DNA of 35,538 nucleotides. It comes from a virus. The notes under the pieces are model-generated. The model was not told the DNA's origin, did no database searches, and saw nothing but the letters and a program-made list of their open reading frames with translations. Below are positions 1 to 35,538 of this stretch, piece by piece. The stretch is from positions 1 through 35,538 of the IMG/VR virus record IMGVR_UViG_3300033148_002144; one strand, 5' to 3'. Made by a program: the position numbers and the translations under genes. Numbering within the stretch: the stretch's first letter is position 1; every line of letters begins with the position of its first letter.

Positions 1-114
1 AATTACATAAAAAGAAATTTTAATCACTTAGCAACTAAACGACAAGATGAGTATAAAGAATGGTTTAATAGTTCTCACTACCTTCAACTAATGCTAAGAA
101 GTTCACTAGCTAAA
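1..114. repeat. Terminal direct repeat, left copy (circular closure)
   Basis: These 114 bases are identical to 35425-35538. The dUTPase frame runs without interruption from the right copy into the unique sequence after this one, as expected for the two ends of a circular or circularly permuted molecule that share an assembly overlap. A true short physical terminal repeat would interrupt the dUTPase gene. Confidence 0.95.
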
Positions 115-363
115 GAGCTTTTAATTGCTAATGGTGTAGGTGTGATTGATTTAGATTATAAAGACGAGATAAAGATAAGATTACATAATCCTTTAGGCTC
201 TTTAGAATTTTATCAAGATTATACTGACCAATCTAAAAAACCAGTAGAGATCAAAAAAGGTCAAAAGATAGCTCAAATAACTCTACTAGAACATAAGTCG
301 TATCTATTTGGTATAGATAGTGATGTTGAGCGTGATGGCGGTTTTGGGAGTACAGGAGAATAA
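1..363 (+). CDS. dut: dUTPase, 3' part (gene continues from 35275 across the join)
   Basis: This is the C-terminal 120 residues of a trimeric-type dUTPase, which hydrolyses dUTP to dUMP and pyrophosphate and keeps uracil out of phage DNA. The whole protein joined from 35275 is 170 residues. Family motifs seen here are RSSLAK (motif 2, near residue 83 of the joined protein), NGVGVIDLDYKDEI (motif 3), KKGQKIAQITL (motif 4) and RDGGFGSTGE at the C-terminus (motif 5, which closes over the nucleotide). The stop is TAA at 361-363. A ribosome binding site AGGAG at 354-358 inside its end serves the helicase gene that starts two bases later. The stretch between motifs 1 and 2 is somewhat long for the family. 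The gene lies in the rightward replication operon between DUF3310 and the helicase. Confidence 0.93.
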   Translation, partial: NYIKRNFNHLATKRQDEYKEWFNSSHYLQLMLRSSLAKELLIANGVGVIDLDYKDEIKIRLHNPLGSLEFYQDYTDQSKKPVEIKKGQKIAQITLLEHKSYLFGIDSDVERDGGFGSTGE

Positions 364-364
364 A

Positions 365-1588
365 ATGAAACCAAAACCTCATCAACGTAGAGCAGGACGT
401 AAACTATATGATAAACTTGTTAAATATGGAATAGTTATATTAGCTGGTGAGGTTAGAAGTGGTAAAACATTAGCTTTTGTATACGCTGCTCTTTTAGCTA
501 ATGTAAAAAGTTGTCTAATAATAACTAAAAAAGGGGCTTTAAAAGATATAAAAAAAGCAGTCCCTTCATTTTGTACAGTTACTAACTTTCATCAAGTAAA
601 GAATTTAGAGTTAAAAGAATATGATTTAATCATAATTGATGAGTTTCATAGATATATCTCAAATGCAGGTAAAAAACGCTCCCCTATTTGGAATGATATA
701 TTACCTATCTCTTATTACACCCCTATTATTTTTAGTAGTGGTACACCCACACCTGAGACATACGCTAGTATATACAGTCCTTTAGCATTATCTTGTAAAA
801 GCCCTTTTGTGCAATATAAGAATTATACAGCTTGGCATAAGGATTATGGTATACCTTATAATAAAGTAATAGGTTATGATGAACGTAAACGTAAACCAAA
901 AACAGCTAAGGGATGGGATAAAGGCAATACTAAAAAGATTCAAAAAGATATAGAGCATCTAATAGTTACTATCACTCAAGAAGAGGCGGGGCATAAATAC
1001 TTTGCACAAGATAAACTACATCATATCCCTTTATCACATAGACAGCAACGCATATATGATGTGTTAGATACTGATAAACTCTATGAACTGCCAGATGATT
1101 ATACGATACTTGCTGATACTGCTGGTAAACTTCTACAAAAGAAGCATCAAATATCTGGAGGGTTTGTTAATGCTGTAGATGATTTTGATGAAAGTAAAAC
1201 TAAAGTACACTCATTTAAAAGTATCCCTAAAGTTAAATACATATTAGATAACTTTGATGTTGAAAATACTATGATATTAGCTTACTACATCCCTGAACAA
1301 AAGCATCTATCTAAGCTATTTCCACATGTAGCATCATTAGGTAAAAATAGTGATGGTGTAGATTATAGCCATTTTGAGCATTTAGTTATATACTCTTTTG
1401 GTTTTCACGCTGTTACTTATGAACAGGTGCGAGGTAGACAAATGAATTTTCATACTAGAGATAGTGAGGTTATTATACACTTCTTAGTGAGTGGTATAGA
1501 TGAGTATGTGTATGAAGCTGTGAGTAACAAAAAAGATTTTACGGCTAGTTGGTATAAGAAAAATAAAAAGTTAAAGGTATTAAAATGA
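365..1588 (+). CDS. SF2 DNA helicase (DExH type)
   Basis: This is a 407-residue superfamily 2 helicase, probably working at the phage replication fork or in recombination. Motifs in order are Walker A GEVRSGKT (28-35), the DEFH box (92-95), SGTP as motif III (125-128) and QVRGRQ as motif VI (354-359). An upstream in-frame ATG at 320 exists, but the ATG at 365 has AGGAG six bases before it and does not overlap dut, so it is preferred. It follows dut by one base and overlaps the next gene by ATGA. It is shorter than cellular SF2 enzymes, as phage versions often are. Helicase identity is firm; the exact substrate is unknown. Confidence 0.9.
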   Translation: MKPKPHQRRAGRKLYDKLVKYGIVILAGEVRSGKTLAFVYAALLANVKSCLIITKKGALKDIKKAVPSFCTVTNFHQVKNLELKEYDLIIIDEFHRYISNAGKKRSPIWNDILPISYYTPIIFSSGTPTPETYASIYSPLALSCKSPFVQYKNYTAWHKDYGIPYNKVIGYDERKRKPKTAKGWDKGNTKKIQKDIEHLIVTITQEEAGHKYFAQDKLHHIPLSHRQQRIYDVLDTDKLYELPDDYTILADTAGKLLQKKHQISGGFVNAVDDFDESKTKVHSFKSIPKVKYILDNFDVENTMILAYYIPEQKHLSKLFPHVASLGKNSDGVDYSHFEHLVIYSFGFHAVTYEQVRGRQMNFHTRDSEVIIHFLVSGIDEYVYEAVSNKKDFTASWYKKNKKLKVLK

Positions 1589-1890
1589 CATTTCAACATA
1601 TAGGTAATGATAGATATAAAATATATTTAGATAGGGTGCCTTCACGTTCTATTAGATTATCTATTAGTGAAATAAATGAAATATCAGAGTTTAACCCTGA
1701 ATACATAGAAGCTTTAGAAGAACAAAGCAAAACACAAGAATATTATGATGATGTATTAGGGGATATTGAAGAACAATGTGCAGTTATTAGAGAATTACAA
1801 GAGGAAGTATCTAATATAAAAGATGATGATATAAGAACTAAACTAGAAGCTATAATAGCTGATTTAGATACATTAGGAGAACATATATAA
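1585..1890 (+). CDS. Small acidic, probably coiled-coil protein, unknown function
   Basis: The 101-residue product is not recognised. After about residue 40 it is rich in Glu, Leu, Ile and Asp with helix-favouring spacing (EEQSKTQEYYDD, IRELQEEVSNIKDD), which suggests a long helix or coiled coil. There are no cysteines arranged for zinc binding and no membrane segment. The gene begins with an ATGA overlap on the helicase stop and ends in a TAATG overlap with the VRR-NUC gene, so all three are probably translated together. The position suggests an accessory or dimerising partner of one of these DNA enzymes, but this is inference. Confidence 0.75.
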   Translation: MTFQHIGNDRYKIYLDRVPSRSIRLSISEINEISEFNPEYIEALEEQSKTQEYYDDVLGDIEEQCAVIRELQEEVSNIKDDDIRTKLEAIIADLDTLGEHI

Positions 1891-2207
1891 TGTTAGAGGC
1901 AAAAAGACAAAAAAAAGTAACTGACTATTTACACTCATTAGGTGCGTGGACCATAAAAGTAATCCAAGGTAACAAGAGTGGGTGCCCTGACATTATAGCT
2001 TGTGTGCCTATGACTAAAGAAGAAGTATTAAAGCTTTTTGAAACTCGAGATGTTGTAGGTGTATTCGTAGCTCCTGAGATTAAACAACCTAATGGAGTAA
2101 CAAGCCCTTTACAAAAAAGAAATATAAAACAGATTAACAGAGCTGGAGGCATTTCAGCAAGTGATATTACATCTGTTGAGGATATGAAAGAGCTACTTAG
2201 TAGGTAA
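1890..2207 (+). CDS. VRR-NUC domain nuclease
   Basis: This 105-residue protein spans a complete stand-alone VRR-NUC domain, a PD-(D/E)XK-type nuclease fold used as a structure-specific or Holliday-junction nuclease. Visible family features are an N-terminal helix with a conserved Glu (LEAKRQKKV), GCPDIIAC (catalytic Asp), FVAPEIKQ in place of the usual FIELK (catalytic Glu and Lys), then a Gln in SPLQKRNIKQINRAGG. It is the last gene of the rightward arm and probably resolves branched replication or packaging intermediates. Its 3' end overlaps the converging lysozyme gene by 15 bases. The start is fixed by the TAATG overlap with the gene before it. Confidence 0.88.
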   Translation: MLEAKRQKKVTDYLHSLGAWTIKVIQGNKSGCPDIIACVPMTKEEVLKLFETRDVVGVFVAPEIKQPNGVTSPLQKRNIKQINRAGGISASDITSVEDMKELLSR

Positions 2208-2714
2208 CTCTAGGGCTGCAATACGTTTACTTAACTTTTCAGCACGATTAATGCTATCAGTACCATCTAACATATCTAGTCTATGTAGTTGTTTATACCA
2301 GAGGCTATCTAACATCTCAACACTAGCTTTTAGATACTCTTGTTGTATTAAAAAATCAAAAGTCTTTTTAAATTTTAATAACTTATAAACACCCATCTGA
2401 TATGCCATCTCTACTAGAACCTCTTGAGCTGCATAAGGAAAATGGGTTACTATAGGTTTTCTTCTTATTAACTCATCATACGTTTGTATAAGCCGGGTTC
2501 TTACTAGTGCAGTTCCTTCTAACTCAGAAAAATAAAGAAGAGTTCCATACCCAGCAGTTAATTTCAAAAGAGGTAAATACTTTTCTATTATCTCTAAAGC
2601 TTTTGGATCATCTTTTTGCAGCGTCATTTTAACTAAAGGGTCGATGTAAGGTAAAGACCTAAAACCCTCATGTTCTTTTGTTGAGATTACTACATTATCT
2701 AAATTAAAACTCAT
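2193..2714 (-). CDS. Endolysin, GH24 (T4-type) lysozyme
   Basis: This 173-residue muramidase should cut the glycan chains of peptidoglycan at the end of infection. The T4-lysozyme triad is recognisable: Glu16 (EHEGFR), Asp25 (YID, nine residues after the Glu as in T4) and Thr53 (TAGYGT). Later family features are VLVEMAYQMG, SLWYKQ and an Arg-Ala helix near the C-terminus. About 27 residues separate the Asp and the Thr, whereas T4 lysozyme has five, so an insertion sits in the active-site hairpin. There is no signal peptide or N-terminal anchor, so a holin is needed. It overlaps the preceding membrane gene by one base (TAATG) and is the last gene of the leftward operon. Confidence 0.88.
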   Translation of the reverse strand: MSFNLDNVVISTKEHEGFRSLPYIDPLVKMTLQKDDPKALEIIEKYLPLLKLTAGYGTLLYFSELEGTALVRTRLIQTYDELIRRKPIVTHFPYAAQEVLVEMAYQMGVYKLLKFKKTFDFLIQQEYLKASVEMLDSLWYKQLHRLDMLDGTDSINRAEKLSKRIAALELPTK

Positions 2715-3049
2715 TAGTGACCACCCTTAGAATGTTTTTGTCGACAAGCTTCTATCTGTTTTATATTAGTACCTACATCAGCTACACAATGATTAAGGTT
2801 TGTTTTGATTAATTTAATATCAGTTTGATTTTCAAAGATATAACTCATCATAGCATCTTGTCTACTTATAAATGCTTTTGTATCTTCTTTTATCTCATCT
2901 ATAACCAATACTACATGATCAGATTTGATATTATTATCATGACTTTGAACAAGCTCTAAGCCCATCCATCCCATTAAACCAATAATGAACGTACTACCCA
3001 TTAAAACCAGTATAGTTTGAGCTATACCTTTTTTTACTGCTGGAGGCAT
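2714..3049 (-). CDS. Single-span membrane protein of the lysis cassette (holin or inner-membrane spanin candidate)
   Basis: The 111-residue product has one clear membrane helix near residues 12-33 (TILVLMGSTFIIGLMGWMGL). A polar, helical tail follows with DEIKEDTKAFISRQDAM and a His/Gly-rich C-terminus. This topology fits an i-spanin (Rz-like) or a single-span holin. It lies between a second small membrane protein and the endolysin, and its stop overlaps the endolysin start. Two cysteines (LNHC and EACR) lie in the tail and could form a disulfide in the periplasm. No family was recognised from sequence, so the role rests on topology and position. Confidence 0.7.
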   Translation of the reverse strand: MPPAVKKGIAQTILVLMGSTFIIGLMGWMGLELVQSHDNNIKSDHVVLVIDEIKEDTKAFISRQDAMMSYIFENQTDIKLIKTNLNHCVADVGTNIKQIEACRQKHSKGGH

Positions 3050-3087
3050 AATTTACCCTAATGTTGTATTTTTATAAGTATATCATA

Positions 3088-3258
3088 TTACTTATCAGTT
3101 ATTATTATTTTTGGATATTGTTTTTCACACTTAGTTACATTTATCTCATAATTTATACTTTGCGTAATAGCCCCTTTTGTTTCGGCTTCTACTACAGCAC
3201 CCCCATAAAATAAACTAACGATACTAAATATCAAGTAAGCTAATTCCGCACCCGTCAT
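3088..3258 (-). CDS. Small membrane protein, possible holin (56 residues)
   Basis: The frame encodes 56 residues starting MTGAELAYLIFSIVSLFYGG. A hydrophobic helix at about residues 5-23 is followed by a short polar tail containing one Cys. It overlaps the upstream gene by ATGA (start at 3258, upstream stop at 3255-3257) and has GGAG about eight bases before the start, which supports it as a real coupled gene. With one N-terminal span and a position in front of another membrane protein and the endolysin, it may be a holin, an antiholin or a spanin partner. The sequence does not say which. Confidence 0.6.
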   Translation of the reverse strand: MTGAELAYLIFSIVSLFYGGAVVEAETKGAITQSINYEINVTKCEKQYPKIIITDK

Positions 3259-3653
3259 AATCTCAGCTCCATTTCTACCTCATCAAGATAATTAAAAGCG
3301 TTATCCCCGAATACATCTACCATAAACCTGTATTCATCAGCTCTTATTTTAGCAAGACCTGAAGGATAATACCACTTATCATATAGATCAATAATTATAT
3401 CTATATTGTCATGTAGATTTTTATCAGCTCTTTTGCGATCTTTTTCATTACCCCCTATTCTATATTCTTTGTCATGTATACAACAAGCAATACGAATAAG
3501 AAGTCCATAAATAGTATTAGGTACCAGGTGCTTATTCCAACCTGTACCACAACCGTTACACTTTTTACGTTCATCTTCCCAAGTATCCCAGAAACCATCC
3601 GGTACTATAAGGTGGTTTTTTAGCGTTTTTAGAGGTACTTTAAATAAGTGCAT
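3255..3653 (-). CDS. Phospholipase A2-like Cys-His-Asp protein
   Basis: The 132-residue protein contains CNGCGTGW (32-39) and ACCIHDKEYRIGG (56-68), followed by DRKRAD (72-77). CCxxHDxxY is the core of the phospholipase A2 active-site helix, where the His-Asp pair activates water and a preceding Gly-rich loop binds calcium. Similar small proteins occur in many phages near tail and lysis genes, usually without known function. There is no signal peptide. It lies at the junction of tail fibre and lysis genes, so it could be virion-borne or act on membranes at lysis. Motif assignment is fairly good; lipase activity is unproven. Confidence 0.6.
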   Translation of the reverse strand: MHLFKVPLKTLKNHLIVPDGFWDTWEDERKKCNGCGTGWNKHLVPNTIYGLLIRIACCIHDKEYRIGGNEKDRKRADKNLHDNIDIIIDLYDKWYYPSGLAKIRADEYRFMVDVFGDNAFNYLDEVEMELRL

Positions 3654-3654
3654 T

Positions 3655-4329
3655 TTAACTCCAGTCTATTACATTGTTTTTATATCTTGTAACTACATCC
3701 CCGACAACTAGGTCATTATCAATAACTATATCATCCGCAGTTACAACATAGTCATAAGGTGTTCTTTCATATAAGATACACTCATCAACTGTAGTAAAAG
3801 CTTTTATCACATCAAACTTAACCCATTTAGTATTAAATAGAATATGTCCGTTATCTTCTACTTTTGTTATAATAGCATCAAATTCTGTAGATGTTACAGT
3901 TCTTTTATTTCCTTTACTATCTCTAATTTCAAGTAAGCCCTTTTTTTTACCTCTCTCAAAACTATCTAAATCATCCCTACTACCTCTTACAGAATAACCA
4001 TAAGATGTATCAAGAATAGGCTCTTTTGCTTTATCCTCAGATATAGCTTCTAAATCTTTTATCATTAAATCTTGTACATCTTCAATCCGTCTGGGTATTG
4101 CGTTATAAGTTATAGAAGGTGTATCTGTATCAAAATTCTCTACAGTTTCAGCAGTGTAATATCTTCTATTTGGATAACCACTAATAGTTACGGTGTATAA
4201 ACCTATAGCATTAAGCTCTATTTCACTCCACTTAGTAAAGATATTTTTAGGGTATTGTACTTCATCAACTATTACCGTTCTAGGTTTTATTATCTTTGTA
4301 AAGGGTATTATATTTTTATTTATCCACAT
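3655..4329 (-). CDS. Tail-fibre-associated protein, unknown function
   Basis: The 224-residue product opens with a beta-rich segment (IIPFTKIIKPRTVIVDEVQY, then KWSEIELNAIGLYTVTISG). This resembles the start of phage tail-fibre accessory or assembly proteins, in which a short Trp-Ser-Glu-Leu segment precedes 'GLY'. The middle is charged and helical, and the C-terminus is beta-rich (DYVVTADDIVIDNDLVVGD). It is in the tail-fibre cluster directly after the LamG-domain receptor-binding protein and one base before the PLA2-like gene. A fibre chaperone or minor fibre is plausible. No catalytic motif is visible. Confidence 0.6.
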   Translation of the reverse strand: MWINKNIIPFTKIIKPRTVIVDEVQYPKNIFTKWSEIELNAIGLYTVTISGYPNRRYYTAETVENFDTDTPSITYNAIPRRIEDVQDLMIKDLEAISEDKAKEPILDTSYGYSVRGSRDDLDSFERGKKKGLLEIRDSKGNKRTVTSTEFDAIITKVEDNGHILFNTKWVKFDVIKAFTTVDECILYERTPYDYVVTADDIVIDNDLVVGDVVTRYKNNVIDWS

Positions 4330-4342
4330 TGTATTTCCTTTT

Positions 4343-5620
4343 TTATGCGTGTTGTTCTACTTCAGCATTATAAATAGCTGTAACTTCGGATGATGAAAGT
4401 TCTTTATCGTATCTTCGATAATTAGATATATTCATATTGGCTGTAGCAAAGGTTTGACCTATTGTATTATCCGTGTTTGTTGTTAGGGTACCACATGAAC
4501 CCGTCAGTTCGCCTGTATTATTAAATTTTACAGAGTATGATGTAGATGTACAGGTAACCGATACAAAATACCAACTACCGTTAGTGAAGTTTACCCCTGT
4601 ATCTATAGGGGCTTGGTTGTTTATCCACACCCCGTAATTACTAGGATTAGCTACGTCTGCGACAAGCCAAAATTTCATGTTATCAAAGACTTTCACTATT
4701 GTTCTGTTCTGCACAAAGTCAGTAGGTTTATACCAAAAAGTAATACTCCAAGGATCAGTTATTGCATTTTGAAAAGCTGGCATTGTTATTAAGTCTGAGG
4801 TTGAATCAAATAGAGCACTCGTTCCGTCATAAGTTATACTTGTGTCAGTACCATCATATTGATTATAATGATTATCCATTGAGTTTCTATCTAATGGATA
4901 ATAAGCTATTAACCCCTCATCTACAGGTATATAACGATTATTTAATTCATACTCGTAGATGTCCGTTACTTCCGTTGTTGTTAGCTCTCTGTTGTAAAAT
5001 CTGACGTTTGATATATTACCATCAAAAAAGTATGCCCTTCTTCTACCTATGATTACAGATAAAATATTAGCTGTAGTTGAACCTGCTGATACATTAGCAA
5101 CAAGTGTACCATCTATATAAAGCCTAACCTCTCCACTATTTTTAATAGTTCCTACTATATGATACCAAGTGTCAACACTGATTGCATTAGAAGCTATCGC
5201 TTGATGCCAAGTTGTCCCTGTATACTGAGCCAGTTGAGGTATTCCGTCCTGTACATAGAAAAAATAAGAGTAACTAGCTACAGTATTAGAACACGTTGAA
5301 AAAATATCATCTTCACCTACTATAGTTGCAAGGTTAACCCAAGCACTAATTGATATTTCCCCTGTAGTATTGACTGCAAAAGCTGAGTCTGTGGACATCA
5401 GTACAAAATCATCAATACCATCAAAATTACTTACTCCTCCTCTCTCAACGTCATCAATATATTGCAATCCTCCATACTCTACACCATCATAATCAGTGGT
5501 AACATCCTCTGCCGTACCTGTTAGTGGGTAGTAGGCTATATAGTCCGATGCAGGCTCACTAAGTGGAGGTTCTCCCTCTTCCCCACCTTGTATCATTAAT
5601 GCTGTTGGATTACTTAACAT
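4343..5620 (-). CDS. Receptor-binding protein with two LamG-like domains
   Basis: The 425-residue protein has two concanavalin A-like (LamG/LamGL) jelly-roll domains, at about residues 25-230 and 235-422. Each begins with the same pattern (DYIAYYPLTG and GLIAYYPLDRN). Each also contains the central 'W' strand (ISISAWVNL, SITFWYKPT) and ends with the family's closing strand (VRFYNRELTTTEV, YRRYDKELSSSEV). Such domains bind sugars or surface glycans, so this is the likely host-recognition fibre tip or side fibre. It sits two bases after the small fibre gene at 5622-6095. The duplication is old: the halves share pattern rather than close identity. Confidence 0.8.
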   Translation of the reverse strand: MLSNPTALMIQGGEEGEPPLSEPASDYIAYYPLTGTAEDVTTDYDGVEYGGLQYIDDVERGGVSNFDGIDDFVLMSTDSAFAVNTTGEISISAWVNLATIVGEDDIFSTCSNTVASYSYFFYVQDGIPQLAQYTGTTWHQAIASNAISVDTWYHIVGTIKNSGEVRLYIDGTLVANVSAGSTTANILSVIIGRRRAYFFDGNISNVRFYNRELTTTEVTDIYEYELNNRYIPVDEGLIAYYPLDRNSMDNHYNQYDGTDTSITYDGTSALFDSTSDLITMPAFQNAITDPWSITFWYKPTDFVQNRTIVKVFDNMKFWLVADVANPSNYGVWINNQAPIDTGVNFTNGSWYFVSVTCTSTSYSVKFNNTGELTGSCGTLTTNTDNTIGQTFATANMNISNYRRYDKELSSSEVTAIYNAEVEQHA

Positions 5621-5621
5621 C

Positions 5622-6095
5622 CTATAGTCCTAAAAGATCTACTTGTGGAGTTCCACAAACAATAGATGTTGAATGATCTACAATATAAGGTACCGACACC
5701 CACCCTGTAAAAGTAGGTACTTCCCCATTATTAAACTTCCAATAGGAACCCCACGAAACCGTATAAGTTCCAGCATTAACAATTATCACACCACTTTGAC
5801 CTAAAGCAGTTCCAATATCAGAGGGGTTTGCTATTGTTACATTAGCTGTTGGTATAATTCTAAAGTTATGAGCCGTAGCAAAAGTAAAAGTGCCGCTTGC
5901 TTGTTCTGTCCAAGGACCTCTTTGTGGAGCTGTCCATTCTTGGGAGGTACTTAGTGAGGCAACACCTGCGTTAGTATATGCTTTTATTTGTGCAGCTGTA
6001 GCTTTCTTGGATACACTACTTTGGGAAGTGTAATACTCATCAGTAGCTACAACTGCCGATACTGCTGATAAGTTTGATAATTTACTATCTGCCAT
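5622..6095 (-). CDS. Small tail fibre / structural protein
   Basis: This 157-residue protein begins with a segment typical of phage fibre N-termini: alternating Ser-Leu pairs, 'ATDEYYTSQ' and a 'VSKKATAAQIKAY' helix. In many fibres this region attaches to the tail tip. The rest is beta-rich with hydroxyl and small residues (FTFATAHNFRIIPTANVTI, IIVNAGTYTVSWGSYWKF) and looks like a short beta-sandwich tip. It lies between the central tail hub gene and the LamG fibre gene, so it may be an adaptor linking the two. No enzyme motif is seen. Confidence 0.7.
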   Translation of the reverse strand: MADSKLSNLSAVSAVVATDEYYTSQSSVSKKATAAQIKAYTNAGVASLSTSQEWTAPQRGPWTEQASGTFTFATAHNFRIIPTANVTIANPSDIGTALGQSGVIIVNAGTYTVSWGSYWKFNNGEVPTFTGWVSVPYIVDHSTSIVCGTPQVDLLGL

Positions 6096-6108
6096 TTTAT
6101 TTTCCTTT

Positions 6109-8163
6109 TTATAATCTTAATTTTGATGTTCCATCTTCTAGTAATAGGTATGATGTACCATCCTCAAGAAGTAAGAACTCATCAACTTGACCGTAAGTGT
6201 AGTGAGTGTTACAATACTCTCTACCTTTTACAGAAATTGCACCGCTTTGATCTGTTTCTAATGAGATAATTAAAAACTTTCTGTCATAGTTTAATAAGTC
6301 ATGACTAATTGTAATTACATCCCCTACCTCTAACTCAGCATTTTTAATAGTAGTTACAAAAGCTATAGATAGAGGTGTTTGCATAAGCACGTTTCCATCA
6401 CTATCTTCACTATATCTCATCTCGTTTAAAGTCGTTTGTGCAAATAGCTGAGTTTGTTGCACATTAGTTATCCCTCTAGCTTCTATTATCTGCTCTATAC
6501 TTTGACCATCTATTGCTACTAAAGCTGTATCTTCTAAAGTTGTTTTAGCGGATAACCATTCATCAGCAGGATTGATATATTTAAAAGTGATTTTATTTGC
6601 TATTTCACTATTATTTTTCATTCCAATAGACAAAGAACCATTAATAATATCATCAGTGGTTAATGTTTTAACACTCCCTGCCTCTCTGTCTATAATCAGT
6701 TTCCATTTACCTTCAGAGTAAACGATAAAACCTCTCATAGTAGCTAATACATCTCTTAACATCACATCCGCACTAATTTGTTTATTAAAGACAATATTAC
6801 AAGATATATTTTTTGCATTACAGTATTCGTGAACATCATAAAAACTTGCAACATCAATATCAGATGCTTCAACACTCAAACCATCCATTAAAATATCTAT
6901 AACTATCCTTGCTGGGTTATTTGAATAAGTTAAATTTTCTGATATTTCCGTTGCCGATAACCCTCTTAATTTTTTACCTTTAACAATGGATGTTAAGTTG
7001 TCTAATTGAATGTGTGCTGAATCCGTTGAGTCATATTGTTGATGAACAGCTAAGAAAGATAAATTTTTAGGTATTGTTATATTATTTTTTTGTGAAGCCG
7101 TTACTTCTATGTCAATAATAGGAGCATTATAATCAAGGGTTATCAAGGGGTGACTATAAGCAGTATAAGCTTCTTCATAAGGAGGGGAAGTATTTTGTTG
7201 TAATCTCCATTCCTCAATAGCTTCTATCTTATTAAAATATATTCTCCAATACTTGTGACTTGTTGCTACTATCCCTGTTATACTCAACCAGTATGCAGTC
7301 TCTAATCTGTTTTCAGATTGCATAGTATCACTTGCTGTATACCAAGTTGCATCATCATCAGAATATTGAAGCACAAAGTTGTAATCAAAAATAGTAGCAT
7401 CCCCTCCAATTTGCACTTTTACATTATCGACGGTCCCATCAAGAACGGCATCTTCTATAATTTTTATCCACTCATCCGCATTAGTAGTGGGAAGCCAAAA
7501 ACTATCAAAATCCCCATCCTCTGCAAGTTCTGGGTCAAACGCCATCGGATAATAAGGCTCTTCATAGGGAATATCTGGTTCTGTTGTACTTGCAGTAAAA
7601 GCACTTGAAACCGTTGAAAATATCTCATACCCAAAGTCTACTTGAGGACTCCCTGTTACCTCTGTAACAAACTGCACATCATCCAAAGACATACCGTTAC
7701 AAAAAGTGTACTTGTGAACAAATACATAATCATTATAAAAATAATTAGTAGATTTAGTTGCTTCATCTTCATTAAAATACATATCAGTAACATCTTCTAT
7801 AGGACCATCTCCAAGTGCTATAATTGCCCAATAATCTTTATTGGTAGTTCCCCCCATATGATTATTTGTAGTATGCCATATTATATTGCCCCCTACTTTA
7901 TTTTCACCGTAAATTATAGCTACAGGTGCAGTATTACTTTTTATTGTTTGGAGTTTTTGACCCGCTTCATCTGCACTATCTGGGTCTTGTGGTGTTGCAG
8001 AAAAAGCCATACCTACTAGAGACAAACCTACAGTAAGGCTTAAAGAAGCAACGGTACTTCCTACTGCAACGGAACTAGCAAGTACACCTGCAAAGGCACC
8101 TAAACCCCCACTAGCTACAATTAAGCCAACACCAACAATTATAGCAGCCTCTTTTTTACCCAT
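6109..8163 (-). CDS. Central tail hub / tip attachment protein (gpJ-like)
   Basis: The 684-residue protein matches the plan of tail-tip hub proteins of the lambda J/GTA megatron class. It starts with a hydrophobic Gly/Ala/Val-rich segment (about 8-55). Next come IIYGENKVGGNIIWH and 'YWAIIALGDGPIEDV' (about 83-125), the most conserved part of the family. Central hub domains with ADVMLRDVLATMRG and a late EVGDVITISHD strand complete the pattern. Residues 205-325 form an inserted beta-sandwich resembling an F5/8-type C (discoidin) lectin. The C-terminus ends in a duplicated LLLEDGTS motif. It is directly downstream of the NlpC-like gene, overlapping by eight bases, as in gene transfer agents. 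Confidence 0.85.
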   Translation of the reverse strand: MGKKEAAIIVGVGLIVASGGLGAFAGVLASSVAVGSTVASLSLTVGLSLVGMAFSATPQDPDSADEAGQKLQTIKSNTAPVAIIYGENKVGGNIIWHTTNNHMGGTTNKDYWAIIALGDGPIEDVTDMYFNEDEATKSTNYFYNDYVFVHKYTFCNGMSLDDVQFVTEVTGSPQVDFGYEIFSTVSSAFTASTTEPDIPYEEPYYPMAFDPELAEDGDFDSFWLPTTNADEWIKIIEDAVLDGTVDNVKVQIGGDATIFDYNFVLQYSDDDATWYTASDTMQSENRLETAYWLSITGIVATSHKYWRIYFNKIEAIEEWRLQQNTSPPYEEAYTAYSHPLITLDYNAPIIDIEVTASQKNNITIPKNLSFLAVHQQYDSTDSAHIQLDNLTSIVKGKKLRGLSATEISENLTYSNNPARIVIDILMDGLSVEASDIDVASFYDVHEYCNAKNISCNIVFNKQISADVMLRDVLATMRGFIVYSEGKWKLIIDREAGSVKTLTTDDIINGSLSIGMKNNSEIANKITFKYINPADEWLSAKTTLEDTALVAIDGQSIEQIIEARGITNVQQTQLFAQTTLNEMRYSEDSDGNVLMQTPLSIAFVTTIKNAELEVGDVITISHDLLNYDRKFLIISLETDQSGAISVKGREYCNTHYTYGQVDEFLLLEDGTSYLLLEDGTSKLRL

Positions 8164-8497
8164 CTATTCGCACCCTTAATATTTTTTGTTTTTCAATATT
8201 ATATAAACAAGCATTTCCGCTTCTTTCATTAATAGCTATATATTTATATCTATTTACAGCTATACCAACACCGTCTTTATCTATAATTATATCATTTTCT
8301 TGTGCAATTTCTACATAATCACAAAACTGCTCAAAATAAGCATAGTGATAGTTTTTTTGCAGGAAAAATTTATAATCTTTTACATACGGTTTTAATGATT
8401 CAGTAGTATAAACTTCATCACTCACTCTTAATTCAGTAGGCATAACAACACCTAAACGCTTTAGTCTTTTATATACATACACAAAACAGTTATTCAC
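8156..8497 (-). CDS. NlpC/P60-derived tail-tip protein, probably degenerate
   Basis: The 113-residue product occupies the NlpC/P60 slot of the conserved tail-tip order (tape measure, distal tail, DUF2163 hub, peptidase, gpJ-like hub). The N-terminus NNCFVYVYKRLKRLG resembles the catalytic-Cys helix of NlpC/P60 (normally NCSGFV), and DGVGIAVNRYKYIAIN resembles the later HVGI strand. A Gly stands where the family His is expected, so peptidase activity is doubtful. It is shorter than the usual 140 or so residues. It may now be only structural, or the match may be positional. Confidence in the gene is high, in the family moderate. Confidence 0.6.
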   Translation of the reverse strand: MNNCFVYVYKRLKRLGVVMPTELRVSDEVYTTESLKPYVKDYKFFLQKNYHYAYFEQFCDYVEIAQENDIIIDKDGVGIAVNRYKYIAINERSGNACLYNIEKQKILRVRIDG

Positions 8498-8518
8498 AAT
8501 CTAATCCTTTTGTAATAA

Positions 8519-9127
8519 TTACTCTGGTTTAACGCTTCCCCACCATATAGTCTTAGTTATTGCATCAATAATACTGCTAAACTCATTTTGATTATATGTT
8601 CTTGAGGGTATAGGTTTAGTCCAATGGACAAACTGGGTAGCTATAGACCCTGTTATAGCGTTCTCTGTAGCACTAAAAGAGTCTATTAACCCCGAGAATA
8701 ACTCATATACATCTTTAGTTGTTGAGGATAAGTTTAACTTAGGGTATGTATCTAACGCATCCCCATATCCATAAGTATAAGTTTCTCCATCTACTGGGCT
8801 TTCTGATTCGGGTGTGTATATTACTCTTGTAATTGATGCTGGATTGTTTCGCCATTCTTGTGTTAAAGCACTTGATGACAAAGCACCGTTTATATTATCA
8901 ATCATTATGTTAATAGAACTTGATTGCATCGTTAAATCTTCAACAAGCCTATCAAAAGTAATAGCTAAAGGTGTATAGCTATTTCCTTCATATTCCACAA
9001 ATATATCGTGGTCTGTAAAATATAAAGTTTCATCAAGAGCACCCTCAAAGTCATGCATTTCAAATTTAAATAAATGCAATAATGCAAATTGATTTTCTGC
9101 CCTACTATTGGATGTGATACTTTTCAT
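8519..9127 (-). CDS. Tail hub protein, DUF2163 (BR0599)-like
   Basis: The 202-residue protein contains the DUF2163-type N-terminal pattern: LLHLFKFEMHDFEGALDETL, YFTDHDIFVEYEGNSYTPL and a run ending TFDRLVEDLTMQSSSINIMI. These proteins form part of the baseplate hub between the distal tail ring and the central hub in gene transfer agents and related siphoviruses. It overlaps the upstream gene by one base and is followed by the NlpC-like gene. It is shorter than complete DUF2163 proteins, lacking most of the usual C-terminal Cys-containing half. No catalytic residues are expected. Confidence 0.75.
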   Translation of the reverse strand: MKSITSNSRAENQFALLHLFKFEMHDFEGALDETLYFTDHDIFVEYEGNSYTPLAITFDRLVEDLTMQSSSINIMIDNINGALSSSALTQEWRNNPASITRVIYTPESESPVDGETYTYGYGDALDTYPKLNLSSTTKDVYELFSGLIDSFSATENAITGSIATQFVHWTKPIPSRTYNQNEFSSIIDAITKTIWWGSVKPE

Positions 9128-9912
9128 TATTTAACCTCTATAAAATCAGCTCTACAAGCATATAAACCATCTACACGCTTATTATATTGGATACTATCTT
9201 GAACAAACCTAGCATTAGTTATCTGCCCTGAAGAACTCCATGACTCTGGCATACCAAACTCACCCATGACACCTCCATTTTTACGATAAAAAGTAATCAA
9301 TTTTAATACTTGACTTTCATTTAACAACCAGGACATACTCCACGTTCTAAGTAAACCGCCTTTGTCTTTTGAATGTCTTACAGAATTACCTATTGAACTT
9401 AGTATATTATTACTTGCATAACTTAATAAAGTTTGATACGCTGGAGCGTCATCTAATATAAGTTGGAAACTATCATCCGTAGAGGTGCTTCGTGTGTAGT
9501 TGCTTGATTGTGTAAATAGATCTTGGTAAGCTGAAAAATTAAAAAACACGGATGTAATAAGCGTTATCTTACCTTTATACAAAGAGGTTTTAGCGTCTAT
9601 AGAAAAGGTAAAACCACTAAATGTCCATGTAGCCGCATTAAGAGTCATAAATGTAGGTCTTTTATCTATAAATGAATCTAAATCACAAAGAAAAGCACTT
9701 GCATGATTATTTTCATAAGCCTCTCTGAGTGTATTATACTGAGTATATGTCAAGGGTTTATAATCTATAGTTAATGTGATTGCCGGTATAGATGTAGTCA
9801 CTACTCTCTGCTCTTTACCACTATCAAACCTTAAAGCTTCTCCACTTTTTGACCACTCCTCTACCTCATAATCACGATGGTGTACTAATAAAGTAGAGGT
9901 TAAATCCGTCAT
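9127..9912 (-). CDS. Distal tail protein-like (DUF2460 position)
   Basis: The 261-residue protein has two beta-rich halves with related logic. The first contains SGKEQRVVTTSIPAITLTI, LTYTQYNTLREAYENNHAS and LYKGKITLITSVFFNF; the second contains LRTWSMSWLLNESQVLKLI followed by FYRKNGGVMGEFGMPESW. Repeated short-ring domains of this kind are found in distal tail and lambda gpM/gpL-like proteins. It directly follows the tape measure and precedes the DUF2163-like hub, which is where the DUF2460 distal tail protein sits in gene transfer agents. Assignment is by order plus general pattern. It overlaps both neighbours by one base. Confidence 0.7.
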   Translation of the reverse strand: MTDLTSTLLVHHRDYEVEEWSKSGEALRFDSGKEQRVVTTSIPAITLTIDYKPLTYTQYNTLREAYENNHASAFLCDLDSFIDKRPTFMTLNAATWTFSGFTFSIDAKTSLYKGKITLITSVFFNFSAYQDLFTQSSNYTRSTSTDDSFQLILDDAPAYQTLLSYASNNILSSIGNSVRHSKDKGGLLRTWSMSWLLNESQVLKLITFYRKNGGVMGEFGMPESWSSSGQITNARFVQDSIQYNKRVDGLYACRADFIEVK

Positions 9913-11663
9913 TATATAACACCTTTTATAGTTTGGCGTACACTACCATTTTGAGTAAGAGAAGCATTAATAATATTTTCAATTGTTCTTCTATTACTCA
10001 CTAAATAACTATCAAAACTCCTAGCATCTATTGCCGTTACTTCAAATGTAATATCAGCAGTGGTTACATTACCTCCACTCCCTACTGTTTGACCTTTATT
10101 CATAGCATCAATAGCACCTGCATTATTAGCCGTACCTGCTCTATTTACAACGGACTCACCCACTTGTAACTTAGCTAATCTTTCATCACTTCTCATACCT
10201 GTATGATACGAGGGGATATTAGAACCATGTCCAACACTTCCACCTGTATGAAAACCTAATAAACCACCTATTATACCAGTAGAACCCCCACCGCCAAATA
10301 AACCAGCTACTGCTTTTTGGGCTTGTATTCTGATTAGATCAGCAATTATAGCATTAGCCATCTCTTTCATAGAAGTTTTACCCGTCATAGCAAATTGTAC
10401 TATTGCATTTGTCATACCATTTACCACCGCTTCTTGCAACTCCCCAAAAGCTTTGTATTGTTCTTCACTATCTTTTAAGAGCTTATCTACTTCATTGTTA
10501 TACCACTCATCTAGTTGAGCTTTGTCATCTACGTGTTCAGCATAAGCTGCATATTTTTCATCTAGTTTTATTAGCTCATACTCGTGACCCTCTGTAATGC
10601 TTCTTAGATACTCATCATCAAATTGTTCTAACATGTTTACATGGTCTTTTTGAGCTTTGAGGTCCTTAGCTCTTGCATCATCTCTTGTTTTTTTAATAAT
10701 TACTTGTTTTTTTACTTCATTTTCTATCTCTAGTTGAGTCTGAGGTTTTGCTTTACCTTCAATACCAGTAATTACGGCTTTAACTTTTCTAGGTTTTTTA
10801 GCGACTCCGATTAATTCATCAAATGCTTTCTCTGTTGCTAATACTTCAGCTCTATAGTTTATCATCTCTTGTTTAGTATCTTCTCCAAATAAACCCTTAA
10901 CCCAGATACCCGCACCCTTAAAAGCATTACCTAACCCAGCAGCACTTACAGTTACAAGCCCTACAGTTTTATTTATTAACCATAAAGCCCCACCTTTATC
11001 AGCTAAGTTTATTAATTCATTCCCAAAATCTGAAAACTTATTAGTTACTTCTTGAATAGCACTGTCAATTTTAGCGGCTTTAGTTTCATTAAATCTATCA
11101 TTGACACCCTTAGTAGCTTCCTCTACAGCTGCCATTTTTTCAGCTAGTGATAATGTTTTTAGATCAAGTGTGCCATATTTAGTCTCTAGTACATCAACTA
11201 TAAACCCTTGGGCTTCCCCTGTTCTATTAAGCATTGATAAGTTATCTATAAAAGTCTCAGTACTCTCATGAGGAAAAGCTCTACCTAGTGCAACAGCTTG
11301 ATCTATCATTTTTTCAATTTCGGCACCGCTCATTCCAGCTGTTTTACCAGTTTGAACAAAACCTGCTATTATATCTTGACTCATCCCGTATTGAATTGAT
11401 GCTTGTCTTATATACTCTTTGGTAGCTTTTGTTAATCCGAAAGTAGCCTTTTCAAGTGCTAATGCTGAGGATGTAGCTTTTAGCATAGCTGCCCCTGCAA
11501 CTGCTATCCCTGCACCTACAGCTATCCAGTTAGTTTTCATACTTTTAGTAGTTCTATCATCTTGTTTTTCTAAAGTATTCAACTCTTTTTTAATATCGGA
11601 TAATGACTTTTTAGCGGGTTTTCCGTTAATTATGACATCAAACTCTACTTTATCATTTGGCAT
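9912..11663 (-). CDS. Tape measure protein
   Basis: The 583-residue protein shows the tape-measure layout. An N-terminal helical segment (IKKELNTLEKQDDRTTKSMK) is followed by an Ala/Gly hydrophobic stretch (about 46-72) and long helices with KATFGLTKATKEYIRQASIQ. Another hydrophobic region lies near residue 230. The C-terminal region has MKEMANAIIADLIRIQAQKA, then Gly-rich segments (GLFGGGGSTGIIGGLLGF, HTGGSVGHGSN) and KLQVGESVVNRAGT. Using the rule of thumb of about 0.15 nm per residue, the tail would be near 87 nm. It overlaps the chaperone gene by 11 bases and has no frameshifted second product upstream. It is also injected and may help membrane passage. Confidence 0.92.
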   Translation of the reverse strand: MPNDKVEFDVIINGKPAKKSLSDIKKELNTLEKQDDRTTKSMKTNWIAVGAGIAVAGAAMLKATSSALALEKATFGLTKATKEYIRQASIQYGMSQDIIAGFVQTGKTAGMSGAEIEKMIDQAVALGRAFPHESTETFIDNLSMLNRTGEAQGFIVDVLETKYGTLDLKTLSLAEKMAAVEEATKGVNDRFNETKAAKIDSAIQEVTNKFSDFGNELINLADKGGALWLINKTVGLVTVSAAGLGNAFKGAGIWVKGLFGEDTKQEMINYRAEVLATEKAFDELIGVAKKPRKVKAVITGIEGKAKPQTQLEIENEVKKQVIIKKTRDDARAKDLKAQKDHVNMLEQFDDEYLRSITEGHEYELIKLDEKYAAYAEHVDDKAQLDEWYNNEVDKLLKDSEEQYKAFGELQEAVVNGMTNAIVQFAMTGKTSMKEMANAIIADLIRIQAQKAVAGLFGGGGSTGIIGGLLGFHTGGSVGHGSNIPSYHTGMRSDERLAKLQVGESVVNRAGTANNAGAIDAMNKGQTVGSGGNVTTADITFEVTAIDARSFDSYLVSNRRTIENIINASLTQNGSVRQTIKGVI

Positions 11664-12045
11664 CTGTAGTCTCTTTCATAGTTCCAAAAATATCAAGGCT
11701 CATCTCATAAGCAAGATAAGAAGAGGCACCTGCTGGTAAATCTGATATTAATTTAAAGTGTTCTGGGTTTGTGTGACTAAACAATCTTTTACCCTCACTA
11801 TCAAGAGCTTTCTCAAGTATAGTATGTATAGGTATTAAATGATCTTGTTTTTCGTGTTTAGTTTCAATGCTTCCATCCGTATTAGTGATAGAATTAACTT
11901 TAATACACATTTGTTCAATTCTTACTTTTTCTAATAAAGTTAAATACCTAAAGAAAAAAGAAAACTCTTGAGTACCTACTTTTACTACTACATCATTTAA
12001 ATTATCTTGTGCTTTTACTAATTCCGCTTGAAGTTTATCAATCAT
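11653..12045 (-). CDS. Tail assembly chaperone (gpG-like)
   Basis: The 130-residue protein lies between the tail tube gene and the tape measure gene, where the tail assembly chaperone is found in siphoviruses. It is helical with a small beta N-terminus (VVVKVGTQEFSFFFRYLTLLEK) and a C-terminal segment DLPAGASSYLAYEMSLDIFG. Lambda-type phages make a longer GT form by a -1 frameshift. Here the gene ends just inside the tape measure frame and no room for a separate T region exists, so a single product is expected. The last 11 bases overlap the tape measure start. Confidence 0.75.
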   Translation of the reverse strand: MIDKLQAELVKAQDNLNDVVVKVGTQEFSFFFRYLTLLEKVRIEQMCIKVNSITNTDGSIETKHEKQDHLIPIHTILEKALDSEGKRLFSHTNPEHFKLISDLPAGASSYLAYEMSLDIFGTMKETTDAK

Positions 12046-12070
12046 TGTGAGCCTTTTATAGAGTTGATAA

Positions 12071-12089
12071 GATGCTATCTAATAGCACC
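12071..12089 (-). terminator. Compact hairpin downstream of the major tail protein gene
   Basis: On the minus strand GGTGCTAT, loop TAG, ATAGCATC forms an eight-pair stem (one G-T wobble) nine bases after the tail tube stop. The next bases, TTATCAAC, are not a strong U-tract. It may therefore be a partial terminator or an mRNA-stabilising 3' end that keeps tail tube expression above that of the chaperone. Confidence 0.45.
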
Positions 12090-12097
12090 CTACAATC

Positions 12098-12508
12098 CTA
12101 TGCGTTAGCTGCTAGAGTTAACTCACCCGTACCTTCATAAGAAAAGGATACTTCCACTATACCATTTACATCATTAGTAATAGGCATAGATGTGACTAAT
12201 GCATCACCGCTGTATTTTTCAGCTGTACCAGACCCCGTTGCACTTGTTATCAACTCTAGTGCTACTGTAGCACCTGTAGTAATACCAGTGATTAACGAAG
12301 CCTCACCCGTATCAGCACCCCCATCAAATAAGACCGTAATTGTTCCGCTCCATGCTTTTAATGTTGCAGCACTTTCCTTCCATCCGCCAGATGCAAAAGT
12401 AGTAGTATCTACAGTCTCACCCGTCAAGTCTAAACTCCACGCTTTAGAAGTACCTACTGCATTTGATGCAGCTGTACAGCTTCCACTATGTCCGATAATT
12501 GGTGCCAT
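12098..12508 (-). CDS. Major tail protein (tail tube)
   Basis: The 136-residue protein is Gly/Ala/Thr/Ser-rich and beta-stranded. Its pattern includes LDLTGETVDTTTFASGGWKE, LKAWSGTITVLFDGG and VEVSFSYEGTGELTLAA, typical of siphovirus tail tube proteins (DTTTF followed by GW, then SGTITV and a closing GTGELT strand). Subunits form the hexameric rings of the tail tube. It is preceded by the tail terminator candidate, overlapping by one base, and followed by a hairpin and the chaperone gene. The usual tube-domain length is about 130-150, so it is complete and carries no added Ig domain. Confidence 0.88.
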   Translation of the reverse strand: MAPIIGHSGSCTAASNAVGTSKAWSLDLTGETVDTTTFASGGWKESAATLKAWSGTITVLFDGGADTGEASLITGITTGATVALELITSATGSGTAEKYSGDALVTSMPITNDVNGIVEVSFSYEGTGELTLAANA

Positions 12509-12828
12509 TATTGACTCCTTATATTAAAAGTTAAAACAATATTATATCCGTTTTCTACATTATCAACTGTTATAGTTGTATTGTCTGAAACATCTACTTT
12601 ATTACTTATTGCACTTGCTATTGTAGTTTCCATTTTAGTGCCAAATAAATCAGCATCAAAATCTCTTAAGAATAAATTATACACTTCTACCCTATCAAGT
12701 ACCATATTATTAAAGGTTTTACCCTCACCATCTCCATACAATACAGATACTAATGAAAATTGCTTATTAGTTAGATCATTGTAATCTTTTTTGAACTCAT
12801 AACCAGCTGCTTTTAAATATTTTTTCAT
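12508..12828 (-). CDS. Probable tail terminator / neck protein
   Basis: The 106-residue protein is not recognised by motif. It has an N-terminal helix (KKYLKAAGYEFKKDYNDL), a beta core and an ending strand VENGYNIVLTFNIRSQ. Its size and position, between the head-tail connector and the tail tube protein, are those of the tail terminator or tail completion protein that caps the tube and joins it to the neck. It overlaps the connector gene by ATGA and the tail tube gene by one base. The assignment rests on gene order. Confidence 0.6.
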   Translation of the reverse strand: MKKYLKAAGYEFKKDYNDLTNKQFSLVSVLYGDGEGKTFNNMVLDRVEVYNLFLRDFDADLFGTKMETTIASAISNKVDVSDNTTITVDNVENGYNIVLTFNIRSQ

Positions 12829-13418
12829 CTGTCTATAATCCCGTAACTAATAGTTTGATTCTCTTCATCTTCATCAATGTTACCATTTTCATTTGCATCA
12901 TAATCAGCAGTTAATGTAGATAATTCTGTACTGTAAAGGCTCTTAAATCTTTCATAATGAACAAAATAAATATCTTCTTCATCACCGTCATTCATTAAAC
13001 TACCACATATTAACTCAAGGGTTTTATAAATGTAAAGCTCTTTTAGTTGATATGTTGTTAAGAATAAATCAACATCATAACCCATATTTCTAAAATCATT
13101 AGCAATATTTAAAGTTGCTTGTTCCACATCACTTTGAAAACCTTTATCACATATACAAAATTCATCTGTATTTGTAATTGCAGTATCTAAAGCATCAAAA
13201 GTACAAGTCCCTGTGATGTCATCAAAAGCTGTAATAATTCTATCAAGTCCAATATTAGCACCATTGACAAAACATATATAGTAATTAGCTATAGTCTGCT
13301 CATCAATTAGTTTGGTATTAACCGCTGTTGTTGTACTTCCACTATCTGCTTTAAAGTGATAATTAGCAAGTAGTTTTAACCTACTTACAACATCGGCATT
13401 AGTTAAAGTTACACTCAT
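12825..13418 (-). CDS. Head-tail connector (adaptor) with an EF-hand-like loop
   Basis: The 197-residue protein is in the adaptor slot between coat and tail genes. Adaptor-like features are an N-terminal region with TNADVVSRLKLLANYH and a helical core SDVEQATLNIANDFRNMGYD, followed by LKELYIYKTLELICGSLMND. Near the C-terminus residues 174-185 read DANENGNIDEDE, which fits the 12-residue EF-hand/dockerin calcium loop (acidic or Asn at 1, 3, 5, Gly at 6, Ile at 8, Glu at 12). Calcium-stabilised necks and capsids are known in phages, but a loop here is unusual. It follows the small HeH gene by three bases. Confidence 0.72.
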   Translation of the reverse strand: MSVTLTNADVVSRLKLLANYHFKADSGSTTTAVNTKLIDEQTIANYYICFVNGANIGLDRIITAFDDITGTCTFDALDTAITNTDEFCICDKGFQSDVEQATLNIANDFRNMGYDVDLFLTTYQLKELYIYKTLELICGSLMNDGDEEDIYFVHYERFKSLYSTELSTLTADYDANENGNIDEDEENQTISYGIIDR

Positions 13419-13421
13419 TTG

Positions 13422-13664
13422 TTAAACCTTTGCTTCTTTAATCTCTTTTTTAAGTTGACGATTTGTTAACCCCGTTGTGTCAATACCTAAAGATGAAGCT
13501 TCATCTATTAGCAACTCTTTTGGTGTTTTTGTAGGGTTAACACTATCATCTTCAACAACATCAACACCGTAAAGTTTATGCACATCAGCATCAAAATCAG
13601 ATTTATTTATATTTTTAAACCCTCTTCGATTATCATCTACAATTGCAATAGTTTCCACTTTCAT
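13422..13664 (-). CDS. Small head-tail protein with HeH/SAP-like C-terminus
   Basis: The 80-residue protein starts with a beta hairpin and ETIAIVDDNRRGFKNINKSD, a form seen in small phage neck proteins ('GFkriNksDFd'). It ends with ELLIDEASSLGIDTTGLTNR plus a Lys-rich tail, which matches the helix-extended-loop-helix (HeH/LEM/SAP) pattern that ends in 'GLT..QLK..I'. HeH domains sometimes bind nucleic acid. It is just after the coat protein gene and before the adaptor. Its ribosome binding site lies inside a hairpin (13669-13692), so its translation may be kept low. Confidence 0.72.
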   Translation of the reverse strand: MKVETIAIVDDNRRGFKNINKSDFDADVHKLYGVDVVEDDSVNPTKTPKELLIDEASSLGIDTTGLTNRQLKKEIKEAKV

Positions 13665-13668
13665 ATTA

Positions 13669-13692
13669 GTCCTTTATTTTTAGTATAAAGAC
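13669..13692 (-). promoter_or_regulatory. Hairpin that covers the ribosome binding site of the HeH gene
   Basis: On the minus strand GTCTTTAT, a seven-base loop and ATAAAGGAC (one bulged G) can pair. The right arm contains AAAGGA, the ribosome binding site of the ATG at 13664. A shorter hairpin at 13693-13710 overlaps the coat protein stop. Together they could limit expression of the downstream genes compared with coat protein. Confidence 0.4.
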
Positions 13693-13700
13693 TCTTTCAA

Positions 13701-14846
13701 TTAAGAAAGAAGTCTAATAATACCTTCACGTTTAAGTGCTTCACCACCATAAAGAATAGATAGTGAGTGCTCAGTATTTTTATTTACACGCTCAACTTCA
13801 TAAGTGAATGTGATACCACTTACTGGGTCTGTAAATGATTCAACGATGTTACCCCCAGAAAATTCAATACTAACAGGAGCCGAACCAAAGATATAAGCAT
13901 CTTCTTGGAACGCTAAACCAGCAGCAGTATAGTCAGCAACAAATGTAACTGCATCGCCATCAGCAGCAGCCACTTTATTAGCAGGTGCGAATGATACAGT
14001 AATTGCATTTGTTGCAGCTGTAGCTAACGCTGTAGTTACTACATACTCTTGGGTATCTCCAGCTTTTGTGAATATATCCCCTTCAACAAGCGTACCCGTT
14101 AAAGTAGTCTCATCGAATGTAATTGAAGTTGCCCCGATTGCACAAGTTGCAGCTACTAGAGCATCTTTAGAAGACCCATCTGATAACGTACCTCCAACAA
14201 AGTCAGTGAGGTTATTAGTTTCAGCAATATCATATCCGTATAAACGACCTATAATGGCATCTCTTAATACTTCGCTACCTCCAAACTTATCTGATTCACT
14301 CAAGTTTGTATCTTTGATAAATGCACCAGCTACCGTTGGATTAATAGAAGCGTTACGATTTCTCATTGGTACGGTGTTATTACCCATTAAAGTACGAGCA
14401 TCTACTAACGCTGCTGGGTCATTAAACGCTGCACCAGATGTACCAGCAGTTCCATAACCTTTAACAGCCATATCTGCAAGAATAAACGCATCAACAAAAT
14501 CAGCTAAAGCAATAACAGCTTTTTCTAATGCCTCCGATGGACGACCCTCTTCAATTTTTTTAAGTTCTAAATCCGTAAATTGGATCTTAACTTCTTTCCA
14601 CGCATCTAGTACAATTGCAACATTTGCAGCTGTAATATCTGTTGGTGTATTTTCATTACCTCTACCCGCTACTACATTTTGAACTGCTGGAGATGTAAAC
14701 GATGGTACATTAATAGTATCACCTTTTTTTCTAAACTCAGCATCAAAACCACGATTTACTAAATTTGCCGTAATTGAGTTGTTACGATATATAATCGCAG
14801 CCTCTGTTAATATCTTTGGTATTAAATCAGTTAATGTATTTGACAT
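13701..14846 (-). CDS. Major capsid protein, HK97 fold, P22 coat-like
   Basis: The 381-residue protein is the coat protein by position (after scaffold, before connectors) and by sequence. The N-arm ends in RKKGDTINVPSFTSPAVQN, followed by WKEVKIQFTDLELKKIEEG and a long helix (FVDAFILADM), as in HK97-fold coats. Residues about 236-290 hold a small beta insertion (LVEGDIFTKAGDTQEYVVT, then NAITVSFAPANKVAA) like the inserted I-domain region of P22-type coat proteins. The C-terminus is a strand-rich E-loop/P-domain end. No maturation protease domain or delta domain is present, which fits a separate scaffold. It probably forms a T=7 shell. Confidence 0.88.
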   Translation of the reverse strand: MSNTLTDLIPKILTEAAIIYRNNSITANLVNRGFDAEFRKKGDTINVPSFTSPAVQNVVAGRGNENTPTDITAANVAIVLDAWKEVKIQFTDLELKKIEEGRPSEALEKAVIALADFVDAFILADMAVKGYGTAGTSGAAFNDPAALVDARTLMGNNTVPMRNRNASINPTVAGAFIKDTNLSESDKFGGSEVLRDAIIGRLYGYDIAETNNLTDFVGGTLSDGSSKDALVAATCAIGATSITFDETTLTGTLVEGDIFTKAGDTQEYVVTTALATAATNAITVSFAPANKVAAADGDAVTFVADYTAAGLAFQEDAYIFGSAPVSIEFSGGNIVESFTDPVSGITFTYEVERVNKNTEHSLSILYGGEALKREGIIRLLS

Positions 14847-14859
14847 TAGTTTTTCCTTC

Positions 14860-15486
14860 TTATCTTATAATATCTGAGGCTTTATATTTAGCCCGTTCCA
14901 CCGCAGAAAGTTTTGAGTAATCAGGCATTTTAATTTGTGAAGATGGTGTATGTTTACTTTGAGGATTAGGTACATGTACCTTCCTCTCATCTACAAAACC
15001 AAAAAAGTCTGGTTGTTTTTCTTTCAACGCACTTATGAATGTGTCAACATTAAAACCCTCTACATTTTTAGCTTCAGCATAATCCATTTTAAAGTATTTC
15101 ATTTTATCTGGATTAATACCATTAGCTAAAGCAAGAGTTTGAATTTCCGTATCTGCAATATTTGCATTTAGTTTACCTTCAAGGGTAGTAGATATTAATC
15201 TCTCAGCCTCTAGCAAATCTTGCATCTTTTGCAACTCTGTTTTATCAGCTTCTTGGTTTTCTTGGTGCGTTGTAACGATGCTTTTCAGTACATCAATATC
15301 ATCAACACCTATACTAGCAAGTAGCTCAGTAGTTGCAGTGTTACCACCTTTTGCAGCCCCTTTACCGAAACTTTCGTTAAATTTAGCATCGAACGCTGCT
15401 TGTGTCATAGTAACCGTTTCATTCCCACCATCTGGAGTTGGTGTAGTCTCTTTTTTTCCAGTATTATCATCATGCTCTTCAGCCAT
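14860..15486 (-). CDS. Capsid scaffolding protein
   Basis: The 208-residue protein is acidic and low in complexity at the N-terminus, with TPTPDGGNETVTMTQAAFDA as a conserved scaffold start. The centre is a long coiled coil (TELQKMQDLLEAERLISTTL), and the C-terminal part (KMKYFKMDYAEAKN, VERAKYKASDIIR) is the likely coat-binding helix. It lies 13 bases before the coat gene in the usual scaffold-coat order. Absence of a protease motif means removal must be by escape, as in P22, or by another protease such as the HExxH protein upstream. The ATG at 15486 has AAGGG upstream. Confidence 0.85.
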   Translation of the reverse strand: MAEEHDDNTGKKETTPTPDGGNETVTMTQAAFDAKFNESFGKGAAKGGNTATTELLASIGVDDIDVLKSIVTTHQENQEADKTELQKMQDLLEAERLISTTLEGKLNANIADTEIQTLALANGINPDKMKYFKMDYAEAKNVEGFNVDTFISALKEKQPDFFGFVDERKVHVPNPQSKHTPSSQIKMPDYSKLSAVERAKYKASDIIR

Positions 15487-15516
15487 AAGGTACCCTTTAT
15501 ATTTTAAAGTACCTAA

Positions 15517-15525
15517 ATTGTACCA
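15517..15525 (-). promoter_or_regulatory. Extended -10 promoter candidate for scaffold and coat genes
   Basis: The minus strand reads TGGTACAAT, matching TGnTATAAT at eight of nine specified positions. No good -35 box is visible, as is common for extended -10 promoters. The expected start site would lie about 20-30 bases before the scaffold ATG, placing an internal late promoter before the most abundant structural genes. Confidence 0.45.
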
Positions 15526-15665
15526 TAAAACTGATTAAAAAGTATACAATGAGAGGGTTATAAGTTATACACACTTATTTTAAATACTTATGTTATACTA
15601 TTTTTGTTGAATAGTAGTTTATAAGTTTTCTATTATTTTACACTTTTTATGTCATACCTCCTTAA

Positions 15666-15695
15666 TACACCTTTGCATGCAGTGACGAAGGTGTA
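15666..15695 (-). terminator. Hairpin in the gap between gpG-like and scaffold genes
   Basis: TACACCTT and AAGGTGTA form a perfect eight-base-pair stem with a 14-base loop, directly after the stop of the gene at 15697. On the minus strand the hairpin is followed by TTAAGGAGG, a strong Shine-Dalgarno-like motif that leads only to a two-codon frame. It is not followed by a U-tract, so it is more likely a stabiliser, processing site or weak terminator. The 210 bases between the two genes hold no other credible frame. Confidence 0.4.
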
Positions 15696-15696
15696 G

Positions 15697-16095
15697 TTAT
15701 ATTCTTATCTTTGATATTTTCTGAGCTATTCTTTTTCTTTGTCTTAAATCTAATCCCATAAATTTACGTGTTTTACTATTACCTACTGCTTTACTTCGCT
15801 CTTGTTTACTCGCTACATAAAATCTTAAACCGTTATCAATCTTTTTCCATGTAATAGCATTTAGCATTTTACCAGACACCGTCAAGTTCACTTTACTACC
15901 ATGTGTTTTCTTTTTAGCTTTTCCATATTCAGGGCTATATGATTCAAACTTTTTATTATTCACATCTTTACCGCTTTGTGTTCTTGTGACTATGTCCGTT
16001 ATTATCTCATTAGCCATTTTTTGTAGGTTACTATTAACGGACCTATCCACTATACGTTTATATACCTTAGTAAAGTTGATTGTTTTTTTCAACAC
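15697..16095 (-). CDS. Virion morphogenesis / HK97 gp10-like neck protein
   Basis: The 132-residue basic protein contains GKDVNNKKFESYSPEYGKAK, then GSKVNLTVSGKMLNAITWKK and RKFMGLDLRQRKRI. This is the pattern of phage virion morphogenesis and gp10-like neck proteins (conserved 'Y.p.Ya..K', 'vnLt.tG.ml.ai', and 'fmGl' near the end). Such proteins close the head-tail joint. Here it precedes the scaffold rather than following the coat protein, which is uncommon. It overlaps the head morphogenesis gene by seven bases. Confidence 0.75.
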   Translation of the reverse strand: MLKKTINFTKVYKRIVDRSVNSNLQKMANEIITDIVTRTQSGKDVNNKKFESYSPEYGKAKKKTHGSKVNLTVSGKMLNAITWKKIDNGLRFYVASKQERSKAVGNSKTRKFMGLDLRQRKRIAQKISKIRI

Positions 16096-16853
16096 GAAAA
16101 GCTACCTTTTTTATACCCTCTTGAGAGAGCATAATCTAAACTAACCGCTATTATTAAGTGTCTACAATTATATTGTCGCTTTTTATCATTCTTTATTTTA
16201 CCAGCATCACTCTTATCATAATACTTTCTTTGACTTATTAAGCATCTGCAAAAGTCTCTAGTTTTTTTATCTTTAACCCCTCTGTATATATAAACTTCAT
16301 CTATAACATCAGCACTTTTTAAATCTATCATAGATTGATTGAAGTTACTTATAGCTGTATCGGCATAAGTAGAAGAATATTTAACTAAATTAGTATCTTT
16401 TAAAGAGTCTCTTATATTCTCGACCATTGTTTTAGTGTCGAGGTCTGATATTTGATATTTGTATAGATCAGCTTTGAGTCTTGATGATGCTTGTTTACCT
16501 ATGTCGTCAAAGAAGTCTAAATCTAGTTGTTTAATGGCTTTTATGCTTGTTATGTCATCAGCTGTAAATGTAGCCGTTAAACCTCCAGCTTCAAACAATG
16601 CTATTATCTCACCATAACTTTTATCATAACTATCATCTATAAAGTCGTTTACTAGGTCATAATATCCAGCTTCTTGTAATATTTGTTGTACTGCAAAATC
16701 AAACTCTAAAGGGCTATCGTATAATTCTACAGCTTTGATAGATACTAATTCTTGAACCGTCTTTAAAACACTCTCTAACTCTAAATTAAATAAGTTTACT
16801 TCCCTATTTACATTATCATTAATATCTTCTAGTATCTTATCAAAATTAGCCAT
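16089..16853 (-). CDS. Head morphogenesis minor capsid protein (Mu F/SPP1 gp7-like)
   Basis: The 254-residue protein is helical in its N-terminal two thirds and ends with the Mu F-type cysteine module. EVYIYRGVKDKKTRDFCRCL (about 196-215) is followed by RQYNCRHLIIAVS (about 231-243). In the family this module binds zinc or forms disulfides and contacts the portal and scaffold during prohead assembly; a few copies enter the host with DNA. It is next to the portal-HExxH pair and overlaps the HExxH gene by one base. Length is near the family's short end. Confidence 0.8.
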   Translation of the reverse strand: MANFDKILEDINDNVNREVNLFNLELESVLKTVQELVSIKAVELYDSPLEFDFAVQQILQEAGYYDLVNDFIDDSYDKSYGEIIALFEAGGLTATFTADDITSIKAIKQLDLDFFDDIGKQASSRLKADLYKYQISDLDTKTMVENIRDSLKDTNLVKYSSTYADTAISNFNQSMIDLKSADVIDEVYIYRGVKDKKTRDFCRCLISQRKYYDKSDAGKIKNDKKRQYNCRHLIIAVSLDYALSRGYKKGSFSC

Positions 16854-17215
16854 TAGGTACCTTTTTGTAGTCTCTCATCTAAAAACAACATAAACTCTTG
16901 ATAAAGAAACTGTAAAGCATAACTTCTTACTTCATCACATTTAAACCCATAATAGAGCATCCATTCAGTAACAGCATGACTTATTTCGTGAACTACTAAA
17001 CCTTTTAAGCTATATACACAACTTCTTTTTTTTATACCGATTACTATAGTGAAAAAACCTGTTTTGTTTGTGATTATTGAAGTAGTTGCGTCAATATTAA
17101 TAGCACCCTCAGGATAATTATTTTCCAGCATAAATTTAATATAGGCTTTTTCGCCATAACAAAATGAAATATTAGTTTGAGTAAATTGAAGTTCCTTTGT
17201 TATTACGTTTTTCAT
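16853..17215 (-). CDS. HExxH zinc metallopeptidase-like protein
   Basis: The 120-residue protein carries HEISH (His76, Glu77, His80) in the helix LVVHEISHAVTEWM, with Glu95 in DEVRSYALQFL as a likely third zinc ligand. This is the basic zincin active-site arrangement. The protein lacks a signal peptide. It lies between the portal and the head morphogenesis gene, overlapping each by one base, where a head maturation protease would be expected, yet no serine-type maturation protease is present. It may therefore process scaffold or portal, or have another role. Family beyond 'zincin-like' is not recognised. Confidence 0.7.
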   Translation of the reverse strand: MKNVITKELQFTQTNISFCYGEKAYIKFMLENNYPEGAINIDATTSIITNKTGFFTIVIGIKKRSCVYSLKGLVVHEISHAVTEWMLYYGFKCDEVRSYALQFLYQEFMLFLDERLQKGT

Positions 17216-18618
17216 TATGTACCTTCATTAACATTAGGTAAATTAACAGCAGGTTCTTTTACATTAAATTTATCATTACTTAAATTTCTAACTCTGATAT
17301 TTTCATTATACGTTTGTGTAGCTGTGTCTTTATCTACTCCATCACGTTCCATAATAATATTAATCTGGTTATCTAAACCTAATGATATCTCTTTAGTTTG
17401 TATCTCTATGATCTCTTCAGCTGATTGTGGATAAGAAGTAGCAGGGAACATTACAGATACACTATCCGATTTAATTATACCTAATTGTAACTTTTCATCC
17501 ATTCGCTTAAAAAGATTAAATAAGTCACTCTCTGATTTACTAAATAGAATTTGTTGTTTACTGATAAATTTATCTATCTTTATATTTTCCATTTTTAAAG
17601 CAAAACCCGACGATATAGAACCCGTCATCCTAAAGGTGTTAGGGCTTATTTTATAGTTAAGAGCTATGTTACTGTTAATACTCTGTATTGTATCCCATAA
17701 CATTTTATAATTACTCTCTAAGTCTATAGTATCTATTTTTGTGTCATCCCCTTCTAAGAATAAAATAGTTTTAGGATCCAATACAGTACCATTTAACTGT
17801 CTAAGATTACTACCACTTGCTACTAATTGTTTAAATGATTGCATCTTGATTAAATGATTTAAGAATGTTAATTTTATAGATACTTGGATATTGCCTTTTA
17901 CCAGGTCATCCCCTTTATACATCTGCCAGAACTCATCATCTCTAAAGCCGTTATGAATAGATATAAAAGGTAAAAAACCTAGTTTGTTATCTATTGAGTC
18001 TAAACCATCTTGATTTAACTTAGTATTATCTTCATTTAAAACGTCATCCGCTCTTGCTACTAATACTTTAAACATCTCTTCATTTGTATAACCGTACCAC
18101 ATTTGATGCCCGTCTGACTCACCTATATATACGTAAACCTGTTCTAACTCTAAATCATTATTATAGACAACAACTGTATTATCTGGTCTTCTAAGTTTGA
18201 TATTAAAAGTATCCTCTTTTGTACCTACTTGAAGTAATACGTCATTAAAAGCGTTTACATAGGTATTAGCTTGTTGCATAATTGCAGTTATATCTAACTC
18301 TTCATAGAGTAATGTCATATCTTCTTGTATAGTCTCACTTTCATCAAAAGTACGAATTACACCTCCGTCATATACTTTACTAATCTCTTCAATAACCATT
18401 CTATATAAGTTATTAGTGTCATCTATTTGATCTATAAGTCCTAGTTCTTTAGCTTTTGAATATACGTTACCTAGTTCTACCTCAGCTTGTTTGTAGAAAT
18501 TATCATTAAGCATATTTATACGATAACTAAACTTTTTTATCCTGCTACTCTCACTATCCATAGGGATATTAACCGTGTTCTTTGATGTTGGTATAAATAG
18601 ATTTTTAGTATCCGTCAT
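17215..18618 (-). CDS. Portal protein
   Basis: The 467-residue protein is the dodecameric portal through which DNA enters and leaves the head. Evidence is its position directly between large terminase/virion protein and head morphogenesis genes and its size. Portal-like features are helix-rich wing segments, SIKLTFLNHLIKMQSFKQLV, IALNYKISPNTFRMTGSISS and a tail with long helices (KQQILFSKSESDLFNLFKRM). The longer frame opening with TTG at 18633 is less likely: the ATG at 18618 has AAGGA at good spacing and abuts the preceding stop. It resembles the SPP1-like portal class only loosely. Confidence 0.8.
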   Translation of the reverse strand: MTDTKNLFIPTSKNTVNIPMDSESSRIKKFSYRINMLNDNFYKQAEVELGNVYSKAKELGLIDQIDDTNNLYRMVIEEISKVYDGGVIRTFDESETIQEDMTLLYEELDITAIMQQANTYVNAFNDVLLQVGTKEDTFNIKLRRPDNTVVVYNNDLELEQVYVYIGESDGHQMWYGYTNEEMFKVLVARADDVLNEDNTKLNQDGLDSIDNKLGFLPFISIHNGFRDDEFWQMYKGDDLVKGNIQVSIKLTFLNHLIKMQSFKQLVASGSNLRQLNGTVLDPKTILFLEGDDTKIDTIDLESNYKMLWDTIQSINSNIALNYKISPNTFRMTGSISSGFALKMENIKIDKFISKQQILFSKSESDLFNLFKRMDEKLQLGIIKSDSVSVMFPATSYPQSAEEIIEIQTKEISLGLDNQINIIMERDGVDKDTATQTYNENIRVRNLSNDKFNVKEPAVNLPNVNEGT

Positions 18619-18619
18619 A

Positions 18620-19480
18620 TTATTTTCCTTCAATGTGTCCTTGGATTTTTTGTTTAAACGAGATCAGCCCTGTTAAGTCATCTTGTATTAATAATTCTAC
18701 AAAGTCACCCTTAGAACCATCAACTTTTGGAACTGCTCCAGTACCTAGTTTTATAGAACCTCGTCCCGTAGTCCCATAAGTTCCACCCCCTGTTGAGCGT
18801 GTATCAAAATCAACATCATACATATTATCTTTTATATCACTGTTTGTTTTAAATAGTGCAAAAGTTCCATACTGGTCAAATTCGGCTTTATATATTCTCA
18901 TTACTACACCGTTTAGCAATTCTTCTATGTTTCCAAATAAACCCAAATCCCCTGCCGTTCCGTGAGTCATAGAGAATAAAAACCTTACAACATGCCAAAG
19001 ATCCGTAGAATTTGGCTCTGCTTTAAAAGATATAGGGTTTGCAAGTGTACCTAATACTGCCATATTTGTTGATATTATCTCAACCGTAGCCCCAACTAAA
19101 TAAGCGTGGTCTAAAGGTCTATCAAGTGTTAAAGTATTTGTTGCAATAGCTGTAATTTTAGGAAATGTTGTACCCTCTTCACCGTTGGTTAATTGTATCT
19201 CTTTCCCAACTGCAAAAAGTCCGCCATTTGTAACAACTATTGATGTATCTTGCTTAGAGCTTTCAACTGCTATAGTATCTGAAACCCCCGTATGCCTATG
19301 GAAATACTCATTAACCACCGTATCGTGAACATCTGCAACATGAACATTTAAAGAACCTTTTAGGGATTTTATAATATCCCCCTCACCATCAGTTAATGCC
19401 CTTATAGGTATATAACCGTCATCATGATTACCTTTTGTTTGTTGAGGTGCGTTACCTATCTGTACCCGTTCATTACTCAT
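18620..19480 (-). CDS. Conserved virion protein, portal-adjacent, function unknown
   Basis: The 286-residue protein has a pattern seen in a structural protein that sits near terminase and portal in several tailed phages. An Ig-like beta part has TSIVVTNGGLFAVGKEIQLT. A conserved central part has LWHVVRFLFSMTHGTAGD, NGVVMRIYKAEFDQYGTFAL and IKDNMYDVDF, and a C-terminal part has GSKGDFVELLIQDDLTGLIS. It has no catalytic motif. It is tightly coupled to its neighbours: it starts on an ATGA overlap with the 59-residue gene and ends two bases before the portal start. A head decoration, plug or stabilising role is possible. Confidence 0.65.
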   Translation of the reverse strand: MSNERVQIGNAPQQTKGNHDDGYIPIRALTDGEGDIIKSLKGSLNVHVADVHDTVVNEYFHRHTGVSDTIAVESSKQDTSIVVTNGGLFAVGKEIQLTNGEEGTTFPKITAIATNTLTLDRPLDHAYLVGATVEIISTNMAVLGTLANPISFKAEPNSTDLWHVVRFLFSMTHGTAGDLGLFGNIEELLNGVVMRIYKAEFDQYGTFALFKTNSDIKDNMYDVDFDTRSTGGGTYGTTGRGSIKLGTGAVPKVDGSKGDFVELLIQDDLTGLISFKQKIQGHIEGK

Positions 19481-19656
19481 ATTGTATCATTTGCTTTGTA
19501 TAGTAGGGGTTCAAGGATAGTGTAGGGCTTAGTACCTTTTATAAATAACTCAGGCATACAAGTGTGTAATTCCCTAATAGCCCTTTTACACCCCTTCATA
19601 GCTTTAGTTACTATCTCTTCAATAAAATAAAGTTTTTGTAATTCATATTCATTCAT
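19477..19656 (-). CDS. Small unknown protein (59 residues)
   Basis: The frame from 19656 encodes MNEYELQKLYFIEEIVTKAM followed by KGCKRAIRELHTCMPELFIK and a short tail. The product has a helical N-terminus and two cysteines 12 residues apart. Support for its reality comes from AAAGG at suitable spacing before the ATG, an extended -10 promoter candidate just upstream and an ATGA overlap with the next gene. It lies between large terminase and the portal-adjacent virion gene. No function is recognised. Confidence 0.6.
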   Translation of the reverse strand: MNEYELQKLYFIEEIVTKAMKGCKRAIRELHTCMPELFIKGTKPYTILEPLLYKANDTI

Positions 19657-19673
19657 AAAAAAGCCTTTGTAAA

Positions 19674-19682
19674 ATTATATCA
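19674..19682 (-). promoter_or_regulatory. Extended -10 promoter candidate after the large terminase gene
   Basis: The minus strand reads TGATATAAT, a perfect extended -10 (TGnTATAAT). It lies just after the large terminase stop and 18 bases before the ATG at 19656. It would let portal and head genes be transcribed apart from terminase. No clear -35 box is visible. Confidence 0.5.
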
Positions 19683-19685
19683 TAG

Positions 19686-20966
19686 TTAAGCGTAATCTAT
19701 GTCCATGTTAGATATTGATGATTTAGTAATAGAAAATAAGTAAGCTATTAAATAACCTATTGCATCATTCCAATCATCAACGGCACCTCCTTTATGCTCT
19801 TTAAACTTCTCAGGCTCCCCGTTGTCTTTATATGCTTGTGTTTGTAGTGAATATATTAATTTTTCTAACTTACCATTGATTAATATCTTATCTGTTGCGA
19901 ACATTCTATTAACCGCATTTACCCTATCTCTCACGGCTGGATTTGCTTTGTTTGATAATACTCTAAAACCGCCATCTCTTATGATTTGAAGATCAGAACG
20001 GCTACTATTAGTCTTATTAGCTTTACCACTTGCATCTGGGTAAACTATAATTTCTTTACCTTTATACTTAGCGTGTTTTAGTTGCGTCACTATTGCATCC
20101 GTATCATATACAGCCCATCCATCAACTATATAGACTTTGTTACCTATAACTCCACAAACTACACCAACACAACCACCTATATTAAAATCAACACCTACAT
20201 GTAGCACTTGAAAATCATTAATAGTTAATTCTGTAGTATGCTTTAAAAAAACAAAGTTATGATAAACTTGATTAGTATTCAATACACCCCATTGATTAAG
20301 AGCATATATATTATACTGCTGTATATCGTATTTTTTCATCTCTAGTAATACACTAACATCATCTTCATCTAACTTAGGATTATCCAAGTAGGTAGTCTCT
20401 ATTACCGTGCAGTTATCAGGAGGGTTATCGAAAAACCTAGTCTTTAACCAATGTAGATGGGATATAGGATTGAAGCTTAAAATGATTTGTTTGTAATTAG
20501 GTAGTTTACCTCTTAATCTTCTATCAAGCTCATTAAAATCGCCCTCTTCAAGCTCACTAGCCTCTTCTACCCATATACTTGTAATCTTTTCAATAGACTT
20601 TAGTTTCTCAGGGTCATCAATACCCATAAATATAATAGTGTTGCCCGTTGTCTTATGAGTTATTCTAAGGGGTGACTCTGTAATATGGAATTTACTCTCT
20701 ATACCCCACGCATGTATATAATCTTTAAATAGTTGAAATACTGAGGCTTTCATAGTGTCTTTTACTTTACGTATCACTAAGAACCTATGATGTTGTTGGT
20801 ATATAATCCTATACAGTATCTTTTGTGCTATAAATCTACTCTTACCAGCACCTGCACCGCCTTTATAGATCATATATCGGCTCTCATCCCTAAAGTGAGG
20901 TTTATATACAGGTAGGACCGTTTTATTTAATACATTAGATAAATCTATATTAGGAATATAACTCAT
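19686..20966 (-). CDS. terL: Terminase large subunit
   Basis: The 426-residue packaging motor has an ATPase domain with Walker A GGAGAGKS (36-43) and Walker B IWVEEA (131-136). A C-terminal RNase-H-like nuclease has Asp260 (VGVDFNIGG), Asp311 (VYPDASG) and Asp398 (VDDWNDAIGY). The type is that of SPP1/PBSX, usually headful packagers. The protein binds the portal, cuts concatemers and pumps DNA. It overlaps the small subunit gene by one base. Complete length and all key residues are present. Headful packaging agrees with the circularly closing contig. Confidence 0.95.
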   Translation of the reverse strand: MSYIPNIDLSNVLNKTVLPVYKPHFRDESRYMIYKGGAGAGKSRFIAQKILYRIIYQQHHRFLVIRKVKDTMKASVFQLFKDYIHAWGIESKFHITESPLRITHKTTGNTIIFMGIDDPEKLKSIEKITSIWVEEASELEEGDFNELDRRLRGKLPNYKQIILSFNPISHLHWLKTRFFDNPPDNCTVIETTYLDNPKLDEDDVSVLLEMKKYDIQQYNIYALNQWGVLNTNQVYHNFVFLKHTTELTINDFQVLHVGVDFNIGGCVGVVCGVIGNKVYIVDGWAVYDTDAIVTQLKHAKYKGKEIIVYPDASGKANKTNSSRSDLQIIRDGGFRVLSNKANPAVRDRVNAVNRMFATDKILINGKLEKLIYSLQTQAYKDNGEPEKFKEHKGGAVDDWNDAIGYLIAYLFSITKSSISNMDIDYA

Positions 20967-21448
20967 TAGAAGTCAGGCTCTTTAGCTTCAATAGTATCAT
21001 CGCTTTTTGTCTGTTTGTTGTCTTTTTCATACAAACCTAAGTGTTTAGATAAACTATCAAGAGCTTTTAATTTGTCATGTGTCTTTATTACAGGGGCGAA
21101 ATTATTATCATAAGTTAAACTAGCTACAGCCCCCCTATTCTCAGGACTCATTTTACTAAAAGGTAGTAGGTGTCCCTCGCTATCATAAAAAGTAGCTACA
21201 TCTAAAAAAGCTATCTTTGCATACTCAGCTATTACTTTATCAGCAGTAACATCTAAACGCTTTGTACGTCTTGCTACTAAGTGATCTACATACGCTTTTA
21301 CTTCAGGTCTCTTTAGTAGTTTACTACCTTGAGACCTTGCAGTATCCCTCGACTTATAACCAGCGTATAAACCAGCATCAGTAGCATTAAAATTAATGAT
21401 ATATGCTCTACAGAACATCCTTACTTTACGTGTTAATAACATTTTCAT
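20966..21448 (-). CDS. terS: Terminase small subunit (XtmA-like)
   Basis: The 160-residue protein has the Terminase_2 N-terminal helix-turn-helix pattern (KVRMFCRAYIINFNATDAGL, then YAGYKSRDTARSQGSKLL). It continues with 'RPEVKAYVD', a middle helix with DKVIAEYAKIAF and a C-terminal KALDSLSKHLGLYE. It recognises the pac site and loads the large subunit. Two in-frame ATGs (21448 and 21442) are close together and neither has a good Shine-Dalgarno, so translation may depend on the upstream HNH gene. The adjacent non-coding region and the gene itself are the likely places for pac. Confidence 0.9.
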   Translation of the reverse strand: MKMLLTRKVRMFCRAYIINFNATDAGLYAGYKSRDTARSQGSKLLKRPEVKAYVDHLVARRTKRLDVTADKVIAEYAKIAFLDVATFYDSEGHLLPFSKMSPENRGAVASLTYDNNFAPVIKTHDKLKALDSLSKHLGLYEKDNKQTKSDDTIEAKEPDF

Positions 21449-21470
21449 AGTAACAGTTTAGCTAATTAAG

Positions 21471-21869
21471 TTAAGGTTTGTCAAAAAAGTTACCTCTTAA
21501 CATTCTGTTTTTAAACCTTTCCGCCATCTCTTTTTTCTCTTTTAGCTGCTGTAACTTACGCTCCCTATTTATTTTTCTTTTAGCTGCCTTTTCTGCTTTA
21601 TCTTGCATATTGTCTAACCTAGAAGTATCCAAAACAAGATTAGATAATCTAAAATCTAACTTTGAGTTATTGATCTGTACTACTTGTGTATGTTGAGGTA
21701 TTTCTTTTTTTAACATAAACCATAGAACATTTACTAAACGATACGACACTCCCTTTATATGTATCCTCATATAACCAGATATCTGTAAACTTAAATCACA
21801 CTCAGTCTGTATTAATCCCGTCTTATGATTATATTTAATTAACCTCTTTAATAAACTACGTCTTAGCAT
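21471..21869 (-). CDS. Degenerate HNH-endonuclease-like protein
   Basis: The 132-residue protein has the frame of a phage HNH protein: YNHKTGLI, SGYMRIHIKGVSYRLVNVLW (usually 'YrvHrlvW') and TQVVQINNSKLDFRLSNLVL (usually 'vDHiNgnklDNRlsNL'). Both active-site histidines are replaced (Val46 and Gln65) and the Asn of DNR is Phe, so nuclease activity should be lost. The DNA-binding fold may persist. The C-terminus is a Lys/Arg-rich helix. HNH genes next to terminase small subunit are common and can take part in packaging. Start at 21869 has AAGG about two bases and AAGGA further upstream. Confidence 0.8.
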   Translation of the reverse strand: MLRRSLLKRLIKYNHKTGLIQTECDLSLQISGYMRIHIKGVSYRLVNVLWFMLKKEIPQHTQVVQINNSKLDFRLSNLVLDTSRLDNMQDKAEKAAKRKINRERKLQQLKEKKEMAERFKNRMLRGNFFDKP

Positions 21870-21889
21870 CCTTTTTCCTTTTTATATAA

Positions 21890-21898
21890 TATATAACA
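21890..21898 (-). promoter_or_regulatory. Extended -10 candidate for the late operon
   Basis: The minus strand reads TGTTATATA, about 20 bases before the ATG at 21869, in a TA-rich stretch. The hexamer is weaker than those at 15517 and 19674, but the position before the HNH-terminase genes suits the start of the late operon. Confidence 0.35.
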
Positions 21899-21931
21899 GT
21901 ATATCTAAATAAGGGGGTTTTTACAAATTAT

Positions 21932-22004
21932 AGAGTGTAACCGTGTAACCACTTTTTTACGGTTCGGCTTAGGAGAAAAAATAAAAAAATAAAAAAAACA
22001 CTCT
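21932..22004. repeat. Nested inverted repeats
   Basis: AGAGTGT near the left end pairs with ACACTCT at the right end, and inside this AACCGT pairs with ACGGTT. The enclosed sequence is largely A-rich. These could form a long-range stem in the leader RNA or in single-stranded DNA. Confidence 0.45.
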
Positions 22005-22098
22005 ATATATATATACTAATATAATAAATAAAAATAAATTTTCTTCTTCTTCTAAAATAAAGTAAAGAAATAACAAAAAGTACAATTAAAGCCTATAG

Positions 22099-22161
22099 GG
22101 AGGGGGCTGTAGCCGTAACTGAATGTGCCCTTAAATTTTGAACTCCTCTACAGCTCCCTCC
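22099..22161. repeat. 14-base inverted repeat with a 35-base loop
   Basis: Bases 22099-22112 (GGAGGGGGCTGTAG) pair with 22148-22161 (CTACAGCTCCCTCC) with a single wobble mismatch. The loop contains one copy of the GTAACTGAAT repeat. GC-rich bases stand out from the AT-rich surroundings, so selection for structure is likely. Confidence 0.65.
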
Positions 22162-22406
22162 AGCAGGGGTTTAGTTTGTAACTGAATTGTGCCTTAAACG
22201 CTTAATTGTAACTTAAATTCGTGATGTTTTCCCTCTGAATACCTACAAGGGCACTTAATAAGGCTTCTAATATAAAGAGCCTTGTAGATTAAGCTTACAT
22301 TAAGAAACACCTATTTTGCTGAAAAGTGTCTTATTAAGAGTCCTTACATAAAAAAACATTAAAATACCTACAAGGGGTCTTATTTTACCTGAATTGTAAC
22401 TGAAAT
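22115..22406 (+). repeat. Dispersed short repeats GTAACTKAAWT and ACCTACAAGGGS
   Basis: GTAACTGAAT starts at 22115 and 22178, GTAACTTAAAT at 22208 and GTAACTGAAAT at 22396. The first two continue to TGTGCCYTTAAA-like sequence. ACCTACAAGGG begins at 22241 and ACCTACAAGGGG at about 22368. Spacing is irregular, so they are iteron-like rather than a strict array. Confidence 0.55.
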
Positions 22407-22424
22407 GAGGAAAAAGTGGTCACA

Positions 22425-22446
22425 CCCTCTCTAGTAGATAAGAGGG
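22425..22446 (-). terminator. Hairpin after the adenine methyltransferase gene
   Basis: On the minus strand CCCTCT, a ten-base loop and AGAGGG form a six-pair stem 14 bases after the methyltransferase stop. TGTGACCACTTTTTCC follows. The T-run is delayed, so this is a weak candidate for ending the middle operon. Confidence 0.4.
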
Positions 22447-22459
22447 CTTATATCTATCG

Positions 22460-23443
22460 TTATTTCGTTGTAGTTCTCTTATAGTGTTTCTCTAGCCTAT
22501 GTTGATGTTTACTAATAAATAGCTTTTCGCTTACTTTTTTATTATTTTTAGCACTTAATGTACTTCTATGTTCTACCTCAAAAACCGATACTAAATCTTC
22601 ACACTCATAACTACTCATATAAACTTTATATTTACTCTTCTTAACCCATTCAAATAAAGCATCATGATCTATATCAAACTGATACTTTTCGGTACCTTTG
22701 TATGGAGGGTCTAAATATATAATTGTTTCATCTACTGGGGTATCAATCAAAACATCCTCATAACTATGATTATGTATGTCAAACCGCTCCAACTGCTGCA
22801 ACCGCTCCAACCGCTGCAACTGCTGCAACCGCTCCAACTGCTGCAACTGCTGCAACCGCTCCAACTGCTGCAACCGCTGCAACTGCTCCAACTGCTGCAA
22901 ATCAGTCCTGCCTGTGTACTTCTTAACATGTTTGGTAACTTTTAATCTCTCTTGTCCTAATAAACGCTTAGGTATAATAACTCTGTCATGTTTTCTATTA
23001 AATATCTTACGGCTATTCTCACAACTATTGATAATAATTTCGTGCAATAATCTCTTATCATCTTCAATATGTTTACCAAATATATATGAACTCTGGGCAT
23101 TACCAAAACTCCATATAACTTTACAAAGCCCTCCAAACCAACAATTATCACCCTTGTGTTTATGGAACGTATCTCTGTCTATCCATTGATAAAACTCATC
23201 CGTAACACCCTCATTTTTTACTTTGCGTAATAATTCAACAACACCTGTATTAAACTCATTGTATATGACCTTTTTAATCTGAGGTCTTTGTAATGCTTCA
23301 AAACTAACAGCACCCCCTCCACCAAATAAATCATAAATGTATTTAACATTAGGATTTTTCTCTATTATAAAATCTATTATCTTTGGTGCTAACTTTCTCT
23401 TACTTCCCATATATGGAAGCCCTAATCCTTTAATGTATTTCAT
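22460..23443 (-). CDS. N6-adenine DNA methyltransferase (D12/Dam class) with Leu-x-x repeat insertion
   Basis: The 327-residue enzyme transfers a methyl group from S-adenosylmethionine to adenine. Motifs in order are LPYMGSKRKL (motif X, about 9-18), DLFGGGG (motif I, 38-44) and DPPY (motif IV, 245-248). Between the target-recognition region and motif IV, residues 182-220 are 13 tandem Leu-x-x triplets made only of L, Q, E and R. The ATG at 23443 has AAGGG six bases upstream and starts at the conserved motif; a longer frame from 23488 is unlikely. It overlaps the membrane protein gene by 14 bases. Probable roles are protection from host restriction or marking of phage DNA. Target sequence cannot be read from the protein. 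Confidence 0.9.
   Translation of the reverse strand: MKYIKGLGLPYMGSKRKLAPKIIDFIIEKNPNVKYIYDLFGGGGAVSFEALQRPQIKKVIYNEFNTGVVELLRKVKNEGVTDEFYQWIDRDTFHKHKGDNCWFGGLCKVIWSFGNAQSSYIFGKHIEDDKRLLHEIIINSCENSRKIFNRKHDRVIIPKRLLGQERLKVTKHVKKYTGRTDLQQLEQLQRLQQLERLQQLQQLERLQQLQRLERLQQLERFDIHNHSYEDVLIDTPVDETIIYLDPPYKGTEKYQFDIDHDALFEWVKKSKYKVYMSSYECEDLVSVFEVEHRSTLSAKNNKKVSEKLFISKHQHRLEKHYKRTTTK
22784..22900 (-). repeat. 13 tandem 9-base units inside the adenine methyltransferase gene
   Basis: The coding-strand unit is TTG SAG CRG, repeated 13 times without interruption (117 bases). The first codon is always TTG (Leu). The second is CAG or GAG (Gln/Glu) and the third CAG or CGG (Gln/Arg). Only two of nine positions vary. 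The stretch is much richer in GC than its surroundings. Confidence 0.95.
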
Positions 23444-23642
23444 TAAAAACCCTTCTAATAATATATGCTCTAGCATAACTAGACACAAAAAATATACATG
23501 TAGATATACTAGCTACATAAAACTGATCTAAATCATCAAACAATGGAAATAATAAGAATACTATTAACCATCCCATCACGACACCTACTATCTGATTTAC
23601 CATAATCTCATAATGAGAATACTTTTTACTTTGCTTATTCAT
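23430..23642 (-). CDS. Small two-helix membrane protein (DUF7220-like)
   Basis: The 70-residue protein has a short polar start QSKKYSHYEI, a first membrane helix at about 15-35 (VNQIVGVVMGWLIVFLLFPL) and a second at about 42-58 (VASISTCIFFVSSYARAY). It ends in an Arg-rich IIRRVFNEIH. This is the plan of a small phage membrane protein family (DUF7220) whose ending reads 'SYalRRlF'. The function of the family is unknown. It starts on an ATGA overlap with the cytosine methyltransferase and runs into the start of the adenine methyltransferase. Confidence 0.75.
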   Translation of the reverse strand: MNKQSKKYSHYEIMVNQIVGVVMGWLIVFLLFPLFDDLDQFYVASISTCIFFVSSYARAYIIRRVFNEIH

Positions 23643-24901
23643 CTTACTAACACCTTAAACATATGTGCTACTACGTCAATGGTCCACCCATTACCCAACA
23701 TCTTATATCTTTGCGAATTACTTACAACATCAGTATAATTATCCTCAACTGTTTGAAGTCTTTCACATTCTAAAGGTGTAAGTTTTCTGTATGTTGGATT
23801 ACCACATAACACTTTAGGAATATTACCACTTCCCCCACCTGCTTTAAGTGTTCTAGTTTTAGGACTATCTTCACTGTATGTTTGTTGTTCCATAAACCAA
23901 CTTTTACCAGATGATCCTTTTTTTACATTTATTATATTATCAGATGCCTCTAGTAAAACTTTAGGTTCTCTGTGACCTCCTTGAGATGTTGTAAGTGTTG
24001 GAGCTTTACCACCACCACCATAAACCCTTTTGATTGACTCATTGCCTTTTATATCTGTTGCATCAGCTACATGATGGCAAGTATTATTTTCATTAAATTC
24101 TTTTAGTTCACAAGGTCTTAAAACCATTGATCTTTGTTTTTTCTCTATAGAGTTCCAAGCGACTGCACCACTGTATCTTGCTGTTAAACAAAACGATTTA
24201 CCTTTAGTTGTCATTTCTTCAGTGCTTACACCCCTTTCCAAAATATCTTTTAATAAAATATCTTTATCATCAGGTTGAGTAACATCAGGGATATTTGTCC
24301 AATAATATCTAACTCTATTTTGTGCAGACACTAAAGCACTATTAATCATAATAGGCTCAACACCCATAGCATCATTGAACATTGGAAGCCATTGTTTTGT
24401 AACTCTCACATTTTCTAAGAAAAAATATTTAGGTTGTATCGCCTTCCAAACTCTTACATATTCCCAAAACAAATAAGATTGACCATCAAATTCAAAACCA
24501 TCTTCTTTTAATTGTAGGTATTGTTCAAGAGTTGTTACATCTTTACCACACTTAGTAGATGAACCTTTCATTTTACCGGCAAGACTAAACCCTTGACATG
24601 GTGAGCCTCCTATTAACATTACTTTAGAGGTATCAATAATATATTTACCATTAAGTAATACCTCAAAATCACTTAGTCTTTCCATAGTAATATCTAAGAC
24701 ACTATCTATCTGAATAGTATTAGGGTAGTTGTGTTGGGTAACTTGCATAGCGTATTTATCTATCTCACTAGCGTAATAATTCTCTATATTGATACCTACA
24801 CGATTAAGTGCTATTTGTCCACATGACATACCGTCAAAGAGAGATAATACCGTAATCCCCTTGAGTCTTTTGAAGCTTCTAAGTTTACGTTGTTCACTCA
24901 T
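23639..24901 (-). CDS. C5-cytosine DNA methyltransferase
   Basis: The 420-residue enzyme has all main motifs of the family. They are VLSLFDGMSCGQIAL (I, SAM binding), GGSPCQGFSLAG (IV, catalytic Cys), ENVR (VI), QNRVRYYW (VIII), YRKLTPLECERLQ (IX) and MLGNGWTIDVV (X). The target-recognition domain lies between VIII and IX and contains the Gly-rich segments KRVYGGGGKAPTLTTSQGGH and LKAGGGSGN. The 'LFDGMSCG' start is shared with phage and DNMT3-like enzymes. It probably guards phage DNA from host enzymes together with the adenine methyltransferase two genes on. It starts after GGGAG and is coupled to the next gene by ATGA. Confidence 0.93.
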   Translation of the reverse strand: MSEQRKLRSFKRLKGITVLSLFDGMSCGQIALNRVGINIENYYASEIDKYAMQVTQHNYPNTIQIDSVLDITMERLSDFEVLLNGKYIIDTSKVMLIGGSPCQGFSLAGKMKGSSTKCGKDVTTLEQYLQLKEDGFEFDGQSYLFWEYVRVWKAIQPKYFFLENVRVTKQWLPMFNDAMGVEPIMINSALVSAQNRVRYYWTNIPDVTQPDDKDILLKDILERGVSTEEMTTKGKSFCLTARYSGAVAWNSIEKKQRSMVLRPCELKEFNENNTCHHVADATDIKGNESIKRVYGGGGKAPTLTTSQGGHREPKVLLEASDNIINVKKGSSGKSWFMEQQTYSEDSPKTRTLKAGGGSGNIPKVLCGNPTYRKLTPLECERLQTVEDNYTDVVSNSQRYKMLGNGWTIDVVAHMFKVLVR

Positions 24902-24903
24902 CT

Positions 24904-24975
24904 CTATTTTCTCCCTTTACGATTTCTGTCTTTATGCTTGAAAGGCTTTTTACCTCTTAGTTTTTTAATGCTCAT
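24904..24975 (-). CDS. Possible 23-residue basic peptide
   Basis: A short frame encodes MSIKKLRGKKPFKHKDRNRK plus three residues, almost half Lys and Arg. GGAGA lies upstream of the ATG, and the stop is just before the cytosine methyltransferase start, with the next ribosome binding site inside its end. It could be a leader peptide coupling the two flanking genes or a nucleic-acid-binding peptide. It is too short to be sure. Confidence 0.35.
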   Translation of the reverse strand: MSIKKLRGKKPFKHKDRNRKGRK

Positions 24976-24988
24976 CTAGTTCTCTCCT

Positions 24989-25762
24989 TTACATAGCACA
25001 TATACAAGCCTTTAAAGGTTCATCACTATACTTATTGTCTTTGTTAACCTTAAACTTATGTTCTAATTCTCTTAATGAGTAATCACGCTGCCATTGATTA
25101 TTAACTACCTTGTCTAATTGTTTTAATCTACGTTCTACACTTTTCATATACCGCCATGTTTTTTTAAAGAATTTCCACACAATATAATAACTTTGTAGGC
25201 TCATATAAGGACAAAAACCACACCCTGTACGTGTAAAATAATCATACAAAGGGTTAACCATATTTACACTCTCTAAATAAATATCCACATCACCTTCACA
25301 CCATCCCCATTCAATAAGAGGGTATCGCATAGAAGAGTCTTTTTGTATACGTTTTTCTTCACTTTTTGTGTAACCTATTAATTTAATATGAGCTGTTACA
25401 CCTAATGCTTTTAATAAATTATCCATAGGTTTTACTTTACTTTCTCTCTTCCAAAAACAAGGAGTGATTAACATAGGTAACCCTCTAGTGAACCCTTTAC
25501 GCTCTCCTTTAGTTACCTTACCAAAACACCAGCTATCAAATGTAGTTAAAGGTTTAGTAATAATAATTGATTTATTATATGTTTTCATTAAGTACCTATT
25601 GACTTTATCTAAATACTCATACATCACAGGTAGTTCACTCATAGTATTAGTAAAAACAATATGATCTATTCTATCCCCTCGCTCTAATGAACTTAATAAC
25701 ATAGCTGTGCTATCTCTACCTCCACTAATAGTGGCTATTACTGGTAAATTGCCTTTCTTCAT
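24989..25762 (-). CDS. PAPS-reductase-like PP-loop protein
   Basis: The 257-residue protein belongs to the adenine nucleotide alpha-hydrolase (PP-loop) superfamily, PAPS-reductase branch. The PP-loop SGGRDSTAM is at about 14-22, FTNTMSELP (the 'T.ElP' segment) at about 37-45, and a Cys pair GCGFCPYM lies in the second half. CxC is near the end (KACICAM). Phage homologues are common and their role is not settled. DndC, which installs phosphorothioate in DNA, shares the fold, but DndD and DndE are absent here. The start overlaps the primase stop by ATGA. Sulfur transfer to DNA or nucleotide is an inference from context. Confidence 0.8.
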   Translation of the reverse strand: MKKGNLPVIATISGGRDSTAMLLSSLERGDRIDHIVFTNTMSELPVMYEYLDKVNRYLMKTYNKSIIITKPLTTFDSWCFGKVTKGERKGFTRGLPMLITPCFWKRESKVKPMDNLLKALGVTAHIKLIGYTKSEEKRIQKDSSMRYPLIEWGWCEGDVDIYLESVNMVNPLYDYFTRTGCGFCPYMSLQSYYIVWKFFKKTWRYMKSVERRLKQLDKVVNNQWQRDYSLRELEHKFKVNKDNKYSDEPLKACICAM

Positions 25763-28092
25763 CTATGTACCTCCACACCTTTAATAGACTCTCCATTTAC
25801 TCTAATACTTTTCATCTGGTCGTCAATACCAAATATATTAAGTAATGAACGATAGTTAAGAGCCTTCATACTGTTCTTACCCGAAGGTAACATATTCCAT
25901 AAATCTTTTAATACGTGTCCTGGTATTTTAACACTTACATCTGTTAACTCCACTTCATCTATTAGATCTTTGATAGAATCTAAGCTTACATCATTAGCTA
26001 CAATATCCACAAGATACTTAACTATAGTTCTCTTAGTAAGATTACGCTTGATAATATTCATAGCTGTATAACCATCTGTACTAGTTGAATCTTCTACAAG
26101 TGAACGTATCTTACTTTGTGGTACTCTGTAGTGAAGAGCATCATGTAACTCTTGACCCCCTACTTTCTCACAATGCTTATAAATTTTATATAAGAAGTTA
26201 ATAGCATTAGTACGATGTTTTAGCATAGTAGAGGAACCGTCACGTAATTTATTAGCTAACCAACCACTATCAGTTAACATTTTGTAGGGTGCAGGGTATA
26301 TACGTCTGTCTCCAGCACCATCAAATGGTATCATATTATAAGCATTTGTAGTAATAGCAGTGTTAAAGCCAAAACTACGCTTTTTACCTCCACCTTTAAT
26401 ATTTAACATCTTAGAACTTCCAGCAGTTGCATCACTCTTGATATCACTCTTTAGTGCACCTAACTCTTTTTTGTTGAGGTGTTCTATATCTTCATATACT
26501 ACTACTCTCTTACCTAGTTTTTCGTCATCCCAACCAGCAGCTACAGCACTAGAACCTAATGCACCTACTTTGGCATTACCTAAAAACCATATAGGTAGAT
26601 CAAGAACCCAAAAAGATTTACCACTCCCTCTGTCAGGGTTTACTAATGCTAACACTGCCATAATCTGCTGAGAATGAAATAAGTAATAACTAAGATATAT
26701 AAGACTAATGGGATAATCATTAATAATAACGTCATCCTCAAAAGCTTCAATTGCTTTAGATATTACCTCATCAGCATCTTCAGGTGAGGGCTCAAATCTA
26801 TTAGAGGGGGATATAGTAAAAGTATTATCGTATATATTAAGACCCTCATTAATAAAAGGATTATGATTTATTTGAATAGACTCAGTACCTATAATATACT
26901 TATGAATAGTAAAAGCCCTTGAAAAATTACCATGTTCATCAAACTCACCCTGTCCACGTAAATATAATTCATCCGCTACACTCTCAGGTGCTAACTTATA
27001 AGTCATATCTCTGTCATGTGTATAGATAATTTGACCCTCTTCAAACATTACATATTTAGGTACGCCCTCAGCATTATCAACACGGTAAACAGTTATATTA
27101 CCCTCTGCCATAGTAAAGTAAGGTCTTGGACTACAAGCGTTACCCGTACAATAGATATAGGGCTTATCGTTAGAATCAAATTGCATATAAGCATAACCTA
27201 TTGTAGATGATGCTGTATGCCCTTCATTACATATAGGGCACCCTAACATACTAATACGTGGGTTTTCCCCTTCTATACCATATAAGGCATCTGTGAGCTT
27301 ATCAAAAGTTAGATATTTACCGTTGCTTGTTTCTATGTAGCTCTCACTACTTAATACATACCCTTTATTCATAGTACGTACTATTTTAAACTCAGCATCT
27401 TTTACCCTCCTACCTCTCTTAATAACTGAGGTAAATGACTCATTAGGTAAGATACTATCTGGTGCAGTGGGAGTGTATATACCCGAACTATTACTAACTA
27501 GGGTGTCTTTTGCTACATCGTCAAGGTCTTTATATGGTTCAGCTATCTTTTTACCCCCTTTACCTTTATCAGCTAGTAATTGAATTGTAGGAGCGAAATA
27601 ACCACAAGCATTAAAAGAAGCTCTAGTGTCTATACCACTCTCTGAGTCATTCCACGTATACTTAATATCACCAAAAAACGCTTTAGCTTGTATCTTATAC
27701 GCTTCAGCATTAATACTATAAGGTTCACTAAGTAAATATACTATGTGATATCTACTGTTTTTTTTATCTGTTTTATTGCTTTGTGAAGGAATAGCCGCAT
27801 ACCATAGGTTATGGCTATCAATCGCTTGTAGAAGTTCATCTAATTTAGCTTTTTTACCCTCAAAGTCAATCATTCCTAAATTACCACGTTCCGTAATATT
27901 TGCATTATTACGATGGTTCTTACTAATCCACTCTTTACCAGTTGTAACATCAGACATCTCTTTATCTAAATAATTAGTTACAGGACTCATACATTTAGTA
28001 CCTAAGTCCTGTAATAATACAGATATTTGGTCTGTCTCTTTAGTTATGTATTTATTATAGTGGTTAGTTGATATACTATATTTTAACTGCAT
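25759..28092 (-). CDS. Primase-helicase (AEP primase, zinc ribbon, SF3-like ATPase)
   Basis: The 777-residue protein has three parts. The N-terminal archaeo-eukaryotic primase-like domain has LGMIDFEGK (Asp76-x-Glu78) and SRYHIVYLL. A zinc ribbon follows with CPIC at about 285-288 and CTGNAC at about 315-320. The helicase has Walker A PDRGSGKS (about 486-493), Walker B VVVYED (530-535), sensor AITTN and arginine motif GDRRIYP. It should prime and unwind phage DNA. The ATG at 28092 has GGGAAG before it; a second in-frame ATG at 28119 has no ribosome binding site. It is the only replication gene outside the rightward arm. Confidence 0.88.
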   Translation of the reverse strand: MQLKYSISTNHYNKYITKETDQISVLLQDLGTKCMSPVTNYLDKEMSDVTTGKEWISKNHRNNANITERGNLGMIDFEGKKAKLDELLQAIDSHNLWYAAIPSQSNKTDKKNSRYHIVYLLSEPYSINAEAYKIQAKAFFGDIKYTWNDSESGIDTRASFNACGYFAPTIQLLADKGKGGKKIAEPYKDLDDVAKDTLVSNSSGIYTPTAPDSILPNESFTSVIKRGRRVKDAEFKIVRTMNKGYVLSSESYIETSNGKYLTFDKLTDALYGIEGENPRISMLGCPICNEGHTASSTIGYAYMQFDSNDKPYIYCTGNACSPRPYFTMAEGNITVYRVDNAEGVPKYVMFEEGQIIYTHDRDMTYKLAPESVADELYLRGQGEFDEHGNFSRAFTIHKYIIGTESIQINHNPFINEGLNIYDNTFTISPSNRFEPSPEDADEVISKAIEAFEDDVIINDYPISLIYLSYYLFHSQQIMAVLALVNPDRGSGKSFWVLDLPIWFLGNAKVGALGSSAVAAGWDDEKLGKRVVVYEDIEHLNKKELGALKSDIKSDATAGSSKMLNIKGGGKKRSFGFNTAITTNAYNMIPFDGAGDRRIYPAPYKMLTDSGWLANKLRDGSSTMLKHRTNAINFLYKIYKHCEKVGGQELHDALHYRVPQSKIRSLVEDSTSTDGYTAMNIIKRNLTKRTIVKYLVDIVANDVSLDSIKDLIDEVELTDVSVKIPGHVLKDLWNMLPSGKNSMKALNYRSLLNIFGIDDQMKSIRVNGESIKGVEVHR

Positions 28093-28336
28093 CTTGTGCT
28101 TCCCATTTGTTGCATCCAAAGTCTTTATAGTTATAAGTAACTATACTAACCTTACTACAATCGTTGACTTTAGTTTCCGTGCTCCCCTCATTAAAATCAA
28201 TATGCGAATATTTGCAATTGACACAAGTTCTTGACTCAACCGTATTAAATATGTTATTAATAGTAGCGACTAATAAAAATCTATACCTACCATCCGATAT
28301 TTCATCCGTAGCATTTAAAAAATCTTCTCTGTTCAT
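28076..28336 (-). CDS. Small Cys-rich protein, possible zinc binder
   Basis: The 86-residue protein has an N-terminal helix (NREDFLNATDEISDGRYRFL) and four or more cysteines. CVNC lies at about 38-41, a single Cys in NDCSKV, and another in DFGCNKWE. These could bind one zinc ion. The 'CvnCkys.......C........fGCnkWe' spacing is seen in small unknown phage proteins. It is coupled to the primase gene, overlapping its start, and has AGAGG upstream within the end of the preceding tiny gene. Function unknown. Confidence 0.7.
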   Translation of the reverse strand: MNREDFLNATDEISDGRYRFLLVATINNIFNTVESRTCVNCKYSHIDFNEGSTETKVNDCSKVSIVTYNYKDFGCNKWEAQDAVKI

Positions 28337-28349
28337 AATTATTTACCTC

Positions 28350-28445
28350 TTAGTTTTTTATCTTGTACCAATATTCTCTTAATATATTAATATCACACAA
28401 TAATTTAAACTGTGTAGCTTTAATATCCCATAGTTCAGCATCCAT
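28350..28445 (-). CDS. Tiny protein C of the coupled cluster (31 residues)
   Basis: The frame from 28445 encodes MDAELWDIKATQFKLLCDIN followed by ILREYWYKIKN. It starts on a TAATG overlap with the preceding tiny gene, and its end contains the ribosome binding site of the Cys-rich gene at 28336. It is helical and amphipathic with no membrane span. No known function. Confidence 0.5.
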   Translation of the reverse strand: MDAELWDIKATQFKLLCDINILREYWYKIKN

Positions 28446-28537
28446 TATCTACCACTTAAACAAATAGCTAAAATAGCAGCTAGAAACAAATAAGGTTCTA
28501 TATCATCATACGTTATGTACCATTTAAAGAATCTCAT
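28445..28537 (-). CDS. Tiny membrane protein B (30 residues)
   Basis: The frame encodes MRFFKWYITYDDIEPYLFLA followed by AILAICLSGR. The second half is a short hydrophobic helix. It begins on an ATGA overlap with tiny gene A and ends in a TAATG overlap with gene C. Its reality rests on the unbroken chain of overlaps. Confidence 0.5.
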   Translation of the reverse strand: MRFFKWYITYDDIEPYLFLAAILAICLSGR

Positions 28538-28641
28538 GTGTGTACTCCATAATATTGTATATTAAGTTCTAACACTAACCATAAAGCTAGAGCTATTACA
28601 CCTATAATAACTAGTATGCCTATTAATTTAAATAACAACAT
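28534..28641 (-). CDS. Tiny membrane protein A (35 residues)
   Basis: The frame from 28641 encodes MLLFKLIGILVIIGVIALAL followed by WLVLELNIQYYGVHT. It is a single long hydrophobic helix with a short polar end. AAGGGA lies at good spacing before the ATG, inside the end of the pentapeptide gene. It could be a small membrane regulator of infection or superinfection, but this is not testable from sequence. Confidence 0.55.
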   Translation of the reverse strand: MLLFKLIGILVIIGVIALALWLVLELNIQYYGVHT

Positions 28642-28642
28642 A

Positions 28643-29188
28643 TTAGTTCCCTTTATCTTGTAAAGAGTCCATAGCTGTAAAAATAAGCTGTTTAAATTGA
28701 GACCAGAATACAAAAGCGTCTGTTGCCATCTTCTTTATATCAACATCACTAAAATTTTTCCATTCTACATTACTGTAATATTTACACCCTATTCGTGTGT
28801 GTTCTTTTTGAACTACCACTTGATAATAAGGTAAATTTATCTGAATAAAGTCAGCTCCACGCAAGTCAGCTTCACGCAAGTCAGCTCCACGCAAGTCAGC
28901 TCCACGCAAGTTAGCTCCATACAAGTCAGCTCCACGCAAGTTAGCTCCACGCAAGTCAGCTCCACGCAAGTCAGCTCCATACAAGTCAGCTCCATACAAG
29001 TCAGCTCCATACAAGTTAGCTCCATACAAGTTAGCTCCATACAAGTCAGCTTCACGCAAGTCAGCTCCATACAAGTTAGCTTCACGCAAGTCAGCTTCAC
29101 GCAAGTTAGCTTCACAAACTGTTTCTTTTATAGTTTCCTTTTTGCACTCGAATATAACTTTTAAATTCCATCTATTTAAAATTTGCAT
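28643..29188 (-). CDS. Pentapeptide-repeat protein
   Basis: The 181-residue protein has a 25-residue start, then 18 uninterrupted A(D/N)LXX pentapeptides (residues 26-115). They form a right-handed quadrilateral beta-helix of about four and a half coils. A C-terminal part with [20 protein letters not shown] and [13 protein letters not shown] is helical and reminiscent of the ends of other phage pentapeptide proteins. Pentapeptide helices such as MfpA and Qnr mimic DNA and bind gyrase. Whether this one does is unknown, and its strong regularity and Arg content are not typical of them. It overlaps the RHH regulator gene by one base, so both are expressed early. Confidence 0.88.
28844..29113 (-). 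repeat. 18 tandem 15-base units inside the pentapeptide gene
   Basis: The coding-strand unit is GRA GCT RAC TTG YRT, coding for (G/E)A(D/N)L(R/Y). Ala is GCT and Leu is TTG in almost every unit. Changes occur mainly at three places: GGA/GAA, GAC/AAC and CGT/TAT. The last unit diverges. This points to recent expansion by slippage or unequal exchange. Confidence 0.93.
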
Positions 29189-29352
29189 CAGTTTTCCTTT
29201 TTTATTTTATTGCTATTTTCATAACGATCTAATGCCATATCAATAGCATCAGAGATAGTAGCTAGTTTATTAGCCTCTTGGAGCTTCTTAGCTTTTTCGT
29301 GTACTTCTTTTTTCATAGCTACATTTATAGTAGTCCCTGTAGTTTTACTCAT
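29188..29352 (-). CDS. Ribbon-helix-helix (CopG/Arc-type) regulator
   Basis: The 54-residue protein [20 protein letters not shown] and its continuation have the RHH plan. A beta strand (TTINVAM) comes first, then helix A ([16 protein letters not shown]), a turn and helix B ([15 protein letters not shown]). Dimers insert the strand pair in the DNA major groove. AAGGA precedes the ATG. It is the first gene of the leftward arm and adjoins the divergent control region, so it probably represses its own promoter and perhaps the rightward one. The stop overlaps the start of the pentapeptide gene by one base. Confidence 0.82.
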
Positions 29353-29515
29353 CTGTTTTATCCTTTTATATTAATGTATATGTAAAATAATAGTGTAAGT
29401 TTTCTTAATCTATTGTTAAAGGCTTAATAATTCATTAATTACGCATTGTTAAGCTATTGTTAAAGTTAAGTACGTTATCATTCCCTTGTAACTAAAAAAT
29501 ATAAGGAGTTTAGAT
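29353..29515. promoter_or_regulatory. Divergent control region between the two arms
   Basis: This is the only place where transcription diverges. It contains CTATTGTTAAAG twice (29410-29421 and 29454-29465) and a third ATTGTTAA (29445-29452). A leftward promoter candidate has TTAACA (29414-29419, minus strand) and TACACT (29392-29397) with a 16-base spacer, its -35 lying in the first repeat. No rightward -10 is convincing. AAGGAG at 29503-29508 is the ribosome binding site of the first rightward gene. The repeats are likely operators of the RHH regulator. Confidence 0.55.
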
Positions 29516-30460
29516 ATGTTTATAGAAGCTTATTTAATGGGTTTAAGAAATATGGTAGAGTCAAAGAATGACTTAGAGAGATTGCGTTTTATGCCTCAAC
29601 TGATAGAAGGGGGTGTAGTAACTGACTTTAAAGGTAATATGATTTTCAATACATTAGATTGTGAAGATACTATTATATTTGATGCTGACAGAGTAAACAA
29701 CACAAAGCGTTATACATCTGCACTTTCAAGAGATTACTTTGCTGCTTTAGATAAAGTAATACCTTTATTAACAGGAGGTACAAAAGGTACAGCTGAAGAA
29801 AAAACTGCACCACAAAAAGAGTATGGTCATGATATCTTAGCTTTAGTAGAAGTTGGAGACAAAAAAGGTTTACGTACACTACTTAAAGAGTACAAAAAAG
29901 TACAATGGTCCGCTTTAAATGAAGATGCTGTAGAAGATGCTATATTTGATCTTAATGATTGTGCTGCTGATAAAGATGTAAAAGAGGCTAGAGTTATTAT
30001 TACTGATCTAGTAGGTACTGATATCTGTGAAACTGAAACGCAACCAGTAAAAGAAATACAAAAAGCAGCTGAGACTATTGCTGCTTCTACTCCAGATAAT
30101 GAAGATGAAGCTGAACTACTACAAGACCTTGAAGAGGCTATAGCGGATGAAGATATAGAAGACGTAAAGTTATTGCTTAGAGAGTTAGGTAAAGAGCATC
30201 CTCGTTATGCTGAATTTGCAGCTGTACTAAATGCCCCAAAAGCTGAAGAACCTACAAATGATGTAGCGGATGATAATTTAATAACTGAGATATGTGAAGA
30301 TATTGATGCTGCTCTTGCAGATAATGATACAAAAGATGCTGTTAAGTTCTTAACTGAGTTAGCGGATGAAGCTGGTGTTGATTCAGATGTGTACAAAGAG
30401 TACAATTTAAAAGTGAACCCTCCTAAGCAAGAGCGTACACGTAGAAATAGAAGAGGTTAA
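29516..30460 (+). CDS. Acidic modular helical protein, first gene of the replication arm
   Basis: The 314-residue protein is not recognised. It starts with an ordered domain (residues 1-95), then has three related helical modules. They are recognisable by GHDILALVEVGDKKGLRTLL, LLQDLEEAIADEDIEDVKLL and EICEDIDAALADNDTKDAVK, each a pair of helices ending in a Leu-rich helix. Linkers are Glu/Pro/Ala-rich. The last residues are a basic tag ERTRRNRRG that is shared with the next protein. It precedes the ssDNA-binding protein by four bases, so the two probably act together in replication or recombination. A recombination mediator or scaffold is possible. Confidence 0.75.
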   Translation: MFIEAYLMGLRNMVESKNDLERLRFMPQLIEGGVVTDFKGNMIFNTLDCEDTIIFDADRVNNTKRYTSALSRDYFAALDKVIPLLTGGTKGTAEEKTAPQKEYGHDILALVEVGDKKGLRTLLKEYKKVQWSALNEDAVEDAIFDLNDCAADKDVKEARVIITDLVGTDICETETQPVKEIQKAAETIAASTPDNEDEAELLQDLEEAIADEDIEDVKLLLRELGKEHPRYAEFAAVLNAPKAEEPTNDVADDNLITEICEDIDAALADNDTKDAVKFLTELADEAGVDSDVYKEYNLKVNPPKQERTRRNRRG

Positions 30461-30464
30461 TATT

Positions 30465-31163
30465 ATGGCTATTGAAGCATTAAAAATAAATAGTGAATTG
30501 TGCCCTAAAGGGGCTTTTACATTCGCAGCTATTACGGGTTTAGGTATTGAAAACAAAAACACTAAAGAGAAAAAATATGAATATGTAGTAACTTTAGAGT
30601 TAGATGAAGTTGATGCTGGTCCACTTATGGATGAGATAGATGATTATATTGAAGATAACGCACCTAGAAAAAGTGAGTTATCTAAAGTACCTTATCAAAC
30701 ACGAGATGACTATGAAGGTATCCCAGAGGGTAAAGTATGGTTATATGCAAAAGCCTCTACTGAGATTGAAAATAAAAAAACAGGTGAGGTATCTGATAGA
30801 ATTATCAATGTGTATGATGCTGGAGGGAATAAAGTATCTTTACCTGAAGGTACAGGTATTGGTAAAGGCTCAACTGGTAAAGTATTTGGTAATATGACTG
30901 TATGGGAGCAAGGTAAAGAGTACGGGGCTACTATATGGCTAACGGGTGTTCAAATAGCTGAGTTTGTACCTTATGCGTTTGAAGAGGATGTACAAGCTAT
31001 GGAGGGCGGAGGTAGTTTTAAAGGCTTCGATACCCCTCAACTTGAAAAAGATGAAGAGTCTACAGAGGAAGCACCTGCTCGTACACGTAGAAGTCGTAGA
31101 GATAGAGTTGTGGAAACTGAAGATGAAGCACCTGCTCGTACACGTAGAAGTCGTAGAGATTAA
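30465..31163 (+). CDS. ssDNA-binding protein, T7 gp2.5-like
   Basis: The 232-residue protein has the beta-barrel pattern of phage ssDNA-binding proteins (DUF2815/gp2.5-like). It begins with KGAFTFAAITGLGIENKNTK, then YEYVVTLELDEVDAGPLMDE and later DRIINVYDAGGNKV. GKVFGNMTVWEQGKEYGATI, LTGVQIAEFVPYAF and the Gly-rich stretch near 183 complete the core. It coats single strands and recruits polymerase. Instead of the usual acidic tail it ends in two copies of EAPARTRRSRRD separated by an acidic linker. The previous gene ends in the same kind of basic tag. A hairpin (31171-31197) follows the stop. Confidence 0.82.
   Translation: MAIEALKINSELCPKGAFTFAAITGLGIENKNTKEKKYEYVVTLELDEVDAGPLMDEIDDYIEDNAPRKSELSKVPYQTRDDYEGIPEGKVWLYAKASTEIENKKTGEVSDRIINVYDAGGNKVSLPEGTGIGKGSTGKVFGNMTVWEQGKEYGATIWLTGVQIAEFVPYAFEEDVQAMEGGGSFKGFDTPQLEKDEESTEEAPARTRRSRRDRVVETEDEAPARTRRSRRD
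31068..31160 (+). repeat. Two exact 36-base repeats at the end of the ssDNA-binding protein gene
   Basis: Bases 31068-31103 and 31125-31160 are identical and code for EAPARTRRSRRD. Period is 57 bases (19 residues). Thirteen bases of the unit (CGTACACGTAGAA) also occur at 30434-30446 at the end of the upstream gene. Confidence 0.95.
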
Positions 31164-31170
31164 TTTATAA

Positions 31171-31197
31171 GACACTCTTAGTTCTTTAGAGAGTGTC
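31171..31197 (+). terminator. Hairpin after the ssDNA-binding protein gene
   Basis: GACACTCT and AGAGTGTC form a perfect eight-base-pair stem with an 11-base loop, eight bases after the stop. No U-tract follows, so it may be a partial terminator or an RNA stabiliser that favours the first two genes of the arm. Confidence 0.45.
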
Positions 31198-31224
31198 CAA
31201 CTAAGTTAATATAAGGAGCTTAAA

Positions 31225-31398
31225 ATGAGCCATACATATGAAAGAGTTTTACCTCATATTATAAGAGCTAAAAAAGATGTAGAAGCTAGAGTAGCGAATC
31301 AACTAAGATTATGTCATTTAGGTGCTATTAAATGTCAGCTAGAAATAGCCGTAGATTTTTTAGATGAGGCAATAACTAGAATGGAGAAAAAATTATGA
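31225..31398 (+). CDS. Small helical protein, unknown (57 residues)
   Basis: The frame encodes MSHTYERVLPHIIRAKKDVE followed by ARVANQLRLCHLGAIKCQLE and a short helix ending EKKL. It is almost wholly helical with heptad-like spacing. AAGGAG at 31213-31218 is an excellent ribosome binding site, and it overlaps the next gene by ATGA. No function is known. Confidence 0.65.
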   Translation: MSHTYERVLPHIIRAKKDVEARVANQLRLCHLGAIKCQLEIAVDFLDEAITRMEKKL

Positions 31399-31706
31399 TA
31401 ATTGAATATATAAAACCTATAGTAGGTAGTTACGAAGGTACTTTATTGAAAGCATCTAAATATCTAAAAGACTTAAAAAAGTCCGTTATTATGCAAACTA
31501 TAGAAGAGGTAACGGGTAAAGTATATAAATACTCTGAGGTAAAAGATAGAGTAGATTACAAGTATACGGATGTTCACGGTAAACATACTTTTTTATTAGA
31601 TGATAAAGAGTTAATAAAATTTTACCCTTCTATGTTTAAGCAAAATGAGACTAATGAGATAGTATGTAGTTTTGAGTATAAATTATTGTATAGAGAGGGT
31701 AGATAG
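31395..31706 (+). CDS. Unknown protein (103 residues)
   Basis: The protein is not recognised. It has an N-terminal part with MIIEYIKPIVGSYEGTLLKA, a helix KYLKDLKKSVIMQTIEEVTG and a beta-rich second half (KYTDVHGKHTFLLDDKELIK, CSFEYKLLY). There is no zinc or membrane motif. It is coupled upstream by ATGA and followed two bases later by the next gene. Position places it among replication accessory proteins. Confidence 0.65.
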   Translation: MIIEYIKPIVGSYEGTLLKASKYLKDLKKSVIMQTIEEVTGKVYKYSEVKDRVDYKYTDVHGKHTFLLDDKELIKFYPSMFKQNETNEIVCSFEYKLLYREGR

Positions 31707-31708
31707 TT

Positions 31709-31900
31709 ATGTTTATATCAGTACAGTTTCATTCAGATTTCACAAAAGATTATACTTATATATGTAAAAGAAGTATAAAAGTAGGGGATTTTGTAGTAGT
31801 TCCTACACCTACAGGTAATACAGTAGCTAAAGTAACTAGAGTGGGTTTAAAGACTCCATCATTTCAATGTAAAGAGATTATTAAGAAGGTAAGGTTATGA
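31709..31900 (+). CDS. Small beta-barrel protein (63 residues)
   Basis: The protein starts MFISVQFHSDFTKDYTYICK and continues with KVGDFVVVPTPTGNTVAKVT. The 'vGDfVVVPt..gn.vAkV' pattern is that of small SH3/KOW-like barrels found in many phages next to replication genes. No enzyme residues are present. It overlaps the DNA polymerase by ATGA, so the two are made together; an accessory role is possible. Confidence 0.7.
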   Translation: MFISVQFHSDFTKDYTYICKRSIKVGDFVVVPTPTGNTVAKVTRVGLKTPSFQCKEIIKKVRL

Positions 31901-33849
31901 TTTATGTATATGATATAGAAGTACATCCTAATTATATGTTAGTAGGTTTTAAGGATGTAAAAACAGGACTTAAAAGACAATATGAAACTTTTAATAATCC
32001 TTTTACGGGTTTACAAATAAGATGTATAAAAAGAATTATCAAATTACATAAATTAGTAGGTTTTAATTCAAAGTCTTATGACGACCCTATTTTAACTTTA
32101 ATGTTACAAGGTAAAAATACTACTCAAATATACAAAAAATCTAAATACATAATTGAAAACCAGATAAAATATTGGCAGGTATATAGAGAGTTAAGTGTAG
32201 AAAAATACTTTGAATCTATTGACCTTATAGATGTAGCACCAGGTCAAGCATCATTAAAACTATATGGTGCTAGATTAAACTCACAAAAACTACAAGATTT
32301 ACCTTATGACCCTCACGATGATGTAACAATAGATGAAGCTTTAGAGGTTAAAAAATATAATGTTAATGATCTAAACTTAACACTTAATTTATATAATAAA
32401 CTTTTACCTATGTTAGATTTAAGAAGAAAAATAGGTAAAAAATATAATATTGATGTTATGAGTAAATCAGATGCACAAATAGCTGAGTCTATATTTAGAG
32501 AAGAGTTAAGTAAAAAAGGTGTGACGGTAAAAAGAGGCGACACTAATAAAAATATAAGATATAAAGCACCTAAAGTTATACAATTCAGAGATAGTATATT
32601 AAACTGGATAGTAGAAGAGTTAGAAAATACTACTATTAAATTAGGAGATAATGGGGCACCTTTATTACCTGACTGGTTAAAAAAAGAAACTATACAAATA
32701 GGGAGTACTACATATAATATAGGATTAGGTGGGTTACACTCTCAAGAAAAATCATTAGTTATCATACCTAAAGAAGATGAGATATTATCTAACGTAGATG
32801 TAGCTAGTTATTATCCTTCCTTGATTATTGATCTAAAATTATACCCTGAACAATTAACTAAAACATTCTTAAAGGTATACGCTAGTATTAAAGCTCAGAG
32901 ATTACAAGCTAAAAAAGACTCAAAAGATATGTCATTATCTAAAGAACAAAGAGAAGAAGCAAAAGTAACGGATGCTGTTTTAAAAATTACACTAAATGGT
33001 AGTTATGGTAAGTTTGGAAATAAATATAGTTTTTTATATTCCCCTGATTTATTATTAACGGTCACATTTACGGGACAATTATATTTACTTATGTTGATTG
33101 AAGAGTTAGAATATCACGGTTTTAAAGTTGTATCATCTAATACGGATGGTGTAGAGGTTCTAAGAGATAAGGGTATATTAAGTAGAAAAAAACTAGAACG
33201 TATAGTATCTGAATGGGAATCTAAAACTAACATGGTAATGGAATACGGTACATATAACGCTCTTTTTGCAAGAGATGTTAATAATTATATTGCGGTGTAC
33301 CCTAACGGTGAAGCAAAAGCTAAAGGTGTGTATATTGACCCTGAAGAGAGAAAACCTATACTTGAAAAAAATAATGAATATCCTATTGTTTTTGAAGCAA
33401 TTAGGGATTATTTATCTAAAAATATACCCATGGAAGAAACCTTATATAATTGTAAAGATGTAGCTAGATTTACATCTAGTAGAAATGTAAAAGGTGGTGC
33501 TGTATTTTATGAAGGTAAAAAATTATCTAATACAGATGAGTATAATAATTACATATCTAAACAACTTAAACAACTTAAACAAAATAAAGCATTAGAAAAA
33601 AGAAATGACAATCATCACAAAGAATTAGTATTAAAATCAAAAGATACTAAATATCTGGGTAAAGTTGTTAGATGGTATTACTCAATAGATGGTAAACAAA
33701 TATTTTATAAAACAGGTAATAAAGTACCTAAAAGTGATGGTGCTAAACCTATGATGGATTTAACGGATTACATACCAAAAGATTTAGATTATGATAAGTA
33801 TTTACAGTTATGTGATGAACATTTACAAGATTTAGGAGTAAAACTATGA
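31897..33849 (+). CDS. DNA polymerase, family B-like, with 3'-5' exonuclease
   Basis: The 650-residue enzyme copies the phage genome. The N-terminal proofreading domain has YDIEV (Asp6, Glu8), GFNSKSYDDP (55-64) and YNVND (154-158). The palm has motif A VDVASYYPS (300-308), motif B KITLNGSYG (363-371) and motif C SSNTDG (413-418). A GGLHS segment (278-282) precedes motif A. Motif C has Asn-Thr-Asp instead of Asp-Thr-Asp, as in some divergent phage polymerases. It is shorter than T4 or RB69 polymerase and lacks terminal-protein insertions seen in phi29. It is flanked by ATGA overlaps on both sides. Confidence 0.9.
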   Translation: MIYVYDIEVHPNYMLVGFKDVKTGLKRQYETFNNPFTGLQIRCIKRIIKLHKLVGFNSKSYDDPILTLMLQGKNTTQIYKKSKYIIENQIKYWQVYRELSVEKYFESIDLIDVAPGQASLKLYGARLNSQKLQDLPYDPHDDVTIDEALEVKKYNVNDLNLTLNLYNKLLPMLDLRRKIGKKYNIDVMSKSDAQIAESIFREELSKKGVTVKRGDTNKNIRYKAPKVIQFRDSILNWIVEELENTTIKLGDNGAPLLPDWLKKETIQIGSTTYNIGLGGLHSQEKSLVIIPKEDEILSNVDVASYYPSLIIDLKLYPEQLTKTFLKVYASIKAQRLQAKKDSKDMSLSKEQREEAKVTDAVLKITLNGSYGKFGNKYSFLYSPDLLLTVTFTGQLYLLMLIEELEYHGFKVVSSNTDGVEVLRDKGILSRKKLERIVSEWESKTNMVMEYGTYNALFARDVNNYIAVYPNGEAKAKGVYIDPEERKPILEKNNEYPIVFEAIRDYLSKNIPMEETLYNCKDVARFTSSRNVKGGAVFYEGKKLSNTDEYNNYISKQLKQLKQNKALEKRNDNHHKELVLKSKDTKYLGKVVRWYYSIDGKQIFYKTGNKVPKSDGAKPMMDLTDYIPKDLDYDKYLQLCDEHLQDLGVKL

Positions 33850-34010
33850 GTCAAATGAAACGTATACTTACAGAAATAAAAAACGGTCAGTATGATAACT
33901 TTACAGACAGGGTATTATTTATAGAGGCTTTAATGTTTGATTTTAAAATATCCCATACTTTAGCTAGATACATACAGATAGCACACTATCATTATTTAGA
34001 ATTAGATTAA
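33846..34010 (+). CDS. Small unknown protein (54 residues)
   Basis: The frame encodes MSQMKRILTEIKNGQYDNFT followed by DRVLFIEALMFDFKISHTLA and a His/Tyr-rich end. It is helical, with an ATGA overlap on the polymerase stop and AAGGA after it for the next gene. Its second half resembles a helix-turn-helix in spacing, but the match is weak. Function unknown. Confidence 0.6.
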   Translation: MSQMKRILTEIKNGQYDNFTDRVLFIEALMFDFKISHTLARYIQIAHYHYLELD

Positions 34011-34022
34011 AAGGAAATTAAT

Positions 34023-35063
34023 ATGACATTAGAACAACAAAAAAGAATCAAACAATTAAGAGATGATATTACTAACGGTAATGTAGATATGGACGGAGAA
34101 CGTGCTTATCTTATTCAATTAGAGACATTACTACCTACACCTACTAAAACATTATATGTGGATGCGGATAGTTTAATATTTTACACCGCTCTAAGTCCTG
34201 CAAATGTAGACTTTTGTACTCCTATGGAAGGTACTTTTGTAGGCAATAAGATATCATTTTGTATGAATGAAGCTTTTGAAGCTACTGTAGCAGGTGTAGT
34301 AGCTGAGTGTAAACGTGAAAGTCTTTTAGGTAATATGATAACATTCAAAGATTATATATTAGTCTATACCCCATCAACTAACTTTAGATATGACTTATAC
34401 CCTAATTATAAAATAAAAAGATTAGATAAAGAACAAACTAAAGAACTCATAGATTTAAAGAAATATGCTAAATCTACGGGGTTAATAGTTGAGAGTGTAG
34501 AAGCGGATGATGTAGTAGCGTATTATGCTAGGAGAGGACACCCTATAGCATCTGGGGATAAAGATGTTATCTATGGTGTAGAGGGTAATAATTACTTTTA
34601 TCATTCAGCACACCGTAAGGTGTATAAGACATCTAAAGAGGATGCTGATAGATTTGTATTGCTTCAAACTTTAGCTGGAGATAGTAGTGATGACATCCCT
34701 GGTATGGAAGGAGTAGGTTTAGATATAGAAAAAGGGGTATTTACAGGCACTTCCGTTAAATTACTACCCGATAATGCAACATTTGAAGATGTATTGCATA
34801 TATACCTTACCCGTGCCATCACTAAGGGTAAAGCAGTAGAGCACTATCGTAAAACAGGGTTAACTATAAAAGCATCTCAATCTAAATATGACGAGGAAGG
34901 GTTTAGTTATACGGCTTATTTAATTACAGATGCTACAGGGAGTAGAGACAAATATAAACAATTAGGAGGTTTAACTAAAGAGGATGCTTTGTTAACACGT
35001 AGATTAGTGGGGCTTGACCAATGGAAGGGTAAAAGAAGGGGGTTAAAATTATGGCAGATATAA
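34023..35063 (+). CDS. 5'-3' exonuclease (FEN/PIN-like)
   Basis: The 346-residue protein is a flap-endonuclease/T7 gp6-type nuclease that removes primers and 5' flaps. Metal-binding motifs are LYVDADS (Asp47, Asp49), VEADDVVAYYA (Glu160, Asp162, Asp163), SGDKDV (Asp179, Asp181) and LAGDSSDDIPGMEGVG (from about 217). The last is the helix-hairpin segment that holds DNA. The N-terminal 42 residues are an added helical region. AAGGA at good spacing supports the ATG at 34023. It overlaps the DUF3310 gene by 13 bases. Confidence 0.9.
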   Translation: MTLEQQKRIKQLRDDITNGNVDMDGERAYLIQLETLLPTPTKTLYVDADSLIFYTALSPANVDFCTPMEGTFVGNKISFCMNEAFEATVAGVVAECKRESLLGNMITFKDYILVYTPSTNFRYDLYPNYKIKRLDKEQTKELIDLKKYAKSTGLIVESVEADDVVAYYARRGHPIASGDKDVIYGVEGNNYFYHSAHRKVYKTSKEDADRFVLLQTLAGDSSDDIPGMEGVGLDIEKGVFTGTSVKLLPDNATFEDVLHIYLTRAITKGKAVEHYRKTGLTIKASQSKYDEEGFSYTAYLITDATGSRDKYKQLGGLTKEDALLTRRLVGLDQWKGKRRGLKLWQI

Positions 35064-35278
35064 ACAAAGTAAAAAATAAAACATCCACCCATTACGAATT
35101 ATGGGAAGGTGTAGAAGCAATTGACATAATAAAACAAACTTTAACCCCTGAAGAGTATAAAGGTTTTCTAAAAGGTAATATCTTAAAGTATCAATTACGA
35201 TTAGGTAAAAAAGATAATACGCAAAATGAGATCACAAAGATAAGTGATTATAGTAATGAATTAAAAGGAATAACATGA
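35051..35278 (+). CDS. DUF3310 protein
   Basis: The 75-residue protein matches the small phage family DUF3310: THYELWEGVEAIDIIKQTLT, then EEYKGFLKGNILKYQLRLGK (usually 'HY..gGiE.idfi...l...e.f.GF..GNviKYl.R...K'). The family is widespread near nucleotide and replication genes and is sometimes linked with nucleotide kinases; its role is not known. It starts inside the end of the exonuclease gene, with GGGGG upstream, and overlaps dut by ATGA. Confidence 0.85.
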   Translation: MADINKVKNKTSTHYELWEGVEAIDIIKQTLTPEEYKGFLKGNILKYQLRLGKKDNTQNEITKISDYSNELKGIT

Positions 35279-35538
35279 TGTTTAAAGTATTAAAAAATGG
35301 AAAAAAGCCCACAAAGGGTAGTAAACATAGTGCGTGTGTTGATTTATATGCAAGTGAAGATGTAGTTATTGGTGCAGGAGAGTCTAAGCTTATTGGTCTG
35401 GGTGTCGCGATTGATTTGGATTTTAATTACATAAAAAGAAATTTTAATCACTTAGCAACTAAACGACAAGATGAGTATAAAGAATGGTTTAATAGTTCTC
35501 ACTACCTTCAACTAATGCTAAGAAGTTCACTAGCTAAA
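35275..35538 (+). CDS. dut: dUTPase, 5' part (continues at base 1 side of the join)
   Basis: The first 50 residues lie in unique sequence and the rest of this copy lies in the terminal repeat, where the frame matches bases 1-114. Motif 1 is SACVDLYA (19-26), followed by GAGESKLIGLGVAIDLD, the family's second strand pair. ATG at 35275 overlaps the DUF3310 stop (ATGA), and a second ATG at 35278 is in frame. AAAGGA lies upstream. With the 3' part (1-363) the protein is 170 residues, a normal dUTPase length with one insertion after residue 50. The full gene can be read only after joining the ends. Confidence 0.93.
   Translation, partial: MMFKVLKNGKKPTKGSKHSACVDLYASEDVVIGAGESKLIGLGVAIDLDFNYIKRNFNHLATKRQDEYKEWFNSSHYLQLMLRSSLAK
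35425..35538. repeat. Terminal direct repeat, right copy
   Basis: This is identical to bases 1-114 and should be counted once in a circular molecule of 35,424 bases. It lies wholly inside the dUTPase gene. Confidence 0.95.

Follow-up and report, generated by a model that had tools for sequence, protein, structure and literature searches.

The methyltransferase locus

The window, i.e., the whole 35,538-nucleotide stretch of viral DNA analyzed here, has the surroundings of a tailed-phage genome, with a terminase, a P22-like coat protein, and a family-B polymerase. The features that concern us are the following.

22460–23443, minus strand: D12-class (Dam-like) N6-adenine DNA methyltransferase, 327 aa from the likely ATG (PF02086, phrog_56, structural model)
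22700–22711, minus strand: catalytic motif IV DPPY, residues 245–248 (D245, P247, and Y248 invariant in alignment A3)
22772–22783, minus strand: motif-III β strand FDIH, residues 221–224, directly after the array (DSSP on the AlphaFold2 model)
22784–22900, minus strand: array of 13 nonamer units TTGSAGCRG, encoding Leu-[Gln/Glu]-[Gln/Arg], residues 182–220 (TRF, pattern search, conserved site in relatives)
23312–23332, minus strand: motif I, AdoMet-binding DLFGGGG, residues 38–44 (D38 and F40–G43 invariant in A3)
23399–23416, minus strand: motif X, PYMGSK, residues 10–15 (invariant or near-invariant columns in A3)
23430–23642, minus strand: 70-aa open reading frame whose ends overlap both neighboring methyltransferase genes, operon-like (overlaps of the reading frames)
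23639–24901, minus strand: C5-cytosine DNA methyltransferase, directly upstream (PF00145, E=3.9e-34)

The mechanically called reading frame of the D12 enzyme runs from 23488 to 22460 (minus strand), and its likely ATG at 23443 is preceded by GAAGGG. The protein belongs to the PF02086 family (E=1.4e-16, 61.4 bits vs a cut-off of 22) and matches phrog_56 with E=2.6e-47. Its score for the Dam subfamily (TIGR00571, NCBIfam dam) is 41.9 bits, far under the cut-off of 114.85, and the target of the enzyme therefore need not be GATC. Motifs X, I, and IV (DPPY) follow each other in the alpha-group order, P10 and Y11 also being invariant among the 69 relatives of A3. The C5-cytosine and D12 methyltransferase genes probably share one operon. 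A PAPS-reductase-domain protein (24989–25762, minus strand) adjoins both methyltransferases and may belong to a module for DNA modification or one related to sulfur.

The initial annotation described 13 Leu-x-x triplets of TTG SAG CRG at 22784–22900, which is exact. TRF reports a 9-bp unit in 13.2 copies at 22782–22900, and the pattern TTGSAGCRGTTGSAGCRG has exactly 12 overlapping matches at 22784–22900 on the minus strand, where 100 dinucleotide shuffles give an expectation of 0.00; no further match is found elsewhere in the window, its own record having been scanned too. Residues 182–220 of the 327-aa protein read LQQ LEQ LQR LQQ LER LQQ LQQ LER LQQ LQR LER LQQ LER. As had been noted, only Q/E choices at position 2 and Q/R choices at position 3 vary, which holds for all 13 units, and the seven other base positions of the unit are perfect throughout. 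Outside the array, only some 11% of the Leu codons of this gene are TTG, and the G+C content of the window is 33%, so that the array looks like the clonal expansion of a single nonamer. Its position was originally given as just before motif IV; 24 residues in fact separate it from DPPY, and it is the motif-III strand that the array directly precedes.

Chance or a simple microsatellite can be ruled out, because no match is expected in the shuffles and because the counterparts in cellular genomes are mostly homogeneous, unmixed, and located in unrelated or non-coding frames. A hairpin-forming DNA element is also ruled out, since the region folds no better than its shuffles (z of 0.26 and −1.12). 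The antisense open reading frames across the array are taken as mechanical by-products, because the codons vary from phage to phage.

Distribution and position of the array in relatives

Scanning IMG/VR for three exact units returned 66 loci, at 59 of which the array lies in frame in a D12 methyltransferase and at the same place. The catalytic motif is found in the same open reading frame in 53 of those 59, the rest being cut by contig ends or having a variant motif. The same pattern occurs at 53 loci in about 85,000 cellular genomes, only one of which (L082) is such an enzyme (59/66 viral vs 1/53 cellular loci, Fisher p about 1e-24). Four viral contigs (L007, L045, L054, and L058) have LQR/LQ-rich nonamer repeats with a long and open other frame and are not methyltransferases.

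To guard against choosing relatives by the repeat itself, they were sought with the array cut out (alignments A1 and A2), which gave 156 unique enzymes from IMG/VR contigs and cultured phages; no plasmid relatives were found. At least four Leu-x-x units stand directly before motif III in 143 of the 156 enzymes, and at least five in 138, the array length among relatives being 2 to 21 units. Runs of at least four units elsewhere in the gene are found in 0 of the 156. The array is thus a standing feature of one phage methyltransferase subfamily and not a lone insertion, and it is also present in the cultured lactococcal 936 phages. The comparable Leu/Glu/Gln/Arg runs that the initial annotation mentioned for other phage methyltransferases are real and widespread.

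In most of the 13 exceptions, the same site holds a run that is shorter or degenerate, e.g., LEQLQQLHITNLSY or QNIQNIQNIQNIQI; such runs are seen, too, in enzymes that look intact (L173 and L211). The term "inserted", used at first for the array, is misleading in view of these short or degenerate hydrophobic-x-x runs. On the basis of these exceptions, the long arrays are probably expansions of an ancestral hydrophobic-x-x run. In L260/L340, Ile replaces Leu through most of the run before motif III (QNIQNIQNIQNIQI), and the rule is thus hydrophobic-x-x rather than Leu-x-x.

In Lactococcus phage 16W12L (L290), the annotation places two adjacent methylase genes in head-to-tail order: 16W12L_035, which contains the array, and _036. 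Several other 936 phages show two matching places.

Residues and codons of the arrays

In a census of 1109 units, 1101 have Leu at position 1 and 94% have Q or E at position 2, while position 3 is Q in 577, R in 369, and N in 95. The two charged residues are strictly placed, with Glu:Arg ratios of 492:8 at position 2 and 3:369 at position 3. Glu and Arg couple inside one unit (244 LER observed vs 172 expected), and Arg followed by Glu two residues later is depleted. The net charge of the array is slightly negative (mean of −0.88), which makes it poorly suited for direct contact with the DNA backbone. A salt bridge between residues i and i+4 is ruled out as the origin of the Glu/Arg placement, its z being only 1.6 and the same-unit Glu–Arg coupling being stronger. 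The arrays of 117 enzymes also display a period-two alternation (LQQ LER), unit identity being enriched at lag 2 (z of 5.2) and depleted at lag 1 (z of −3.1); slippage register and selection are both conceivable causes.

The peptide is kept across phages and the codons are not: TTGSAGCRG, CTASAGCRA, CTCSAGCRA, CTTSAACRA, CTGSAACRA, and other units all occur, with 25 codon types in the tree set. Inside any one array, the codons are uniform, the main Leu codon accounting for 89% of the array Leu vs 17% elsewhere in the gene. At least 47 switches of Leu codon type occur on a tree of 143 enzymes built without the array. A signal at the DNA level, i.e., conservation of the nonamer itself, is ruled out, because other phages encode the same peptide with different codon units.

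The variation that does exist inside arrays falls on the protein. Gene diversity is about 0.38–0.39 at the two amino-acid-changing sites vs 0.05–0.13 at synonymous sites. In 83 pure arrays, a set chosen for those residues and in which the units of one array are not independent, the difference per unit pair is 0.935 at the two amino-acid-changing sites vs 0.161 at the other seven; 58 of these arrays have no synonymous difference at all, and 57 vary at amino-acid-changing sites only. We read the combination of uniform codons and variable amino-acid-changing sites as probable repeated loss and re-expansion of units, together with selection that would restore and keep the Q/E and Q/R variation.

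Variation on identical flanks

The number and order of the units change even where the flanking coding sequence is 100% identical. This is the case for L003/L005/L032 (17, 13, and 15 units by one count), L212/L213 (9 vs 13 units), L240/L246 (9 vs 11 units), and L167/L168, in which the unit number is equal and one unit is changed. L017, L023, and L033 have in common an identical 540-nt left flank, and their arrays read, at positions 2 and 3 of each unit, EQ-ER-EQ-ER-ER-ER, EQ-EQ-QR-QQ-EQ-ER, and ER-EQ-ER-QQ-QQ-QQ-QQ-ER, respectively. The IMG/VR arrays are derived from assemblies, in which long repeats can be mis-assembled; for the latter three, this is unlikely since the arrays are shorter than 80 bp.

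Cultured lactococcal phages behave similarly. The group BM9/BM22/BM12/GL4 is counted among the cases of different arrays on identical flanks, BM12 and GL4 being one unit apart with two base differences over the 720 nt of flank compared, and the arrays of LP9406 and LP0109 are two units apart. LP9406 and LP1011 share one array although 21 bases of their first 465 nt differ, so that the arrays change quickly, though not at a constant rate. The first pairs compared had hinted that unit numbers change only in even steps, which the difference of one between BM12 and BM22/GL4 rules out.

Near-identical pairs differ by whole units, save for one 3-bp in-frame slip. The length variation in whole in-frame units that had been proposed is therefore borne out among the relatives, and the ON/OFF form of phase variation is not, because 9-bp units never shift the frame. 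The nearest relative found for the window phage is 58% identical, i.e., no near-identical one was found, and the variation described here is that of its relatives. In L274 vs L332, which have identical flanks, L274 shows inside the array, before motif III, one of the rare interruptions of the triplet register (LERLQLQQ), and the anchor-to-anchor length differs by 3 bp.

Predicted structure

The AlphaFold2 model of the window enzyme (m08d3adcf93b6), built with 69 relatives, has a pLDDT of 83 and a pTM of 0.81. DSSP assigns a helix to residues 185–219 and a strand to residues 221–224, such that the predicted helix continues straight into the motif-III strand; within the array, the pLDDT falls to about 60. 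For an LQN-type enzyme, a second model has helices in the array with one break and a pLDDT near 80. Of the two forms put forward in the initial annotation, a small solenoid appears in neither model, and the extended helix agrees with the prediction at that pLDDT. Leu recurs strictly every three residues rather than with heptad spacing, in line with the earlier remark that this is not a classic coiled coil. A disordered loop with a constant number and order of units, which would have spoken against the earlier reading, is not what is seen: the arrays vary, and the model gives a helix, albeit with a pLDDT of about 60.

The fold is Dam-like, the nearest solved structures being 7m6b, T4 Dam, E. 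coli Dam (EcoDam), and pneumococcal Dam (DpnM), with VIA Z scores of 15.5 to 7m6b and 14.2 to T4 Dam vs about 11–12 for unrelated methyltransferases. T4 Dam has no counterpart of the array in its alignment to the window enzyme, and its segment from residue 145 onward is matched immediately behind the array. By sequence order, this puts the array on the C-terminal border of the recognition region, where it may lie next to the DNA.

Comparison with known systems

Phase-variable mod genes have simple repeats that shift the reading frame and switch the gene ON or OFF. They resemble the present case in having a copy-number-changing tandem repeat inside a methyltransferase gene, but the units here are 9 bp long and the frame is kept in the relatives compared.

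With the D12/Dam family (PF02086; T4 Dam, E. coli Dam, DpnM), the window enzyme has in common motifs X, I, and IV, the Rossmann-type core, and a recognition region ahead of the motif-III/IV strands. Closer to it are M.Phi15I, M.Phi93II, and M.Phi145II of the lactococcal 936 phages (PMC4190342, PMC4759559), which belong to the same subfamily and have the array at the same position with the same residue pattern, in CTT-SAA-CRA codons; the window enzyme, from an uncultured phage, is a distant relative of these.

The closest known mechanism is that of the TAEL repeats in Type IC specificity subunits (EcoR124I/II, EcoDXXI; PMC3874165), which are likewise in-frame helical tandem repeats in the specificity part of a methyltransferase. 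The number of TAEL units varies naturally and changes the target (PMC3874165). The TAEL unit, however, comprises 12 bp and four residues in 2–3 copies, as compared to 9 bp and three residues in 2–21 units for the present arrays, and it lies between the two recognition domains of a separate subunit, where it alters the gap of a split target (PMC3874165). The array, in contrast, consists of Leu-[QE]-[QR] units with two polymorphic positions and lies in a single-chain enzyme with no known split target, the catalytic motifs and the array being in one open reading frame. It is thus not a member of the TAEL type, yet by analogy it may work like one.

Two of the lactococcal enzymes allow the array to be compared with the target. 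M.Phi15I has a 7-unit array, and M.Phi93II, which is identical to M.Phi145II, has 19 units by the same count; outside the array, the two are ~86% identical, with 38 aligned positions that differ. According to Murphy et al. 2014 (PMC4190342), the Phi15 methylome contains CC6mAG only, and those of Phi93 and Phi145 contain CY6mAG, assigned to M.Phi93II/M.Phi145II by comparison and not by cloning, as well as GT6mAG and CCC6mA, assigned to no enzyme. A longer array that accepts more sequences would explain the Phi93/Phi145 motifs, which is suggestive for n=2 and a confounded comparison. That the array tunes target recognition is plausible from this two-enzyme correlation.

The motif alignment in the same 2014 paper omits 55 and 15 residues (PMC4190342), and the passages searched of this paper and of PMC4759559 do not mention the array. 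More generally, no description of a Leu-triplet array was found in the portions searched of the open papers, including PMC4190342, PMC4759559, PMC10477858, PMC10333322, and PMC3874165. The enzyme family is known, and the array itself is apparently undescribed within this open literature.

Proposed role of the array and alternative explanations

Phage methyltransferases shield phage DNA from host restriction. We tentatively propose, with a probability of roughly 0.4, that the array is a slippage-prone, selected element of the recognition region, conserved but hypervariable, that retunes the target specificity. It would form the segment, probably a long α helix of Leu-x-x triplets, between the variable target-recognition region and the motif-III strand in a subfamily of solitary Dam-like phage adenine methyltransferases. 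In each phage lineage, it would grow, shrink, and be reshuffled in whole 9-bp units through slippage or unequal recombination, which would keep the codons uniform, and selection would preserve Leu as the first residue of each triplet, Gln/Glu as the second, and Gln/Arg/Asn as the third, with both latter sites kept polymorphic. Changes in helix length and charge pattern might then move or re-shape the recognition region against the catalytic domain, by which the target sequence could be broadened or switched, giving the phage a rapid answer to differing host restriction enzymes. A stronger version, in which unit number and Q/E, Q/R pattern would set the accepted bases, so that slippage and selection rewrite the target without domain exchange, we regard as unlikely; a single-chain type II methyltransferase would then carry a repeat code that can evolve.

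A hypervariable element at a fixed site in a widespread subfamily, which includes well-studied dairy phages, would be a new fast route to target change. Natural enzymes of different array length are already sequenced, one pair having published, differing methylomes, and if array length does set specificity, it would offer a handle for building methyltransferases with chosen targets.

The main rivals to specificity tuning are two, to each of which we give a modest chance. The array could be an arm for self-association or for binding a phage or host protein, a sticky Leu-triplet rod whose unit number tunes affinity rather than target. The near-invariant Leu (1101/1109) fits such a role, as an exposed helix with Leu on all faces would want a partner, and so do the coupling of Glu and Arg within the unit (LER, 244 vs 172) and the nearly neutral net charge; the three-residue spacing of Leu, however, makes an ordinary coiled coil unlikely, and a range of 2 to 21 units is difficult to match to a fixed interface. 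The array could also be a tolerated spacer, a permissive linker in which a 9-bp microsatellite expands and contracts and selection asks only for a helical and soluble segment, number and order being near neutral. Slippage alone explains the codon uniformity, the unit number ranges widely without the reading frame ever being lost, and the apparently intact enzymes with short or degenerate runs agree with it as well. The strict assignment, in about 25 codon backgrounds, of Glu to position 2 and of Arg to position 3, the amino-acid-changing differences that far exceed the synonymous ones, and the persistence of the array across a deeply diverged clade speak against a mere spacer and for selection on the residues.

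It is improbable, in our estimate, that the varying helix is an arms-race surface, bound by a host defense protein or an anti-methyltransferase factor, such that array changes bring immune escape rather than a new target. The excess of amino-acid-changing variation, the quick turnover on identical flanks, and the near confinement of the array to phages would be expected of it, but two varying positions with two main residues each leave small room for escape, and we know of no host factor that binds such a helix. Targeted mutagenesis in the manner of a diversity-generating retroelement, writing the two variable positions, is very improbable. The limitation of the variation to two base positions (C/G and A/G), with the other seven fixed, resembles it, but the C/G changes are not adenine-specific. 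A retroelement of this kind was rejected since the window record, possibly a fragment, has no RVT_1 reverse transcriptase match and no second copy of the repeat as a template.

The window phage has a second uniform coding repeat, in a pentapeptide-repeat protein (PF00805, 28643–29188, minus strand), in which a DNA tandem array at 28848–29115 comprises 17.9 copies of a 15-bp unit with 89% matches.

Follow-up and report, generated by a model that had tools for sequence, protein, structure and literature searches.

The window analyzed here is the whole 35,538-base stretch of an uncultured virus record in IMG/VR (Table 1). Within it, the gene of an acidic protein (named P1) is directly adjacent to that of a gp2.5-like ssDNA-binding protein (SSB), with no gene in between. 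A family B DNA polymerase (PolB), which was used as the anchor for locating relatives, and a 5'-3' exonuclease are encoded downstream of the SSB, which places the SSB in a replication gene cluster, as the gene order of gp2.5-like SSBs would have it; P1 is assigned to replication by position only. Just upstream of P1, the opposite strand encodes a protein made up largely of pentapeptide-like repeats (28643-29188, -). Other genes of the window include one that by eye resembles a DNA adenine methyltransferase and holds an inserted run of QLERLQQL-type repeats (22460-23488, -), and a PP-loop gene, PAPS reductase-like by eye (24989-25762, -), near a cytosine methyltransferase-like gene (23639-24901).

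Table 1 Features of the P1-SSB locus and their positions in the window.
Feature	Position	Strand	Basis or remark
Window, 35,538 bases	IMG/VR IMGVR_UViG_3300033148_002144, positions 1 to 35,538		uncultured virus record
P1, acidic protein of 314 aa	29516..30460	+	ORF
P1 C-terminal tag ERTRRNRRG	30431..30457	+	13-mer CGTACACGTAGAA from 30434; relative ERTRRTRRD
gp2.5-like ssDNA-binding protein (SSB), 232 aa	30465..31163	+	phrog_112, PF21265 and PDB 1je5 profile matches
SSB tag copy 1, EAPARTRRSRRD	31068..31103	+	exact 36-base repeat
Linker RVVETED separating the SSB tag copies	31104..31124	+	sequence; tail charges clustered in blocks, p=0.003
SSB tag copy 2, EAPARTRRSRRD, C-terminal	31125..31160	+	exact 36-base repeat
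Family B DNA polymerase (PolB), candidate partner	31897..33849	+	phrog_1252, E=5.8e-169

Identity and predicted structure of P1 and SSB

Profile comparison places the SSB with the gp2.5-like (T7-type) proteins, its binding of ssDNA being putative. The protein matches the gp2.5-like family phrog_112 (E=1.6e-11) and the Pfam T7 SSB family PF21265 (E=2.5e-5, where its 24.4 bits lie just below the 27-bit cut-off), and a 5-member profile of its branch matches T7 gp2.5 (PDB 1je5) at E=7.1e-5. The AlphaFold2 model of the SSB, built on a shallow alignment of 5 sequences, reached a mean pLDDT of 38. The model of P1 is helical, with a mean pLDDT of 69 and low confidence at residues 305-312; P1 is predicted to consist of an N-terminal mixed domain followed by helical-hairpin modules with acidic linkers and a disordered end. 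Six replication proteins were compared by net charge, and P1 has the most negative value (-31); PolB has +13 and the helicase +19.

Family searches with P1 gave no convincing match. Homology of P1 to the small coil protein of the Enc34 ORF3 type, which it resembles by eye, is not supported (best domain score 3.3, whereas shuffled sequences reach 5.7), and an hhalign comparison of P1 with the coil family returned E 0.17 and a probability of 0.2%. Homology to the genes in the same place in three relatives (L086, L090, and L134), again promising by eye, is not supported either (sequence score 2.3, shuffles up to 10.1).

A basic tag at the C-termini of P1 and SSB

The earlier note had described a basic tag at both C-termini and related DNA units beneath it, and these descriptions hold: P1 ends in ERTRRNRRG, the SSB ends in two copies of EAPARTRRSRRD encoded by an exact 36-base repeat, and the 13 bases shared by the units, CGTACACGTAGAA, lie at 30434, 31080, and 31137 and at no other plus-strand site of the window. 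The spread of the tag by duplication, also proposed there, is plain inside the SSB. Between P1 and the SSB, a common DNA origin of the tags is suggested rather than proven, because the RTRR stretches of the two proteins use the same codons (CGT ACA CGT AGA; P=0.0087 by window codon usage, and P=0.025 for two RTRR stretches agreeing in all codons, whichever these are). Among window ORFs of at least 60 aa, P1 and the SSB are the only ones with the pattern [RK]x[RK][RK]x[RK][RK] in their last 35 residues, and the last 12 residues carry a net charge of +5 in P1 and +3 in the SSB. The SSB tail keeps an internal acidic stretch that alternates with the basic blocks, and its charges cluster in blocks (p=0.003 relative to shuffled sequences).

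Conservation and distribution of the tag

A search of viral contigs found one identical phage and one relative, L015, at 80% SSB identity. The L015 P1 keeps the tag as ERTRRTRRD, and the L015 SSB keeps both copies as RSRRSRRD and RTRRSRRV with varied linkers, so that absence from all relatives, which the earlier note would have counted against the tag, does not apply, and the copy number is unchanged. The tag is real and conserved in a relative, and its conservation at 80% identity is more than chance. The exact 36-base repeat and the shared 13-mer would also arise if the tails were low-complexity repeats that grow and shrink by slippage; matching tails would then have little function and stem from copying between genes or from genome composition. 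We hold this explanation to be decidedly unlikely, since Arg is kept at 80% identity while one Ser of the second copy is coded differently in L015 (TCA versus AGT).

The distribution of the motif was counted over 124 sources, with duplicate SSB sequences collapsed to 63. RRSRR[DE] occurs in 4 of the 63 distinct SSBs, two of them from the window phage and L015, while all 4049 other mechanical ORFs lack it; the wide spread through unrelated low-complexity ends that would have spoken against the tag was not seen. The looser RR[STN]RR occurs in 5/63 SSBs and in 17/4049 other ORFs, P1 among the 17. Searches by tblastn with the SSB and with P1 found no match at E 0.01 in 50,697 phage records, and an exact-pattern scan for the DNA tag in viral contigs matched only the identical contig.

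Basic ends in the gp2.5-like SSB branch

Further SSBs were collected by PolB-anchored scans, which yielded 78 new viral loci, 29 genome loci, and 79 more viral loci (some contigs repeated), and by a search that matched 13 phage records, 7 of which were examined. Few prophages came from PF10991 searches of two bacterial classes (5/385 and 4/369 genomes).

The earlier note took the tag to reverse the rule that gp2.5-like proteins end in an acidic tail. The basic tip is confirmed: instead of staying acidic to a terminal aromatic or hydrophobic residue, the window SSB ends in RRSRRD, and the L015 SSB, ending in RRSRRV, is likewise not acidic to the end. A simple reversal is nevertheless rejected, as the acidic stretch persists and all 12 SSBs examined in the branch end basic. 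This set consists of the window, L015, L086, L090, L134, and seven isolate or assembled-phage SSBs; after the acidic stretch, the ends are Arg-rich, poly-Lys (L086, L090, and L134), PRL (ct1fd225, ctXG1253, PH1, VPMS1, and KF-1), PRI (Amaethon), or KRRF (NrS-1). Ending basic is thus the usual state of this branch, and an acidic-to-the-end rule does not set the window SSB apart, because the other ten SSBs depart from it too. What is special in the window is the Arg tag together with its sharing with P1, not the basic end. The poly-Lys relatives resemble the window in their branch, in the order of an acidic stretch and a basic end, and in a basic-ended neighbor in the place of P1, but they use Lys rather than Arg and their neighbor has no separate tag. 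Conserved PRL/PRI ends were observed in gp2.5-like SSBs accompanied by other polymerases (L124, L125, L127, L128, L129, and L130).

The presence of poly-Lys and Arg tails in one branch conserves charge and not sequence, which is compatible with a direct action on nucleic acid: the Arg-rich tails would make the SSB and P1 bind DNA (or RNA) more tightly and so compensate for the acidic stretch, a competitor of ssDNA in the binding groove. An Arg-rich RNA-binding motif like that of lambda N was also considered as a possible reading. According to PMC5686142, Enc34 ORF6 without its acidic tail binds ssDNA with unchanged affinity and gains dsDNA binding, so the charge of the tail governs which DNA is bound. 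We judge such a role unlikely as the explanation, if still credible, since it accounts neither for the alternation of basic and acidic blocks nor for the phage-by-phage sharing of tips among SSB, coil protein, and nuclease presented below.

Basic and mixed-charge tails in other SSBs

In a larger set of DUF2815-like SSBs the ends are mostly acidic. Among the 127 distinct SSBs collected here (duplicates collapsed before counting), 16 have a basic block after residue 170, in several cases as an Arg/Asp-Glu repeat array. The SSB of L038 (IMG/VR 2740892185_000002) has a long tail with units of the DDRSSRRSRRSRDDEDE type and an alternation of Arg and Asp/Glu blocks; that of L029 (3300018877_000005) has a long tail of the same alternation ending in ERPARRSRRDHDDV; and Loktanella phage pCB2051-A and others have long tails of Arg blocks alternating with Asp/Glu blocks. 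The PARRSRRD-like blocks set between acidic ones in these three phages are like those of the window, but their arrays are much longer and, unlike the window tail, finish in an acidic-hydrophobic tip. At L038:4940-5965, L029:5060-5938, and L131:2528-3556, the SSB tails exceed 100 residues and contain many alternating Arg-rich and Asp-Glu-rich units. The large arrays of L038, L029, and the Loktanella phage are again what slippage could produce.

The charge blocks are segregated in 11 of 12 tails tested, the window included and L114 being the exception, and the block is present in several copies per tail. These features would suit a replication compartment in which alternating charge blocks bring the SSB and P1 together by co-condensation without a specific receptor. 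We consider this quite unlikely: the window tail is short (43 residues), and in relatives specific terminal residues co-vary (see below), a match that bulk charge does not need.

The coil proteins of these phages may also carry the block. Within its last 24 residues, the coil protein has a basic block in 5/11 phages with a basic-block SSB and in 0/75 others, where the 75 are distinct sequences not thinned by identity and the 5/11 includes L134, whose coil assignment is weak (E=0.076), as well as the near-duplicates L148 and L149; without L134 and one duplicate, the count is 3/9. The clear cases, L029 (PARSRRDDDV), L038 (APKARRRSNDDL), and L148 (PPRRRRSEEDDDV), parallel the pair of P1 and SSB in the window, and the Arg block is weak in the coil protein of Loktanella phage pCB2051-A.

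Matching C-terminal tips, phage by phage

In the phages used for tip comparison, the gene order is small upstream coil protein, DUF2800 nuclease, SSB, and PolB. The last six residues were scored with BLOSUM62 against 20,000 permutations, and the 99 loci with SSB and coil protein were thinned to 50 at 70% SSB identity (71 at 90%, 29 at 50%). The tips of SSB and coil protein match with a mean score of 3.56 versus -1.42 +/- 0.79, no permutation of the 20,000 being as high (n=50), and the last residue is identical in 21 of the 50 phages where 6.6 were expected; the match persists at the 50% cut (P=0.0001, n=29). The match between SSB and nuclease is weaker (P=0.0005, n=48), and that between coil protein and nuclease has P=0.0012 (n=48). 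For the control pair of SSB and PolB, the tip gave P=0.015 and the last residue P=0.00035 (n=43), or 0.12 and 0.02 at the 50% cut (n=24); for coil protein and PolB the values are 0.09 and 0.002 (n=43). Because the SSB-PolB control also shows a signal, though a weaker one, part of the tip signal is attributed to phylogeny or genome-wide effects. The SSB-coil match is far stronger than this background. Two acidic tips occur together in 24 phages, and 17 of these have the same last residue on both, where 4.9 were expected, which speaks against slippage or genome composition as the cause. Among the approximately 54 ORFs per locus, the coil protein ranks first in tip similarity to the SSB in 13/50 phages and within the top three in 21/50. 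Many coil proteins have no tail, so tip sharing is common but not universal.

Individual phages illustrate the pattern. The SSB and coil protein end in ..PARRSRRDHDDV and ..PARSRRDDDV in L029, ..RRRRDDDL and ..ARRRSNDDL in L038, ..EEEM and ..DEDM in Kokobel1, both in ..DEDGLI in PspYZU01, and both in ..DDVV in L147. The nuclease joins them in Bradyrhizobium L122 (SSB ..DDLLG, coil protein ..DDLLS, nuclease ..SDLLG) and in Enc34 (..DEDEV and ..EEEEV for SSB and coil protein, ..DDDEV for the nuclease). In Aeromonas phage pAEv1812 (L226, L230), 9 of 72 other CDS score at least 18 to the acidic-Ile tip of the SSB, namely the helicase, RdgC, DUF2800, primase, a DUF1441 protein, the coil protein, a putative 3'-5' exoribonuclease, a RES-domain protein, and a hypothetical protein of the structural region; with the SSB tips of 49 other phages as queries, the number of such CDS averaged 0.73 and never exceeded 4. 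In PspYZU01, 4/58 CDS score at least 12 to the SSB tip, a weaker case, as other tips (mean 0.71) also reach a maximum of 4. In KF-1 and NrS-1, no neighbor clearly carries the SSB tip among the 25 and 21 CDS compared. A full-text search of the CC literature found no earlier report of phage-specific shared tips.

Discussion

We tentatively favor a reading of the tag as a disordered tail that replication proteins share and that docks them electrostatically, analogous to that of T7 but basic here, while regarding it as slightly more apt to be wrong than right. Docking tails with acidic tips are already known from T7, where the acidic tails are exchangeable. The negatively charged C-terminal tails of T7 gp4 bind basic patches of gp5, as PMC8835902 and PMC8472574 describe, and PMC5686142 implicates the tail of gp2.5 in contacts with the polymerase and the primase-helicase. 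The window resembles gp2.5 and gp4 of T7 in that its SSB falls into the same superfamily by profile and one kind of tail occurs on two replication proteins; a C-terminal peptide of the same kind on the SSB and a second protein is seen both in the window and in L015. It differs in that the T7 tails are acidic, whereas the window tail is basic, with net-positive ends on both proteins, duplicated, and devoid of a terminal hydrophobic residue. Similarly, Enc34 ORF6 (DUF2815, PF10991) is an SSB whose gene is preceded by a small gene and followed by that of a family B polymerase, and it has its tip in common with ORF3 and ORF5, as the window SSB has its tag in common with P1; the Enc34 tips are acidic, and in the window P1 and the SSB are immediate neighbors.

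Matching tails probably serve assembly with each other or with a common partner. In a docking arrangement, the same Arg-rich peptide would draw P1 and the SSB to one acidic surface, thereby coupling SSB-coated ssDNA to the remaining phage replication apparatus, and the two SSB tag copies, alternating with acidic blocks, could provide several weak contacts. The first-candidate surface would be the acidic helical modules of P1 (P1-P1 and SSB-P1 contacts), because P1 is strongly negative (-31) while PolB (+13) and the helicase (+19) are positive; a third protein is the alternative. The charge of P1 fits an acidic partner for the tag, and docking is supported by the retention of both tags in a pair of phages whose SSBs are 80% identical. 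The protein in P1's place in the poly-Lys phages is not acidic (+7, -4, and 0), which disfavors P1 as a conserved receptor. We infer the docking, its partner, and the notion that the basic tail of the window does the job of acidic tips elsewhere.

The window tag may be one conspicuous instance of a more general matching of tips among the replication proteins of a phage; the link is by analogy only, because homology of P1 to the coil protein failed the shuffle controls. A wider and more doubtful, though possible, proposal is that replication proteins of many tailed phages bear a phage-specific C-terminal 'password' that co-evolves with one receptor and is Arg-rich in the window lineage. Its bearers would be the SSB, the small upstream protein, and the DUF2800 nuclease, sometimes joined by the helicase, primase, RdgC, and terminase-region proteins. 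Were this true, even the charge of the password could flip, as the Arg-rich version shows, and the basic version would show a docking code independent of acidic charge. A testable role would fall to the small protein encoded upstream (Enc34 ORF3 type, P1), and if matching tips are general and phage-specific, the tip alone could assign unknown proteins to the replication apparatus.
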